From an uncultured Kangiella sp. (lineage in GTDB: Bacteria > Pseudomonadota > Gammaproteobacteria > Enterobacterales > Kangiellaceae), in assembly GCA_947503435.1 (NCBI GenBank), contig CANNDL010000002.1, positions 62,001 through 126,000 of the forward strand: a stretch of 64,000 bases of DNA, written 5' to 3'. The translations under genes were made by a program, and so were the position numbers. Shown here one piece after another: positions 1 to 64,000 of the stretch; the first letter of the stretch is position 1; every line of letters begins with the position of its first letter. The notes below the pieces were generated by a model that was given only the letters and a program-made list of their open reading frames with translations, was not told where the DNA came from and searched no databases.

Positions 1-226
1 GACATAAGTTAGTTATTTCGTCTAGCTAGCTTTGATTTAAGGCTTGCAGCTAGTGTCATGTAATTCACTTTTAGATGCAAGTTGTTACTAAAATGGCCTA
101 AATAAATTGAATATGCCAAAATCTAGTCAGACCAGTTAATCAGGGCTGGTTAATTAACGGCAATTTGCGTATATTTCGTGCACAGAATTAACGCCAAACA
201 TATTCACCAAATATAAAGAAATTACT

Positions 227-1405
227 ATGTCAAAAGCATTATTAGAACATTGGGATGACATCCTATTATTAGACGAGCAACTCACTGAAGAAGAACGCAT
301 GATCCGCGATGCTGCGCGTGATTATTGCCAAGAAAAGCTCATGCCTCGCATATTAGAAGCTAATCGTCATGAGATCTTCGATCGCGAAATCATGACGGAA
401 TTAGGCGAGCTAGGATTATTAGGCTCAACTATTGACGGTTATGGCTGTGCTGGTGCTTCTTATGTGGCTTATGGGTTAGTGGCACGCGAAGTAGAGCGTG
501 TAGATTCAGGTTATCGTTCTGCTCTATCGGTTCAATCAAGTTTGGTAATGCATCCAATTAATGCTTATGGCACCGAAGCGCAAAAAGAAAAGTTCTTGCC
601 AAAGCTAGCAACGGGCGAATGGGTTGGTTGTTTCGGTTTAACTGAACCAGACTCTGGTTCAGATCCAGCTAGCATGAAAACACGTGCGAAGAAAGTTGAT
701 GGCGGTTATATCTTAACAGGCAACAAGATGTGGATTACTAACTCGCCAATTGCTGACGTATTCGTAGTTTGGGCGAAGGATGATGAAGGCGATATCCGTG
801 GCTTTGTTTTAGAAAAGGGTATGGAAGGTTTGTCCGCTCCTAAAATCGAAGGCAAGTTCTCGCTAAGAGCTTCTATCACGGGTGAAATTGTGATGGATGA
901 GGTATTTGTACCAGAAGAGAACAAATTCCCTGAAGTAAAAGGTTTAGGCGGTCCATTTGGCTGCTTAAATGTAGCTCGCTATGGTATTTCATGGGGTGCA
1001 TTAGGCGCTGCAGAGTTCTGTTGGCATGCTGCCCGTCAATACGGTTTAGAACGCAAGCAATTTAATAAGCCTTTAGCATCAATGCAGTTATTCCAAAAGA
1101 AATTAGCAGACATGCAAACTGAAATTACATTGGGTCTTCAAGGTTCATTAAGAGTAGGGCGCTTAATTGATGAGAAAGCGTTTAAGCCAGAAATGATTTC
1201 GTTAGTGAAACGTAATTCTTGTGGTAAAGCTTTAGATATCGCTCGTATGGCTCGTGATATGCATGGCGGTAACGGCATTGCTGACGAGTTCCACGTGATT
1301 CGTCATTCAATGAATTTAGAAGCCGTAAACACCTATGAAGGCACTCATGATATTCATGCGCTTATTCTTGGACGCTCTCAGACAGGCTTGCAAGCTTTCA
1401 TGTAA
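227..1405 (+). CDS. gcdH: Glutaryl-CoA dehydrogenase
   Basis: An FAD-dependent acyl-CoA dehydrogenase of 392 residues. It is predicted to convert glutaryl-CoA to crotonyl-CoA plus CO2 in lysine/tryptophan breakdown, passing electrons to ETF. The substrate-binding stretch [12 protein letters not shown] holds R97 and S101, matching the human Arg94/Ser98 pair that recognises the glutaryl carboxylate. The catalytic glutamate is E371 in [10 protein letters not shown]. Length matches the family. The ATG is preceded by an A-rich weak ribosome site, and a terminator follows, so the gene looks monocistronic. Family assignment is very secure; a generic acyl-CoA dehydrogenase is unlikely given the RSALSVQSS signature. 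Confidence 0.95.
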
Positions 1406-1425
1406 CTCATGAGTTGAAAGTTACT

Positions 1426-1449
1426 AAAGGGGCATATTGCCCCTTTTTT
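1426..1449 (+). terminator. Rho-independent terminator after gcdH
   Basis: A 9-bp stem (AAAGGGGCA / TGCCCCTTT) with a 3-nt loop runs directly into a T-tract. It lies about 20 bases after the gcdH stop. Confidence 0.85.
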
Positions 1450-1538
1450 ATTACCTAAATTTGCTATATAGATGGGATTTATGGCGATAAATTGTCAACT
1501 ACACGTAAAATACACACTTTTTCACATAGTAAAGCTTG

Positions 1539-1557
1539 TAATTTACGTTAATTTACG
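1539..1557. promoter_or_regulatory. Tandem TAATTTACG repeat upstream of prc
   Basis: TAATTTACG occurs twice (1539-1547 and 1549-1557), exactly 10 bp apart, in the 277-bp gap between gcdH and prc. One-helical-turn direct repeats are typical of sites for tandem-binding response regulators. No regulator is assigned. The rest of this gap shows no gene. Confidence 0.3.
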
Positions 1558-1682
1558 CAACCTTAGACGTATTAATGCGTCATTAATAAAAGACGCCATA
1601 TAATGAATTTTCTTTTGAATTTAAAGCGCTTAGCTAAATTCAAAAATGATTTAAATAAAGATACAGCTAAAATAGGTACTTG

Positions 1683-3878
1683 ATGAAGTTTAATAGCTCA
1701 ATACTAAAAAAATCCGTAATTTCCATAAGTGTCGCACTTGGCCTCGTTTCCAATTCGCTTTGGGCAGATGCAGCCAAGTCAACTCAGCTTGATAAAAGTG
1801 AATACCAAGTTCCTGCATCAGCAAGCAAAAATATCAGTCCCGATGAAAAGTTAAGAAGAGTAGGGCAGTTAAATACATCAATATTGATGCAGCTACATTA
1901 CGAGCATCCTTTATTTGATAACAAGCTCTCCAGAGAATCTTTTAAGCAAATGATCAAGATGTTTGACCGGAATAAAAGTTATTTCTTAGCGTCAGATGTA
2001 GAGCAATTCAAAATATTTGAACAGAAATTTGATGATGCTATTCGCACTGGAAAAATTGAATTAGCCTATGATTTCTTTGAACTGTATGAGCGACGTTATC
2101 GTGAACGCAATTTGTTTGCTTTAAGGTTATTAGAAAAACCTTTCAATTTTGATAAAGATGAAGAGTTTCGGTTTGATCGTCGTGAAAGTGAATGGTTTAA
2201 AAACAGTGAAGAGCAAGATGCTTACTGGAGCAAAAAAATAAAGTACGACGCCTTAAACTTAAAGTTGGCCGATCAGTCCAATGAAGAAATTAAAGAGAAG
2301 TTAACCAAAAGGTACCGTAGTAATATTCGTCGGATGGCGCAAACTAATAGTGAAGATGTTTTTGGATTCTTCATGAATGCAATCAATGCCTCGATTGATC
2401 CGCACACTACTTATTATACCCCTCGTCAATTTGAAGACTTTAACATCAATATGAGCCTTAAATTACAGGGTATTGGTGCTGTTTTAACGCAGGAAGATGA
2501 GTTTACAAAGGTCGTTAGAATTGTAAATAAAGGCCCTGCACAAAAATCTGGACAGTTACACAAAGACGATAAAATTATTGGTGTTGGGCAAGGCGATAAA
2601 GGTGACATTGTAGATGTAATTGGCTGGCGTAATGGTGACGTTGTCGATTTGATTCGTGGCGAAGCTGGTTCAATAGTTCGACTGCAAGTCATTCCTCATA
2701 CAAGTGGCGGTGATGCTACAGCAAAGGTCGTACGTTTGGTTCGTGAAGAAATAAAGTTAGAAGATCAAGCAGCTAAAGCTGACATGTTAGAAATAGAGCA
2801 GGGCGGCAAAAACTTAAAGTATGGTGTTATTGAGTTGCCATCTTTTTACGCAGAAACGCCTTCAGGCTCTGGCAATAATGTTGAGCTAACGAGTACTACC
2901 AAAGATGTTAAGCGATTAATTGGCCAGCTTGAAAAAGAGGGCATGCAGGGATTGATTATTGATCTACGAAATAACGGCGGAGGTTCATTATCAGAAGCCG
3001 TTGATATGACTGGTTTATTTATTGATAAAGGTCCTGTCGTACAAGGTAAAGATTTTGAAGGAAACGTTCGGGTCTTGCGCGATAATGATGGGAAAATATT
3101 TTATCAAGGACCACTGGCAGTAATGGTTAATAGTGGTAGTGCATCAGCTTCAGAAATTTTCGCAGGTGCAATACAAGATTATGGTCGCGGAATCGTTATC
3201 GGAGAGAATACTTTTGGTAAGGGCACTGTCCAAACTATTCGCGAATTAGGGCGCTTAGTTCGCTCAGAAGACGATCTTGGTGCGTTAAAGTTTACGGTTG
3301 AGAAATTCTATCGCGTAACCGGAGAGAGTACCCAATTAGAAGGTGTGAAACCTGATATAAGCTTCCCTAGCTTTTATAATCTAGATGAATATGGCGAAGC
3401 CTCTTATGATAACGCTTTAAATTGGGATACTATTGCAACTACTAATTTTGCATCCAACGAAGCAATTGCAAGTTATTTACCCTATTTAGCGAAATCGCAT
3501 AGTGAACGTGCTAAGCAAGACAAACAGTTTTCTAACTTACTAGAAGATGTCGCTCGCGTTAAAGAAGAGCGCAATAAAAAGAGCATTTCTCTAAACTACA
3601 AGCAAAGACTTGCAGACAGGTTGCAAAGTGAAGAAGAAACTCTAGCTCGTGCAAATGCCCGTAGAGTTGCTCAAAATAAGAAGCCTTTTAAAGATCTTGA
3701 AGCCTATGAAGAGTACGTAAAAGATCAAGACGAGGTGAATCGAAATAATAAGGGAATTAACTTTGAAAATGACTTCTTATTGTTTGAAACCGCGAACATT
3801 CTGCAGGATTTAATTAAAGTGAAATCCGACCCAGAGCTTGCAAAAGTAGGGGCTAAAAAAGCCAATACTATCAATTAG
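1683..3878 (+). CDS. prc: Tail-specific periplasmic protease Prc (S41 family)
   Basis: A C-terminal processing protease that cleaves periplasmic proteins, including SsrA-tagged ones, and in E. coli trims PBP3 and MepS. The first ~30 residues are a signal peptide (basic start, hydrophobic core, then LWADA). An N-terminal helical domain, a PDZ domain around residues 250-340 and the S41 core follow. The Ser/Lys dyad is S488 in SASASEIF and K513 in TFGKGTVQ, spaced 25 residues apart as in E. coli Prc. The C-terminal region is charged and helical. A TTG lies just before the ATG, but the ATG at 1683 better fits the AGGT-like ribosome site. At 731 residues it is slightly longer than the E. coli protein. 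Confidence 0.95.
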   Translation: MKFNSSILKKSVISISVALGLVSNSLWADAAKSTQLDKSEYQVPASASKNISPDEKLRRVGQLNTSILMQLHYEHPLFDNKLSRESFKQMIKMFDRNKSYFLASDVEQFKIFEQKFDDAIRTGKIELAYDFFELYERRYRERNLFALRLLEKPFNFDKDEEFRFDRRESEWFKNSEEQDAYWSKKIKYDALNLKLADQSNEEIKEKLTKRYRSNIRRMAQTNSEDVFGFFMNAINASIDPHTTYYTPRQFEDFNINMSLKLQGIGAVLTQEDEFTKVVRIVNKGPAQKSGQLHKDDKIIGVGQGDKGDIVDVIGWRNGDVVDLIRGEAGSIVRLQVIPHTSGGDATAKVVRLVREEIKLEDQAAKADMLEIEQGGKNLKYGVIELPSFYAETPSGSGNNVELTSTTKDVKRLIGQLEKEGMQGLIIDLRNNGGGSLSEAVDMTGLFIDKGPVVQGKDFEGNVRVLRDNDGKIFYQGPLAVMVNSGSASASEIFAGAIQDYGRGIVIGENTFGKGTVQTIRELGRLVRSEDDLGALKFTVEKFYRVTGESTQLEGVKPDISFPSFYNLDEYGEASYDNALNWDTIATTNFASNEAIASYLPYLAKSHSERAKQDKQFSNLLEDVARVKEERNKKSISLNYKQRLADRLQSEEETLARANARRVAQNKKPFKDLEAYEEYVKDQDEVNRNNKGINFENDFLLFETANILQDLIKVKSDPELAKVGAKKANTIN

Positions 3879-3910
3879 ATGATGACATTTTGTGATTGGT
3901 AATGAAATGG

Positions 3911-3934
3911 CTGGTTAACAACCAGTCTTTTTTA
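3911..3934 (+). terminator. Terminator after prc
   Basis: CTGGTT, a 3-nt loop and AACCAG are followed by a T-run, 33 bases past the prc stop. The stem is short (6 bp). It separates prc from the convergent integrase. Confidence 0.65.
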
Positions 3935-3977
3935 TTGCCTTTCAACTTTAATTTCACCTTGTAATCGCTTGATATCT

Positions 3978-5213
3978 CTATACTTTTCTTCGTTTTCCGC
4001 TTTCCGCACGCTTTTTGTTTTCTGTCTGCACATAGACGGTATCAGTGGTAGCCATACTCGCGTGCCCTAAATCTTCTGATAGATCCTTTAAAGCACGTCC
4101 GCGCTCAATCTCCATGCTAGCCCCAGTATGCCTTAGCCAATGGGTTGAAGCTTCTCGGAGCTTTTGGGCCTTTTCTTTTCCCTCCTTAGCCTTCATACGT
4201 TCATAAGCTAAGTCGAAGATGTCTTGTACTAATCGTCTTAAATGTCTGGCTGTCATACCACCTTGTCCACGTATTTTTTCGACTAAGACATTGTTTTCAC
4301 CGCTTGCCGGAAGCCCTGATAACTGCCTTGATTCGCGATAACGCTTAAGAAAGGGTAAAAAACCTGGAGGTACTGTAGTATCTCTTAATTTACGGCCTTT
4401 TCCGAAGATTTTTAGCCACCAATTGCCAATCTCATCTTGCCAAAAATGCCCCATAATAGGTGACCAGTTATCCCGCTCAGATAGCTCTGAAATCCGTAAA
4501 AACATGGTTTTCAACGAAGCTATAATAAACAGGCTACGCTCGTAATTAGGATCAATATCGGCAAGATCAGTTGCAGTATCTAACAAATATTCCCACTGTT
4601 CCTCAGTTAACCGTTTGACTTCTTTAACCTGTGAATCTGTTATAAAGTAACGGCAATCTTTCTTCGCTATCTGCGCTGGGTTGCCTAAGCAGTATTCTTC
4701 ACTCATCAAATATTTATAGAAAGCGATTACGGCTGTAAAAGTAGCGGTTAATGTCTGTTGTGATGGACGATACTTCTTTTTGTCTAAATCTTTGTTCTGT
4801 TGGCTTTTTGGAGCTTGGATCTTAAAAGGCTTCCATTTTTTATTGGTTACGAAGCCGCCATTTCTTAGAACAAATCTATCAGAGTTTGCTGTGCTGATCC
4901 AAGTAATTGGAGGTTTCCAGCAAAAGTCGGCGTAATCCAAAATATCCGTTTTCCTAAACTCATTGATCGGCTTTTCTTTAAATAAGAAAGACCACAATAA
5001 AAATTTTTCTATTTCGTTCCTAAAGCGCACATAGGTATGCCTTGATTTGTTTCGTCCAGTGTACTTCAAGAAAGATTTTCCCCAGTTCCAATGCTCTAAA
5101 CACCAATCAGGCAGCTCAATAATAAATTCATTTAAGTCAGAGTAATCCGCAAGCCTTAAGTATTCTAACTCTTTAGCGGTAGGAAATAGTGGAACTGGTT
5201 TAGGGATGGCCAT
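3978..5213 (-). CDS. Solitary tyrosine recombinase / integrase
   Basis: A 411-residue phage-integrase-family site-specific recombinase. The whole catalytic set is visible: R240 (LRISEL), K272 (GKGRK), H358 and R361 (HWLRHTG), H384 (LGHAS) and the nucleophile Y394 (TVYVQ). The N-terminal ~190 residues form the DNA-binding/core-binding half. The protein ends in a very basic tail. It stands alone between prc and ccoN: no excisionase, cargo, tRNA target or obvious attachment repeats were seen nearby. It has its own likely promoter (5246-5274). It could be a relic of an element, a domesticated recombinase, or the integrase of an element inserted elsewhere. The family is certain; the role is unknown. 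Confidence 0.9.
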   Translation of the reverse strand: MAIPKPVPLFPTAKELEYLRLADYSDLNEFIIELPDWCLEHWNWGKSFLKYTGRNKSRHTYVRFRNEIEKFLLWSFLFKEKPINEFRKTDILDYADFCWKPPITWISTANSDRFVLRNGGFVTNKKWKPFKIQAPKSQQNKDLDKKKYRPSQQTLTATFTAVIAFYKYLMSEEYCLGNPAQIAKKDCRYFITDSQVKEVKRLTEEQWEYLLDTATDLADIDPNYERSLFIIASLKTMFLRISELSERDNWSPIMGHFWQDEIGNWWLKIFGKGRKLRDTTVPPGFLPFLKRYRESRQLSGLPASGENNVLVEKIRGQGGMTARHLRRLVQDIFDLAYERMKAKEGKEKAQKLREASTHWLRHTGASMEIERGRALKDLSEDLGHASMATTDTVYVQTENKKRAESGKRRKV

Positions 5214-5245
5214 CTTATTGATTTATTTACAATTAATAGATAATA

Positions 5246-5288
5246 AGTATAAAACAACACTTGCTCTATGTCCAATACTAAACAGTAT
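5246..5288 (-). promoter_or_regulatory. Likely sigma70 promoter and operator-like palindrome of the integrase
   Basis: On the minus strand TGGACA (5269-5274) and TATACT (5246-5251) are separated by 17 bp, each 5/6 to consensus, with a ~25-base leader to the ATG at 5213. Abutting the -35 is the palindrome ATACT-N4-AGTAT (5275-5288), which could be an operator. The promoter is a consensus match; the operator role is inference. Confidence 0.5.
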
Positions 5289-5319
5289 CGGATTTATTGA
5301 GGTTTATATATCTCCATAA

Positions 5320-5360
5320 TTGATCTAGATCAATAAGATGATATGGTAGATATAGATAAT
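5320..5360 (+). promoter_or_regulatory. FNR box and class II promoter of ccoN
   Basis: TTGATCTAGATCAA (5320-5333) is a perfect FNR palindrome. A -10-like GATAAT lies at 5355-5360, which would put the start near 5367 and the box centre near -41. That is the classic spacing for FNR-activated class II promoters. It fits the known induction of cbb3 oxidase at low oxygen by FNR/ANR. The operator match is seen directly; the transcription start is inferred. Confidence 0.85.
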
Positions 5361-5405
5361 ACGCTTGCACTAATAACTCTAAAGCCCTACTTCATGGTGG
5401 ATTGA

Positions 5406-6851
5406 ATGGTAGAAAACACGAGTAATAATTATAGCTACAAGGTTATACGCCAATTTTCAATAATGGCGGTTGTTTGGGGAATCGTTGGAATGGCTGTCGG
5501 TGTATTAATTGCCGCGCAACTATGGTTACCAGCGCTTAATTTTGATATCGCTTGGCTTAGTTATGGCCGATTAAGGCCTCTACATACCAACGCCGTGATA
5601 TTTGCATTTGGTGGTTGTGTATTGATGGCGACCTCTTTGTATTGTGTCCAGCGAACATGTCACACGCGATTATTCAGCGATAAATTAGCCAGTTTTGTAT
5701 TTTGGGGCTGGCAACTAGTGATTTTGCTAGCGGCAATCACCCTGCCCATGGGTTTAACTTCGGCAAAAGAATATGCTGAGCTAGAGTGGCCGATTGATAT
5801 CCTTATTACCATTGTTTGGGTTGCATACGCTGTTTTATTCTTTGGTACCATTGTTAAGCGTAAAACTAGCCATATCTACGTTGCAAACTGGTTCTTTGGC
5901 GCCTTTATTATCACAGTTGCCATTTTACACATAGTTAATAGTGCAGCTATTCCTGTCGATTTTACTACTTGGAAATCATATTCTGCATATTCTGGTGCTA
6001 TCGATGCCATGGTTCAGTGGTGGTATGGACATAACGCAGTAGGCTTCTATTTAACAGCTGGCTTCTTGGGAATTATGTACTATTTTGTGCCTAAGCAGGC
6101 TGAGCGCCCCGTTTATTCTTATCGCTTATCAATTGTTCATTTTTGGGCATTAATTGCGATATATATGTGGGCAGGACCGCACCATTTGCACTATACAGCG
6201 CTACCTGACTGGGCTCAGTCTTTGGGGATGGTCTTCTCGCTAATATTGTTAGCGCCTTCTTGGGGTGGCATGATTAACGGTATCATGACTTTATCTGGTG
6301 CATGGCATAAGTTAAGAACTGACCCTATCCTTAAATTCCTAATCGTTTCATTGTCCTTCTACGGAATGTCTACTTTTGAAGGTCCAATGATGGCAATTAA
6401 AACTGTAAACGCCCTTTCACACTACACTGATTGGACTATTGGCCATGTTCACTCAGGTGCTTTAGGTTGGGTTGCAATGGTTTCAATTGGTGCGCTTTAC
6501 TCATTAATTCCAGGGTTATTTGGTAAGAAGCAAATGTATAGCATTAAGCTAATTAATTTGCATTTCTGGTTATCAACCATTGGTGTGGTGTTGTATATCG
6601 TTTCTATGTGGATCGCAGGTTTAACGCAAGGCTTAATGGCTCGTGCAACAAACGCTGACGGCACCTTAACTTACACTTGGGTGCAAATATTAGAAAATAC
6701 TTATCCTCAATATGGTATTCGTTTATTAGGCGGTTTCTTGTTCTTATCAGGTATGTTCATCATGTTATACAACGTGATCAAAACCGTAAGCAAATCGAAC
6801 AAAGACGCTGTAGATACTCGAATTCCTGAGCCAGCGCACACAGCACATTAA
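5406..6851 (+). CDS. ccoN: cbb3-type cytochrome c oxidase subunit I
   Basis: The catalytic subunit of the high-affinity cbb3 oxidase, a proton-pumping inner-membrane enzyme with low-spin heme b and a heme b3-CuB centre. The 481-residue protein is almost entirely membrane segments (about 12). Histidine motifs sit where expected: [39 protein letters not shown] and THRD-equivalent [14 protein letters not shown]. It is first in the ccoNOQP-GHIS run and 12 bases precede ccoO. An FNR box lies upstream. Identification is secure. Confidence 0.97.
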
Positions 6852-6863
6852 AGGAGAAGCAAC

Positions 6864-7481
6864 ATGAATCATGAAAAAGTTGAAAAAAATGTCGCTTTAA
6901 TGGGGATATTAATAGTTATCGTCATTAGCTTTGGTGGCTTAGCTGAAATTGTACCTTTATTCTTTGTAAAAAATACGACTGAGCCTGTAGAAGGCTTAGA
7001 GCCTTATACTGCTTTACAGCTTGAAGGACGGGATGTTTATATTAAAGAAGGCTGTCACGTTTGCCACTCTCAAATGGTTCGTCCATTTCGTGCAGAAACA
7101 GAACGTTTTGGTCCCTACTCTGTTGCAGGTGAAGATGTTTACGAATTTCCATTCCTTTGGGGTTCAAAGCGTACGGGGCCTGACTTGGCACGTGTAGGTG
7201 GTCGTTATAGTGATGAGTGGCACTATGTTCACTTAATAAATCCTCGTGATGTAGTTCCAGAGTCGAACATGCCTTCTTATCCTTGGTTAGCAGAAAAACT
7301 TATTGATTCGAAGCTAACTCCGAAAAAACTTACAGCTATGAAAACATTGGGCGTTCCTTATACCGAAGAACAAATCGAAGCTTCTAGCTCTGAAGTAGAA
7401 GGAAAAACTGAAATGGAAGCCTTGATTGCCTATTTACAATCTCAAGGTTTAGAGATCACTAACAAACAAGGAGCCCGTTAA
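6864..7481 (+). CDS. ccoO: cbb3 oxidase monoheme cytochrome c subunit
   Basis: A membrane-anchored monoheme cytochrome c that passes electrons toward CcoN. One N-terminal membrane helix (about residues 12-35) is followed by the heme-binding motif CHVCH (C64, C67, H68). A later NMPSYPW stretch carries the likely axial methionine. The 205-residue length is normal. A good ribosome site (AAGGAG) lies 7 bases before the ATG. Its TAA shares one base with the ATG of ccoQ. Confidence 0.97.
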
Positions 7482-7648
7482 TGGACATTAACTTATTTCG
7501 CGGGATTGTGACCTTGCTTGCATTGGTTTTATTTATAGCCATTTGTGTTCTGGTTTATTCTAAACGCAATAAGGACAAATACGATAAAGCTTCCCGCATG
7601 GTATTAGATGCGGAGCGAAGCCCTAACGATACTGATGAGGGGAGTTAG
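7481..7648 (+). CDS. ccoQ: cbb3 oxidase small subunit CcoQ/FixQ
   Basis: A 55-residue protein starting [10 protein letters not shown], with a single membrane helix (about residues 8-26) and a charged tail rich in K, D and E. It stabilises the cbb3 complex in species where it has been studied. It starts on the last base of the ccoO stop (TAATG) and ends one base before the ccoP ATG, so translational coupling is likely. Size, position and topology make the call secure even though CcoQ sequence is poorly conserved. Confidence 0.9.
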   Translation: MDINLFRGIVTLLALVLFIAICVLVYSKRNKDKYDKASRMVLDAERSPNDTDEGS

Positions 7649-7649
7649 C

Positions 7650-8558
7650 ATGAGTGATTTTTGGAGCATATACATTATCGTTATTACAGCAATCAATATC
7701 ATTGGTTGTGTGGCGCTACTTTATTACACGCGAAAGAAAAAACAATCTAGCCAAGATGGCAAAACTACAGGCCATGCTTACGATGGCATTGAAGAGTATG
7801 ACAACCCTCTTCCGCTTTGGTGGTTATGGATGTTTTATATAACGATTATCTTTTCAGTAGTTTATCTTGTGCTTTACCCTGGCTTAGGAAAATTCGCTGG
7901 TGTTCTTGGATGGACTCAAGACAATCAGTATCAAGAAGAAGTTGCTGCAGCTAACGAAAAGTTTTTGCCACTATATGAAAAATATGCGGCCATGAGTGTT
8001 GAATCATTACAAAATGAGCCACAAGCAATAAAGATGGGACAAGCAATTTTTGCCAATACATGTTTTGGTTGTCATGGCGCAGATGCGCGTGGTTCGCTAG
8101 GCTTTCCTGATTTAACAGATAAAGAATGGCTTTACGGCGGTAGCGCCGAAAGCATAAAAACCTCTATTTTAAAGGGTCGTAATGGTGTAATGCCTGCGTG
8201 GGAAGATACACTTTCAGATAGAGATATTGATGCCCTATCGAGTTATATTAGCAGTAAAAACATTATAGAACGCCCGGTGATTGAGTCATTCCTTGAGCAA
8301 GGCGAAGCAGTTTACAATCGAACCTGTGCCGTCTGTCATGGTAAAGAATTAGAAGGTAACCAAGCACTTGGCGCGCCAAACTTAGCAGATGCAACTTGGC
8401 TACATGGCGCTTCTCCAGGTTTAGTTAAAGATGTAATTCGCCATGGTCGAATTAATCGTATGCCTGCTCACGATACTATTCTTGGTCCTGAAAAGTCGCA
8501 TCTTGTAACTGCTTACGTATATAGCTTGTCGCGAAAAGAAAAAGATTCAGACGAATAA
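7650..8558 (+). CDS. ccoP: cbb3 oxidase diheme cytochrome c subunit
   Basis: A diheme cytochrome c that accepts electrons from soluble or membrane cytochromes c and feeds CcoO. The ATG at 7650 (MSDFWS) is chosen over an upstream in-frame start inside ccoQ, because it has GGGAG about 5 bases ahead and gives the family N-terminus. The 302 residues carry two N-terminal membrane helices, the second beginning at the conserved DNPLPLWW stretch. The two heme sites are CFGCH (C138, C141, H142) and CAVCH (C226, C229, H230). Confidence 0.96.
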   Translation: MSDFWSIYIIVITAINIIGCVALLYYTRKKKQSSQDGKTTGHAYDGIEEYDNPLPLWWLWMFYITIIFSVVYLVLYPGLGKFAGVLGWTQDNQYQEEVAAANEKFLPLYEKYAAMSVESLQNEPQAIKMGQAIFANTCFGCHGADARGSLGFPDLTDKEWLYGGSAESIKTSILKGRNGVMPAWEDTLSDRDIDALSSYISSKNIIERPVIESFLEQGEAVYNRTCAVCHGKELEGNQALGAPNLADATWLHGASPGLVKDVIRHGRINRMPAHDTILGPEKSHLVTAYVYSLSRKEKDSDE

Positions 8559-8572
8559 TTAAGAAGTAACTT

Positions 8573-9982
8573 ATGAGTTCTCAAGATAATACTTTTGTCG
8601 TTGGTGATGATAAAGATCTTTACCAAAAACACCATAAAATAAGACCGAAAAAAGTTAACGGATTCTTTAACAATTTTCGCGTCTTATCGGTTTGGTTGTT
8701 GCTTGGATTTTATTATCTTGCTCCTTGGTTAACCTGGAATGGACGTCAGGCAATTCTTTTAGATTTGCCTGCTCGTCAGTTCCATTTGTTCGGTATTACT
8801 TTCTGGCCACAAGATTTTATTTTTCTATCTCTACTGCTTGTGATTGCTGCACTAGCGTTGTTCTTTTTTACGTCGGTAGCGGGTCGGCTATGGTGTGGTT
8901 ACGCTTGTCCGCAAACGGTTTGGACGCAGCTATTTGTTTGGGTTGAGAGATTTATAGAAGGCGATAGAAATAAACAGATCAAATTAAGTAAGCAAAAATG
9001 GAACTTTGAAAAAGTCCGTAAAAAGTTCTCAAAACATTTCCTTTGGATAGTTTTAGCTCTCTTTACCGGCTATACCTTTGTTGGTTACTTTGCCCCTATT
9101 AAAACTCTGACTCAAGAAATTATAACTTTCAGCATGGGACCTTGGGAAATATTCTGGGTGCTGTTCTATAGCTTTGCTACTTGGGGAAATGCTGGGAAGC
9201 TGCGCGAACAAGTTTGTATTTATATGTGTCCTTATGCGCGTTTCCAAAGTTCAATGTTCGATAAAGATACCTTGATAATCGCCTATGACGAAAAACGTGG
9301 CGAGTCTAGAGGAGCTCGTAAAAAAGGCTCAGATGATTACAAACAAGAAGGTCTGGGTGATTGTATCGATTGTATGCAGTGTGTTCATGTTTGCCCGACA
9401 GGAATTGATATCCGAGAAGGTTTGCAATATGAATGTATAGCTTGTGCGGCTTGTATTGACGTTTGTGATCAAGTTATGGGCAAAATGGATTACCCCAAAG
9501 GTTTGATCCGCTATACAACGGAAAATAAGGAAGAAGGAAAATCAGTAAAACTATTGAGGGCTAAGACTGTTGGTTATGGTTTAGTGTTATTATTAATATC
9601 TGGGATTTTTGTCTTCTCTGTGTTTTTAAGAACACCACTAGAACTTGATATAATAAAAGATCGAAACCGCCTTTATATAACCAATAGCTTGGGTTTGGTT
9701 GAGAACATTTATAAATTAAAAATCTTAAATAAAGCTCAGCAAGATAAAACTTATATGATTAAAGTAGAAGGCTTGGAGCAGATGGCTTATAAAGGCCCTT
9801 CTGAGGTTACTGTAGCAGCTGGTGAAGTTAATACTTATCCTGTTCGATTATCAATTGATCCGATTTATATGGAAAAGAGTAATCTTGAAATTATGGTGCA
9901 AATCGAAGCGAAAGATGACCCGTCAATCAAAGTGATAGAGCCTGCAAGATTTTTAGGACCGGCTTTAAAAAGAAGAAGATAG
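8573..9982 (+). CDS. ccoG: cbb3 oxidase accessory ferredoxin-like protein CcoG/RdxA
   Basis: A membrane-bound polyferredoxin-type protein. Work on CcoG homologues links it to reduction of copper during cbb3 assembly. It has about five membrane segments. A central 4Fe-4S region carries CIDCMQCVHVC and CIACAACIDVC (about residues 262-300), with further cysteines in WCGYACPQTVW and YMCPYARFQ. The C-terminal periplasmic part is an Ig-like fold. The 469-residue length is normal. It starts 14 bases after ccoP and is followed 3 bases later by ccoH. Confidence 0.95.
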   Translation: MSSQDNTFVVGDDKDLYQKHHKIRPKKVNGFFNNFRVLSVWLLLGFYYLAPWLTWNGRQAILLDLPARQFHLFGITFWPQDFIFLSLLLVIAALALFFFTSVAGRLWCGYACPQTVWTQLFVWVERFIEGDRNKQIKLSKQKWNFEKVRKKFSKHFLWIVLALFTGYTFVGYFAPIKTLTQEIITFSMGPWEIFWVLFYSFATWGNAGKLREQVCIYMCPYARFQSSMFDKDTLIIAYDEKRGESRGARKKGSDDYKQEGLGDCIDCMQCVHVCPTGIDIREGLQYECIACAACIDVCDQVMGKMDYPKGLIRYTTENKEEGKSVKLLRAKTVGYGLVLLLISGIFVFSVFLRTPLELDIIKDRNRLYITNSLGLVENIYKLKILNKAQQDKTYMIKVEGLEQMAYKGPSEVTVAAGEVNTYPVRLSIDPIYMEKSNLEIMVQIEAKDDPSIKVIEPARFLGPALKRRR

Positions 9983-9985
9983 CAC

Positions 9986-10486
9986 ATGAAAAAAGAAGAT
10001 ACTCAGCCTTGGTATAAACAGTTCTGGCCTTGGTTTTTAATTTCCATCCCAATGGCTTCTATTATTGCCGGTATCGCTATGATTGTTATTTCTATTGATG
10101 GCGCAGATACCTTGGTAAAGGAAGATTATTATAAGGAAGGTTTGGCTATTAATAAGCAGTTCGATAAAATTGAACAAGCCAAGAAACTTCAAATCAAGGC
10201 TAATATTCGTCTTGTAGAAAATAAGTTCAGTATTACTTTGAGTAGCAAGCAACCCATTGCCGAAAGCCTCGTTTTAAGTTTCAGCCATGCCACTATTGAA
10301 TCCAAAGATTTTGAATTGAACTTGCAGCAGGATGCGAATGGTAACTACTTTGCTTTTTTGCCAGCTGAACGATTAAACGAAATTCAAGGCAAGTGGTATT
10401 TAGAACTAGCACCTCGCTCCTCGAATTGGCTACTCAAGGGACACTGGTACCTGCCCTCACCCACAGCAGTTACGTTAGGAAAATAG
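9986..10486 (+). CDS. ccoH: FixH/CcoH family cbb3 assembly protein
   Basis: A 166-residue FixH-family protein needed for cbb3 stability in other species. One N-terminal membrane helix (about residues 13-36) is followed by the family motif VKEDYYKEGLAINK and a periplasmic beta domain. Its TAG is immediately followed by the ATG of ccoI, indicating translational coupling. Confidence 0.9.
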   Translation: MKKEDTQPWYKQFWPWFLISIPMASIIAGIAMIVISIDGADTLVKEDYYKEGLAINKQFDKIEQAKKLQIKANIRLVENKFSITLSSKQPIAESLVLSFSHATIESKDFELNLQQDANGNYFAFLPAERLNEIQGKWYLELAPRSSNWLLKGHWYLPSPTAVTLGK

Positions 10487-12892
10487 ATGACCGCTCAAGA
10501 AGCGAATTTGTGTTTCCACTGCCACTTACCTATTCCAAATGATTTTAATCAAAACTTTGAGTATCAGGGAAAGACGCGACAGTTTTGTTGCTTAGGTTGT
10601 TTCTGTATTGCGGAAACTATTATTTCAAGTGGTCTGGATGATTATTATAAATTCCGTACCGCCGTTGCGCCAAAGGCGGACGAACTAATACCAGGGGAAT
10701 TTAAGGTCTATGACGAACAAGAAGTTCTTGAAAGTTTCACTTCGAGTTCATCTGAATACAGTCAAACAATAGAACTGATTTGTGAAAACTTGCAGTGTAG
10801 TGCCTGTAGTTGGTTAATAGAAAAGCAAATTGGTAAGTTGCCGGCTGTTTCAAAAGTTTCAACTAATGTAACCGATCAAACTGTCTATCTTGACTGGGAT
10901 AAGAAGAAATCAAAACTTAGTGATATTTTGCTTAAATTTCATCATTTAGGATATCCTGTAAAACCTTACAACCCTGAGCAAGTGAGTTCGCTTCATCAAC
11001 AGCAAAATAAATCCTGGCTAAAACGATTAGGCTTGGCTGGTTTAGGCATGATGCAAGTCATGATGTATGCCGTAGCTCTTTACATAGGAGCATTTGATGG
11101 TATCGACGATGTGCATCAAAGCTTTTTACGATGGGTCAGCTTTTTAGTAGCAACTCCTGTCTTGTTTTATTCAGGCTTTCCATTTTTTAGTAACGCCTAT
11201 CGTGCCATTAAAACTTGGCAGTTGAATATGGATGTTCCTATAGCAGTTGCTTTGTCATTGGCTTATATTACGAGCATTTGGGCTACATTAAGTAACAGCG
11301 GAGAAATTTATTTTGATTCAGTTACTATGTTCGTTTTTTTCTTATTGATCGGACGTTACCTTGAGTACCAAGCGCGGCAAGAAGTACGAAAACAATTCGA
11401 TTTTAAAGATTCTTTATCCGCATTATTAGTTAACCGGATTGGTTCAAATAAAACAATTAAGGCGGTCCCAGTTCAAAAAGTTGTGTTAGGAGATTCGCTA
11501 TTAATTAAACCTGGTGAGCCTATAGTTTTTGATGGAGTTATTAGTGCTGGAGAGAGCTCAATTAATGAAGCCATGTTAAGTGGCGAGTTTATGCCATCAA
11601 ATAAGCGACAAGGTGATAAGGTTCTTGCTGGCAGTATTAATGGTGATTCCCCAATAGAAGTAGAGGTTACTCACCTCAAAGAGCAAGGTTTTATGAATAA
11701 TTTAAAGCAGATGCAGAAAAAGGCTTTATTAGATAAGCCGAAAATCACCTTAATCGCTGATAAAGTTGCTAGGTATTTTGTGACTGCTATTTTGCTACTT
11801 GCAGTGTCGACCTTTACATTTTGGTACTTAAAAGATCCTTCTCAAGCGTTATGGATTACAATTGCAGTTTTGGTCGTAAGTTGTCCGTGCGCCCTTTCTC
11901 TTGCTACACCTGTAGCGCTTGCCTGCGGGGTGTCTTCACTAAATCATCGAAATTTTTTAGTACAAGATCAAGATTTTCTGCAAAAGTTAAGTTTAGCCAC
12001 TGATGTTATCCTTGATAAAACAGGAACCTTAACTAAAGGCGAATTAACCGTTGAAAGCATTAGCAACTTTACTGATAAGTCTAATCAATCTTTGTTAGCG
12101 ATTATCGCTAGCCTAGAATCATCTTCAGAGCATCCTATAGCGCTTGCATTTAAAGGCTATAGCAATATCAAAATTCAAGCTAAGGATATCAAAGTCTACC
12201 CTTATGCGGGCGTCGCCGGTAATATCGAGCAAGAGCGTTATTGGTTTGGTAATAAATTTTTCATTAGTGACAATACGCAAACACAAGAATGTTTGATGAA
12301 CACCAGTTGTCTTTATTTGACGAACTACAACAGTATTCTCGCTGAAATAACGCTATCCGACAAATTGCGTGATGAACTACATAATAGCTGTAGAGACCTT
12401 ATGAAGGCGGGAAAGAGGCTGCACTTGCTGAGTGGAGATCCTAGCGGGCAGGTTAAAGCTTTGGCTGAAGATTTGGGTATTGAAGATTGGCGCAACAATC
12501 TTAAGCCTGAAGAAAAGTTGGACTATATAAAGTCACTAAAGTCTTCGTCAGAAATGGCAAACATCCTAACTATTGGTGATGGTGTTAACGATGCACCAGC
12601 CATGGCTGCAAGTGATACCTCTATCGCTATGGCGGGAGCATCTGAGTTAACAAAAGTTAATGCAGATAGTTATTTATTATCAGCGAAGCTTGCGGACATT
12701 CAGTTTGCCCTTAAAAAATCAGCACAAACAAATAATGTCATTAAGCAAAATTTAACGTGGGCTCTTTGCTATAATATATTTATGATCCCCTTTGCCATTG
12801 CAGGAATGATTCCTCCCTACTTAGCTGCTATTGGAATGTCACTTAGCTCTATAGTTGTGGTTATTAATTCTTTACGGCTTAACCCAAAATAA
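10487..12892 (+). CDS. ccoI: Copper-exporting P1B-type ATPase CcoI/FixI
   Basis: An ATP-driven copper transporter that supplies the CuB site of cbb3 oxidase. The N-terminal region is cysteine-rich (CFHCH, CCLGCFC), followed by a heavy-metal-associated domain with CSACSW near residue 105. Eight membrane segments, the CPC metal site (C466-P-C468) and the phosphorylation motif DKTGT (D510) follow, then the hinge GDGVNDAP. The 801-residue length is typical. It is the only heavy-metal ATPase in the window, and its place in the cco run supports assembly rather than copper resistance. Confidence 0.95.
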   Translation: MTAQEANLCFHCHLPIPNDFNQNFEYQGKTRQFCCLGCFCIAETIISSGLDDYYKFRTAVAPKADELIPGEFKVYDEQEVLESFTSSSSEYSQTIELICENLQCSACSWLIEKQIGKLPAVSKVSTNVTDQTVYLDWDKKKSKLSDILLKFHHLGYPVKPYNPEQVSSLHQQQNKSWLKRLGLAGLGMMQVMMYAVALYIGAFDGIDDVHQSFLRWVSFLVATPVLFYSGFPFFSNAYRAIKTWQLNMDVPIAVALSLAYITSIWATLSNSGEIYFDSVTMFVFFLLIGRYLEYQARQEVRKQFDFKDSLSALLVNRIGSNKTIKAVPVQKVVLGDSLLIKPGEPIVFDGVISAGESSINEAMLSGEFMPSNKRQGDKVLAGSINGDSPIEVEVTHLKEQGFMNNLKQMQKKALLDKPKITLIADKVARYFVTAILLLAVSTFTFWYLKDPSQALWITIAVLVVSCPCALSLATPVALACGVSSLNHRNFLVQDQDFLQKLSLATDVILDKTGTLTKGELTVESISNFTDKSNQSLLAIIASLESSSEHPIALAFKGYSNIKIQAKDIKVYPYAGVAGNIEQERYWFGNKFFISDNTQTQECLMNTSCLYLTNYNSILAEITLSDKLRDELHNSCRDLMKAGKRLHLLSGDPSGQVKALAEDLGIEDWRNNLKPEEKLDYIKSLKSSSEMANILTIGDGVNDAPAMAASDTSIAMAGASELTKVNADSYLLSAKLADIQFALKKSAQTNNVIKQNLTWALCYNIFMIPFAIAGMIPPYLAAIGMSLSSIVVVINSLRLNPK

Positions 12893-12893
12893 T

Positions 12894-13067
12894 ATGAATG
12901 CGATTTATTTTTTGATTCCCCTCACCTTGCTGCTGTTAGCGTTAGCTATCGCTTTATTTTTCTGGGCGGTTAACAGCGATCAATATTCGGATCTTGATAA
13001 AGAGTCACAACAAATATTATTTGATGAGAAACCTGAAACTAGTTCAAAACCTGACAAGCAGGAATAG
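12894..13067 (+). CDS. ccoS: cbb3 oxidase maturation protein CcoS
   Basis: A 57-residue single-helix protein starting MNAIYFLIPL, with the family-typical FFWAVNSDQYSDLD after the helix. CcoS is needed for cofactor insertion into cbb3 in Rhodobacter. The ATG at 12894, one base after the ccoI stop, is preferred over an upstream in-frame non-ATG start that would overlap ccoI. It is 9 bases from the next gene. Confidence 0.92.
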   Translation: MNAIYFLIPLTLLLLALAIALFFWAVNSDQYSDLDKESQQILFDEKPETSSKPDKQE

Positions 13068-13075
13068 CTTACCCA

Positions 13076-13783
13076 ATGTACACACTCTACTTAACAGCGC
13101 TTACCATGGGATTTATCGGCTCTTTGCATTGTGTGGGAATGTGTGGCGGAATAACAGTCGCATTTAACCAAGCTGTACATCAAGAGAAGCAGCTTCAACT
13201 TAGCTTCACTTATCAGTTCTTTCGAATTATAAGCTACGCCATATTAGGCGCACTTGTCGCTGTGTTTGGCGCTTTATTTACGAAAGCGAGCTTTCCTGTG
13301 CTGCCGATATTAAGTGGAATATTCATGATTTTACTAGGATTCTACTTGGTTAGCTTTTCTGCACCGCTGTTAGGTTTGGAAAAGTTAGGCCATAAGCTAT
13401 GGAAGCGAGTTCAACCTATTCAACGTTCATTTTTGCCTGTTCAAACTTTTAGTCAAGCGACAATAATTGGTCTGCTATGGGGGCTTTTGCCTTGTGGTCT
13501 GGTGTATAGCGCGTTGGCATTGGCTGTAAGTAGCGGCTCTGCTATAGAAGGGTTTATAGTGATGCTATGCTTTGGTGTTGGCACTCTTCCTATGCTACTG
13601 TCTGTGGGAATGGCTAGTCAGAAGCTATTGAGTTTCGCTAAAAAGCAATGGGTTAAGAATATTGCGGCCATGATTTTTATTCTGCTTGGGATTTATTATA
13701 TCTACTCGGCATTGGCGCAAGATCATAGTCATCATCAAAGAAATGGACAAACTATCCAGCAGCAAGACCATTCCCATCATTAA
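13076..13783 (+). CDS. TauE/SafE-like (DsbD_2 type) membrane protein with His-rich tail
   Basis: A six-helix membrane protein of 235 residues from the sulfite exporter TauE/SafE (UreH/DsbD-like) group that commonly follows ccoS in proteobacteria. The first helix has the metal-type motif HCVGMCGG. A second conserved motif, LLWGLLPCGLVYSALALA, lies near residue 145. The C-terminus has repeated DHSHH segments, likely able to bind copper or other metal. Being last in the cco run suggests a role in metal supply to the oxidase. That is inferred from position and residues, not from direct family knowledge of substrate. Confidence 0.85.
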   Translation: MYTLYLTALTMGFIGSLHCVGMCGGITVAFNQAVHQEKQLQLSFTYQFFRIISYAILGALVAVFGALFTKASFPVLPILSGIFMILLGFYLVSFSAPLLGLEKLGHKLWKRVQPIQRSFLPVQTFSQATIIGLLWGLLPCGLVYSALALAVSSGSAIEGFIVMLCFGVGTLPMLLSVGMASQKLLSFAKKQWVKNIAAMIFILLGIYYIYSALAQDHSHHQRNGQTIQQQDHSHH

Positions 13784-13796
13784 TTAGCGGCTAAAC

Positions 13797-13837
13797 TTGA
13801 TTTATATCAAGTTCTGGCTAACGCATAGCAATAAGAT
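13797..13837 (+). promoter_or_regulatory. FNR box and class II promoter of hemN-fnr
   Basis: TTGATTTATATCAA (13797-13810) is a perfect FNR palindrome directly after the TauE-like gene. A -10-like TAAGAT lies at 13832-13837, putting the box centre near -41 from the expected start. As fnr follows hemN with no gap, this also implies autoregulation of fnr. The box overlaps a possible upstream hemN start, which argues that translation begins at 13869. Confidence 0.8.
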
Positions 13838-13868
13838 AGCATTAGTAAACTTCACTGATTTGAACTCG

Positions 13869-15227
13869 ATGCAGCTAGATACTAAGTTAATACAAAAATA
13901 TAATATTTCGGGGCCTCGTTATACCTCATACCCAACTGTTCTGGAATTTCACCAGGATTTTATTGAAGACAGTTATATAAAAGCCCTCTCATCAGTTAAA
14001 AGTAAAAAGCTATCGATTTACATACATATCCCTTTCTGTAGGAATATCTGTTATTACTGCGCATGTAACAAGGTCATCACAAAGGATTCCAAAAAAGCTG
14101 AGGTATATGTTGATTACCTAATAAAAGAAGCAAAATTAGTGGCTAAAGACTGTGCTTCGAAAGATGTTGGACAGATACATTTTGGCGGCGGCACCCCAAC
14201 ATTTTTATCTCCTAATCAGCTACAAACTATTATCGCCAGCCTAGCCGATATCTATAATATCGACGATGATGCCGAAATCTCAATTGAAGTAGATCCAAGA
14301 ACCGTCAATAGTTCTGACTTAACCTTTTATAAATCTATTGGCTTTAACCGAATTTCTATAGGAGTTCAGGATCTTGACACTAAAGTCCAGTCTGCGGTCA
14401 ATCGTGAGCACAGTTATGAGTTAGTCGAAAGCTTGTTTGCTCAAGCCAAGCAAGATGGATTCGAGTCCGTTAATATGGATTTAATTTACGGGCTTCCCCA
14501 TCAAACAACAGAGACCTTTGCGAGAACAATAGCACAAGTCCTAAAGTTAGCTCCAAACCGTATAGCCCTTTATAACTATGCACACCTGCCACATAGGTTT
14601 AAACCTCAACGTCGTATAAATGCGGCGGACCTACCTTCGGCTGAACAAAAGTTAGCAATTTTTGAATCAACAATGAATCAATTGATCGAAGCTGGTTATG
14701 TCTATATTGGTATGGATCATTTCGCCCTACCTAATGATAGTCTTAATATAGCGCAGCGAAATGGTAAGTTGCACCGCAATTTTCAAGGCTATACTACCCA
14801 TAAAGACTACCAATTAGTGGGCTTAGGGGTATCTTCAATTAGTAAGGTTGGCAATTGTTATAGTCAGAACCAGACAGAGTTATCACAATATTACCAATCA
14901 TTAGATGATTCTAAACTTCCTGTATGGCGAGGCTGTACGCTTAATCAAGATGATGAACTACGTAGAGAGCTCATCATGAGTTTAATATGCAATTTTAAGC
15001 TTGATATAGTTAATTTAGAAAGCTCTTATAACTTCAACTTCTTTGACTACTTTAAAACTGAAATAGAACAGCTTGATTACTTTGCCCAAGATGGCTTAAT
15101 CAATATCTCTGACGTGAGCATTACTGTTACTGATACAGGACGCTATTTTATTAGAAATATATGTATGCAATTCGATCGTTACATGCAAGAAATTAATCAA
15201 CTTCAAGCTTTTTCCAAGGTGATTTAG
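13869..15227 (+). CDS. hemN: Oxygen-independent coproporphyrinogen III oxidase
   Basis: A radical-SAM enzyme that decarboxylates coproporphyrinogen III to protoporphyrinogen IX without oxygen, supplying heme for the cytochromes encoded next door. The ATG at 13869 (MQLDTKLIQKYN) gives 452 residues, close to E. coli HemN (457). The SAM cluster motif is C57-x3-C61-x2-C64, with a further cysteine at 66. The N-terminal RYTSYPT and GGGTPTFL are family signatures. A longer reading from a TTG at 13797 is rejected because it would start on the FNR box. It ends flush with the fnr start. Confidence 0.95.
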   Translation: MQLDTKLIQKYNISGPRYTSYPTVLEFHQDFIEDSYIKALSSVKSKKLSIYIHIPFCRNICYYCACNKVITKDSKKAEVYVDYLIKEAKLVAKDCASKDVGQIHFGGGTPTFLSPNQLQTIIASLADIYNIDDDAEISIEVDPRTVNSSDLTFYKSIGFNRISIGVQDLDTKVQSAVNREHSYELVESLFAQAKQDGFESVNMDLIYGLPHQTTETFARTIAQVLKLAPNRIALYNYAHLPHRFKPQRRINAADLPSAEQKLAIFESTMNQLIEAGYVYIGMDHFALPNDSLNIAQRNGKLHRNFQGYTTHKDYQLVGLGVSSISKVGNCYSQNQTELSQYYQSLDDSKLPVWRGCTLNQDDELRRELIMSLICNFKLDIVNLESSYNFNFFDYFKTEIEQLDYFAQDGLINISDVSITVTDTGRYFIRNICMQFDRYMQEINQLQAFSKVI

Positions 15228-15992
15228 ATGGTTTTAGTTGATAAACTTAGAAGCACAGATTGCAAACCTACAAAACTAATGGATTTAGAGCAAATCAAAT
15301 GTCAAAGTTGCAGTATTAGTCGACTTTGCTTGCCTGTGATGTTGGCTGACGCCGAGATAGAGCACTTGGATAGTATCGTTAAAAGACGGAAGCCCTATCA
15401 AAAAGACGATGTGCTATTTCGCTTTGGTGAGCCTCTTCAATCTTTGTACGCCGTACGCTCTGGTTGTTTAAAAACATATACTCTTGATGCTGACGGCATT
15501 GAGCAAATTACAGGCTTTTATCTGCCGGGAGAAATTATTGGGCTAGATGCTATTGCGAATAATACGCATCAAAGCTTTGCAAAAGCCCTAGACACATCTT
15601 TAGTCTGTGCCTTGCCTTACAATAAACTGGATATCTTAGCGGGCCAAATTCCAGGGCTGCGTAGTCAATTGCTTAAAATTATGAGCAGCGAGATCCAAGA
15701 TGATAAAGCCCTCTTTTTATTATTAAACAAAAAAAATGCTGAGCAACGATTAGCGGCTTTTGTTATTAACTTATCCCGCCGCTATGCAAATCGAGGATTA
15801 GCATCTGATCGTTTCCAATTGCCTATGACTCAAGTTGATATTGCTAACTATCTTGGAATGGCTGTTGAGACCATAAGTCGTCTATTTAAAAAACTGCATA
15901 AATTAGACTTATTAGAACTAAAGCAAAAAGAAATCAATATTTTGAATATGCAGCAATTGAGTCATTTCGCGGGCACTAGCTGTCACGTATAA
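15228..15992 (+). CDS. fnr: FNR/ANR oxygen-sensing transcription regulator
   Basis: A Crp/Fnr-family regulator that senses oxygen with a 4Fe-4S cluster. All four cluster cysteines are present: C25, C28, C34 and C127, with the same 102-residue span between first and last as E. coli C20-C122. The cyclic-nucleotide-binding-type fold spans about residues 45-165. The C-terminal helix-turn-helix has VETISRLF, whose E, S and R are the residues that read TTGAT. The 254-residue length is normal. It abuts hemN, and three perfect FNR boxes lie within the window. Confidence 0.96.
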   Translation: MVLVDKLRSTDCKPTKLMDLEQIKCQSCSISRLCLPVMLADAEIEHLDSIVKRRKPYQKDDVLFRFGEPLQSLYAVRSGCLKTYTLDADGIEQITGFYLPGEIIGLDAIANNTHQSFAKALDTSLVCALPYNKLDILAGQIPGLRSQLLKIMSSEIQDDKALFLLLNKKNAEQRLAAFVINLSRRYANRGLASDRFQLPMTQVDIANYLGMAVETISRLFKKLHKLDLLELKQKEINILNMQQLSHFAGTSCHV

Positions 15993-16007
15993 AATATAGG
16001 AGATGTC

Positions 16008-16604
16008 ATGAAGAATCGTTTTAACCTGCTTTATAATCCTGAAGAAACTTGGCGCGCGATCAAAGCCAAAAATTTTACGATACAACAAGTTTATGTGCGA
16101 TTCTTAATATTGATGGCCTTGATTCCCGTATCATCCGCTTTCATCGGTACGGTATATATAGGCTGGCAAGTGGGTTCAGAAGAAGCAACTAAGCTAACGC
16201 CTAACAGCGCCTTTATGATTTCTGCAGCGGCTTATATAGGCATGTTGGCTGGTGCCTATATTTTCGCACAATTTGTACGCTGGATGGCTAGAACCTATGG
16301 TTCGGAAGCAAGCTTAGCAGATTGTTTTGCTTTAGTAGTTTACTCTGCAACTCCACTTTTTTTGGCGGGTTTGGTTAGTGTGTATCCTATTTTATGGTTA
16401 GATACCTTAGTGACCCTTGCTGCCCTTGCCTACGCTGTATATTTATTATTCATTGGTACTCCCATCATGATGGGAGTCAACCAAGATAAAGGCTTTATGT
16501 TTAGTAATTCAATTATTGCTGTGGCCATGGTTTTAGCTGTTGGCTCCATTGCAATAAGTGTTTTATTCTGGGGAATGGGGATTGCTCCGGAGTTCACCGT
16601 TTAA
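16008..16604 (+). CDS. Yip1-domain membrane protein
   Basis: A 198-residue integral membrane protein with about five helices. The N-terminal NLLYNPEETWRAIK pattern is typical of bacterial Yip1-domain (PF04893) proteins, whose function is not established. It has a good ribosome site (AGGAG) and starts 15 bases after fnr. It is probably cotranscribed with fnr and the downstream usp gene. Confidence 0.75.
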   Translation: MKNRFNLLYNPEETWRAIKAKNFTIQQVYVRFLILMALIPVSSAFIGTVYIGWQVGSEEATKLTPNSAFMISAAAYIGMLAGAYIFAQFVRWMARTYGSEASLADCFALVVYSATPLFLAGLVSVYPILWLDTLVTLAALAYAVYLLFIGTPIMMGVNQDKGFMFSNSIIAVAMVLAVGSIAISVLFWGMGIAPEFTV

Positions 16605-16629
16605 ATAAACTAAGTGATTGAGAGGCTCT

Positions 16630-17025
16630 ATGTATAAAACTATCGTCTGTGCAATTGAAGCGACTAAAGAAGGGAAGACTTTACTCAAAAAGGCAGTTAA
16701 ATTTTCTGAACTTTATGGCGCAAAACTCTATGTCATAAATGTTGTTCCTTACCAGTTACTCCCTAAGGATTACCAGAAGGAACTTAAAGAAAAAATTATT
16801 CCGAAGATGACTGAAATTACTGAATCATTTGGCATCACCAAAAAATACAGCTGTGTAAAATTTGGTAAGCCGTATGAAAGAATTTGTGAGTTAGCTGAAA
16901 AAAAGAGTGCAGATTTAATTATTCTTGGCACACACTCAAAAAAAGGGTTAAAAGCTTTATTAGGTTCAACCGCTAACGGTGTGGCTAATTACGCTGCTTG
17001 CGACGTATCATTAATTAGAATTTAA
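16630..17025 (+). CDS. Universal stress protein (UspA family)
   Basis: A 131-residue single-domain Usp protein starting MYKTIVCAIEATKEG. The ATG at 16630 is chosen because AGAGG lies 5 bases ahead; an in-frame TTG at 16618 lacks such a site. The C-terminal LIILGTHSKKGLKALLGSTANGV matches the Usp nucleotide-binding signature (G-x2-G-x9-G-S/T), suggesting an ATP-binding form. Usp genes near fnr/anr often belong to the low-oxygen regulon, but no separate FNR box was seen here. Confidence 0.88.
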   Translation: MYKTIVCAIEATKEGKTLLKKAVKFSELYGAKLYVINVVPYQLLPKDYQKELKEKIIPKMTEITESFGITKKYSCVKFGKPYERICELAEKKSADLIILGTHSKKGLKALLGSTANGVANYAACDVSLIRI

Positions 17026-17100
17026 TCGCTAAGGAAGAGTTTTAAATTTAGTACCAAAGGTATTCTGATATTCCTGTGCTAATACCAGTTCTCGCTCTCA

Positions 17101-17229
17101 TTAAGATAGAAACATTCTTATAATTGCTCCAATGGTTCCTAAAGCAATAACTCCCGCTAGCCAAAGCCCAACAAACCATAGCCATTTGTTAGGCTTTTGC
17201 TGGGATGAGTTTTTTTCTAGTTTAGCCAT
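17101..17229 (-). CDS. DUF2474 small membrane protein of the Cio-type bd oxidase
   Basis: A 42-residue reading frame (MAKLEKNSSQQ...) with one membrane helix. The core KWLWFVGLWLAGVIALG matches the W-F-V-x-L-W-x-A-G pattern of DUF2474 proteins that follow cydB/cioB. Its ATG overlaps the cioB stop by one base (TAATG), so translational coupling is likely. By analogy with CydX it may be an accessory subunit of the oxidase. That role is inferred. Confidence 0.8.
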   Translation of the reverse strand: MAKLEKNSSQQKPNKWLWFVGLWLAGVIALGTIGAIIRMFLS

Positions 17230-18233
17230 TAATGATAATCCTCGTTTGGTTTTACTTTACCTCTAAATACCCAATAGGAATAGCTGGTATAGGCTATGAT
17301 TATGGGCAAAAGAACTACCGATCCAACAAGCAAAAATTTTAAACTTTTGTCAGGTGCCGCGGCTTGCCATATATTGATACTCGGTGGAACCATATAAGGG
17401 TAAAAGCTGATTAAAATTCCAATATAAGATAATACAAAAAGACTGATTGACCATAGAAACGGGCTTAATTCTTTTTGTCTTTTAAGACTTAAAAATAGAT
17501 TTAAGCCAATCACTAACACTAATGTAGGGACTATCATGAGGAAATAAATATTGGGCTTGCTCAACCAGCGTTCTAAATATTGGTTTTCGATAAATAGCAT
17601 CCACAAACTGACAATACCGACAGCAACAAAAGTTATAATTCCCGCTGCTTTGGCAATTTTTAATGCCAATTTTTGCAAATTACCTGTGGTTTTTAAATTT
17701 AACCAAGTAGCTCCTAATAAGCTATATCCGACAACTAAAGCTAAACCGGTGGTAATTGAAAACGGAGTTAACCAGTCCCACCAGCCGCCCGAATAAGCCC
17801 TGTCCGTTATAGCAATGCCTTGCACTAATGCGCCAAGAGCAATTCCTTGACAAAGTGCCGCTACAAAGGAGCCCAAGGCAAAGCCCAGATCCCAAAGCTT
17901 TTGTTTTTGTGAGCTGGCACGCCAGTGAAATTCAAAGGCAACCCCTCTAAATATTAAGCCTAGCAACATTAATATCATAGGCATATAAAGCGCTGGCAGT
18001 ATCACGGCATAAGCCAATGGAAAAACTGCAAATAAACCGCCGCCGCCTAGAACTAGCCATGTTTCATTACCATCCCAAATGGGAGCAATGGTGTTCATGG
18101 CTGTTTCTTTGTCAGTTTTGTCTATGATCAAAGGGAATAAAATACCAATGCCTAAGTCAAAACCATCAAGAATAATGTATGCCAATACCGCGAAGGCGAT
18201 TAACCCGGCCCAAATCATCGCGTAATCAATCAT
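17229..18233 (-). CDS. cioB: Cytochrome bd-type (cyanide-insensitive) quinol oxidase subunit II
   Basis: Subunit II of a bd-family quinol oxidase, an inner-membrane protein of 334 residues with about eight helices. The N-terminal YIILDGFDLGIGILFP and IAPIWDGNETWLVLGGGGLF are strong CydB/CioB signatures. The relatively short length and the short Q-loop of its partner favour the cyanide-insensitive (Cio) branch. It overlaps the end of cioA by 8 bases. Calling it cydB would be equally acceptable. Confidence 0.92.
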   Translation of the reverse strand: MIDYAMIWAGLIAFAVLAYIILDGFDLGIGILFPLIIDKTDKETAMNTIAPIWDGNETWLVLGGGGLFAVFPLAYAVILPALYMPMILMLLGLIFRGVAFEFHWRASSQKQKLWDLGFALGSFVAALCQGIALGALVQGIAITDRAYSGGWWDWLTPFSITTGLALVVGYSLLGATWLNLKTTGNLQKLALKIAKAAGIITFVAVGIVSLWMLFIENQYLERWLSKPNIYFLMIVPTLVLVIGLNLFLSLKRQKELSPFLWSISLFVLSYIGILISFYPYMVPPSINIWQAAAPDKSLKFLLVGSVVLLPIIIAYTSYSYWVFRGKVKPNEDYH

Positions 18234-19632
18234 GACCAGCCCCCTCTTTATTTAGAGCCTGTACTGGCGTTAAACCAGCGCTTCTTCTTGGAATACCAGT
18301 TTTAACACCGCGTTCCTCAATTTGTGGAGTACGCTGCATCAATTTAATGCAGTAATAAATCCCTGCGCCAAAAACGATTAGATATACAATCACAAACATG
18401 GCCAGTGATGTAGCTACCGCAGGTGCATCTAAAGGCGAGGCTGATTCACTAGTCTTTAATAGACCATATACGGTATAAGGTTGGCGCCCTACTTCGGTTA
18501 CAATCCAACCAGCGATAGTGGCGACAACTCCTGCCGGCGTGAACCATAGGGCAGCTATTTTGAGCAGTTTATTCTCATATAATTTTTTGCGCAGACGTAG
18601 GTAAAGACTGAATAATCCTATGAGCACCATGCCCATACCAATTCCTACCATAATCCTGAATGACCAGAAAACCATATTAACAGGAGGCCTTTCATCCTTT
18701 GGCCACTCCTTTAATCCTATCAGTTCACCATCGGCATCGTGAGTAATAATAAGGCTAGCCAGCTTTGGAACTTTAATCGCATACTCCATCCGCTCCTCTT
18801 CCTCATTGGCGATTCCAAAAAGAATTAAAGGCGCTCCATTTTGAGTATCGAAATTACCTTCCATTGCCGCTACTTTTGCCGGTTGATGTTGATAGGTATT
18901 TAGTCCGTGCAAATCACCAACAAACACTTGAACTGGAGCAACAATGGTGGCCATCCACATCGCCATCGAAAACATCAAACGCGCGACGGGATTAGTTTTA
19001 TCCTTTAATAAATGCCAAGCAGCAGTGCCGCCAACTAAAAAGGCTGTACTTAAAAATGCTGCTATCACCATATGTGTTAAGCGGTAAGGAAACGAGGGAT
19101 TGAAAACCACCTCAAACCAATCTTTAGCAATAAATTGGCCAACCTCGTTGTACTCATAGCCGGTAGGGGTTTGCATCCAACTATTAACGCTTAAGATCCA
19201 AAATGCAGAAGCTAAAGTACCAACAGCCACCATTAAAGTGGCAAAGAAATGTAGTTTTTTGCCGACTTTATTCATACCAAAGAGCATAACGCCGAGAAAT
19301 CCTGCCTCGAGAAAAAAGGCAGATAGTACTTCGTAGCCCATTAGTGGGCCAAGTATCGGGCCGGTTTTGTCAGAAAAGACGCTCCAGTTGGTACCAAATT
19401 GATAACTCATTACAATACCAGACACTACTCCCATGCCAAAAATCAAGGAAAAGACTTTGATCCAGTATTTAAAAGCAGAAAGATAAATGTCTTTTTTTGT
19501 TTTAAGCCATAAGGCTTCTAAAACGGCTAGATATGCTGCTAGTCCAATAGATAGACCAGGGAAAATAATATGAAATGCAATGGTAAAGGCGAACTGTATT
19601 CTTGCTAAAAAGATAGGATCTAAATATTCCAT
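18226..19632 (-). CDS. cioA: Cytochrome bd-type (cyanide-insensitive) quinol oxidase subunit I
   Basis: Subunit I, carrying the quinol site and hemes of a bd-type oxidase that reduces oxygen with high affinity and without proton pumping. H21 in FTIAFHIIFPG matches the conserved heme ligand. VGDLHGLNTYQHQPAKVAAMEG marks the start of the Q-loop, which is short, as in CioA. The ATG at 19632 is used because GGAG lies 6 bases ahead; an adjacent TTG is too close to that site. Length 468 residues. Confidence 0.94.
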   Translation of the reverse strand: MEYLDPIFLARIQFAFTIAFHIIFPGLSIGLAAYLAVLEALWLKTKKDIYLSAFKYWIKVFSLIFGMGVVSGIVMSYQFGTNWSVFSDKTGPILGPLMGYEVLSAFFLEAGFLGVMLFGMNKVGKKLHFFATLMVAVGTLASAFWILSVNSWMQTPTGYEYNEVGQFIAKDWFEVVFNPSFPYRLTHMVIAAFLSTAFLVGGTAAWHLLKDKTNPVARLMFSMAMWMATIVAPVQVFVGDLHGLNTYQHQPAKVAAMEGNFDTQNGAPLILFGIANEEEERMEYAIKVPKLASLIITHDADGELIGLKEWPKDERPPVNMVFWSFRIMVGIGMGMVLIGLFSLYLRLRKKLYENKLLKIAALWFTPAGVVATIAGWIVTEVGRQPYTVYGLLKTSESASPLDAPAVATSLAMFVIVYLIVFGAGIYYCIKLMQRTPQIEERGVKTGIPRRSAGLTPVQALNKEGAGHD

Positions 19633-19850
19633 CAATTACTCCAGCTAATCGTATGTATATCGCTTAACGAGATTTCAACTTAATAATACCCTTATCATCT
19701 TTATATTCAATGTATATAAAGTATCGATATATTATTGTAGTCATTAGAAAAAGTATGGATGAAAAAAATCAACGAGGTGTTTTATTAGCTTCTGATAACC
19801 GTAATTAGTCGGTATAATTAGCTCATAGAAACACTCTGGCTAGAAATACA

Positions 19851-20750
19851 TTGTTAACCATCATTATTATTGGAATTTTTATCGTAGCGACAATTGTTGT
19901 GCATTTTCGAGGCAAACTTCGTTTAAAACCTCATAAGCAATTGCTCGATCATTCCACGTTTTTTGCTCCGGTCAATTGCGTTATGTATGCTTCTTCAAAG
20001 GTTCCGAACAAGCCTTATATTGATTTAGAGCAATTTCCTGAATTGAAAGTCATTCAAGATAATTGGGAAATTATTAGAGATGAAGCTTTGTCTTTACAAA
20101 ATAGTGAGCAGATAAAAAGCTCTGATAAATATAACGATGCAGGCTTTAATTCTTTTTTTAGACAAGGCTGGAAAAGGTTTTATCTGAAGTGGTATCACGG
20201 TCCCTTGCCATCTGCATTAGAGCAATGTCCAAAAACTGTAGAAATAATCTCAAAAATACCCAGTGTTAAGGCGGCAATGTTTGCAGCACTTCCAGCGGGC
20301 TCTCAATTATTTCCTCATCGCGATCCTTATGCGGGTTCTCTACGTTATCATTTGGGATTAGTTACTCCTAATTCTGACGATTGTGCGATCTTTGTTGACG
20401 GTGAAAAGTATTCTTGGCGAGATGGCGAGGCAGTGATGTTTGATGAGACCTTTGTTCATCACGCTGAAAATAAAACCGAACAAAATCGTATTATTTTCTT
20501 TTGTGATATTGAGCGACCAACCAACAATATATTTGCTCGAATTATTAATAAGGTTTTTAGTGTAACCATGGCTAGAGCTACGCAATCACCGAATACTAAA
20601 GGCGATAGAACAGGAGCTCTTAATCGAGTATTTGGTTTAGTTTATCCTATTCGAAAAGTAGGTAAGAACTTAAAGGCTTACAATGAACCTCTTTATTATT
20701 TAGTTAAATGGATACTGTTAGGTTTAGTGCTATACGCCATAATATTCTAG
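19851..20750 (+). CDS. lpxO: LpxO-like Fe(II)/2-oxoglutarate hydroxylase (aspartyl/asparaginyl beta-hydroxylase family)
   Basis: A 299-residue membrane-anchored dioxygenase resembling LpxO, which 2-hydroxylates a secondary acyl chain of lipid A. There are hydrophobic helices at both ends (residues 1-16 and about 283-299). The catalytic core has FPHRDPYAGSLRYHLGL and a later ETFVHHAENKT, giving the His/Asp-His iron site and arginines for 2-oxoglutarate. The start is a TTG at 19851; no ATG gives the expected N-terminal anchor followed by HFRGK. TATAAT at 19813-19818 is a likely -10. Substrate is inferred from similarity. Confidence 0.8.
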   Translation: MLTIIIIGIFIVATIVVHFRGKLRLKPHKQLLDHSTFFAPVNCVMYASSKVPNKPYIDLEQFPELKVIQDNWEIIRDEALSLQNSEQIKSSDKYNDAGFNSFFRQGWKRFYLKWYHGPLPSALEQCPKTVEIISKIPSVKAAMFAALPAGSQLFPHRDPYAGSLRYHLGLVTPNSDDCAIFVDGEKYSWRDGEAVMFDETFVHHAENKTEQNRIIFFCDIERPTNNIFARIINKVFSVTMARATQSPNTKGDRTGALNRVFGLVYPIRKVGKNLKAYNEPLYYLVKWILLGLVLYAIIF

Positions 20751-20756
20751 CTATAA

Positions 20757-20782
20757 AAAAGCCCAGGGAGCTGGGCTTTTTT
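20757..20782. terminator. Bidirectional terminator between lpxO and argS
   Basis: GCCCAG-GGAG-CTGGGC is flanked by A6 on the left and T6 on the right, so it can serve both convergent genes. Confidence 0.9.
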
Positions 20783-20797
20783 GTAACAATAATTAAA

Positions 20798-22564
20798 TTA
20801 CATTCTTTCCAGCGTATCAATCCCCAATAAATTCAACCCCATTTCTAGCTGCTGCATACAAACTTGACTTAGTCGTAATAAACTTGCCTGCTTTTCTTTA
20901 TCTTCTTCTTTCATGATGTGCTGCTTTTGGTAGAAAGAGCTGTATTCCTGAGCCAAGCTATAAAGGTGTTCACATAAGTAATGCGGTGCACGCTTTTCGA
21001 CAGTCCTATCAATAACCGCAGGAAAATCGAGCAAGCGAAAACTTAAAGCTTTTTCATTTTGGGAGGTAGCTAATAACTCTCCTGCTAATGCACTCACTGT
21101 ACTTGCTTTGCGTAAGATTGATTTAATACGGGCAACCTGCATGAGCAAGTATGGTCCTGTTTTTCCTTCGAACTCACTAAACTTCTCTAGGTCAAATACG
21201 TAGTCCTTAATCCTGAAATTTCTTAAGTCAGCAAACTTCAAAGTTGATATAGCTACCTTATGCGCAATATCTTCTTTTTCTTCATCGGAAATATCACTAT
21301 CGATATTTGATGCTGCAATTTTCTTGCGAGCTTCTTCTTTAGCCATTTGAATTAAATCATGCAGTTTCATTACACCGCCAGTGCGGGTTTTAAATGGCTT
21401 GCCATCTTTACCATTAACTGTCCCAAAGTAGCTATGTTCGTATTGAGTGGTTGCATCAAAGCCCAACAGGTCAGCTGCGGCAAAAACTTGCTTAAAATGT
21501 TGTTGCTGCCGTCCATCAACTACATATAAAACTGTTTGTGCTTTATCATCTCGTACACGCTCATAAAGCGTCGCTAAATCAGTAGTACCATACATAACTG
21601 CGCCATCGGATTTACGCAAAATTAAAGGCGGCATAATGTTTTCGCCTTCATCATCACGGAAAGGTACGATTAGAGCCCCTTGATCTTGAATGGATATGGC
21701 TTTATCAACTAACTCCTCTAATAACGGTGTAATAAATGGATCGGCATCACTCTCCCCTTTCCACAGATCAAAACTTACTCCAAGCTCCCCATAATCACGC
21801 TTTAAGGTAGCTACTGAAACATTCACAAAATGTTTCCATAAGGCGCGATAACCTGGGCGTCCGTTTTGTAACTCCAAAGTGGCAGCACGAGCTTTTTCTG
21901 CAGCTTCTGGATCTGACTTACAAAGTCCTGACTCTTCTGGGTAAATAACTTCTAAGTCTTGAATAGTAACTGGTGATTCAGTTGGAAAATTATCGGTTAC
22001 TGAAGGATCAAAATAAGGCAGATCCGGCTGGCGTTTCTTTAAACCTTCAATCAGCATACCCATCTGAGTACCCCAGTCGCCTAAATGTGCATCTGAAACG
22101 ACTTCATAGCCTTTAAAACGGAATATTCTTTGCAGAGAATCGCCGATGATAGCTGTACGCAAGTGACCAACGTGCATCGATTTAGCCACATTAGGTCCAC
22201 CAAAATCGATCATCACCTTGTGGTCAGCCAGCTCTTCTGCAGCACCAAAATGGCTATCAGCGGCTAATTGAGTTAACTTGCCCGAGATGGCTGCAGCTTT
22301 AACAAAAACGTTTATAAAGCCAGGACGGACAACGTCCATTTTTTCTATCAATTCATTATCACCAATTGCCGCTACCACTTTCTCAGCAGTAACAAATGGA
22401 TTTCCCGCGCCTAACTTTGCAGCGGCCATAGCTCCATTACATTGATAGTCACCAAGATCTGGGCGATTTGATCGCTGGACGATCCCAAGTTTATTGGGTA
22501 ATTCTAGTGCTTCAAAAGCTTTGCCGAAGATTTCAGATAAATCGTGTTCAATACTGCTTAACAT
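20798..22564 (-). CDS. argS: Arginine--tRNA ligase
   Basis: A class I aminoacyl-tRNA synthetase of 588 residues that charges tRNA-Arg. The N-terminal ~110 residues are the ArgRS-specific additional domain. The nucleotide-binding signature is NVAKSMHVGHLRTAIIGD (HVGH as the HIGH motif). The KMSKS loop is not canonical, with KTRTGGVMKL in that place, as in many ArgRS. The C-terminal DALR anticodon-binding domain starts near SEFEGKTGPYLLMQVARIKS and the protein ends in LGIDTLERM. It appears monocistronic. Confidence 0.97.
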   Translation of the reverse strand: MLSSIEHDLSEIFGKAFEALELPNKLGIVQRSNRPDLGDYQCNGAMAAAKLGAGNPFVTAEKVVAAIGDNELIEKMDVVRPGFINVFVKAAAISGKLTQLAADSHFGAAEELADHKVMIDFGGPNVAKSMHVGHLRTAIIGDSLQRIFRFKGYEVVSDAHLGDWGTQMGMLIEGLKKRQPDLPYFDPSVTDNFPTESPVTIQDLEVIYPEESGLCKSDPEAAEKARAATLELQNGRPGYRALWKHFVNVSVATLKRDYGELGVSFDLWKGESDADPFITPLLEELVDKAISIQDQGALIVPFRDDEGENIMPPLILRKSDGAVMYGTTDLATLYERVRDDKAQTVLYVVDGRQQQHFKQVFAAADLLGFDATTQYEHSYFGTVNGKDGKPFKTRTGGVMKLHDLIQMAKEEARKKIAASNIDSDISDEEKEDIAHKVAISTLKFADLRNFRIKDYVFDLEKFSEFEGKTGPYLLMQVARIKSILRKASTVSALAGELLATSQNEKALSFRLLDFPAVIDRTVEKRAPHYLCEHLYSLAQEYSSFYQKQHIMKEEDKEKQASLLRLSQVCMQQLEMGLNLLGIDTLERM

Positions 22565-22663
22565 GGATTAAAGGCTCGATTAGGCTAGTGTCTAGCGAGA
22601 GTTTTTAAATTGGCGCTATTATACCCGCTTACAGCAAGCTTGCCATAGTCTCTAGCAATTTGT

Positions 22664-23200
22664 TTAAAAGCTAGAACCAGGCTCTTTTAAGAAGGCTATT
22701 TCTTCTGTTGTAGATTCACGGTCCAAAATATTATTTCGGTGAGGATAACGTCCAAAACGATCGATTATAGCTTTATGTTTTAATTCAAAATCATATCCAT
22801 GTTCAGGCAAAGCTTTGAATAAATTCTCTGCCTGCTCATGAACAAGCTTAGACTCACTATGCATATAGGGCATATAAAGGAACTGCCGCTCAAGATTAGA
22901 GAGTTTTAGGTCATCACCTACAGCTACTGCCGTTTGACTTAAACATAGTGCTAAAGAATCTGAAGCAAAAGACTGAGGCGTATCACGAAACATATTACGG
23001 GAGAACTGATCCAATACGATAATTTCAGCTAAGCGGCCTTCTGGTGATTTTCGCCAATGTGATAGCTCCCCTGCGTTTGCTTGTGCATGTAACTTCGAAT
23101 ACTGTTCACGCAATAATTGATCAAACACCGTATCTTTAATCCACCAGTTTTTAGGCGGTATTTGCTTAAACCAAAAATTATAAATATCTTGTGGTTTCAT
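22664..23200 (-). CDS. DUF924 family protein
   Basis: A 178-residue all-helical protein of the DUF924 (PF06041) family. Signatures are IYNFWF at the N-terminus, LAEIIVLDQFSRNMFRDTPQSFA in the middle and FGRYPHRNNILDRESTTEE near the end. No biochemical function is established for the family. Its ATG overlaps the phosphatase stop by 4 bases, so it is the last gene of the lipid A/KDO run. Secure as a family call only. Confidence 0.88.
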   Translation of the reverse strand: MKPQDIYNFWFKQIPPKNWWIKDTVFDQLLREQYSKLHAQANAGELSHWRKSPEGRLAEIIVLDQFSRNMFRDTPQSFASDSLALCLSQTAVAVGDDLKLSNLERQFLYMPYMHSESKLVHEQAENLFKALPEHGYDFELKHKAIIDRFGRYPHRNNILDRESTTEEIAFLKEPGSSF

Positions 23201-23676
23201 GTGCTCAACTCCTTTTGAAGGGTGTGAATAAGTCCATCGCTTGCTTGCTCGATTAGTTTGACCACATGAGAAAACCCTTTAGCGCCACCGTAATAGGGAT
23301 CAGGAACATCTGTGATTTTCAAATCAGCCGCATAATCTTTTAAGAACAACTTTAGCTTTGAATTATAACCATTTGAATTTAAAAGCTTTAAATTGGTTAA
23401 ATTAGATTGATCCATAGCAATAATTAAATCAAACTTTTCAAAATCTTCGAGTTCCACTTTGCGCGAACGAATATAGGATAAGTTGTAGCCATGGGCTAAA
23501 GCTTCTTGTTGTGAGCGTAAATCAGGTTCTTCGCCGACGTGGTAAGCGCTAGTTCCTGCCGAATCGATAAATAATTGCTCAGTTAATCCCGCTTGCTCTG
23601 CCTTTGTTCGAAATACGCCCTCTGCGGTGGGTGAGCGGCAGATATTACCTAAACAAACAAATAGAATTGAGCGCAT
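23197..23676 (-). CDS. Low-molecular-weight protein tyrosine phosphatase
   Basis: A 159-residue cytoplasmic phosphatase. The P-loop CLGNICRS (C-x5-R, C8 to R14) begins near the N-terminus. The general-acid aspartate is in the DPYYGG stretch. It overlaps kdsB by one base and DUF924 by four. It might dephosphorylate a BY-kinase or arginine-phosphorylated proteins, but neither partner is visible in the window. The family call is secure; the substrate is unknown. Confidence 0.9.
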   Translation of the reverse strand: MRSILFVCLGNICRSPTAEGVFRTKAEQAGLTEQLFIDSAGTSAYHVGEEPDLRSQQEALAHGYNLSYIRSRKVELEDFEKFDLIIAMDQSNLTNLKLLNSNGYNSKLKLFLKDYAADLKITDVPDPYYGGAKGFSHVVKLIEQASDGLIHTLQKELST

Positions 23677-24434
23677 CAGAGTATTATGTGACGATAGCTT
23701 TCTTGAGCTAGCTCTAAATCTTCCGGAGTATCGATCCCCATTCCTGGCGCTTCTTTAGCTTGTTCTATATGAATTTTATAGCCATTTTCAAGCACTCGTA
23801 ACTGTTCAAGTGATTCTAACCGCTCTAATTTAGAAACCGGCATTTGAACATATTGCTTTAAAAACCCTGCACGATAAGCATAAATTCCAATATGACGCTG
23901 ACAAACAGTTAAATCCTCTACTTTTTTATGCTCAAAGCTTCCTCGTTGCCATGGAATTGGAGCACGTGAAAAATATATCGCTTGGTTAGAACAATCACTA
24001 ATGACTTTAACAACATTAGAGTTGAAAACTTCTGACTCTGCTTCTATGGGGGTGGATAAGGTGGCCATTTGGGCATTGCTTTTTGATAAGTTCCTAGCTA
24101 CTTGTTCAATATTAGCTGAAGAAATAAAAGGCTCGTCTCCCTGGACATTCACTACTATAGTATCTTCAGCTAATTGTAGTATTTCACAGACCTCCGCTAG
24201 CCTATCCGATCCAGACTTATGAGAGTCAGAAGTCATACAAACTTTCCCGCCAAAAAACTCGACGGCAGTTTGAATTCGCTTATCATCCGTTGCCACCACA
24301 ACCTTTTCAGCATTTGCTAACAAGGCTCGCTCATAAACATGCTGAATCATAGGCTTATCGCCTATTAGCGCTAATGGTTTTCCTGGAAGTCTAGTAGAAG
24401 CAAAACGGGCCGGAACGATTACGGTAAATTTCAT
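23676..24434 (-). CDS. kdsB: 3-deoxy-manno-octulosonate cytidylyltransferase
   Basis: It activates KDO as CMP-KDO for transfer to lipid A. The start is placed at 24434 (MKFTVIVPARFASTRLPGKPL), giving 252 residues like E. coli KdsB (248). A longer in-frame start at 24548 would run into ycaR and adds 38 residues without family similarity. The nucleotide-binding RFASTRLPGK, the VVNVQGDEPF motif and the C-terminal GIDTPEDLE are all present. It lies between ycaR and the phosphatase gene. Confidence 0.95.
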   Translation of the reverse strand: MKFTVIVPARFASTRLPGKPLALIGDKPMIQHVYERALLANAEKVVVATDDKRIQTAVEFFGGKVCMTSDSHKSGSDRLAEVCEILQLAEDTIVVNVQGDEPFISSANIEQVARNLSKSNAQMATLSTPIEAESEVFNSNVVKVISDCSNQAIYFSRAPIPWQRGSFEHKKVEDLTVCQRHIGIYAYRAGFLKQYVQMPVSKLERLESLEQLRVLENGYKIHIEQAKEAPGMGIDTPEDLELAQESYRHIIL

Positions 24435-24447
24435 TACTAATAGCCTT

Positions 24448-24639
24448 TTATCCTTTAAGAATATCCATTTCATCAATCGATAATTCTCGTGCTTCACCTT
24501 CAAGCATAACTGGAATATCGTCACGGATCGGATATGCAAGCTTGTCAAAACGACATATTAATTCTTGCAATTCTTTATTCATTAATAAATGCCCTTTACA
24601 CAATGGGCAGACTAAAATATCTAATACCTTAGGATTCAT
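24448..24639 (-). CDS. ycaR: Trm112-like zinc-ribbon protein YcaR (UPF0434)
   Basis: A 63-residue UPF0434/Trm112-family protein. CPLCKG at residues 12-17 provides a zinc-type cysteine pair, followed by [20 protein letters not shown], the family core. The gene is classically found between lpxK and kdsB, as here, and overlaps lpxK by 11 bases. Function is uncertain; Trm112 proteins activate methyltransferases in other systems. Confidence 0.9.
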
Positions 24640-25615
24640 TAGTTTTATCCTTAATTTTCTGTTCTATCATAGTCATCAATCGCTTCTCAATATTTGTATC
24701 TACTTCTGCATTAACAGGTAGGTAATAGAAACGCTCTTCATCAACAAAAGAGCATTTTACCGCATCTTTTTCCGTCATAATAATATTACCTTGAATGTTG
24801 GCAAAGTTATGCTGAGAGAATTGATGATGGTCGGGAAATATTTTCGTTTCAAACTGTAGTCCCAACGAATTTAGCGTATCAAAGAATCGCTGGGGATTGC
24901 CTATGGCAGCTATTGCCGTTAATGGTAGCTCAACCGAATCAACAATTGATTCCGTATTTAAACGTCTGACTGCTTGAGGTCTAAGCTGCATAGTGTCGCC
25001 ATTTACAATGCATATATCACAAGAATTTGCTCGGCGAATTGGTTCTCTTAAAGGCCCAAACGGCATCAAAAAGCCGTTACCAAATCCTCTTACCCCATCA
25101 ACAATTAATACCTCAAGATCTCTTTGTAATGCATAATGTTGTAAGCCATCATCACATATAATAAGATCGCAATTATATTCATCTACAAGCTTGTTAGCGC
25201 CACGTGCTCTATTATAGTCTACGATTATCGTCGCCTTAGTTTGACGAAAAATTAGAAGTGGCTCATCTCCAACAAATCGCGCTTCAGAGCTTTCATCGAC
25301 AACTAAAGGGTGTAAATCAGTATCACCACCATATCCCCGAGTTACTAGGCCTGGCTTATATCCTTGAGCTTTAAGCATATTTAGTAAATATATGGCGAAA
25401 GGAGTTTTACCGGTCCCACCTACGTTGATGTTGCCAATAATTACAACCGGTACTTTTAAATCTGTAGAGCTAAAAAGCCCCCAACGATAAAATTGTTTCC
25501 TAAACCAAACCAACAGGTAAAGTAATCCATGCAAAGGTAAAAATAACCACAGCCACCAAGGCTTATTTCGATACCAAAGATTTTCAAGAAACTGCTGACT
25601 ACGACTAATACTCAT
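24629..25615 (-). CDS. lpxK: Tetraacyldisaccharide 4'-kinase
   Basis: An inner-membrane-associated kinase that phosphorylates the 4' position of the lipid A disaccharide. The 328-residue protein has an N-terminal amphipathic/hydrophobic segment ([18 protein letters not shown]). The Walker A-like loop is [14 protein letters not shown] conserved [20 protein letters not shown] follows. It lies 12 bases after msbA in the usual order. Confidence 0.96.
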
Positions 25616-25627
25616 TACTAACTAATG

Positions 25628-27382
25628 CTAGTCGCTAAACTGCATTTGATGGAGACGAAAGTACTCGCCTTCGTGTCCAATTAATTCTTTATGCGTACCC
25701 TGCTCAACAACAGCACCATCATGAATCACTAAAATTTCATCTGCATTTTCAATGGTTGAAAGTCGATGAGCAACGACGACTGTCGTTCTGTTTTGCATTA
25801 GATTTTCCAGTGCATTTTGGATATGCCGCTCAGATTCAGTATCAAGGGCCGAAGTTGCTTCATCTAAAATTAAGATAGGAGCATCTTTTAATAAAGCTCT
25901 GGCAATAGCGATACGCTGTCTTTGCCCTCCGGATAATAAAGAGCCATTGTCACCAATATTGGTATCCAAGCCTTCTGGTAATTGTTTTATAAACTCCCAA
26001 GCATTTGCATTTTTAGCCGCTTCAACAATAGCTTCTTCAGCTGCACCTTCAGCGAAGCCATAAGCGATGTTGTTTCTGATGCTATCCTTAAATAAAACCA
26101 CGTTTTGCGAAACGACTGCAATTTGTTTACGCAAAGATGAAAGCGTTAATTCATCAGTGTTATTACCATCAATCTTAATCGCCCCACGCTCAATATCATA
26201 AAGCCTAGGCAAAAGATGAGTAATAGTACTTTTACCGCTGCCGGAACGGCCAACAAGTGCTAACGATTTTCCTGGCTCTACTTTAAAACTAATATTTTTA
26301 AGGACATCACCATCATTATCATTATAAGCAAAACTGACTTGTTCAAGCTCGACTAAACCTTCCGCTCGCTCAATGGTCATGGTGCCATTATCTTTTTCGC
26401 CTTCTTTATCCAAGATTTCAAAGACACTTTGAGCTCCAGCAATGCCTCTTTGCAATATAGTATTTACATTAGAAAGCTCTTTTAATGGCTTTAAAATTAA
26501 AGCCATTAAGGCCGTGAAGGTAATAAACTGCTCCCCCTCCATGCGTCCATCAAGGATTTGCAATGAGCCAAAATATACAATAGCAGCAAAGCCTATACCG
26601 GCAATGGTTTGTATAACTGGAGTAGCTAATCCTTGGGCGATGATCAATTTCATATCTTGCAACCGATTTCGATTGGCAGCTTGATTAAACTCCTCTGACT
26701 GCTTTAGTTGTCCGCCAAACATCTTAATCACTTCTTGAGCGCGAACGCCTTCTTCAGTTTTGTGAGTAACTTCACCTACAGTACTTTGGATACCTTTGCT
26801 TACTTTTTTGAAGCGCTTAGCACTAACATTAACAATTAAGGCAACTATTGGCGCAAGAATTAAAATAAACAATGTTAAGCGCCAACTAATGAATAACATA
26901 TACATTAATGAAAACGCTACCATTCCTCCAGAGCGTAAAACTACCGTAATAGCTTTTGAACTCGCTAATGCAATTTGTTCGATATTGAATGTAATTGTTG
27001 ATATTAATTCGCCGGAAGATTTGTTGCTGTAAAAATGATTCGGCTGATACATATAATGAGCAAAAAGTTCTTCACGCATTGACTGCACCACTTTACGCCC
27101 AGTCCAGCCGATGCTATAGGTAGCAATAAAATTAAAAATCCCGCGAACTATTATAGCCCCTATAATTATTAAAGGTGTTTTCACCAGTAAGGTATATTCA
27201 TCAAGCTCTTTAATCGCGACGTCCAAATACTGAATTGCATTCACAAAAGACGCTTCTACTAAAGCATAAAAGATATTAGCTACAATCCCAACGGTGATGG
27301 CTAGTTTATATTTCTTGGTATAGCCCAAAATTCGCTTATAAACTTCGGTACTCGTATAAGTATCATTTAGAGGAGTATTCAT
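25628..27382 (-). CDS. msbA: Lipid A export ATP-binding/permease protein MsbA
   Basis: A fused ABC exporter half-transporter (584 residues) that flips lipid A-core across the inner membrane. Six membrane helices occupy residues ~1-320. The ATPase domain has Walker A GRSGSGKST, the signature LSGGQRQR, Walker B ILILDEATSALD and the H-loop AHRLST. It overlaps exbD by 4 bases and precedes lpxK, the conserved order for MsbA rather than a drug exporter. Confidence 0.95.
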   Translation of the reverse strand: MNTPLNDTYTSTEVYKRILGYTKKYKLAITVGIVANIFYALVEASFVNAIQYLDVAIKELDEYTLLVKTPLIIIGAIIVRGIFNFIATYSIGWTGRKVVQSMREELFAHYMYQPNHFYSNKSSGELISTITFNIEQIALASSKAITVVLRSGGMVAFSLMYMLFISWRLTLFILILAPIVALIVNVSAKRFKKVSKGIQSTVGEVTHKTEEGVRAQEVIKMFGGQLKQSEEFNQAANRNRLQDMKLIIAQGLATPVIQTIAGIGFAAIVYFGSLQILDGRMEGEQFITFTALMALILKPLKELSNVNTILQRGIAGAQSVFEILDKEGEKDNGTMTIERAEGLVELEQVSFAYNDNDGDVLKNISFKVEPGKSLALVGRSGSGKSTITHLLPRLYDIERGAIKIDGNNTDELTLSSLRKQIAVVSQNVVLFKDSIRNNIAYGFAEGAAEEAIVEAAKNANAWEFIKQLPEGLDTNIGDNGSLLSGGQRQRIAIARALLKDAPILILDEATSALDTESERHIQNALENLMQNRTTVVVAHRLSTIENADEILVIHDGAVVEQGTHKELIGHEGEYFRLHQMQFSD

Positions 27383-27798
27383 TCTGAATCTTCACTGGGT
27401 TGCTGAGTGGCAATTTGTATGTTGGCAAATCCTAATTGACCTGCAGCATCCATTATTTTTATCACCGCTTGTACTGGAGCATTTTCATCAGAACTGATGA
27501 CTACAGGCATGGATTGGTCATTAGATATAGACATAATGGCATCTTTAATGGTGGTAATCTTACGATTAACAAGCGCTTGCCCGTTGATATAAATCTCCCC
27601 TTCTTTTGAAACACTGATTTCAATTGAATCAGGTAGTATCTCGGAAACTTCTCCTGAAGCTTCGGGAAGGTTTACAGTTATTTTGGTTTCTTTTTTAAAG
27701 CTAGTAGAAACCATAAAGAATATTAGCAGCAAAAATACTACGTCAATTAAAGGTGTTAAATTAACCTGTAGATCTTCCTTGCGTTTTTTAATCCACAC
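27379..27798 (-). CDS. exbD: ExbD/TolR-type energy transducer
   Basis: A 139-residue biopolymer transport protein with one N-terminal membrane helix containing the proton-path aspartate (NLTPLIDVVFLLLIFFMVS). The rest is periplasmic. Translation appears to start at a GTG (27798). With the upstream ExbB-like gene it forms a proton-driven motor. Its position ahead of msbA-lpxK is common in gammaproteobacteria that lack a nearby tonB. The partner it energises is not evident. Confidence 0.9.
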   Translation of the reverse strand: MWIKKRKEDLQVNLTPLIDVVFLLLIFFMVSTSFKKETKITVNLPEASGEVSEILPDSIEISVSKEGEIYINGQALVNRKITTIKDAIMSISNDQSMPVVISSDENAPVQAVIKIMDAAGQLGFANIQIATQQPSEDSE

Positions 27799-27803
27799 TT
27801 GAA

Positions 27804-28457
27804 TTAAGCTCCAGTAAAGATTTCGCGTTCGCCGTGTAAGACGTCCACCATTTTTAAAGCTTCTTGCTCCATCTCCGTGACTAGCTCTTCAACTTTGCGA
27901 GTAAAGTATCGATGGAATACCAGTGTAGGAATAGCTATAGCCATACCCGCAGCTGTAGTAATTAATGCTTCGGAAATGCCTCCGGCCAAAGCGTCTGCAT
28001 TCCCAACTCCTTCTAATCGAATTACGGTGAATACTTTAATCATACCGATAACAGTACCAAGCAACCCCAACAATGGAGCTACCAAAGCAATTGAGCCTAA
28101 GGTATTAAGAAAACGCTCTAGCCGAATGACAATGCCTCGTCCAGCTTCGTTAATGCTAGCCTTCATGGATTCTCGGCCAAATTGGTGATTTAGTAATCCT
28201 GCAGTTAAAACTTCACCTAAAGCAGAGCTATTTTTCAAGTCACGCATCTTCGACTTATCAAACTGACCGTTTTTAATCCAAGTCCACACTTGAGCCACAA
28301 GATGTTTAGGTAAAATACTGTCCTTACGTAGCGACCAAAAACGTTCAATAATTATCCCCATAGCTATTAATGAACACAAAATTATTGGCACCATGGTCCA
28401 GCCGCCTGCTTTGAGCAAGTCAAGCAACATTCCGGTCGAGTTGGATGTGGCTAACAT
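27804..28457 (-). CDS. exbB: MotA/TolQ/ExbB proton channel protein
   Basis: A 217-residue three-helix inner-membrane protein. The TolQ/ExbB core is in GSIALVAPLLGLLGTVIGMIKVF and AGGISEALITTAAGMAIAIPTLVFHRYF. It pairs with ExbD five bases downstream. It is the first gene of the exbB-exbD-msbA-lpxK-ycaR-kdsB-phosphatase-DUF924 run, so the operon promoter should lie within 28458-28657. No promoter stood out there. Confidence 0.92.
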   Translation of the reverse strand: MLATSNSTGMLLDLLKAGGWTMVPIILCSLIAMGIIIERFWSLRKDSILPKHLVAQVWTWIKNGQFDKSKMRDLKNSSALGEVLTAGLLNHQFGRESMKASINEAGRGIVIRLERFLNTLGSIALVAPLLGLLGTVIGMIKVFTVIRLEGVGNADALAGGISEALITTAAGMAIAIPTLVFHRYFTRKVEELVTEMEQEALKMVDVLHGEREIFTGA

Positions 28458-28657
28458 TGGTCTCTCCTCAATGTGATTCTTCCTGAAGTTATTATTTGAA
28501 GTATTTGATTTATAAAGCCCATTCTAGTCATTCTAATGATGAGTTACAAATATAGATCGCCATTTGCTGACTTGGTATACAGAGTTTTCAAATCAATGAC
28601 TTGAACCCTATTAATCACTATAATGAGCTAAAAATGACTATCTAAGAAGAGTAAGAG

Positions 28658-29497
28658 TTGAACTCACATCAGCCAATTAAAATTCGTATCGGAGGCGTTC
28701 CTGAGCACTTTAACTTGCCATGGCGCATTGCCATAGGCTCAGGCTCTCTAAAAAAATATAATATTGATGCTAGCTGGGAAGAGTTTCATAGTGGTACGGG
28801 AGCTATGGTGCAAGCGCTGAATAACGGCCTCGTGGATGTTGCTACCTTACTAACAGAAGGAGCTATAAAAGCAGCCGCTCAAGACGATTGTCAATTTGAA
28901 CTTTATTCATTTTATACAAAATCTCCACTTATTTGGGGAGTTCATACGCCCGTTGAAACGGAGATCGAATCTCTAAGGGACATTAACAAGGCCACTTTTG
29001 CCATTAGCCGTTATGGTTCAGGGTCAAACCTAATGGCCTACCTTCTCGCTGAATCTCAAGGTTTATCTGTCAACAATTTGAAGTTTGAAGTGATTGATAA
29101 CTTGGATGGGGCAAGAAAGCTGTTCAAAAATGGTGGCAATTACGTCTTTTTGTGGGAAAAGTTTATGACTAAGCCTTTAGTCGATAAGCAAGAAATGAAA
29201 AGGATCGCAGATTTTCCAACACCTTGGTCATGCTTTGTCACATGTGTCAGGAAGGATGTATTAACTAAGCATCCTGAGTTAATCAAACAGACAATGAAAA
29301 CTGTCTTAAAAACCGCGAACCACTTACAAGCTTCTCCAATAGCAGATCAACTTATCGCTGAACAATATCAATTAGAGTTAGAGGATGTAGATACTTGGTT
29401 GAATGCAACTAAGTGGCATGAAAAGCTAAACCTAGATTTAAAGCTGATAGAGCAAGTCAGTAACAAATTAAAGCAATTGAAGATAATAAAGTCATAA
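28658..29497 (+). CDS. Orphan periplasmic-binding-fold protein without signal peptide
   Basis: A 279-residue protein with the type 2 periplasmic-binding fold (NMT1/TauA-like). Visible features are an N-terminal KIRIGGVPEHF strand, a GTGAMVQALNNGLVDVATLLTEG ligand-loop region and an AISRYGSGSNLMAYLL segment. There is no signal peptide or lipobox, so it should be cytoplasmic, and no permease or ATPase gene is adjacent. The start is a TTG with AAGAG ahead; an in-frame stop two codons upstream excludes a longer reading. It may be a cytosolic sensor or enzyme, but the function is unknown. Confidence 0.7.
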   Translation: MNSHQPIKIRIGGVPEHFNLPWRIAIGSGSLKKYNIDASWEEFHSGTGAMVQALNNGLVDVATLLTEGAIKAAAQDDCQFELYSFYTKSPLIWGVHTPVETEIESLRDINKATFAISRYGSGSNLMAYLLAESQGLSVNNLKFEVIDNLDGARKLFKNGGNYVFLWEKFMTKPLVDKQEMKRIADFPTPWSCFVTCVRKDVLTKHPELIKQTMKTVLKTANHLQASPIADQLIAEQYQLELEDVDTWLNATKWHEKLNLDLKLIEQVSNKLKQLKIIKS

Positions 29498-29523
29498 AAA
29501 AAGCCAGCATAAAGCTGGCTTTT
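29497..29523 (+). terminator. Terminator after the orphan binding-protein gene
   Basis: An 8-bp stem AAGCCAGC / GCTGGCTT is flanked by A-rich sequence and followed by a short T-run, overlapping the stop codon region. It may also serve the tRNA on the other strand. Confidence 0.7.
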
Positions 29524-29530
29524 AAAATAA

Positions 29531-29607
29531 TGGCGGAGCGGACGGGACTCGAACCCGCGACCCCCGGCGTGACAGGCCGGTATTCTAACCAGCTGAACTA
29601 CCGCTCC
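29531..29607 (-). tRNA. tRNA-Asp (GTC)
   Basis: A 77-nt minus-strand tRNA beginning GGAGCGG, with encoded CCA (29531-29533). The acceptor stem, D-loop (AGCTGGTT), T-loop (GGTTCGAGTCC) and anticodon loop CTGTCAC are all well formed. The anticodon GTC is at 29571-29573. No integrated element or attachment repeat is seen at its 3' end. Confidence 0.97.
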
Positions 29608-29774
29608 GCGACGAGTGTTAGCAATGCTAACTAGGTGTTTGCTGGGTGGCTGCTTGAGCCAACGGCGTGCATAATACTGGCCTTCTTTTTTTGCGTCAAC
29701 ATTTATTTTAAAGAAAAACGAAGATTCTTAGAAATCGGTTATTTTATCGGCAAAAGAGTTGGAAATAACCCTGT

Positions 29775-30221
29775 TTAATCCTCAATAGGTATCCAGGATA
29801 TGATTCGATCTTCTATATCTTGACCAGCCAATAAATTCTCAGGGGTAACTTTGTTCTTTACACTATAGCCAAGTTCATGGATTTTATTTAAATCACCGCA
29901 TTTCAAATGATGCCAATCGGGTAGATCCTTGCCGGCAGCTACTCTTCTGTAGCCACAAGTTTCTGGCAACCAAAAATATTCACGAATATTATCTGGAGTA
30001 ATTTGCATACAATCAGGGACTAACTTAGTTCTGTTGGAATAATCTGTGCACTGTAAAGACTCTTCGTGAAGTAAATAACACACTACATCAGTTTGCATTA
30101 ACAACCCTTCTTCTTCATCCACAAATTGCATGCGGCAACACTTTGCGCAGCCATCGCACAAAGACTCCCATTGCTCAGAAGTCATGTCCTCCATGGGTAC
30201 CTCTAGCCAGAATTTAGACAA
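29775..30221 (-). CDS. ycgN: Cysteine-cluster protein YcgN (UPF0260)
   Basis: A 148-residue UPF0260 protein with an N-terminal cysteine cluster (LCDGCAKCCRM) and further cysteines in CTDYSNR, PDC, ETCGYR and KCGDL, suggesting a metal or Fe-S site. The start is uncertain. A TTG at 30221, flush with the ycgL stop, gives the SKFW N-terminus that resembles E. coli YcgN; an ATG at 30194 would drop nine residues. Function is unknown. It is last in the fadD-rnd-ycgL-ycgN run. Confidence 0.9.
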   Translation of the reverse strand: MSKFWLEVPMEDMTSEQWESLCDGCAKCCRMQFVDEEEGLLMQTDVVCYLLHEESLQCTDYSNRTKLVPDCMQITPDNIREYFWLPETCGYRRVAAGKDLPDWHHLKCGDLNKIHELGYSVKNKVTPENLLAGQDIEDRIISWIPIED

Positions 30222-30485
30222 CTAGCTAGTACCTATTAAGCGAGCTAGATCTTCATCCGTTGGCGGCATTTGTAAGTAATACCCCTCTTCCTCTAACTTC
30301 TGCTTAACATCGTCAATTTGCACTAAAGCAAGCTTGTCTTTTTTAGACAGATCTAAATGCATGACTAATTCGGGCTCTCCCCACATAGCCATTAAGGTCT
30401 CTGGGAGATCACTTAAATCTTGCTGAAAAGGAACATACAGGTAAGTATCAATCTTTTTAGGGCTTTTATAGATAGAACACATCAT
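30222..30485 (-). CDS. ycgL: YcgL domain protein
   Basis: An 87-residue YcgL-family protein (MCSIYKSPKKIDTYLYV at the start, EGYYLQMPP near the end). Two consecutive ATG codons could start it. Function is unknown. The gene is conserved next to rnd and ycgN in gammaproteobacteria, as here. Confidence 0.9.
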   Translation of the reverse strand: MMCSIYKSPKKIDTYLYVPFQQDLSDLPETLMAMWGEPELVMHLDLSKKDKLALVQIDDVKQKLEEEGYYLQMPPTDEDLARLIGTS

Positions 30486-30509
30486 AATTAAATTCGCTAA
30501 AGGAAAGGA

Positions 30510-31664
30510 TTAGTTGCCAGCTTGAAGACACTGCTTAAAAGGTTCCGCTAATAATTGTTTACGCCAATTATTCCAAAAACGATTAGGCCTTACATCAAGT
30601 TTTAATTTCAGCATTATATAATACTCGATTAGGCGCTTGTTAGATAACACTTCTTGCGGTAAAGAGTGTTCATCAGCAACTTCGTTAGCTATGCTTTTAA
30701 TTAATTTAGCTTGCTGCTTTGCACCACTTATTTTATGAAATGCCAGCAATGGTTTAGGCCATAACTCTGCAGATATTTGATCGGACTTTTCTATTAAGGT
30801 CAATAATTCAGAACCATAACGCCGAATACTAGCCCTGTGACACCCTGCTGCCAACAAATCTGATGTTTTTGGAGCTTCTTTTTGGCATATTTCTAGAATC
30901 TGATTATCTCTAAAGATAAAGGTACGAGGGATATTTTTCAACCTTGCGACCTGTTCACGCCAACTGGCTATTTGCTTCAGTCGGTTCGTTTGCCGAGCAT
31001 CAAGTCGATTTGCCCCTCTAATTCTAAGATAATATTCATCGTGATTTTCAGGAGATGATACGGCTTCAAACACACAATCTGCATCTTTAACTACATAGTC
31101 AAAAAAGCCCTTTTCTAATAAACCATCCCGAAGTTTATAATATGCAGGCAATAAAAACTGCACATCTTGAGCGGCATAAATCAATTGCTCTTGAGATAAT
31201 GGTCGCTGCAGCCAATCAGTTTTAGTTTGTTCTTTATTTAAACTAACTCCAGAAATTAACTCTACCAGTCTTAAGTAGCCTAAACTTAAACCCATATCCA
31301 TAAAGCCAGCGGCAATCTGAGTATCAAAGATAGATTTGAATTCAAATTTGTATTGATTGTAAAGCGCTTCTAAATCTTCACTGCAACTGTGAACTATTTT
31401 GATCAAGTTTGGGCTTGAAAATATCGGGGCTAGCGGTGATAGATCGATGAGTTCTAAGGGGTCAATAAACCAGATCTGTTGCCCATCAAAAATTTGAATA
31501 AGCGCCAAATTATGAAAATAGGTATTAGTTCTATCAAACTCAGTGTCGATGGCAATAGCTTCTTTACTAAGCCATTGCTCACATAACTGCTTTAACGTGG
31601 CTGTATCTTTTATAAAAGATACAACCACCTCTTCGCCATAGTCTTGAAGTTTAAAATCCTGCAA
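30510..31664 (-). CDS. rnd: Ribonuclease D
   Basis: A 3'-5' exoribonuclease that trims tRNA precursors. DEDDy catalytic residues are visible: D and E in AIDTEFDRTNTYF, D in HSCSEDLEAL and the Y/D pair in YAAQDVQFLLPAY. An HRDC domain follows, starting near ARQTNRLKQIASWRE, with a second helical domain after it. Length 384 residues matches E. coli (375). It lies 15 bases after fadD. Confidence 0.95.
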   Translation of the reverse strand: MQDFKLQDYGEEVVVSFIKDTATLKQLCEQWLSKEAIAIDTEFDRTNTYFHNLALIQIFDGQQIWFIDPLELIDLSPLAPIFSSPNLIKIVHSCSEDLEALYNQYKFEFKSIFDTQIAAGFMDMGLSLGYLRLVELISGVSLNKEQTKTDWLQRPLSQEQLIYAAQDVQFLLPAYYKLRDGLLEKGFFDYVVKDADCVFEAVSSPENHDEYYLRIRGANRLDARQTNRLKQIASWREQVARLKNIPRTFIFRDNQILEICQKEAPKTSDLLAAGCHRASIRRYGSELLTLIEKSDQISAELWPKPLLAFHKISGAKQQAKLIKSIANEVADEHSLPQEVLSNKRLIEYYIMLKLKLDVRPNRFWNNWRKQLLAEPFKQCLQAGN

Positions 31665-31679
31665 AGAAATCCTTATTGT

Positions 31680-33335
31680 TTACTTTCGTAACTCTTTCCG
31701 TAGAATTTTGCCTACATTGGTTTTAGGCAATTCATCATAAAATTCGACCACTTTAGGGATCTTATAGCCAGTTAAATGTTCGCGGCAATGCTTGATTAAA
31801 TCCTCTTCAGTAATCTCTGGTTCTTTTTTCACTACGCAAATCTTGACCACTTCACCTTTAATTTCATCGGGCTCACCAATCGCTGCGACTTCCAAAACTC
31901 CAGCATGTAATGCTACTATATCTTCAATTTCATTAGGGTATACATTAAAACCCGAAACCAAAATCATATCTTTCTTTCGATCAACAATACGCAAATAACC
32001 TGCCTCATCAATGGTTGCTATATCGCCCGTAGCGAGCCAGCCGCCATCGTCAATAACTTTGGCAGTTTCATCTGGACGATTTAAATACCCTTCCATTACT
32101 TGTGGACCTTTGACCCATAATTCTCCTGCTTCTTTAAAGCCAAGTTGATTATTATTGTCATCTCGAATTTGGATATCAGTATTTGGAACTGGTAATCCGA
32201 TGGTACCACTATAAGTCTTTGCGTTGAGAGGGTTCATACTTACAACTGGTGAAGTTTCTGTTAGCCCATACCCTTCTAATATAGGCACCCCCGTTACTTT
32301 CTCCCATGCGTCTGAGACAGATTTTTGAACTGCCATACCCCCGCCGATGGTAAGTCGTAATTTAGAGAAATCTAAGGCTTTAAATGCGTTAGTATTGCAT
32401 AAGCCATTAAATAGAGTATTAACACCTGTAATAGCAGTAAACGGATATTGCTGTAAAGTCTTGCAAAATCCCTTCATATCCCGAGGGTTAGTAATCAAAA
32501 TGCTATGCCCTCCCGCACGAGTGAATAGCAGGCAGTTTACTGTTAAAGAAAAAATATGGTAAAGAGGCAAAGCAGTAATAATGGTTTCTTTGCCAAGCTC
32601 TAAAAAAGGTCTCATCCAGGCATCTGTCTGCATTAGGTTGGCAATCATATTTCGATGACTAAGCACCGCGCCTTTAGAAACGCCGGTAGTACCACCGGTG
32701 TATTGCAAAAATGCAGTATCTTGTTGCTCAACTGATACTGGCTCAAATTGCAAAGTTGAGCCTTGGCTCATAGCGTCCGTAAATTTTATTACAGAAACCG
32801 AATGCGCGGGAATCATTTTCTTTATGTATTTGACCGCAAAATTTACTATGAATTTTTTAAGCCCAGAACAAGCGTCGCCAACATTAGTTAATATGATGTG
32901 TTTTAACTGTACTTCGTCAATTACTTCTTCAAGCGTATTAGCAAAATTCTCTAGAAGCAAAATAGCATTCGCACCACTATCATTGAGTTGATGCTTCAAC
33001 TCCCTTGGCGTATACAGCGGATTTACATTTACAATCACTACACCAGCTTTTAAAGCTCCATACAACGCAATTGGATATTGCAATAAATTTGGCATCATTA
33101 AGGCAAGTTTGTCGCCTTTTTGCATGCCCAGCTCTTTTTGTAAATAGGCAGCGAAGTCAGACGATTTTTTATCAAGTTCAGAATAACTTAAAGTCACGCC
33201 TAAATTTGACACGGCTGGGCGCTCAGGATAATTGACAACACTTTCTTTTAAAATATCCGATAAACTACTGTATTGTGAAAAATCAATAGTCTTGCTGACT
33301 TCTTTGGGGTAACTATTAAACCATACGGGTTCCAT
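31680..33335 (-). CDS. fadD: Long-chain fatty acid--CoA ligase
   Basis: An AMP-forming acyl-CoA synthetase (551 residues) that activates fatty acids for beta-oxidation at the inner membrane. The AMP-binding P-loop is YTGGTTGVSKGA. The hinge region is GDIATIDEAGYLRIVDRKKDMI. The C-terminal catalytic lysine is in PKTNVGKILRKEL. Length and adjacency to rnd match the usual fadD. Confidence 0.95.
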   Translation of the reverse strand: MEPVWFNSYPKEVSKTIDFSQYSSLSDILKESVVNYPERPAVSNLGVTLSYSELDKKSSDFAAYLQKELGMQKGDKLALMMPNLLQYPIALYGALKAGVVIVNVNPLYTPRELKHQLNDSGANAILLLENFANTLEEVIDEVQLKHIILTNVGDACSGLKKFIVNFAVKYIKKMIPAHSVSVIKFTDAMSQGSTLQFEPVSVEQQDTAFLQYTGGTTGVSKGAVLSHRNMIANLMQTDAWMRPFLELGKETIITALPLYHIFSLTVNCLLFTRAGGHSILITNPRDMKGFCKTLQQYPFTAITGVNTLFNGLCNTNAFKALDFSKLRLTIGGGMAVQKSVSDAWEKVTGVPILEGYGLTETSPVVSMNPLNAKTYSGTIGLPVPNTDIQIRDDNNNQLGFKEAGELWVKGPQVMEGYLNRPDETAKVIDDGGWLATGDIATIDEAGYLRIVDRKKDMILVSGFNVYPNEIEDIVALHAGVLEVAAIGEPDEIKGEVVKICVVKKEPEITEEDLIKHCREHLTGYKIPKVVEFYDELPKTNVGKILRKELRK

Positions 33336-33353
33336 TCAACACCTGCGCCTTAT

Positions 33354-34202
33354 TTATTCTAAAAATTCTATAATTAATTTTGCGGTTTGTTCGGGATACT
33401 GCATATGAAAATGATGCCCGCCTTCACAATCAATTTCCTTTAAATGACGTAATCGATTCGTTCGATTTTCTATGGGGAATTGATTTAAAATTCCATTTTT
33501 CGCTTTTAAAAACAGTATTTCCGCTACTACTTTATCTAATATAGCGTCATGCTGCGCTTCTGTCATCCTTAGCCAAGAAGCGCGTTTTAAACGAGCGTCA
33601 CTCGACCATTGATAGCCTTGATCTGTAAGCATAACCCCGCGCTCAATCAATGGATATAGAGTTTGCCAGCCCAGCTCACTCACGTGTGCTCGCGCTTTAG
33701 CTGCAATTTCTAGATCTGCAAAGTACCTTTTATTACCAGTCGCTTTTTTACGTTGCTCAATGGCATCTTTAAGTTGTGAAGCAGCGTCGTTTTCAGAAGC
33801 TGTTAGTGCACCCATGGAATCAATCAAAGCTAATTTAGAAAAGCGCTCTGGAATGGCGCCAGCGTATAACAAGCCTAAAGCTCCCCCCATGGAATGACCA
33901 ATAAACTTACATTGATCAATCTTTAAAGTATTTAATACCGCGTCAATTACTGCAACGCCTGAAACAAACTGATAATCGGCATCTGGCGACAAGTGTTCAG
34001 ATTGCCCATGGCCCGGCATTTCAAAAGCAATTAATCTATATTTGGATTCTAAAAACGGAGCTATGTAATGAAATGTCGCAGCGTTATCCAACCAGCCATG
34101 CATACAAAGAACTGGCTCAGCATTAATATCACCCCACTCGATAACTGACACGCGCTTACCGTTGATTTGCAGTTGATACTCTCTTTCAAAATTGAATTGC
34201 AT
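33354..34202 (-). CDS. Alpha/beta-fold hydrolase
   Basis: A 282-residue hydrolase resembling the MhpC/serine-hydrolase group. The oxyanion HGW motif (MHGWLDNAATF) and nucleophile elbow GHSMGG (Ser) are clear; the catalytic His is probably in GGHHFHM near the C-terminus. There is no signal peptide. It is first in the run with fadD, rnd, ycgL and ycgN, 18 bases upstream of fadD. A thioesterase or lipase role tied to fatty-acid use is plausible but inferred. Confidence 0.85.
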   Translation of the reverse strand: MQFNFEREYQLQINGKRVSVIEWGDINAEPVLCMHGWLDNAATFHYIAPFLESKYRLIAFEMPGHGQSEHLSPDADYQFVSGVAVIDAVLNTLKIDQCKFIGHSMGGALGLLYAGAIPERFSKLALIDSMGALTASENDAASQLKDAIEQRKKATGNKRYFADLEIAAKARAHVSELGWQTLYPLIERGVMLTDQGYQWSSDARLKRASWLRMTEAQHDAILDKVVAEILFLKAKNGILNQFPIENRTNRLRHLKEIDCEGGHHFHMQYPEQTAKLIIEFLE

Positions 34203-34305
34203 ATTGACGCTATATAATTGATAACTTTAGAAATTATAGATTTAATTGAAGTAAATAGAAACTGGTCATTCCAGATTTATGGAGAATAATTAAAAGATAT
34301 TGCCA

Positions 34306-34334
34306 TAAAAAAAGGGCCATTTATTCAATGGCCC
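34306..34334 (-). terminator. Terminator reading toward the alpha/beta hydrolase
   Basis: GGGCCATT-N5-AATGGCCC (34314-34321 and 34327-34334) is followed on the minus strand by T7. It lies about 265 bases past the transglutaminase stop and likely ends the NSS-to-transglutaminase transcript. Confidence 0.75.
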
Positions 34335-34443
34335 ATTTGAGGAATAATAACTCAAAAGAGAAGTGACAATGACAACCAAGAAAGTAGAAAAGCATTGCTG
34401 TCGCAATTAGAGAGGGGAAACTTCCCTACTTCCTTCACTAGTT

Positions 34444-34599
34444 ATGAGTACAAAATCATCAAAAAGTTCAAACAATTCGTGCAATTGGTTGAAATATATA
34501 CATTTACTTATTAAAGAAGCTGCAAAAACAATAGCTTATTGTTATTTATTAAAGCAGAAAATAGCTCTATCTATGGAAAAAAATGAATACTACAATTAG
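34444..34599 (+). CDS. Possible 51-residue small protein
   Basis: An ATG frame of 51 residues (MSTKSSKSSNN...), Ser/Lys-rich at the start, then a hydrophobic/amphipathic middle and an acidic end. It ends flush against the convergent transglutaminase stop. There is no clear ribosome site and no family is recognised. An in-frame ATG 25 codons upstream is cut by a TAG, so the region could also be a decayed longer gene. Most likely chance, but it is the only frame in this gap. Confidence 0.2.
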   Translation: MSTKSSKSSNNSCNWLKYIHLLIKEAAKTIAYCYLLKQKIALSMEKNEYYN

Positions 34600-36018
34600 T
34601 TACTCTATGGAATTAACCAAAAATTGCCAATTTGAAGGGTTTTGCAAGATTTTAGGGGCCTTGTTGGCTCCAATCATTAAAGGAATATGCGCCGCAGTCA
34701 CAGTGGTTAGGTTCCATGTGGGGTCGACAGCATGCCATTTATCATCATAGAAAGCCTCTACCCATACATGACCTCCAAACCTTTGCTTATCGTCACCAAG
34801 ATATATCAAACCGCTCACTTCTCTAGCAGGGATCCCTACCCCATTTAACATTTCTACCAGTAATAAAGCATGCTCTGTGCAGTCGCCAATTTTATCTTTA
34901 AGAATATCATCCACTTGAAAACTTGAAGGTAGCGTTTGATAATCAATGTAATCATAGACAAACTTAGTTAAGGATTTTATTTTGCTTACTGTAGGGTCTG
35001 ACTGGTTAACAATCTGTAGAGCTAAACGGGTTGCCTTAGCGTGACTGGACAATGTTTTTGGAGTAGATGTCGCTTGATATGAGTACCCTTTACGCAAAGT
35101 TAATAAGCCATTGTTGGCATCGAGTACAGGGTGATTTTTAAATTCGGACAAAAATTGGTTTGGGAACAGCAGTTGTAACTGATTAATTGTAGCAACTTTT
35201 CCTAATGGTTTATCGACTTCAATACCAGAGCCTATATATAAATCTCTCTGCATTTCCGGATTAATAGTAACTCTACCTTCACTTGCTACAAAGGTCATGC
35301 CGTTGACTTTACTCTGCTTCACCAAATTAAATTCTTGATCAAAACTCAAGATCGTCGGTTCTGATTGATAGGAATCATTAATATCACTGGTATTTTGCAA
35401 CTGATGTTTGACTTTATAATAACTATTCGAGGAGTTGGGGCTATTCAGTAGTTCATATCGTGAATAGTGCACTCCGTAATCATCGTTATTAAATTCTTTT
35501 ATAATTAGTGCTTTTGATCGACTTTTTGCTTGCCTTACCCACGATCGTAGTGCCAAATAATCACCTAAATTATAAGTCGAAAGTTTATGGCTAGAAGTTT
35601 TAATTTCACCATTACGCGACTCTATTACATTAAGCATATCGGTATTCGTAATTTCCTTTGCAACTTCTAATCGTGGCTCTTGTGAATGAATGTTTATGGA
35701 GACCAATTGGTAAGGTGCAATAGCTGAAAATTCTAACACTCTTTTGAAACGAAACTCCATTGGTTGAGCTTGCACTCTTCCAATAATAAAGTCTTCTTCG
35801 GTAATAGATACCAGTTTATCAGTTCTTTTTAACTCTAGACTTGCCCAACCTACTGCTTGATTGTGCCAATTGATCTGGAACCAATTTTTAAATGGCTTTA
35901 CTTTAGCTGGTGACCAAGATTGATTTTCTTCTGAGGCTTTCTGAGCAATAAAAAATGCTGCTAAACCCAGAAGGCTTAGCAGCACTAATGAAAGTAGAAC
36001 TTTTATGGCTTTAGGCAT
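34600..36018 (-). CDS. Membrane-anchored transglutaminase-like protein
   Basis: A 472-residue protein with an N-terminal signal anchor (about residues 5-26) and a large periplasmic part. The C-terminal transglutaminase-like fold has the triad C380 (GDCTEHA), H417 (GGHVWVEA) and D432 (VDPTWN). The central ~300 residues are not recognised. Bacterial members are usually proteases or peptide-modifying enzymes rather than cross-linkers. It overlaps nhaC by 8 bases and is last in the five-gene run. Confidence 0.82.
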   Translation of the reverse strand: MPKAIKVLLSLVLLSLLGLAAFFIAQKASEENQSWSPAKVKPFKNWFQINWHNQAVGWASLELKRTDKLVSITEEDFIIGRVQAQPMEFRFKRVLEFSAIAPYQLVSINIHSQEPRLEVAKEITNTDMLNVIESRNGEIKTSSHKLSTYNLGDYLALRSWVRQAKSRSKALIIKEFNNDDYGVHYSRYELLNSPNSSNSYYKVKHQLQNTSDINDSYQSEPTILSFDQEFNLVKQSKVNGMTFVASEGRVTINPEMQRDLYIGSGIEVDKPLGKVATINQLQLLFPNQFLSEFKNHPVLDANNGLLTLRKGYSYQATSTPKTLSSHAKATRLALQIVNQSDPTVSKIKSLTKFVYDYIDYQTLPSSFQVDDILKDKIGDCTEHALLLVEMLNGVGIPAREVSGLIYLGDDKQRFGGHVWVEAFYDDKWHAVDPTWNLTTVTAAHIPLMIGANKAPKILQNPSNWQFLVNSIE

Positions 36019-37459
36019 CAGCCACTTTAGTAATTTTGAAATTAATCAGGCCATAAATAAATGAAACAATCGGATTGATTAAATTGAAGAAACAATAAAT
36101 CCAATAGGCACCAGTCGCTACTCCTAAAGTTCCCGCCATATATGCACCACAAGTATTCCAAGGGATTAATGGCGAAGTAATAGTACCCGCGTCTTCAAGG
36201 GTCCTTGATAAATTTTTAGCATCTAGTCCTCGACGTTTAAACTCAGCTCGATACATTCTGCCTGGTAACACGATTGCGATATATTGATCGGAAGCAATTA
36301 AATTCATGCCAATACAAGTTAATAAAACTGAGCCAATCAAAGATCCTGTAGATTTAGCCATGCCAATAATTGAGTGTACCAATTTTTGCAATAAGCCTGT
36401 TTTTTCCATCGCGGCGCCGAAGGTCATGGCGCAAATGATCAGCCAAATGGTATTAAGCATACTCGACATTCCGCCTCGGCTTAATAAACCATCGAAAGCT
36501 TCAACACCTGTACTAATTGAAAATCCAGAGAACAGCGAGGTCCATATGCCCGAGATATAAACTGCTGCTGTCGACAACTCAGGATTGTTTACAAACTTCT
36601 CTATAACATTTCCTTGTAGTAACACAGCAAACAAACAGCCTAATAAAGCACCAGCCAAAATAGTTGCTACAGCAGGAACCTTTTTAAAGGCCATAATGAA
36701 AACAGCCAAAAGCGGCACTAGTGACCATATACTGACATTAAAGTTATCATCGATAAGCTTTAATGTATCCTGCAAACCTAACGCCGTTTCTGAAGGATCC
36801 TGGCGTAAGCCGATAACCGTAAAAATAATCATTGCTATGATGAGCGAAGGTAATGTTGTCCATACCATATGACGTATATGAGTAAATAAATCGGTACCAG
36901 TAATCGCCGGAGCAAGGTTGGTGGTATCCGATAAAGGCGACATTTTATCGCCAAAGTAAGCTCCAGAAATAATAGCGCCAGCAGTAATAGCAGGATCCAA
37001 GCCAAGACTTTCTGCGATTACTATCAGACTGATACCAATGGTACCGGCTGTAGTCCAAGAGCTACCAATACTTAATGAGACAACCGCGCAAATAACCGTT
37101 GATGCTACATAAAAGTATTCCGGAGACAAAACTTGTAAGCCGTAATAAATCATCGTAGGAACGGTGCCAGCAAGAATCCATGCTCCAATTAGCGCACCAA
37201 CCATCAGTAGAATTAGCATAGCTCCCATAGCTAAGCTGATCCCTTCTACAATTCCCTTTTCTAATTCTTTCCAAGATTGACCATTCAGCAAACCAATAAT
37301 TATTGCGACTGATGCTGCAAGAATTAATGCAATTTGATTTGCTCCATAAGAAGAATCGGAACCATATAGTTGTACTGATACATATAACAAAACGATCAAC
37401 AAAGTGATCGGAATAATTGCCTGCAAAATACTCGGCTGTCGGCTTTGTGAATCTACCAT
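36011..37459 (-). CDS. nhaC: NhaC-family Na+/H+ antiporter
   Basis: A 482-residue inner-membrane antiporter with about 12 helices. Family marks are GSSWTTAGTIGISLI and GAYFGDKMSPLSDTTNLAP, the latter with the conserved acidic residues of the ion site. A C-terminal DAGTITSPLIPWNTCGAYMAGTLGV is typical of NhaC. Malate/lactate antiporters are close relatives, so ion and substrate are not fixed. It lies 10 bases after the second amidohydrolase. Confidence 0.9.
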   Translation of the reverse strand: MVDSQSRQPSILQAIIPITLLIVLLYVSVQLYGSDSSYGANQIALILAASVAIIIGLLNGQSWKELEKGIVEGISLAMGAMLILLMVGALIGAWILAGTVPTMIYYGLQVLSPEYFYVASTVICAVVSLSIGSSWTTAGTIGISLIVIAESLGLDPAITAGAIISGAYFGDKMSPLSDTTNLAPAITGTDLFTHIRHMVWTTLPSLIIAMIIFTVIGLRQDPSETALGLQDTLKLIDDNFNVSIWSLVPLLAVFIMAFKKVPAVATILAGALLGCLFAVLLQGNVIEKFVNNPELSTAAVYISGIWTSLFSGFSISTGVEAFDGLLSRGGMSSMLNTIWLIICAMTFGAAMEKTGLLQKLVHSIIGMAKSTGSLIGSVLLTCIGMNLIASDQYIAIVLPGRMYRAEFKRRGLDAKNLSRTLEDAGTITSPLIPWNTCGAYMAGTLGVATGAYWIYCFFNLINPIVSFIYGLINFKITKVADA

Positions 37460-37469
37460 TTATAGTTCC

Positions 37470-38750
37470 TTATTTTCTGTAAGCAGTATTTTTATCAGTG
37501 GTAATATCTTTATAACGGTCACGTAAGCGAGAGGCTTTGGTTGTCTTGTCCGTCAGCTTGCCATCTACAACGACTTCGACAGGACTAGTTGTTACTTCTA
37601 AAGGATCGCCATCCCAAATTACCAATTCTGCATCATAACCAGGCAAGATTCTGCCATAGGTATCTGCCCCGCCGAATAAACGCGCAGGATTAACAGTGAA
37701 TGCTTTTAATGCTTTATCATATGGTAAACCATAGCTAACCGCAGTGCCGGCTGAATGACGGACCGTATGAGCGTTATGAGTATTTTGGAAACTTTGTCCT
37801 AAGAAAATTAGATTCACGCCAGCTTTATCTAGCAACGCTGCATTATCAATACGTTGTCCTAATGCTTCAAAACTTCTTGGAATATTATCCATCGGGTCAA
37901 GCATCACAGAAATATTAGCGCGTGCCAAATCTTTAGCCACCATCCAGGCTTCAGCTCCACCTTTTACGATCAAGCGTATATTGTTCTTCTGAGAAAATCT
38001 CAAAAGCGCTTTAATGTCAGCTGCTCGTTGCACATTCATTACTAATGGTATTTGGCGATCGATTAAAGCTTGCAAAGCTTTTAAGTCATCAAGTGAGGTG
38101 AATAATTCACGATACTCACCAGACAAGATGGCTTCATAGTTATCAGCATATTCTCGCGCTTCATCCAGCAAGCTCTGCAATTGCTTTAAAGCGCTAGCTC
38201 GAGAACCTCCTGCAATATTAGAACCTCTTTCACCGTATGAACCAAAGATAGCAACATCTTTTTTAATCAGCGGGTGATAGTCACCATTTAGACTCATAAT
38301 AGCGGCCTGCCCAAATAAAAGGTGATCACCAAATGGTGGAGCTACTAATGTTCGAGTTACGCCATTTGCTCGGTTGTGTGGAATCAAGGTTGAATGAGGG
38401 TTAAAAGCTTCCTCGATACTAAAGCTTGCACCCGATAATTCATCCTGAGTAACTGAATCGCCAGTTTGGTTCAGCGCGTCAATTTCTACCAAGCCTAAGC
38501 TGTTAGCTACTGCAAATATACCTGGAGTCACCTGTTGGCCATTGGCATCTATAATCTTATCTGCTGTAACAGATAAGTTAGAGCCTACCGCTTTGATTTT
38601 TCCATTTTCTATTAAGATGTCTGCCTGATCCAAAGTCCCTTGCGATGATAACGTATGAACCTTCGCATTTTTAATTAACAATGTATCTGCAGTAACGGTA
38701 GAAGTTATCAATATAGCCGCTGAAGCGACTAAAGCTTGTAAATACCTCAT
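37470..38750 (-). CDS. Exported amidohydrolase-fold protein lacking metal ligands (predicted pseudoenzyme)
   Basis: A 426-residue protein with a cleavable signal peptide (ends near STVTA-D). The fold is amidohydrolase-like: N-terminal beta sandwich, TPGIFAVANSLG where the metal motif should be, and C-terminal GYDAELVIWDGDPL. Compared with its upstream neighbour, D105, H107 and H109 of DVHSH are replaced by A80, A82 and S84. The later VHNH, TFHH and HSD positions read VMNV, VKGG and GQS. It is therefore unlikely to be a metal-dependent hydrolase. It overlaps the neighbour by 4 bases, so a heteromeric partnership is plausible. Confidence 0.85.
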   Translation of the reverse strand: MRYLQALVASAAILITSTVTADTLLIKNAKVHTLSSQGTLDQADILIENGKIKAVGSNLSVTADKIIDANGQQVTPGIFAVANSLGLVEIDALNQTGDSVTQDELSGASFSIEEAFNPHSTLIPHNRANGVTRTLVAPPFGDHLLFGQAAIMSLNGDYHPLIKKDVAIFGSYGERGSNIAGGSRASALKQLQSLLDEAREYADNYEAILSGEYRELFTSLDDLKALQALIDRQIPLVMNVQRAADIKALLRFSQKNNIRLIVKGGAEAWMVAKDLARANISVMLDPMDNIPRSFEALGQRIDNAALLDKAGVNLIFLGQSFQNTHNAHTVRHSAGTAVSYGLPYDKALKAFTVNPARLFGGADTYGRILPGYDAELVIWDGDPLEVTTSPVEVVVDGKLTDKTTKASRLRDRYKDITTDKNTAYRK

Positions 38751-40150
38751 AGTCTATTCTCCTGTGGCTTTAACGCACCTAAGTCAAAGTCGCTGCTTGG
38801 CTGACTCGCTTTATCATTTCGGTCATACTTTAATGCGCCATCAACAAAGACTTTTTCAGCTTTTGTATAAACACTGAAAGGATTGCCATCCCAAATGACT
38901 ATATCTGCCATTTTACCTGCTTCTAACGAGCCCGTTTCTTCGCTTACACCTAAAGATTGTGCTGCATTTATGGTGATCCATTTAATGGCATCCTTTGGCT
39001 GAATATTTAATCCCATTTGATTACCAGAAGTCATTGCTTTAGCAGCTTCTTTGTTCAAATGTTGAATTCCAACTGCTGAATCCGAATGAACAATGGCACA
39101 AGCGCCCGCTTTGTCCACTAAAGCTACATTCTCTGGAATAGTGTCATAAGCTTCTTGCTTAAAACCCCACCAATCCGACCACATAGCTGAACACACATCG
39201 TTTTCTGCTAATAAATCAGCAATTTTGTAGGATTCAATAGCATGGTGGAAAGTGGAAACTTTATAGTCAAACTCTTTAGCAATCTCCATCATCACGGCCA
39301 TTTCATCGGCACGATAACAATGGTTATGCACTAAAATTTCACCATTAAGAACACCCATCAAAGTATCCATCTGCAAATCGCGCTTTGGTTTTTTTCCTGG
39401 CTTACCAGCTTCAACAGAATCATTGTAAGCATCCCATTGTTTCTTATAATCTTTCGCCTTAATCCAAGATGCTCGATAACCTGCAACATTACCCATACGC
39501 GTAGATGGCGAACGACCTTTAGAGCCGTAGACTCGCTTAGGATTTTCACCGCAAGCCATTTTCATTCCATGCGGAGCGTTAGGGAATTTCATATCCATCA
39601 CGGTTCGACCAAGAACATTTTTCAAGGTAACACCACGACCGCCGACTAAATTTGCCGAGCCGGGTAATATTTGCATCGAGGTAACGCCGCCTGCTAAGGC
39701 TAAACTAAACTGTGGATCTTGTGGCCAGACTGAATGTTCGGCCCAAACTTCTGCTGTGACTGGCGCCGTCATTTCATTGCCATCAGCGCTAGTCAGCACT
39801 CCTGGTGCAGGGTATACACCTAAATGTGAATGTACATCAATAATACCTGGCGTAACCCACTTCCCTTCAGCATCAATAACTAATACATCATCACCTGTTG
39901 GCTCATCACCATCTTCTGTAACAGAGATGATTTTGCCGTCTTTAAAATAAACCGAGCCATTATCTATCTGTTCGCCCGTTGCGGTTAACAAAGTGGCATT
40001 TTTAATAAATACTGGTTGAAATTCTTGTACTTTGTATTGACTAGCAAATGGCTTAGCATCTGCCTTTTCATCTTGTGAATCATCGGCACAAGAAACAACA
40101 ACAGCGCTTAAAAGCGCTGCTATGCCTAATTTTATTAATTTCATATTCAT
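38747..40150 (-). CDS. Amidohydrolase-family lipoprotein
   Basis: A 467-residue protein of the amidohydrolase superfamily (imidazolonepropionase/dipeptidase-like). The signal sequence ends in a lipobox VVSC (C21), so it should be lipid-anchored in the envelope. Metal ligands are visible: H107 and H109 in IIDVHSHLG, histidines in LVHNHC and STFHHA, and the aspartate in IVHSDSAVG. The C-terminus has GKMADIVIWDGNPF. Substrate is unknown; peptides or cyclic amides are possible. It is second in the run, 14 bases after the NSS transporter. Confidence 0.88.
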   Translation of the reverse strand: MNMKLIKLGIAALLSAVVVSCADDSQDEKADAKPFASQYKVQEFQPVFIKNATLLTATGEQIDNGSVYFKDGKIISVTEDGDEPTGDDVLVIDAEGKWVTPGIIDVHSHLGVYPAPGVLTSADGNEMTAPVTAEVWAEHSVWPQDPQFSLALAGGVTSMQILPGSANLVGGRGVTLKNVLGRTVMDMKFPNAPHGMKMACGENPKRVYGSKGRSPSTRMGNVAGYRASWIKAKDYKKQWDAYNDSVEAGKPGKKPKRDLQMDTLMGVLNGEILVHNHCYRADEMAVMMEIAKEFDYKVSTFHHAIESYKIADLLAENDVCSAMWSDWWGFKQEAYDTIPENVALVDKAGACAIVHSDSAVGIQHLNKEAAKAMTSGNQMGLNIQPKDAIKWITINAAQSLGVSEETGSLEAGKMADIVIWDGNPFSVYTKAEKVFVDGALKYDRNDKASQPSSDFDLGALKPQENRL

Positions 40151-40164
40151 AGAAATCTCACTAA

Positions 40165-41556
40165 TTAGAATAATTGAATACCAAAGAATCTATCCAAAAT
40201 TGTAGTGATAGCAATTGCACCTAGAATAACTGGGCATATATAGCTCACTGCAAAATTAATGTACTTAGTTACTAATGGGATAGCACTTTCGCGCCCAATC
40301 GCCATCTCTTCGTTTAAATTGTTAGTTTTCCAAACATAAGCTACGAAGATCGAGATTAATGCGCCACCAATTGGTAAAAAGGTATCGCTAGCAATAAGAC
40401 CGATAAAGTCCATAAAGTTAGTCGCACTTTCGTTATTACCTAAAGTCACAAAGTTTGTCAGCGCATCCACATTGCCGTTGGAAAGCATCGATGGAATACC
40501 TAATAAGAAGATAAACCCAGCCATACCCCAAACAGCCATTGGACGTTTGATTTTCTTTTCGTCAACTAGGTAAGCCACTGGAACTTCAAGTAAAGATACC
40601 GTTGAAGTTAAAGCCGCAAAAGATAATAGCAAGAAGAATAAAGAACCAATTACAATGCCCAATGTTGGTCCTAAGCTTTCAAAAACACCTGGCAGAGTTG
40701 CAAATATCAGTCCTGGACCACCTGCTACGCCTTCCATACTACCTTGGCTTAAATAAGCCACGAATGGGAAAATCATCAAACCAGCTAAGAACGCTATAGA
40801 GACATCCGTTAAAGTAATAAGCGCTGCTGAGCGAACAATGTTCTGTTTTCTGGAAACATAAGAACCGTAAGTGATAAGCGCACCCATTCCTAAAGATAAG
40901 GAGAAGAAAGCTTGGCCCAGTGCGGAATAAATCACTTCTCCGTTTATTTCAGAAAAATCCGGAACTAAGTAAAACTTAATTCCTTCCATGGCTCCATCTA
41001 AAGTCATTGCGTAAAAGATTAAGCCCAAAATTAAGACAAACAATGTTGGCATTAATATTTTTGCGGCTTTTTCAATCCCGCCTGAAATACCCTTAGAAAC
41101 AATAAAGGCAGTCACAGCCATAAAGACAATGCCGTATAGACCTATTTTGGTCCAATCGGTAATAAAGGTTCCAAACTGTTCTCCGATACCAAAGTTACCT
41201 TGAACCATTTCTAAGAAATAACCAAAAGCCCAGCCAGCAACAACGTTATAAAAAGATAGAATAAGAACACCAGCGATAATGCCTAATAAGCCAATGATGG
41301 ACCAATTACCATGACCGAGCTTTTTGAAAGCACCGACTGGGTTTAATTGAGTTTTACGACCAATGGCAATTTCTGAAACCATTACCGGAAAACACAACAT
41401 AAAACAGAATGCTAAATAGAGGACCACGAATGCGGCACCGCCGCCTTGCCCTACTTCAAATGGGAATTTCCAAATATTGCCTAAGCCAACAGCTGAGCCA
41501 GCTGCCGCCAAGATAAATCCAATTCGTGAATTAAATTGACCACGATTCGTTGCCAT
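40165..41556 (-). CDS. Sodium-dependent amino-acid transporter (NSS/SNF family)
   Basis: A 463-residue inner-membrane symporter with 11-12 helices. The N-terminal AAAGSAVGLGNIWKFPFEVGQGGGAAFV is the NSS signature that forms the Na+ and substrate site in LeuT relatives. SLSLGMGALITYGSYV marks helix 6. It is first in a minus-strand run with the amidohydrolases, NhaC and transglutaminase. The likely substrate is an amino acid or related amine released by the exported enzymes, which is inference. Confidence 0.92.
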   Translation of the reverse strand: MATNRGQFNSRIGFILAAAGSAVGLGNIWKFPFEVGQGGGAAFVVLYLAFCFMLCFPVMVSEIAIGRKTQLNPVGAFKKLGHGNWSIIGLLGIIAGVLILSFYNVVAGWAFGYFLEMVQGNFGIGEQFGTFITDWTKIGLYGIVFMAVTAFIVSKGISGGIEKAAKILMPTLFVLILGLIFYAMTLDGAMEGIKFYLVPDFSEINGEVIYSALGQAFFSLSLGMGALITYGSYVSRKQNIVRSAALITLTDVSIAFLAGLMIFPFVAYLSQGSMEGVAGGPGLIFATLPGVFESLGPTLGIVIGSLFFLLLSFAALTSTVSLLEVPVAYLVDEKKIKRPMAVWGMAGFIFLLGIPSMLSNGNVDALTNFVTLGNNESATNFMDFIGLIASDTFLPIGGALISIFVAYVWKTNNLNEEMAIGRESAIPLVTKYINFAVSYICPVILGAIAITTILDRFFGIQLF

Positions 41557-41746
41557 AACTACTTCTCTTTATTTGTTATAAGATATTACCCCAGCCGCTA
41601 ATAACACCATATTTATGCCTATGGCTCAAGGATTTAGCGCGTTTTGCTTAAAAAATTGAGCTAACAAAAGCTTATGCACTCGAAGACGCTTAACTTTTAG
41701 CCAATTTAGGTTACTATCAAATACAAATGCTTCTTACAACAATCAC

Positions 41747-42811
41747 ATGAAAAAATTTCTTTACTGTCAGATATTTATCTCTTTGTATATTTTAGCTGGC
41801 TGCCAATCCTTTGCTGATAAGTCATTAGTATTAGCTGAACCAATCTCAAATAACGCTGTAGCTACCGCAACCGTTTTGAATGCTGGCACAGAGGAAGCGT
41901 TACTCTATTCCTTTAATGGCTTGAAATCAGGCAAAAGCTGGAAAGATGTTAGTTCTAGTACTTTTGCAGTGAACCCTAAATCCGGCGTAGAAAAAATACT
42001 GCCTGATGTCCCCGGAGCAAAAGGACGGCTGGCATCTATTGCAGCCACTGTTAATAATCAAATCTATATTTTTGGTGGCTATACCGTAGAACAAGACCAT
42101 TCGGAAGTCTCAACTCCAGAGGTTTATCGATTTGATCCTAGCAATGAGACTTATGAGCTAGTCACCAATATGCCAACTCCTGTTGATGACTCGGTAGCAC
42201 TGGTTTATCAAGATCGCTATATCTATTTAATTAGTGGTTGGCACAACGATGGCAATGTATCTTTGGTGCAAGTATTGGATACCCAAAATATGAGTTGGCA
42301 CCAAGCAACGCCTTATCCTGGCGCACCAGTATTTGGTCATGCAGCAGGAATTGTTGGCAATCAACTGGTCGTTAGTGATGGAGTCAAAGTTTTAAACGTT
42401 GTTAATGGCAAACGCCACTATGGCATCAGTGATGATAATTACTTAGGTATCATTAATAGCGAAAACTTCAAAGACATTCATTGGCAAAAACTTGCGATGC
42501 ATCCCGGTTCAGCTCGCTATCGAATGGCAGCAACAGGTTCGCAGCGTTTAAATAAAGTGATCTTTGTTGGCGGAAGCAGCAATCCCTATAACTTTAATGG
42601 TATTGGTTATAACGGCGTTGCTAGTGAGCCCAGCAGTTTAATTTTTGCATTCGATTTTGCAAGTCGCCAATGGCAAAGACTGGGTGAGCAAAAAACTCCT
42701 AGCATGGATCATCGCGGGCTATTAGAAGTCGAAGGTAACTTCTATATTTTGGGTGGCATACTAAACAATCAGCAAACCACCTCAAAAGTATTTGAATTGA
42801 AATTAGATTAA
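41747..42811 (+). CDS. Kelch-repeat lipoprotein
   Basis: A 354-residue protein with a lipoprotein signal (lipobox LAGC, C19) and a beta-propeller of kelch repeats. Typical blade strings are IYIFGGYTVE, YIYLISGWHNDG and FYILGGILNN. It resembles N-acetylneuraminate epimerase/galactose-oxidase propellers, but no catalytic set can be assigned. Its last 9 bases overlap the convergent acyl-CoA dehydrogenase gene. Divergent from the NSS operon. Confidence 0.82.
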   Translation: MKKFLYCQIFISLYILAGCQSFADKSLVLAEPISNNAVATATVLNAGTEEALLYSFNGLKSGKSWKDVSSSTFAVNPKSGVEKILPDVPGAKGRLASIAATVNNQIYIFGGYTVEQDHSEVSTPEVYRFDPSNETYELVTNMPTPVDDSVALVYQDRYIYLISGWHNDGNVSLVQVLDTQNMSWHQATPYPGAPVFGHAAGIVGNQLVVSDGVKVLNVVNGKRHYGISDDNYLGIINSENFKDIHWQKLAMHPGSARYRMAATGSQRLNKVIFVGGSSNPYNFNGIGYNGVASEPSSLIFAFDFASRQWQRLGEQKTPSMDHRGLLEVEGNFYILGGILNNQQTTSKVFELKLD

Positions 42812-44512
42812 TTCACTTTCAATGCTAGCTTTTAAGCCTAAGCTGCGAGGTAACAGTCGCTTAAAATAAAATTCTGCTAGTTTTTGTTTTTTATTTACAA
42901 AACTCGATTCTTGGTTTTGCGCGGCATCAAGCATTTTTAGCCATAAATAGGCATAAATAATTAATGCGGAATAGTGTAAATAATCGCAAGCTATAAGCTG
43001 CTGAATTTCTGCATCAGACTTTTCTACAATAGCTTTAGATAAAGACGCAAATTCTTCCAACTTTAAGGTTAAAGTTGATTTCATTGAACTATCTGCATAA
43101 TTATCAATATCTGTTCTGATGGTGTTTAGCAACAAATCAATATAAGCACCTTGATTAGCTACCAGTTTTCGACCTATTAAATCGAGCGCTTGAATACCAT
43201 TAGTACCTTCGTAAATTTGCGCAATACGAGCATCACGAACGTGTTGTTCCATGCCCCATTCTTTTACGTATCCATGACCTCCAAAGCACTGTTGTCCAGT
43301 GGTACAAACTTCGTAACCCATATCAGTAAAAAAAGCTTTAGCTATTGGGGTTAATAAAGCAGCCATAGCATTAGCCTCCGCAACTTTTTCTTGAACTTGC
43401 GAATGATGTGCAATATCTAAATAAGAACCCAACCAGATGCCTAGTGCTCGTCCTGCTTGATTAAAAGCTTGCATACTATTGAGCATTCGCTGAACATCGC
43501 CGTGCTTAATGATTGGTGCAGTACCGTGGTGATCCTTCGCACGCCCTTGTAATCGATCATTTGCATAGGCGTCTGCTTGTTGATAAGCCATTTCACCTAA
43601 ACCAATGCCCTGAATGCCAATGGATAAACGCTCAAGGTTCATCATGGTAAACATACAGCGTAAGCCCTGATGCTCGCCACCGATTAAATAGCCTTCAGCA
43701 TCGTCAAAATTCATGACACAGGTTGAAGAAGCTTTGATTCCCATCTTATGCTCTATAGAACCACAAACCACTCCATTTTGCTCTCCCAGAGAACCGTCGG
43801 AATTTAGTTTATATTTTGGAACTAAAAACAAACTGATACCTTTTGGACCTGCTGGTGCATTCGGTAAACGGGCAAGCACTAAATGAACGATATTCTCTGA
43901 CATATCTTGCTCGCCACCCGTGATAAAGATTTTAGAACCTGAAATTTTATAAGAGTCGTCAGCTTGAGGCTCGGCTTTTGTTTTTAAAAGCCCCAAATCG
44001 GATCCCGCATGCGCTTCCGTTAAACACATAGATCCTGACCACTCCCCAGAAATCATTTTTGGTAAATAAACGTTTTTTAATTCTTGCGAAGCATGTGCTT
44101 GCAATAAATGGTAAGCCCCTGCAGTTAAGCTACCGTATAAACAAAAAGAAGTATTAGTGGAATAAAATGATTCTTCAACAAGTACATGCAATGCCTTAGG
44201 TAGGCCTTGGCCACCGAATTCCGGGCTTGCTGTTAATGACTGCCAACCGCCTTCAACAAAAGCTTGATATGCTTCTTTAAATCCTTTGGGTGTAGTTACT
44301 TGCCCATTATCAAACTGGCAAGCTTCTTCATCACCCGATTGATTGATCGGGTGTAATACACCGGTTGCGAACTTTCCTGCTTCTTCTAAAATGGCACCAT
44401 ATAGTTCATTGTCAAAATCAGAAAAATCCTCTATACCTGTAAATCTTTGCTGAAGATCAAAAACATCTTTTAAAAGAAACATCATTTCTTGATGAGGAAT
44501 TTGGTAGTCCAT
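42803..44512 (-). CDS. Acyl-CoA dehydrogenase with C-terminal extension
   Basis: A 569-residue acyl-CoA dehydrogenase of the larger class that has an extra C-terminal domain. FAD/substrate signatures are CLTEAHAGSDLG and ITGGEQDM. The catalytic glutamate is in RIAQIYEGTNGIQALDL, after GHGYVKEWGMEQHVRDA. It is likely for fatty-acid beta-oxidation, but chain-length preference cannot be read. No ETF genes are nearby. It is a single gene behind the AGCS terminator. Confidence 0.9.
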   Translation of the reverse strand: MDYQIPHQEMMFLLKDVFDLQQRFTGIEDFSDFDNELYGAILEEAGKFATGVLHPINQSGDEEACQFDNGQVTTPKGFKEAYQAFVEGGWQSLTASPEFGGQGLPKALHVLVEESFYSTNTSFCLYGSLTAGAYHLLQAHASQELKNVYLPKMISGEWSGSMCLTEAHAGSDLGLLKTKAEPQADDSYKISGSKIFITGGEQDMSENIVHLVLARLPNAPAGPKGISLFLVPKYKLNSDGSLGEQNGVVCGSIEHKMGIKASSTCVMNFDDAEGYLIGGEHQGLRCMFTMMNLERLSIGIQGIGLGEMAYQQADAYANDRLQGRAKDHHGTAPIIKHGDVQRMLNSMQAFNQAGRALGIWLGSYLDIAHHSQVQEKVAEANAMAALLTPIAKAFFTDMGYEVCTTGQQCFGGHGYVKEWGMEQHVRDARIAQIYEGTNGIQALDLIGRKLVANQGAYIDLLLNTIRTDIDNYADSSMKSTLTLKLEEFASLSKAIVEKSDAEIQQLIACDYLHYSALIIYAYLWLKMLDAAQNQESSFVNKKQKLAEFYFKRLLPRSLGLKASIESELI

Positions 44513-44546
44513 ATCGTTTGTTCTATCTACTAATTTTCTAGCAGTA

Positions 44547-44587
44547 TAAAAAAAGCCTGGTCAGACCACAAGTCTTAGCCAGGCTTT
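44547..44587 (-). terminator. Terminator after the AGCS symporter gene
   Basis: A 9-bp stem AAAGCCTGG / CCAGGCTTT with an 18-nt loop is followed on the minus strand by T7. Confidence 0.8.
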
Positions 44588-44606
44588 CGCTAAACTATAA
44601 AGTTAA

Positions 44607-46292
44607 CTAATCGGACTTATTCGCTCTGAAATTTGTCCAATATTCAGCGACCGTCTGCTTCATATCCTTATGAAGCAACAAGATTCCTATCAAGTTCGGT
44701 ATGGTCATGAGAGCTACCGTGACATAAGCTAGGTTCCAAATTATCGTGGCATCAATAACCGAAGCTAAGAAGAATAAACCTACATACACAACCCGATAAG
44801 GCATGACAGCACTTGGGCCAAACAAATAGGTTGCTGCTCTGTCACCATAGTAAGACCAAGCAATTGCAGTGGTAAAGGCAAACAGCAATAAGCCGAGAGA
44901 AACAATGTATTTACCGTTCTCACCCATAACACCTTTAGTGAAAGCTTTAGCCGTTAATTTCACAGAGTGAATTAATGATTTGCCATTAACAACAATACTG
45001 GTATCTACAAGTCTGCCATCTTTTACGATGATTTCTCCTGTCATTGCCTGGCCATTTTTATCGGTATACATCACTTCTTCTGCAATTGAGCGAGCATTCA
45101 ATAGTGTATAACCATTGGAAATAGGCTTACCATCTTGCACCGCAATTGAGCCAGTGAAATCAGAAATGTTACCGCTATCTTCCGACTTAGCATCTAAATG
45201 CTTAAATAATTTAGACACATCATCTTCATTTTTATCGCTATAGTCGCCAACAATAAATTGCATGTCAGCTCTGTCGAATTGATTTTGATGTTTTTCAGTC
45301 CAAACGCCCGAAGATAAAATAACAAGACCTGTCAAAGTACAAATTAAAATAGTATCAATGAATGGTTCAAGTAGTGACACCATACCTTCTGATGCTGGCT
45401 CATCACCCTTTGCAGCTGCGTGGGCAATAGGAGCAGAACCTTGCCCAGCTTCATTCGAAAATAATCCACGATTAATACCGCGATCCATGGCATAAGCAAA
45501 ACTTGCACCTAAGAAGCCGCCAATCGCTGCTGAACCACTAAATATACTACTAAAAATAGCTTGGAAAGAAGGAAGGATATTTTGGTAATTGTACGCAATT
45601 ACTAAAATTGCACCAATTACATAAACAACCGCCATAAATGGAACTACACGTTCAGCAACTTTAGCAATACGCTTGATACCGCCAATAATTACCATGGCTA
45701 ATAACACAGCTAACACGGCACCAGTAATCCAATTAGGTATCTGGAAAGTATCATTCATCGACTCGGCGATGTTATTAATTTGAGGCATGTTGCCCGATCC
45801 AATCGAACTAACAATAGTGGCCAAAGCAAATAATACTGCCAACCATTTCATGTTTAGTTTCTTTTCCATGAAATACATTGGGCCACCGGCCATTGTGCCA
45901 TCAGCGGTTTTTTCACGATATTTATGCGATAAAGTAACTTCTACAAATTTAGTGGTCATACCCAAGAAAGCTGTTATCCACATCCAGAATAAAGCTGCCG
46001 GGCCCCCTAAAAAGATGGCAAGTGCTACACCGCCAATATTACCTGTACCAACTGTACCTGAAAGCGCTGTCGATAAAGCAGCAAAATGAGACGTATCGCC
46101 AGGAGCATCTTTTTTAGTATATTTACCTCGGACAATTCTTGTGGCCTGACCGAAGTAACGGATTTGCGGAAATCCAAGATACAATGTGAAGAATAAACCC
46201 ACACCTAGTAATAAAATAATGAAATATATATGAGAGCCTAAATAGCCATCTAAGAATAATATGGCATCATTTATAGCGTTTAAAATGTCCAA
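44607..46292 (-). CDS. Alanine/glycine:cation symporter (AGCS) with inserted domain
   Basis: A 561-residue AGCS-family sodium symporter. Family signatures are [27 protein letters not shown] and [21 protein letters not shown]. About 110 polar residues (around 330-440) are inserted between the helix ending VILSSGVW and the conserved [21 protein letters not shown]. This makes the protein much longer than the ~470-residue norm. The insert should be extracellular/periplasmic by position, and is of unknown role. Likely substrate is alanine or glycine. Confidence 0.9.
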
Positions 46293-46363
46293 ACCCTATC
46301 CCCAATCTTTTTTAGTTAGAAAATTCAACTAACCTTACCATTAAGCTTAGATCTTGACTAGAA

Positions 46364-47470
46364 CTAATCTAAATCTAACTCTTGATCCTGATATTCTAAA
46401 GGTAATTGAACAAAGTTGGTCGATTCTGAAACTTGAAACCTGACCCCCAAACCTAATAAACGAACTGCTTTTTCTCGTCGATAAAAACCCTCCTCCATCA
46501 ACTCGTAAAACAAGTCATCATTAATGCCGAAGCTAGTCCTTTCAACCGTTGTCGCAGTAAAATCACTAAACTTAAGCTTGGCATAAAGTTTATTGATTGG
46601 CGAATCAACTTTAGATTTAGCTATTCTACGTTTCAAAGTCTCCAACAACTTTGGCATTTCTTCTAAGCAATCTTCGAGTTTGTAGAGATCTTGTTCATAA
46701 GTGTTTTCAACACTTAGAGATTTACGTGGATAAGAAACAATAACATCCCTATTGTCTATTCCATGAGCGAGTTTATGTAGTCTGTCGCCATAACTAGCGA
46801 ACTTTCGAGTTAGCGTTAGCAAGTCAAATTCTCGAATGTCTGCACAAGTATAAATTCCAAGATTATTGAGTTTTTGTGTGGTCTTCTTACCAACTCCTGG
46901 AATTTTGTTCACCTCTAATTTTTTAACGAAATCATCAACTTCATCTGGTGTGATTACAAATTGGCCATTAGGTTTATTCCAATCCGAAGCAATCTTGGCA
47001 AGAAATTTATTAGGCGCAATTCCGGCAGAGGCCGTTAACTTTAGCTCTTCATAGATTTCATGACGAATGGCTTGAGCAATATAGGTTGCGCTACCCTTAT
47101 AATGTTCGCAATTGGTCACATCTAAAAAAGCTTCATCCAAAGACAATGGCTCGATCAGATCAGTATATTTTGCAAATACACTGCGTATAATTTTTGAATC
47201 ATGCCTGTATTTATCGAAATTACCACCCACAATTATCAAACTTGGACATAAGCGCTTGGCATGAGCTGATGGCATTGCAGAATGGATACCGTAAGAGCGC
47301 GCTTCATAGTTACAAGTAGCAATGACTCCCCGCCTTGATGGATGCCCACCAACCGCCACTGGGTGCCCTCTTAAACTAGGATCATCTCGCACTTCAATTG
47401 CCGCATAATAACAATCCATATCAACGTGGATTATTTTTCGCTGTTTCTGTTCGTGCGATTCACTATTCAT
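46364..47470 (-). CDS. dinB: DNA polymerase IV
   Basis: A Y-family translesion polymerase of 368 residues. The catalytic carboxylates are in HVDMDCYYAAIE and SLDEAFLD. PSRRGVIATCNYEARSYGIHSAM and the helix-hairpin-helix IPGVGKKTTQKLNNLGI are also typical. The C-terminal QLPLEY could be a clamp-binding peptide followed by an acidic tail. No LexA box was recognised upstream. It stands alone. Confidence 0.95.
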   Translation of the reverse strand: MNSESHEQKQRKIIHVDMDCYYAAIEVRDDPSLRGHPVAVGGHPSRRGVIATCNYEARSYGIHSAMPSAHAKRLCPSLIIVGGNFDKYRHDSKIIRSVFAKYTDLIEPLSLDEAFLDVTNCEHYKGSATYIAQAIRHEIYEELKLTASAGIAPNKFLAKIASDWNKPNGQFVITPDEVDDFVKKLEVNKIPGVGKKTTQKLNNLGIYTCADIREFDLLTLTRKFASYGDRLHKLAHGIDNRDVIVSYPRKSLSVENTYEQDLYKLEDCLEEMPKLLETLKRRIAKSKVDSPINKLYAKLKFSDFTATTVERTSFGINDDLFYELMEEGFYRREKAVRLLGLGVRFQVSESTNFVQLPLEYQDQELDLD

Positions 47471-47487
47471 TCAAGAATTATAGCCAT

Positions 47488-47514
47488 AAAAAAAGCCACT
47501 CGATAGAGTGGCTT
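47488..47514 (-). terminator. Terminator after the M16 peptidase gene
   Basis: AAGCCACTC-N4-GAGTGGCTT is followed on the minus strand by T7. The same 9-bp stem occurs in the terminator at 50394-50420. Confidence 0.85.
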
Positions 47515-47530
47515 CCTATAAAACAAATAA

Positions 47531-50278
47531 TTATTCAGCGGCGTCAATTTTAGCCTGATCACCAGCTTTTATTATTGATATTTCATCCAACTTCAAGTGA
47601 CGACGGAAAGCATCATTAACTTCCTTTACAGTTAATTTACTCACTTTTTCCTCGTAAGCTTTGTCCCATTGCATAGTACGGTTCAAATCAATATTACCAG
47701 TTAAAGTAGCCACTAAACGGTTATCTTTAGCTCTATCGATACGATTACCTTGCAATACACCTTTACGAGCATCATCTAATTCTTGTTGAGTGAATCCATC
47801 TTTAATGACTCGCTCAAATTCTTCCTTAAAGCCTTGCTCAACTTTTGCTAAATTTTCTGGTGCGCATATTGCGTAAGCACCAAAAGTTGCATTGTTGTCA
47901 TATGAACTAGCATTAAACCAAGAGCCTGCGCCGTAACTTAAACCATCTTTTTGACGCAGACGAGTCGCTAAACGACTTGAAATAAAACCACCGCCAAACA
48001 TTTGGTTAGCCATCATTAATGCAGGATAATCTTCATGGTCATCACGAATAGGTAAACTAATCATGGCACCAAAAGCTGCGCCCGCTTTATCTGGCGTATT
48101 AACAAACTTATTGATCGCTTCAACGTCTTTAATTTCACGCTCAATTCTTTGATACGGAACTACAGACTCCCAATTACCTATAGTGCTATCTAGTTTTGAT
48201 TTAACATTGTCAGTCGCAAAATCACCTATTAAGGCAATATCTGCATCCTGCGCACCCATAAAGTTCTTATGGAACTCTTTCAACTCTGAAGTTTTCACGG
48301 CCTTAATGGCTGCAATTTCGTCGTCAATGTCCATACTGTAGTACGGATGTGATTCATCATAAGGGCTTAAATGACGACTTAGTTGGCGAAACACTTGTGT
48401 TGTAGGCTGCTGTTTTTGCTGCTCTAAACCGACAACCATTTCTTGCTTTAAGATCTCGAGTTCTTTCTCATCAAACCGTGGATTTTTAAGCACTTCTTCA
48501 ACCAAATCTAATACTGCAGGTAGGTTTTCTTTGGTGGTTTGAATCCGAACACCAGAGCTTGTTGAGCCACCGTAAGCAGAAACATTAGCTTTTAACTTGT
48601 CAAATTCAGCTTGTAATTCTTCACGAGTATATTTTTCAGTACCGCGATCAAGCATGCTTCCAGCTAAACGAGGAATGACATTCAAATTACGTAAATCCTC
48701 TAGATTACCTAGGTCAAAATTAACACGAACTACAACTGATTCACCTCGAGTTTTCTTGGGTAAATATACAACTTTAGCTCCATTAGAAAGCTCACCTTGA
48801 GTAACGCGTGAGTCGATATTGTCATGAGAAGGATCGAAGTCTTCACCTTGTGCAACCTCTTCACGTCCTTCGTAGCCTTCTAGCATTTTCTTAATATCAG
48901 CTTTAGCAAAACGCTCAATCGAGTCAGCACGATCAGGTTCTTTTTCTGGAATGTATAATCCAAGTGTACGATTATCATTAACAAACAATTCGTCAGCTAC
49001 CCGTTGAACATCTTCAACGGTTACATTCTCTAAACGATCACGATTTAAGAACAACATTCTCCAGTCGCCCATTCCGATCCATTCAGTTAAACCAATAGTC
49101 ACACTTTGCGAATTATTAAAACGCAGTTCAATTTGCTTTAATAACTTAGTTTTAGCACGCTCAACTTCTTCTTTGGTAATAGGTTTAGCTGCTGTACCTT
49201 CTAAAGTATTTAAAAAGGCTTCTTCAGTAGGCTCAAGATTTTTATCTTTAGCCACTTGTGCCATAAACACCATTGCGCCTGGCTCCGCCAACTGAAAAGC
49301 AAAGCCAAAAGTACTAGCGGCCAATTTATTTTTAACTACTTCCTTGTGCAAACGACCAGTTTCACTATCGCCCATAATTTGAGTCAAAATTTGCACTGCC
49401 GCATAGTCTTCATCTGCGCCAGCAGGCGTTTTATACATCGCACCCACCATTTGCACGTCACCAGTACGGCGGACTACAACCTTACGCTCACCATCTTGAA
49501 TTGGCTCTTCTGTATAAAGTTCAGGAATAATTCGAGTTGGTTTCTTAATATCGCCAAAATAGTTATCGATTTTCTTAATCAAATCAGCTTCATCGACTTT
49601 ACCAGCCACTATTAATGTCGCATTGTCTGGCTGATAATACTTTCGGTAAAATGCCTGAAGGTTTGAAATATCAACGTTTTCTAAGTCTGCACGAGCACCA
49701 ATAGTGGTTTTTCCATAATTGTGCCAATCAAAACCTGTGGCTAGTAAACGTTGGAATAAAACTCTAAAAGGACTGTTCTCACCATTTTCAAGCTCATTTC
49801 GAACAACCGTCATTTCGCTATCTAAATCTTTTTTCGCGATAAATGAGTTGATCATACGGTCAGCTTCTAAATCTAATGCCCAGTTAAGATTTTCTTCTGT
49901 GGCTGAGAAAGTTTCGAAATAGTTAGTGCGATCAAACCAAGTAGTACCATTTGGCTCAGCACCATGATCAGTAAGTTCTTTTGGGATATCAGGATGATTA
50001 GGCGTGCCTTTAAAAACCAAATGCTCAAGTAAGTGAGCCATACCGGTTTCGCCATAATTTTCATGCTTGGAACCTACATGGTAAACAATATTCACGGTAA
50101 TAGTTTCTTGAGTTTTATCTGGAAATATAAGGACTTGTAGACCGTTATCGAGGCGATACTCGGTAATTCCTTCAACAGACGTAACTTTGTCAACGCCCTT
50201 TGGAAGCTTTGCAAAGCTGGTGGTGGTCGCTACTGCCAAAGTTATGGCTAGAGCCGTTTTCTTAAAATTAAACTTCAT
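47531..50278 (-). CDS. M16-family zinc metalloprotease (insulinase/pitrilysin type)
   Basis: A 915-residue exported peptidase with a cleavable signal (MKFNFKK... to SFA-K). The inverted zinc motif H82-x2-E85-H86 (HLLEH) lies in GMAHLLEHLVFKGT and the third ligand is E162 in VVRNELENG, 76 residues on. The second M16 half (about residues 490-915) lacks an HxxEH motif and acts as the paired inactive domain. It is likely a periplasmic peptide-degrading enzyme. Monocistronic, with hairpin terminators on both sides. Confidence 0.93.
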   Translation of the reverse strand: MKFNFKKTALAITLAVATTTSFAKLPKGVDKVTSVEGITEYRLDNGLQVLIFPDKTQETITVNIVYHVGSKHENYGETGMAHLLEHLVFKGTPNHPDIPKELTDHGAEPNGTTWFDRTNYFETFSATEENLNWALDLEADRMINSFIAKKDLDSEMTVVRNELENGENSPFRVLFQRLLATGFDWHNYGKTTIGARADLENVDISNLQAFYRKYYQPDNATLIVAGKVDEADLIKKIDNYFGDIKKPTRIIPELYTEEPIQDGERKVVVRRTGDVQMVGAMYKTPAGADEDYAAVQILTQIMGDSETGRLHKEVVKNKLAASTFGFAFQLAEPGAMVFMAQVAKDKNLEPTEEAFLNTLEGTAAKPITKEEVERAKTKLLKQIELRFNNSQSVTIGLTEWIGMGDWRMLFLNRDRLENVTVEDVQRVADELFVNDNRTLGLYIPEKEPDRADSIERFAKADIKKMLEGYEGREEVAQGEDFDPSHDNIDSRVTQGELSNGAKVVYLPKKTRGESVVVRVNFDLGNLEDLRNLNVIPRLAGSMLDRGTEKYTREELQAEFDKLKANVSAYGGSTSSGVRIQTTKENLPAVLDLVEEVLKNPRFDEKELEILKQEMVVGLEQQKQQPTTQVFRQLSRHLSPYDESHPYYSMDIDDEIAAIKAVKTSELKEFHKNFMGAQDADIALIGDFATDNVKSKLDSTIGNWESVVPYQRIEREIKDVEAINKFVNTPDKAGAAFGAMISLPIRDDHEDYPALMMANQMFGGGFISSRLATRLRQKDGLSYGAGSWFNASSYDNNATFGAYAICAPENLAKVEQGFKEEFERVIKDGFTQQELDDARKGVLQGNRIDRAKDNRLVATLTGNIDLNRTMQWDKAYEEKVSKLTVKEVNDAFRRHLKLDEISIIKAGDQAKIDAAE

Positions 50279-50393
50279 AGATATCCCTTAGTTTTTTTAT
50301 TTATACAAACAGCTAAGAAGTATCTACGAAAACTTTGTATCTTTCTAGTCTGAAAATGTTAAGAAATATATCAAATTGAGGTAAGTTATTGAT

Positions 50394-50420
50394 ATAAAAA
50401 AGCCACTCTTTTGAGTGGCT
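50394..50420 (-). terminator. Terminator after the sdh-suc operon
   Basis: AAGCCACTC-N4-GAGTGGCTT with T7 on the minus strand, 24 bases past the sucD stop. Confidence 0.85.
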
Positions 50421-50443
50421 TTAATTCTTAAAGGCAAAAAGTA

Positions 50444-51316
50444 TTACCAACCAGTAATCTCTTTAAGACCTTTGCCGATATCCGCTAAGGAGCGCACTGT
50501 TTTTACACCAGCATCTTCTAATGCAGCGAACTTTTCGGCAGCAGTACCTTTACCACCAGCGATAATAGCGCCAGCATGACCCATACGCTTACCTGGAGGT
50601 GCAGTAACACCAGCAATGTATGAAACAACAGGTTTAGTTACGTTAGCTTTGATAAACGCAGCAGCTTCTTCTTCAGCTGAGCCACCAATTTCACCAATCA
50701 TTACGATGGCTTCAGTTGCTGGATCTTCTTGGAACATTGCTAAAATATCAATGAAGTTAGAACCTGGAATTGGGTCGCCACCAATACCAACACAAGTCGA
50801 TTGACCGAAACCTGCGTCTGTAGTTTGCTTCACTGCTTCGTAAGTCAAAGTACCAGAGCGAGAAACGATACCTACTTTACCTGGCAAGTGGATGTGACCT
50901 GGCATAATACCAATCTTACATTCGCCTGGAGTGATTACGCCTGGACAGTTAGGGCCTATTAAACGAACGCCTAAGTTGTCACAAACGATTTTCGCTTCAA
51001 GCATATCCATAGTTGGAATGCCTTCAGTAATACAAACCACTAACTTAACACCAGCGTTTGCAGCTTCTAAGATAGAGTCTTTACAGAAAGGAGCAGGAAC
51101 ATAAATTACCGAAGCTTCAGCACCAGTTGCTTCAACCGCTTCAGCAACAGTATTAAATACTGGTAAGCCTAAGTGCTCTTGACCACCTTTACCAGGCGTT
51201 ACACCGCCAACCATGTTGGTACCATACTCAATGGCTTGTTCAGTATGGAAAGTACCTTGAGAACCAGTAATACCTTGGCAAATAACTTTAGTGTTTTTAT
51301 CGATTAAAATACTCAT
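50444..51316 (-). CDS. sucD: Succinate--CoA ligase alpha subunit
   Basis: The CoA-binding, phosphohistidine-bearing subunit (290 residues) that with SucC makes ATP or GTP from succinyl-CoA. The Rossmann CoA site is [18 protein letters not shown]. The active-site histidine is in [15 protein letters not shown]. Its ATG follows the sucC stop without a gap. It is the last gene of sdhCDAB-sucABCD. Confidence 0.98.
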
Positions 51317-52483
51317 TTATTTACCCTCCGCAGCAGCAACAACTTTTTCTGCAGCATCTCTTAAACTAGTAGCAGCAATAATGTTTAAACCAGAATCTGC
51401 TAATACTTTAGAACCTAATTCAGCGTTATTACCTTCAAGACGAACAACAACTGGATCTTCAATACCTACTTCTTTAACCGCACCAATAATACCTTCAGCG
51501 ATTAAGTCACAACGTACGATACCGCCAAAAATATTTACTAATACAGCTTTAACATTTTCATCAGAAAGAATGATTTTGAAAGCTTCTGTTACACGCTCTT
51601 TAGTTGCGCCGCCGCCTACGTCTAAGAAGTTTGCTGGCTCGCCACCGTGTAATTTGATGATATCCATAGTGCCCATAGCAAGACCGGCACCATTAACCAT
51701 ACAGCCAATAGTTCCGTCTAGTGCAACGTAGTTTAATTCAAACTTAGCAGCATGAGACTCACGCTCGTCTTCTTGCGAAGGATCGTGCATTTCTTGTAAT
51801 TTAGGGTGACGGTATAAAGCGTTAGAATCGATACCGATTTTTGCGTCTAAGCAATGTAAATCACCATCTTCTTTAATCACTAAAGGATTAATTTCTAAAA
51901 GCGCTAAATCTTTTTCAGTAAACATTTTCGCTAACTGCATAAAGATATGTGTAAATTGCTTAACTTGCTTACCTTTTAAACCTAAACGGAAAGCTAGGTC
52001 ACGACCTTGGAAAGGTTGTGCACCTACTAATGGATCGATAGTAGCTTTTAAGATTTTTTCTGGAGTCTCGTGAGCAACAGTTTCAATCTCAACGCCGCCC
52101 TCAGTTGAAGCCATGAAAACTACGCGACGACTAGAACGGTCAACAACTGCACCTAAGTACAATTCTTCAGCGATGTCTGTGCAAGTCTCAACTAAGATTT
52201 TGCTTACTGGCTGACCATTTGCGTCAGTTTGATAAGTTACTAGGTTCTTACCTAACCATTTTTGTGCAAATGCTTTGATTTCTTCTTTATCACCAGTAAC
52301 TTTTACGCCACCAGCTTTACCACGGCCACCCGCGTGAACCTGGGCTTTAACAACCCACATATCACCGCCAATGCGACCCGCTGCTTCAAATGCTGCTTGA
52401 GGATTATCAACAGCATAACCTTCTGATACAGGCAAACCGTATTCACGGAATAATTGTTTACCTTGATACTCGTGTAGGTTCAT
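51317..52483 (-). CDS. sucC: Succinate--CoA ligase beta subunit
   Basis: An ATP-grasp subunit of 388 residues ([19 protein letters not shown]). Nucleotide-binding [18 protein letters not shown] and the C-terminal [18 protein letters not shown], which helps bind succinate, are present. Length is identical to the E. coli protein. It is coupled to sucD, and a hairpin separates it from sucB. Confidence 0.98.
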
Positions 52484-52541
52484 AACTAGATTCCTATTTG
52501 AATAAATCTAAATTTAAATGAATAAAAAAACTAAAATTCTA

Positions 52542-52571
52542 AAACACAAAATGCCGAACATGAGTTCGGCA
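52542..52571 (-). terminator. Hairpin between sucB and sucC
   Basis: TGCCGAAC-N4-GTTCGGCA (52552-52571), followed on the minus strand by a T-rich but interrupted tract. It may be a partial terminator or an mRNA processing/stability element that sets sucAB and sucCD levels apart. Confidence 0.5.
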
Positions 52572-52590
52572 CCTTATAATCAATCACTTA

Positions 52591-53796
52591 CTATAGATCC
52601 AATAATAAACGAGCTGGATCTTCAATAAATTCTTTAATGGTTTTCAAGAAACCAACTGACTCACGGCCATCAATAATTCTGTGGTCATAAGAAAGTGCTA
52701 CATTCATCATTGGACGGATCACGATTTCACCATTCACAACTACTGGACGATCTTCCATACGGTTCATGCCAAGAATAGCTGATTGTGGTGGATTAATAAT
52801 TGGCGTAGCCATTAACGAGCCAAATACGCCGCCATTAGAAACAGTAAAAGTACCGCCGGTCATATCATCGAGACTCAATTTATTATCACGCGCTTTTGCA
52901 CCAAACTCACGGATTTTAGCTTCGATTTCCGCTAAAGACAAAGTATCTGCATCACGTAATACTGGAACCACTAATCCACGTGGAGAAGATACAGCAACAC
53001 CTACGTCGTAATAGCCATGATAAACAATATCATCGCCATCAATTGAAGCATTTACGTCAGGGAAACGCTTTAGCGCTTCAACGGTAGCTTTTACGAAGAA
53101 AGACATAAAGCCTAAACGGGTACCATGTACTTTTTCGAATTGATCTTTATAACGAGCACGTAACTCAACAACTTCTTTCATGTTGATATCGTTGAAAGTC
53201 GTTAAAATAGCAGCATTGTGTTGTGCTTCTAACAAACGCTCAGCAATACGCTTACGTAAACGAGTCATTGGAACACGCTTTTCTTCACGCAACCCTGCAG
53301 AAACTGGAGCCGATGCTGTCGCTGCTGGTGCTGCCGCAGGCTTAGCGCCACCCTTAATAAATGCTTCAACGTCTTCTTTCGACAAACGCTTACCGCTAGC
53401 AGGAATTTGCTTAGGATCTAAATTGTGTTCTGCAACTAAGCGACGAACTGCTGGCGATAACACATCTAAATCAGCCGCAGGAGCTGGAGCCGCTGCAACT
53501 GCTGGTGCAGCTTCAGCTTTTGGCTCTTCTTTAGCCGCCGGAGCTGCAACTGGCGCAGCTCCTGCTTCAAAGTTAGCAATTAATTCTTCTTGTAGAACCG
53601 TATCGCCTTCTTGCTTTATGATTTCAGAAATCACACCGTCTTCTGGTGCTACTACTTCTAAAACTACTTTATCCGTTTCAATGTCCACCAAGTTTTGATC
53701 GCGCGATACCGCTTCACCTGGTTGTACGTGCCAAGTAGCAATTGTTGCGTCTGCTACCGATTCAGGTAATACAGGAACTTTGATTTCAATAGCCAT
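52591..53796 (-). CDS. sucB: 2-oxoglutarate dehydrogenase E2 (dihydrolipoyl succinyltransferase)
   Basis: The 401-residue E2 core of the 2-oxoglutarate dehydrogenase complex. The lipoyl domain spans residues ~3-77, with the lipoylated lysine in ETDKVVLEV. An Ala/Pro-rich linker, an E3/E1-binding domain ([16 protein letters not shown]...) and a second linker follow. The catalytic domain ends in [17 protein letters not shown], with the active His and Asp. It lies 46 bases after sucA. A complement-strand open frame over the linkers is an artefact of Ala codons. Confidence 0.98.
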
Positions 53797-53842
53797 GTCC
53801 TAACCTATTCTCTCTATGTAAAAAGCTTATTAAGTTTAAATT

Positions 53843-56662
53843 TTATAAGCCAAGCGCGTCTTTCACGAGCTGAGCTTGTTGTTCGTTGTGTAATCCCGCA
53901 TAACCAACTGCCGGAGCTGCAGAAGCAGTACGACCAGCAAAAGTCACACGATTTTTAGTATCAATTTTCATAACTGCATCATCTAAGTTATGACGAGTAC
54001 AATACCAAGCGCCTTGGTTTTGTGGCTCTTCTTGACACCAAATAAATTCTTTAGCGTTTTTGTATTGAGCTAAGATATTCTCAACTTCCTCATGTGGGAA
54101 TGGATACAATTGCTCTATACGAATAATCGCTACATTTTCAAGTTTTTCTTCGCGACGTTTTTCTAATAAGTCGTAATAAACTTTACCGGAACACATTACG
54201 ACACGAGTAACTTTCTTCGTATCTAATGCATCAATTTCTGGTATCGCATTATGGAATTTACCATCCGTTAGATCGCTAATATCTGAAACTGCCAGTTTAT
54301 GACGCAATAGACTCTTAGGTGTCATCACGATTAATGGCTTTCTTAATGGGCGAATCATTTGACGACGGATCATATGGAACGCTTGTGCCGGTGTAGAAGG
54401 CACTAATACTTGAATATTGTGCTCAGCAGCCAACTGCAAGAAACGCTCTAGTCTAGCTGAACTATGCTCTGGGCCTTGGCCTTCATAGCCGTGTGGTAAG
54501 AACATTGAAAGACCCGATAAACGCGCCCATTTTTGCTCACCAGAACTAATAAACTGATCAATAACCACTTGGGCGCCATTCACAAAATCACCAAATTGCG
54601 CTTCCCAAATAACCATTGAACGAGGTTCATTGGTGGAATAACCATACTCAAAGGCTAAAACAGCTTCTTCTGAAAGAACTGAATCAATAACTTCAAAATT
54701 TGGCTGATCATCTTTGATGTTTTGTAGTGGCACATATACTTCTGCATCGTTTTGGTCATGCAAAACCGCATGGCGATGGAAGAAAGTTCCACGTCCAGAA
54801 TCTTGACCGCATAAACGTACTTCATAGCCGTCGTTTAAAAGACCTGCATAGGCCATAGTCTCGGCAAAACCCCAATCCATAGCGACTTCACCAGTAGCCA
54901 TTTTCTTACGATCGCCCATTAGTTTTTTAACACGCGATTGCAAAGGATGATCTTCCGGGTAATGGCAAATACGCTCAGCTAACTTTTCAAAGTCAGCTTT
55001 AGACATATTAGTGTCTGCAGGAGCTTGCCATTCTTGGCCAATATAAGGACTCCAATCCACATTAAATTCATGCTCTTGGATTGGTAATAAATTCTTAACG
55101 GTACTTTCGCCATTATCTAAAGAGTTACGATAATTATCTAAGACCGCTTTAGTTTTGACAGCATCAAACACACCGCGAGCAATTAAGCTATCTTCGTATA
55201 GTTTACGAGGCGTAGGATGCTTTTTAATTTTTTGGTACATCAACGGCTGAGTCGCATTCGGCTCATCCGCTTCGTTGTGACCGTGACGACGGTAACAAAC
55301 CAAATCAATAACGACGTCTTTCTTAAATTTGTTTCTAAATTCTAAAGCTAAGCGAGTGACGAATAATACGGCTTCAGGGTCATCTCCGTTAACATGGAAG
55401 ATTGGCGCTTCCACCATTTTTGCAACGTCAGTACAGTAAGCAGAAGAGCGTACATCAGATGGTTTGGAAGTGGTAAAACCAACTTGATTATTAATAACAA
55501 TATGAACGGAACCACCAACTTCAAAGCCTCGAGATTGAGACATATTAAATGTCTCCATCACTACACCTTGACCAGTAAAGGCTGAATCGCCATGAATTAA
55601 TACTGGTAATACTTGCTCATGATTTAGGTCATTACGACGCTCTTGACGCGCACGAACAGAGCCAATTACAACTGGGCTAACAATTTCTAAGTGAGAAGGA
55701 TTGAATGCTAATGCTAGATGCACTGCACCGCCTTCAGTTTCAATATCTGACGAATAACCCATATGGTATTTAACATCACCAGAAGTACCAACCACATCGC
55801 CATTACCAGCAAACTCATCAAATAAAATACTTGGGTTTTTTCCCATAACATTAACAAGAAGGTTTAAGCGACCACGGTGCGCCATACCGATAACAATCTC
55901 TTTAGCACCAGCTACCCCAGCTTGATTAATCATATCGCGCATCATAGGAACTAGACTGTCGCCACCTTCTAGCGAGAACCGCTTAGCGCCTGGGAATTTA
56001 GCACCTAAGTATTTTTCTAGACCTTCTGCGGCAGACAATCCCTCAAGAATTTTTTCTTGAGTTTCTATCCGGAAAACATGGGAAGCATTAACAGCTTCTA
56101 ATTTTTCTTGGATCCAACGACGTTCTTCTAGAGAGTTCATATGCAAGAACTCAGCGCCAATAGAATTAGAATAAGTTGTTTGTAGGCGATTTAAAATTTC
56201 AGATAAAGGCTGCTCATCAGGACCTGCTAAGTTACCCACTGAAAATTTAGTATTTAAATCTGAATCTGAAAGCTCGAAGCTTTCTAAAGATAAATCCGTT
56301 GGATACGGATGTTGCCACATGCCTAACGGATCGATTTTGGCATGATGGTGACCACGAGCACGATAGGACTCAATTAGGTGCAAAACATTTACTTGCTTAG
56401 GGTCCGCTGCTAATGAGCCAGAGCCTTGAGTGAATGCAATTTTTTGACGGTTTAAACCGATTTGACGGAAATGTTCACGAATGGCTCCGTGCCCTACTTC
56501 TGCTTTCTCGTTAACTTTTGAATACTCGTCAAATTTAGCTCGCCAATCAGCATCCACTGATTGAGGATCCGCTAAATACTGTTCATACAGTTCTTCTAAA
56601 TAGGCCGCGCTTCCACCTGAAAGGTAGGCGCTTTCGAACATCGCCTCTAACCCATTTTTCAT
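53843..56662 (-). CDS. sucA: 2-oxoglutarate dehydrogenase E1
   Basis: The thiamine-diphosphate decarboxylase component, 939 residues (E. coli 933). Recognisable stretches are MAHRGRLNLLVNVMGK, GDSAFTGQGVVMETFNMSQSRGF (ThDP/Mg site), NNQVGFTT, RRHGHNEADEP and the C-terminal WCQEEPQNQGAWYC. It lies behind sdhB, separated by a hairpin terminator/attenuator, and precedes sucB. Confidence 0.98.
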   Translation of the reverse strand: MKNGLEAMFESAYLSGGSAAYLEELYEQYLADPQSVDADWRAKFDEYSKVNEKAEVGHGAIREHFRQIGLNRQKIAFTQGSGSLAADPKQVNVLHLIESYRARGHHHAKIDPLGMWQHPYPTDLSLESFELSDSDLNTKFSVGNLAGPDEQPLSEILNRLQTTYSNSIGAEFLHMNSLEERRWIQEKLEAVNASHVFRIETQEKILEGLSAAEGLEKYLGAKFPGAKRFSLEGGDSLVPMMRDMINQAGVAGAKEIVIGMAHRGRLNLLVNVMGKNPSILFDEFAGNGDVVGTSGDVKYHMGYSSDIETEGGAVHLALAFNPSHLEIVSPVVIGSVRARQERRNDLNHEQVLPVLIHGDSAFTGQGVVMETFNMSQSRGFEVGGSVHIVINNQVGFTTSKPSDVRSSAYCTDVAKMVEAPIFHVNGDDPEAVLFVTRLALEFRNKFKKDVVIDLVCYRRHGHNEADEPNATQPLMYQKIKKHPTPRKLYEDSLIARGVFDAVKTKAVLDNYRNSLDNGESTVKNLLPIQEHEFNVDWSPYIGQEWQAPADTNMSKADFEKLAERICHYPEDHPLQSRVKKLMGDRKKMATGEVAMDWGFAETMAYAGLLNDGYEVRLCGQDSGRGTFFHRHAVLHDQNDAEVYVPLQNIKDDQPNFEVIDSVLSEEAVLAFEYGYSTNEPRSMVIWEAQFGDFVNGAQVVIDQFISSGEQKWARLSGLSMFLPHGYEGQGPEHSSARLERFLQLAAEHNIQVLVPSTPAQAFHMIRRQMIRPLRKPLIVMTPKSLLRHKLAVSDISDLTDGKFHNAIPEIDALDTKKVTRVVMCSGKVYYDLLEKRREEKLENVAIIRIEQLYPFPHEEVENILAQYKNAKEFIWCQEEPQNQGAWYCTRHNLDDAVMKIDTKNRVTFAGRTASAAPAVGYAGLHNEQQAQLVKDALGL

Positions 56663-56697
56663 TGTAAGGTAATACCTTTATTAAGTTTTTAAAAACT

Positions 56698-56725
56698 AAA
56701 TCAAAAAGCCGTCAAATCGACGGCT
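56698..56725 (-). terminator. Hairpin with T-run between sdhB and sucA
   Basis: AGCCGTC-N5-GACGGCT (56707-56725) is followed on the minus strand by T5-GA-T3. It is positioned to attenuate transcription from sdh into suc. Confidence 0.65.
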
Positions 56726-56738
56726 ATAATTTACTTGC

Positions 56739-57443
56739 CTAAACGCCTCGCTTTAAAAGCATCGAGCGAATATGACCAATCGCTTGTGTAGGATTTAAGC
56801 CTTTCGGGCAAACATCTACACAATTCATAATGCCACGGCAACGAAAAACGCTGTAAGCATCGTCTAAATCTGCTAAACGCTCGTCGGTCTGAGTATCACG
56901 GCTATCGATTAAGAAACGATACGCCTGCAATAAGCCTGAAGGACCTACGAATTTATCAGGGTTCCACCAGAAAGACGGGCAAGAAGTTGAACAACAAGCA
57001 CACAAGATACACTCGTATAAACCATCTAACTTAGCGCGTTCTTCAGGAGATTGAAGACGCTCTTTCGCTGGTGGCTCATCATTCGCAATCAAATATGGCT
57101 TAATTTTTTCGTATTGCTTGTAGAACTGAGCCATATCCACTACTAAATCACGAATAACTGGTAAGCCTGGTAATGGGCGAACTACTACTGGTGATTTCAA
57201 GCTCGAAATTGGCGTAATACAAGCTAAGCCATTTTTACCATTGATACTAAAGCCATCAGAGCCACAAACGCCTTCACGACACGAGCGACGAAACGCTAAA
57301 GTTGCATCTTGATCTTTAAGTTCCAGTAAAGCATCCAGCAACATCATGTCTGAGCCTTCTGGGATATCCAGATCAAACTCTTGCATGTACGGCTTTTTAT
57401 CAGTTTCAGGGTTATAACGGTAAATACTAAATTTCATTGTCAT
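56739..57443 (-). CDS. sdhB: Succinate dehydrogenase iron-sulfur subunit
   Basis: Fe-S subunit of complex II, 234 residues from the first ATG. Cluster ligands are visible in order: CREGVCGSDG...C (2Fe-2S), CILCACCSTSC (4Fe-4S) and CRGIMNCVDVCPKG (3Fe-4S/4Fe-4S). Two ATGs two codons apart are possible; the second (57437) has better spacing, about 9 bases, from the GGGGA site. It follows sdhA by 9 bases. Confidence 0.98.
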   Translation of the reverse strand: MTMKFSIYRYNPETDKKPYMQEFDLDIPEGSDMMLLDALLELKDQDATLAFRRSCREGVCGSDGFSINGKNGLACITPISSLKSPVVVRPLPGLPVIRDLVVDMAQFYKQYEKIKPYLIANDEPPAKERLQSPEERAKLDGLYECILCACCSTSCPSFWWNPDKFVGPSGLLQAYRFLIDSRDTQTDERLADLDDAYSVFRCRGIMNCVDVCPKGLNPTQAIGHIRSMLLKRGV

Positions 57444-57452
57444 TATCCCCTA

Positions 57453-59228
57453 TTAATAGGTACGTGCTTTCGGTGGGAAAGCATCAACTTTTTCTGGCGT
57501 CATATTCACTTCACGTTTACCCATAGCTTCTGTTTCTGGGTAGTAAACTGAGTGAACCAACCAATTTTCATCGTCACGATCCGGGAAGTCTTCACGTGAG
57601 TGAGCTCCTCGAGATTCAGTGCGATATTCCGCAGCCATAGCGGTTGCATAAGCTACTTCCATTAGATTCTCAAGCTCTAAACACTCGATACGCTCAGTGT
57701 TAAAGGCTTTAGACTTGTCTTTAAGGTAAGCATTTTTAAGACGTTCACGCAGTGCTTTAACTTCTGCCAAACCTTTCTTCATCAATTCGCCAGTACGGAA
57801 AACGCCGAAGTGGTTCTGCATCGTTTCTTGTAACTCTTTGCGCAATGCAACTGGATCTTCAGCATTCTCATCGTCTGCAGCAGATCCATCCCAACGATTG
57901 TAACGAGCCATCGCTTTATCAGCATCTGAATCAGACAATTCCGAGAAAGTTAAACCTTCGCGTAATGACTCTTCTAAGTGCATACCCGCTGCGCGACCAA
58001 ACACAACTAAGTCTAATAGTGAGTTACCGCCTAGACGATTCGCGCCGTGTACAGATACACAAGCAACTTCGCCTACTGCGTAGAAGCCTTTAACCACATT
58101 TTCAGTACCGTCTGGGTTACGATCAATCACTTGACCATATTTATTCGTAGGAATACCGCCCATCATATAGTGACAAGTTGGTACTACTGGAATTGGCTCT
58201 TTTACTGGGTCAACGTGACCAAAAGTGCGCGCTAATTCCAAGATGCCTGGTAAGCGCTTGTTAAGAACTTCTTCACCTAAGTGATCAAGCTTTAACATTA
58301 CGTGATCACCATTTGGACCACAGCCATTACCCGCTAAAATCTCTTTAGTCATAGAGCGAGCAACAACGTCACGCGATGCCAAATCTTTAGCATTCGGTGC
58401 ATAACGCTCCATAAAGCGCTCGCCATCTTTATTGATTAGGTAACCGCCTTCACCACGACAACCTTCAGTAACAAGAACACCAGCACCAGCAATACCCGTT
58501 GGGTGGAACTGCCACATTTCGATGTCTTGAACTGGAAGGCCTGCTCGAAGCGCCATGCCAACACCGTCACCAGTGTTGATTAATGCGTTAGTGGTTGAAG
58601 CATAGATACGACCCGAACCACCGGTAGCAAATACGGTCGCACGCGACTTAAACATAGCGATTTCGCCAGTTTCAATCGACATGGCCGTAACACCGCAAAC
58701 GTCGCCATCTTCGTTACGAACCAAGTCCATCGCATACCACTCGTTAAAGAACTGAGTGTTAGCTGCTAAATTCGCTTGGTATAGAGTATGCAATAAAGCA
58801 TGACCCGTACGGTCAGCCGCTGCTGCTGTACGCGCCGCTTGCTCACCGCCAAATTCTTTTGACTGACCACCGAATGGTCTTTGATAGATCTTGCCGTTAT
58901 CTAAACGTGAGAATGGTAAGCCCATATGCTCAAGTTCATAAACCGCTGCTGGACCTGATTCGCACATATATTCGATAGCGTCCTGATCACCAATGTAATC
59001 TGAACCCTTTACGGTGTCGTACATATGCCAGCGCCAATCGTCATCATGACTGTTACCCAAAGCAACCGTGATACCGCCCTGCGCTGATACCGTATGAGAG
59101 CGAGTTGGGAAAACTTTTGAAATCAAAGCGACTTTCTGACCGCTTTTTGCCAATTGCAACGAAGCACGCATACCTGCGCCACCGCCACCAACGATTACGG
59201 CATCAAATGTATAAGTAGGAATCGACAT
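57453..59228 (-). CDS. sdhA: Succinate dehydrogenase flavoprotein subunit
   Basis: The FAD-bearing catalytic subunit, 591 residues. The dinucleotide fold is [19 protein letters not shown]. The His that covalently holds FAD is in [10 protein letters not shown]. The substrate-site region includes [21 protein letters not shown] and the C-terminal [18 protein letters not shown]. It begins 3 bases after the sdhD stop. Confidence 0.98.
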
Positions 59229-59231
59229 TGA

Positions 59232-59579
59232 TTAAATGCTCCACAAAATTTGAATGCCCCAAATCATTAAGGCAAGACACATAACAATTACTAACACTTG
59301 GAACACCATACGAATGGCAAGTTTTGGCATATAGTCAGTAGATACAATCCACAACCCAATCCAAGCGTGCATCACTACCGAACCTAAGGCCAATAGTGAG
59401 AAAACTTTCATAAAGGTGCTTGCGAACAATCCCTGCCATGCAGCGAATGTTACATCACCTGTTGAAATTACGAAGTACGCTAAATAAAGCGTATAAGCCA
59501 ACATGATCAAAGCTGATACACGCTGGATAATCCAATCGTGCAAGCCTGAACGGCCTAAACTGGTTACTGTTGCTACCAT
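59232..59579 (-). CDS. sdhD: Succinate dehydrogenase membrane anchor subunit
   Basis: A 115-residue three-helix anchor that helps bind heme b and quinone. The start at 59579 (MVATVTSLGRSGLHDWIIQRVSAL) matches the SdhD N-terminus; a longer in-frame reading would overlap sdhC by 60 bases in a different frame and shows no similarity. VVMHAWIGLWIVSTDY holds the conserved histidine. It overlaps the end of sdhC by 7 bases. Confidence 0.95.
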   Translation of the reverse strand: MVATVTSLGRSGLHDWIIQRVSALIMLAYTLYLAYFVISTGDVTFAAWQGLFASTFMKVFSLLALGSVVMHAWIGLWIVSTDYMPKLAIRMVFQVLVIVMCLALMIWGIQILWSI

Positions 59580-59947
59580 ACCCAAACTCCTAGTGCGATT
59601 GCGACAATGGCTGATAGGATCAAGACAATCCAAGCTCCACGTTTACCGCCTTCAAGTGATTCGCCAATACCAGCATCCATGAACAAGTGGCGAACACCTG
59701 CAATTACGTGGAATGCCAATGAGGTCAATATTGCCCAAAATACAAACTGACATAAGAAGTTATTATTCAAACTGTCTTGTATTTCGGCATAACCGGCTGG
59801 GTTGAAAGATTGTTGCAAAGCCCATAGAAGAATTGGGATTGCGATGAACAGTACAACACCTGTAATTCGATGCAAAATCGAAGAGATTGCCGTAACAGGG
59901 AATCTTACTGTCATAAGATTTAGGTTTTTAGGTCTATTATGCTTCAC
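59573..59947 (-). CDS. sdhC: Succinate dehydrogenase cytochrome b556 subunit
   Basis: A 124-residue membrane anchor with three helices. The motif RPKNLNLMTVRFPVTAISSILHRITGV is typical, with HRITG in the quinone-site region, and FHVIAGVRHLFMD carries the heme-ligand histidine. The start is a GTG at 59947, supported because the residues that follow align with the E. coli SdhC N-terminus. First gene of sdhCDAB-sucABCD. Confidence 0.96.
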   Translation of the reverse strand: MKHNRPKNLNLMTVRFPVTAISSILHRITGVVLFIAIPILLWALQQSFNPAGYAEIQDSLNNNFLCQFVFWAILTSLAFHVIAGVRHLFMDAGIGESLEGGKRGAWIVLILSAIVAIALGVWVW

Positions 59948-59994
59948 GACTCGTATCTTTATTCATTATGCCTAGGCCTTGGCGTGTGTTAATC

Positions 59995-60024
59995 ATTCTA
60001 ACAGGCTTTTTGTACACTTGTCAG
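59995..60024 (-). promoter_or_regulatory. Likely sigma70 promoter of sdhCDAB-sucABCD
   Basis: On the minus strand CTGACA (60019-60024) and TAGAAT (59995-60000) are 18 bp apart, each 5/6 to consensus. The start would lie near 59988, leaving a leader of about 40 bases to sdhC. Confidence 0.55.
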
Positions 60025-60059
60025 TTTACCTTGTTAAAATGTAAACTACCTGGTGTACA
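60011..60059. promoter_or_regulatory. 49-bp nested dyad, candidate operator
   Basis: TGTACA-N6-AGTTTAC-N11-GTAAACT-N6-TGTACA. Both inverted pairs share the same centre (60035), and the left side overlaps the -35 of the likely sdhC promoter. The symmetry suggests two dimers or one large dimer binding. The regulator is not identified. Confidence 0.5.
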
Positions 60060-60363
60060 TTGCATTTTTGACCTATACGAAAATGCAGTCTGAAAGATGT
60101 CCCCAGTGATACAAACTGATAGGTGGCGAATTATATAAGTGCTTGATGATGATTACAATTATTTAGCAATTAAAAGCCTTTCTATTTTTGTGGTCATTGA
60201 TAACTTTGGTTAAAAGTTCATCAAAGTTGTATAAAAAGCAGTCAAAACACAAGTAATCAAACAGTTGTCATAAAAATCACTTAGAAAATTCGCAAAAATT
60301 TTGTAGAATAGCGGCCTATCTAGGAATTCAACTTCTGTACTCTATAAAGTCTAAGGAGACTTC

Positions 60364-61653
60364 ATGTCAGATAAAACTGCGAAATTAAGCTTACCTAACG
60401 GTGAAACATTAGATTTGAATGTTTTAAGCCCTACTCTTGGTAAGGACGTGATTGACGTTCGCGCTTTAGGTAAAGCTGGATATTTCACTTATGACCCGGG
60501 TTATGTTTCTACCGGCGCTTGTGAATCTAAAATTACTTTTATCGACGGTGGCAAAGGCCAGTTACTATATAGAGGCTATCCTATTGAGCAGTTAGCAGAC
60601 GAAGCTACTTTCGAAGAAGTCGCTTATTTATTGCTTAATGGTGAATTACCGAATCAAGAAGAATACGATGCGTTTGTGGCTAAAATTAATAACCACACCA
60701 TGGTTCATACACAAATGATTAACTTCTTTAATGGTTTCCGTCGTGATGCACATCCGATGGCTATCATGATTGGTGTTGTTGGTGCCCTTTCAGCTTTCTA
60801 TCACGATTCATTGGATATCAATAATCCTGAACACCGTGAAATTAGCGCTATGCGCTTAATTGCCAAAGTTCCTACGATTGCAGCTATGTGCTATCGCTAC
60901 TCTACTGGTCACCCTTTTGTTTACCCAAACAATGAAAAAAGCATGGCTTGGAACTTCTTGAACTCGATGTTCAGCCAACCTACTAACGATTGGGAACCTG
61001 ATCCAATCTTAGTAGATGCCATGGATAAGATTTTCACTTTACACGCAGATCACGAACAAAACGCCTCCACTTCAACAGTTCGCTTAGCGGGCTCTTCAGG
61101 TGCTAACCCATTTGCTGCGATAGCTTCTGGTATTGCTTGTTTATGGGGTCCTGCGCACGGCGGTGCCAACGAAGCATGTCTGAACATGCTGCGTGAAATT
61201 GGTGATGTTGAAAATATTCCAGAATATATTCGCCGCGCTAAAGATAAGTCTGATCCTTTCCGTTTAATGGGCTTTGGTCATCGTGTTTATAAAAATTTCG
61301 ACCCACGCGCTAAAGTAATGCGTGATTCAGCTCACCAAGTATTAGAATTACTAGGTAAACATGACGATCCTACTTTCAAAGTTGCATTAGAACTTGAGAA
61401 AATCGCGTTAGAAGATCCTTATTTCGTGGAAAAGAAACTTTACCCGAACGTAGACTTCTATTCAGGCGTTATTCTTGATGCAATTGGTATCCCAACTAAT
61501 ATGTTCACAGTAATTTTCGCTTTGGCAAGAACTGTAGGCTGGGTATCTCAGTGGAATGAAATGATTGGCGAACCAAACCGTAAGATTGGTCGTCCACGTC
61601 AGTTATACACTGGTGATGTGCAGAGAGATTACGTAGAAATTTCAAAGCGTTAA
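60364..61653 (+). CDS. gltA: Citrate synthase (type II)
   Basis: It condenses oxaloacetate and acetyl-CoA. The 429-residue length and N-terminal extension (about 50 residues before YFTYDPGY) are those of the hexameric, NADH-sensitive type of gram-negatives. Catalytic residues lie in [16 protein letters not shown] (His), [16 protein letters not shown] (His) and the Asp in [10 protein letters not shown] strong AAGGAG site precedes the ATG. Divergent from sdhC. Confidence 0.98.
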
Positions 61654-61659
61654 TAACAT

Positions 61660-61720
61660 TTGATGTAAATCAATATTATTAAAATTTCTGCTGACATTTA
61701 TTTTTTTAAATGTCTATAAT
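61660..61720 (+). promoter_or_regulatory. FNR box and class I-type promoter ahead of tryptophan dioxygenase
   Basis: TTGATGTAAATCAA (61660-61673) is a perfect FNR palindrome starting 6 bases after the gltA stop. CTGACA (61691-61696) and TATAAT (61715-61720), 18 bp apart, form a near-consensus promoter whose start near 61727 puts the box centre at about -60, the usual FNR class I position. The predicted start falls inside the following hairpin. Confidence 0.6.
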
Positions 61721-61722
61721 CG

Positions 61723-61754
61723 AAAAGGAGTGTTAGCAATAACACTCCTTTTTT
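61723..61754 (+). terminator. Strong hairpin terminator after gltA
   Basis: A 13-bp perfect stem capped by a GCAA tetraloop runs into T6. It ends gltA transcription. Because the best promoter for the next gene starts transcription at or inside its 5' arm, it might also act as a leader structure. Confidence 0.85.
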
Positions 61755-61781
61755 AATGGCCAAATTTTATGGAACCACAAC

Positions 61782-62867
61782 ATGCAAAAGAACGTTAAAC
61801 CCTGCTATTACAGTGATTATTTGCAATTAGGTAAATTACTTGATGCACAACATCCGGAAAGCAAAAAATACGGCAACGAAGCCCATGACGAGATGCTTTT
61901 TATTTTAGTGCATCAAGCTTATGAGTTATGGTTTAAACAAATACTGCATGAAGTAAATGCTATCCTCCCCGTGCTTTCTCAAAAGCAAGTTCCGGAAAAA
62001 GCATTAAGCACTATTAATTTGCGCTTAGAGCGGATCCATAAGATTCAGGAAGTGATGGTCGATCAGATTGATATCTTAGAAACCATGACGCCTTTAGATT
62101 TCTTAGACTTCCGAGATTACCTAATTCCTGCTTCAGGTTTTCAGTCCATCCAGTTTAAAGAAATTGAAATTACGCTTGGTTTAAAATCCGAATTTAGAAT
62201 TAACTTCGACAAAGAATCTTTTTATAGCCGTCTAAACGAAAAAGATCGTAATCATTTAATGGCACTTGAAGAAGCGCCAAGCTTATACGATGCAGTTGAA
62301 GACTGGTTAGCACGCATGCCATTTCTAGAGTTTGGAGAATTTAACTTCTGGGAGCAGTTTAGTAATGCAGTCGACACCATGTTAAAGACTGATGAAAAAA
62401 CTTTAAAAGAAGCAAATTATTTAACGGATGGTGAAAAGCAATTCCAGCTTAATGATTTAGCCAACACGCGAAATAACTTTGACGCTCTTTTTGATAAAGA
62501 AAAATATAACGAGTTAAAGCAACAAGGCGTGTTCCGCATGAGCCAAGAAGCTACCTTAAGCGCTTTATTTATTAACTTATACCGCGAACAACCCATGCTA
62601 AGCGCCCCATTCCGTTTGCTCCAAGCATTAGTCGAATTAGACGTCAACTTTACCCTGTGGCGCTCACGTCATGTGGATATGGTAATGCGTATGATAGGTA
62701 ATAAAATTGGTACTGGCGGTTCTTCTGGCCATGACTATTTACGTCAAACTACTAACAATAATAAATTCTTTAAAGACCTAATGAATATTACCACTTTCTT
62801 GATTCCAAGATCGGCACTACCAGAATTACCACAAGAAGTGATTGATGCTATGAGTTTTGGAAAGTAG
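61782..62867 (+). CDS. kynA: Tryptophan 2,3-dioxygenase
   Basis: A heme enzyme that opens the indole ring of tryptophan to N-formylkynurenine using O2. The 361-residue protein has H44 in LVHQAYELWFKQIL (the distal-side histidine in homologues). It also has H297 in WRSRHVDMVMRMIG (the heme ligand), and the substrate loop GTGGSSGHDYLRQT. It is longer than the ~280-300 residues of Xanthomonas-type enzymes because of a middle region (about residues 165-265). No other kynurenine-pathway gene is in the window; gcdH at the other end could act later in the same breakdown. Confidence 0.93.
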   Translation: MQKNVKPCYYSDYLQLGKLLDAQHPESKKYGNEAHDEMLFILVHQAYELWFKQILHEVNAILPVLSQKQVPEKALSTINLRLERIHKIQEVMVDQIDILETMTPLDFLDFRDYLIPASGFQSIQFKEIEITLGLKSEFRINFDKESFYSRLNEKDRNHLMALEEAPSLYDAVEDWLARMPFLEFGEFNFWEQFSNAVDTMLKTDEKTLKEANYLTDGEKQFQLNDLANTRNNFDALFDKEKYNELKQQGVFRMSQEATLSALFINLYREQPMLSAPFRLLQALVELDVNFTLWRSRHVDMVMRMIGNKIGTGGSSGHDYLRQTTNNNKFFKDLMNITTFLIPRSALPELPQEVIDAMSFGK

Positions 62868-62869
62868 CG

Positions 62870-63265
62870 ATGAGAATTCTTTTTGCAGCTATTGCATTGC
62901 TAATGTTTAATTTACCAGCTAAAGCATCTTGGATTGAGAATTGTCTCTTTCAAGCAGAAAACTTAACAACTGAGAGAATTAAGAAAAGTCAAAATCATCT
63001 TAAAATAAAGATTATTAGTACTCTAGAATTAGAACCAAATTATATTGATTGCAAAAAATTTAATGGTACTGAGCTAAAAATCAAACTAAATAACCATGAA
63101 TTTGAATTGGCAAAAAGCAAAGGGAAAATCTTCGTTGAATATTTAAACGGAGACTGCTTAAACTATTCTAAAGTATGTAAAAGTTATACTTTAAGGGATT
63201 TAATCTTTTGGAAAAAAACTCTAAATAATATTGCTATTTCCCAAACAAACCCCTCAAATCCTTAA
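62870..63265 (+). CDS. Small exported protein of unknown function
   Basis: A 131-residue protein with a clear signal peptide (MRILFAAIALLMFNLPAKA then SW). The mature part is lysine-rich and has four cysteines (CLF, DCKKF, DCLNYSKVCKSY) that could form two disulfides. No family is recognised. It starts 2 bases after the dioxygenase stop and is probably cotranscribed. Its last 32 bases overlap the convergent VOC gene, which is unusual. Confidence 0.6.
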   Translation: MRILFAAIALLMFNLPAKASWIENCLFQAENLTTERIKKSQNHLKIKIISTLELEPNYIDCKKFNGTELKIKLNNHEFELAKSKGKIFVEYLNGDCLNYSKVCKSYTLRDLIFWKKTLNNIAISQTNPSNP

Positions 63266-63677
63266 ACCCCTTAAATTCTAGCGCATTTCCTGATGGGTCA
63301 TAAAAAAACATGGTGGCTTGTTCGCCAGGTTTTCCTTTAAAGCGAATATAAGGTTCGATAGCAAACGCAACACTCTGCTCCTTTAATTTATCTGCAAGCG
63401 CTTGCCATTCTGACATATCCAAAATCACACCAAAATGTGGTACTGGCACATCATGACCATCAACGACATTTGTCGCCTTGTCTGAATAAACTTGCATAGA
63501 TTCATCTAAATGAATGACTAGCTGATGACCATAGCAATTGTAATCAACCCAATGCTCACTCGAACGCCCTTCTGCAAAACCTAAAACTTCGCCATAAAAT
63601 TTACGTGCATGCTTAAGATCATGGACAGGAATGGCTAAATGGAAAGGGCTTAGCTTTTTATCAGACTTTTGACTCAT
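63234..63677 (-). CDS. VOC-family (glyoxalase/bleomycin-resistance fold) protein
   Basis: A 147-residue two-module VOC protein. HLAIPVHDLKHARKFYGEVLG starts the first module, with a likely metal His. HQLVIHLD and PHFGVILDM provide further ligand candidates, and FFYDPSGNALEFKGF ends the second module with the conserved glutamate. Substrate is unknown; dioxygenase, isomerase or resistance roles are all possible. It abuts the GAF gene upstream and overlaps the small exported-protein gene. Confidence 0.85.
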   Translation of the reverse strand: MSQKSDKKLSPFHLAIPVHDLKHARKFYGEVLGFAEGRSSEHWVDYNCYGHQLVIHLDESMQVYSDKATNVVDGHDVPVPHFGVILDMSEWQALADKLKEQSVAFAIEPYIRFKGKPGEQATMFFYDPSGNALEFKGFKDLRGLFGK

Positions 63678-64000
63678 TTAAAATTCCGTTTTAGAAATCA
63701 ATATATCCAATAATTCAGATAAACCGTCAGCATCATCTTGATCAAAGCGGTTATTAATTGGACTATCGATATCAAATACGCCTTTTAATTGCTCATCTAC
63801 AACCATCGGCATTACTATTTCGCTGTTAGTATCACCATCACAAGCGATATGACCATCAAAGGCATGCACATCTTCTACCAACTGAGTTTCTTGAGTTGAT
63901 GCAGCCGTTCCACAAACACCACGGCCAAAAGGAATATGCACACAGGCGACTTTACCCTGATAAGGCCCTAATAGAAGCGCTTGCTCGTTTTTGGGATTAA
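63678..64000 (-). CDS. msrC: Free methionine-(R)-sulfoxide reductase, GAF domain (partial)
   Basis: The C-terminal part of a GAF-domain fRMsr (YebR-like) that reduces free methionine-R-sulfoxide. The frame is open to the window edge, so the N-terminus is missing. The visible LLLGPYQGKVACVHIPFGRGVCG stretch, with two conserved cysteines, and VVDEQLKGVFDIDSP are family signatures. A GTG at 63941 should not be taken as the start, because homology continues upstream. It sits directly before the VOC gene and may be cotranscribed. Confidence 0.88.
   Translation of the reverse strand, partial: NPKNEQALLLGPYQGKVACVHIPFGRGVCGTAASTQETQLVEDVHAFDGHIACDGDTNSEIVMPMVVDEQLKGVFDIDSPINNRFDQDDADGLSELLDILISKTEF

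Follow-up and report, generated by a model that had tools for sequence, protein, structure and literature searches.

In the window, that is, the whole stretch of 64,000 nucleotides from an uncultured Kangiella sp. that was analysed, two overlapping genes encode an exported amidohydrolase with all five of its His/Asp metal ligands (A) and an exported paralogue in which these five ligands are gone (B). The pair is real and widespread, and no split pair was seen in the sampled Proteobacteria. The best explanation, to which a probability of about 60% is given, is that A and B form an exported heteromeric dipeptidase or N-acyl-amino-acid hydrolase, in which B would be an obligate pseudoenzyme subunit and which would feed amino-acid uptake.

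The gene pair in the window

First of all, two overlapping genes for amidohydrolase-fold proteins had been predicted at this place, and their coordinates, strand, lengths and 4-nt ATGA overlap (as shown in Table 1) are all as claimed. The 4-nt overlap between the stop codon of A and the start codon of B is found in 87 of the 113 non-repeated type I pairs (type I being the window's arrangement, a separate active A followed by an inactive B, with the window's own pair counted), and a 1-nt overlap is found in 4/113. A and B are paralogues, with 25% identity over 419 columns of a sequence alignment (E 3e-20). Both lie over the curated Pfam cut-offs of PF07969 (Amidohydro_3, 29.7 bits) and PF01979 (Amidohydro_1, 25 bits), A with 63.4 and 57.2 bits and B with 43.8 and 42.7 bits, respectively. 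The nearest solved chain is the same for both, namely 3ooq, an amidohydrolase of Thermotoga maritima without a function in its title, which is matched by A with E 2.2e-66 (227.7 bits, next solved chain 40.7) and by residues 24-397 of B with E 5.3e-34 (120.9 bits, next 36.2). In the printed alignment 3ooq has the ligands of A; there is a single molecule in the entry, and the chain matches from residue 7, with no N-terminal signal visible.

Table 1. Features of the gene pair and its operon, in positions of the window.
Feature	Position	Strand	Basis
SNF-family Na+-dependent transporter, first operon gene	40165..41556	-	PF00209; nearest solved chain 4us3
A, exported amidohydrolase with metal ligands, 467 aa	38747..40150	-	Pfam; nearest solved chain 3ooq
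A, D105-V-H107-S-H109, HxH metal motif	39824..39838	-	Alignment; codons computed from reading frame
A, E202, probable strand-4 bridging Glu, GENPK motif	39545..39547	-	Invariant in 94/94 A; ligand role putative
A, H277, strand-5 ligand	39320..39322	-	Alignment; codon computed
A, H303, strand-6 ligand	39242..39244	-	Alignment; codon computed
A, D357, strand-8 ligand	39080..39082	-	Alignment; codon computed
Stop of A and start of B sharing ATGA, 4-nt overlap	38747..38750	-	Reading frames
B, exported paralogue without the five His/Asp metal ligands, 426 aa	37470..38750	-	Pfam; 3ooq match
B, A80-V-A82-N-S84 where A has DxHxH	38499..38513	-	A-B alignment
NhaC Na+/H+ antiporter	36011..37459	-	TIGR00931, 445 bits, cut-off 370
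Transglutaminase-like protein, last operon gene in this genus	34600..36018	-	PF01841

As for export, A starts with a lipobox-like stretch, ..AVVVSC21, and is thereby a candidate for a lipid anchor, and B starts with a Sec-like signal, both as judged by eye. By crude ad hoc rules, 72 of the 116 type I A have a lipobox and 111 of the 116 B have a hydrophobic N-terminus, and several of the A that fail the lipobox rule show a lipobox or a Sec-like start by eye.

For structure prediction, a joined A-B chain (a read-through at locus L118) was modelled by AlphaFold2 from an alignment of 53 rows, five of which are joined pairs. Most of the core is well folded in the model (the mean pLDDT is 83.5, and mostly above 90 in the B part), and the pTM is 0.54, so the relative placement of A and B carries no confidence and the model holds no confident interface. 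Two further joined alignments made with MAFFT were dropped, as the B rows, or two A rows, seemed to lie on the wrong half, judging by how far they agree with the first row (about 18-28% identity). When the joined model was given to Foldseek, 3ooq came first, with a TM-score of 0.87 by target length and 34% identity, and this match presumably falls on the A half. The profiles and the B half of the joined model indicate that B has the amidohydrolase fold.

Metal ligands and domain architectures

Apart from type I, two other arrangements of active and inactive domains were found. Type II (L103-L110, L112, L113, L155-L157) has a protein of about 1000 aa in which a beta-rich stretch connects an inactive N-terminal domain (fN) to an active one (fA), with a separate inactive B (fB) encoded after it, that is to say, three amidohydrolase domains with one metal site. 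The natural fN-fA fusion of L156 was also modelled, with a pLDDT of 69.3 and a pTM of 0.62 from 13 rows, values too low for an interface to be read from the model. The diverged type (the second pair of L089, and L111) has an active first gene and an inactive second gene; its pairs (L111:4584-7201 and L089:13538-16071) sit in genomes that also carry a standard pair, and in its active member the strand-4 Glu is replaced by Thr.

It had been predicted that A keeps the HxH and the later His and Asp ligands, and all five are indeed seen. H107, H109, H277, H303, D357 and E202 are invariant in 94/94 A in the alignment of 94 A and 93 B. When all loci are tallied, repeats included, five of five His/Asp ligands are present in 118/119 A, in 13/13 fA and in 4/4 solo relatives (described below), and the exceptional A is a fragment (locus L122). 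In the B of the window, D105, H107 and H109 are aligned with A80, A82 and S84, and the changes at the later positions are likewise confirmed (H277 to N, H303 to G and D357 to Q), which leaves none of the five His/Asp ligands. The loss of every metal ligand from B, as originally predicted, thus holds for the five His/Asp ligands and is doubtful for the probable strand-4 Glu (E202 in A), which was not in the original list and with which a Glu of this B is aligned; from the proposed ligand set D105/H107/H109 the two His residues stand, and D105 only precedes the HxH motif and is presumably not itself among the usual ligands of the superfamily.

Among relatives, the tally for type I B (n = 118) is 97 rows with no ligand, 19 with one and 2 with two; for fB (n = 14) it is 3 with none, 8 with one and 3 with two, often the strand-5 His; and for fN (n = 13) it is 12 with none and 1 with one. 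More than two of the five ligands are found in none of the 118 B, 14 fB and 13 fN. A Glu stands in the E202 column in 41 of 93 B, in a region that is gappy, and the HxH columns of the 93 B drift freely through I, F, L, Y, D and through Q, R, S, E and others. Replacement ligands at the old metal site of B were also considered, and they are not supported by the sequence alignments, in which the old ligand columns vary freely and hold no other fixed metal ligand in the 93 B. Judged from its sequence, B cannot have the usual chemistry of the superfamily.

Co-occurrence, descent and selection

When the class sample (274 genomes) was searched with B, 14 loci were found, each with A adjoining B, and the search with A found the same 14 genomes. 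The 13 A and 14 B of these loci served as seed alignments, and the A alignment was then scanned against named genomes, where the best 80 of at least 515 confirmed stretches were kept. In 79 of these best 80 loci B lies directly downstream of A on the same strand, and in the exception (L063) the contig ends; the scan favours paired A, since its seed A had been taken from loci that also hold B and, of its two patterns, one (DWW..) is missing in solo relatives. In the phylum sample of 398 genomes, A was found in 62 and B in the same 62, side by side in all of them by coordinates, with thresholds chosen by the authors (E <= 1e-60 for A and E <= 1e-40 for B) and the best four candidate places scored per genome. 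At the thresholds used, neither A nor B was found alone in the 398 phylum or the 274 class genomes. Within the window's family, B of either type was found in 38 of the 40 genomes that were searched with B. The prediction of a conserved active/inactive pair is upheld by these counts: the two-gene order is kept and so is the loss (0/118 B with more than two ligands), no B with intact motifs occurs among the 118 B rows, and B is nowhere sporadic in the phylum sample (62/62 genomes).

The plasmid search with A gave seven records, of which two carry type I pairs (Qipengyuania and Novosphingobium) and one, from Hymenobacter, a broken type II-like locus; Bacteroidota were reached through this one plasmid locus alone, whose genes are apparently broken. 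The locus (L122:4323-8523, from a Hymenobacter volaticus plasmid) is annotated as several shorter genes, apparently through frameshifts or sequencing errors. A similar case is L016:2980-4167, where the A frame stops early (395 aa) and B is intact, owing to a frameshift or a sequencing error.

Active relatives that stand alone were also found, in Nonomuraea, Acetoanaerobium, Monoglobus and Cytobacillus, with no signal-like start and with no second copy within the 11-kb stretch. Since these four solo relatives keep the active site without an adjoining partner, the fold does not need B. They score 245-322 bits with the A profile, a range that includes the passing match of genome G392 (260 bits), and therefore the phylum scan would probably have shown such solos; none was seen. 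The absence of an adjoining partner from the four relatives without a signal-like start, together with the pairing of B with an exported A, would suit a B that is a dedicated secretion chaperone or an inhibitor, by which A would be kept inactive until it is in the envelope or metallated. The signal-like start in 111/116 B and the translation of B right after A also agree with such a helper, but type II has an inactive domain covalently joined to the active one, which suggests a lasting role and not a transient one, and this explanation is judged improbable.

In the tree of the domains, which is based on 74 hand-chosen rows, has no known root and contains long branches and some rows with odd composition, one branch, with support 95/84, has all active domains on the same side. 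The inactive domains fall into four distinct groups with good support (fN, type II B, type I B and diverged B), and the branch that parts the inactive domains of type II from the rest has support 81/79. Counted from the active side, active and inactive domains branch in parallel, the diverged type first and type I versus type II next, as joint descent of both copies from one early duplication would predict. A single loss of the metal site is likely on this tree.

For selection, ten close comparisons were made. For B, three of the ten allow dS to be estimated and give dN/dS values of 0.058, 0.068 and 0.093, the underlying dS values being 0.83, 3.21 and 2.59, of which only the first (<1) is sound; the dN/dS of A is 0.015 to 0.052 in 7/10. 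B also has a signature of E89, D98, N117, R127, R184, R242, D245, L409, R412 and Y413, each found in at least 68 of 74 B. From these sequence comparisons it is concluded that B is under purifying selection. In the ten comparisons the dN of B exceeds that of A by a factor of 2.0 to 4.7, and the ligand positions of B are free to vary, as might be expected of a decaying duplicate that is kept by chance; yet B is retained in Alpha- and Gammaproteobacteria wherever A was found, with low dN/dS and a near-invariant signature, and such decay is hardly credible unless the samples are strongly skewed. Live and dead copies adjoin in many bacteria, a recurrence that points to the dead copy as a functional component of the enzyme and not as a relic.

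The same conservation could also point to a second enzyme, in which B would act within the same substrate pathway by a newly acquired chemistry that needs no metal. The conserved polar residues that lie off the old ligand positions (E89, D98, N117, R127, R242 and D245) and the purifying selection speak for this, but the old ligand columns drift, and no fixed residues have taken over the former catalytic site. To our knowledge no metal-free hydrolase exists in the amidohydrolase superfamily, which is also counted against a catalytic B, and there is little likelihood that B works in this way.

Neighbouring genes, known relatives and the role of B

In the window the order of genes is SNF transporter, A, B, NhaC and transglutaminase-like protein. 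The SNF protein matches 4us3 with E 3.5e-93 (316 bits) and LeuT entries with E of about 1e-42 (about 149 bits), and 4us3 is taken by us to be MhsT, a transporter of hydrophobic amino acids. The order SNF-A-B-NhaC is kept in 17/17 type I loci fetched from the window's family (out of 31 others seen there), among them loci of distant genera with mostly different outer neighbours. The transglutaminase-like gene is present in 11/11 loci fetched from the genus, at 31-52% identity, and it has no match in L150-L154, while L143 ends inside NhaC. Neither transporter adjoins at the family's three type II loci. Among L001-L126, many of which are short, NhaC was matched in the window alone and the transglutaminase in none, and SNF was matched once, more than 6 kb from A.

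Outside this arrangement, a gene belonging to one cluster lies directly upstream on the same strand in 15 of the 79 other loci, and the checked representative of the cluster is a peptide transporter of the POT family. By their titles these loci belong to Alphaproteobacteria, mostly Sphingomonadales, or are unclassified, and a neighbour of the Qipengyuania plasmid pair is annotated as 'peptide MFS transporter'. A wider conserved operon was ruled out, as no neighbour cluster other than POT is found in more than 7/79 loci; linkage to a transporter is seen in two lineages only, and elsewhere the neighbours are diverse and mostly unannotated. The two different importers of amino acids or peptides in two lineages suggest that the release of amino acids is the job of the pair.

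Three other genes of the window were noted in passing. A Kelch-repeat protein with a lipoprotein-like start is encoded at 41747-42811 (+), divergent from the operon, and is matched in L138-L142 and not in L144-L149. At 44607-46292 (-) there is a sodium:alanine symporter of 561 aa, whose Pfam match covers 60-559 on a model of 392 positions, about 110 residues beyond the model length. At 47531-50278 (-) an M16 metallopeptidase of 915 aa matches Peptidase_M16 and Peptidase_M16_C ('inactive domain'), a two-domain layout that we take to be ordinary for the M16 family.

The linkage to transporters bears on another possibility, namely that B is a periplasmic ligand-binding protein derived from a hydrolase, which would capture or sense the substrate or product of A and hand it to A or to a transporter without a stable complex. 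B still matches the family profile, has a set of conserved polar residues and lies in operons with transporters in two lineages, all of which would fit such a protein. However, it should sometimes stand alone, and at these thresholds B never occurred without A in the phylum sample (398 genomes) or the class sample (274 genomes); moreover, the sister type fuses an inactive domain to an active one. A binding protein of this kind is considered unlikely.

Among known proteins, prolidases and Arg/Lys carboxypeptidases (PDB 3mtw, 3mkv and 3n2c; NF051886), which cleave amides and thereby free amino acids, come next among the relatives of A, both in sequence and in fold, together with imidazolonepropionases and the hydrolases of molinate and atrazine. 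A lies below the equivalog cut-offs of Xaa-Pro dipeptidase (NF051886, 65.1 bits against 500) and of imidazolonepropionase (TIGR01224, 61.9 bits against 298). We know of no inactive partner of the prolidases or the Arg/Lys carboxypeptidases.

Two paralogous subunits, one of which is catalytic and the other not, occur in the M16B heterodimers of Sphingomonas and in TldD/TldE, which differ from A-B in fold and superfamily. Another comparison is with the aspartate transcarbamoylase of Pseudomonas, whose pseudo-dihydroorotase chain is described as inactive yet necessary for the activity of its partner (PMC7053772). Likened by description, this chain resembles B in being an inactive homologue of the amidohydrolase superfamily and differs in having a transcarbamoylase, and not an active amidohydrolase, as its partner; it gives a precedent within the same superfamily for an inactive but needed partner. 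The pseudo-dihydroorotase subunit is cytosolic. With regard to A, the secreted, metal-dependent bile salt hydrolase of Bilophila is described as a member of the superfamily that splits an amino-acid amide outside the cytoplasm (PMC13081902). The paper mentions one isolate with three tandem copies, which are not called inactive, and the words 'inactive' and 'heterodimer' are absent from its text (PMC13081902). The likeness to A is one of description, a secreted amidohydrolase. Among open-licence PMC texts, no report on the A-B pair was found by titles and the starts of abstracts.

Returning to the heteromeric hydrolase, A would serve as the catalytic subunit and B as the non-catalytic one of a single exported enzyme, in physical contact with each other. 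The heteromeric reading is drawn from three observations: the sister architecture has an inactive domain naturally fused to an active one, the start and stop codons overlap, and the two genes co-occur. A, often tethered by a lipid, would hold the metal centre and cleave an amide, and the bond cut is most likely one that frees an amino acid from a dipeptide or an N-acyl amino acid. B, with its fold kept and its metal site gone, would be needed as a structural or regulatory partner, which may, for example, form one face of the assembly or order the active-site loops of A. The freed amino acid would then be imported, in the window's family by the upstream SNF Na+ symporter, and NhaC would return the Na+.

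A more general version is put forward tentatively, with somewhat less than even odds: the exported members of this amidohydrolase branch would work only as mixed assemblies of one live domain with one or two dead domains, which arose by a single ancestral loss of the metal site and subsequent duplication (B, then fN and fB), and the dead domains would complete or gate the live site. A single origin is compatible with the tree and with the series of type I, type II and diverged pairs.

Inactive partners of active enzymes are known; here, in an exported branch of amidohydrolases, the dead copy was never found missing. The branch, in one architecture of which the dead copy is doubled and fused, would be a clean system for learning what a pseudoenzyme subunit adds. 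There is also a warning for annotation: one B gene carries the label 'amidohydrolase family protein' although the usual chemistry is beyond its product. Activity tests with A by itself could fail. The carriers, many of which are marine or soil bacteria by name, may exploit dissolved peptides or amides by means of the pair.
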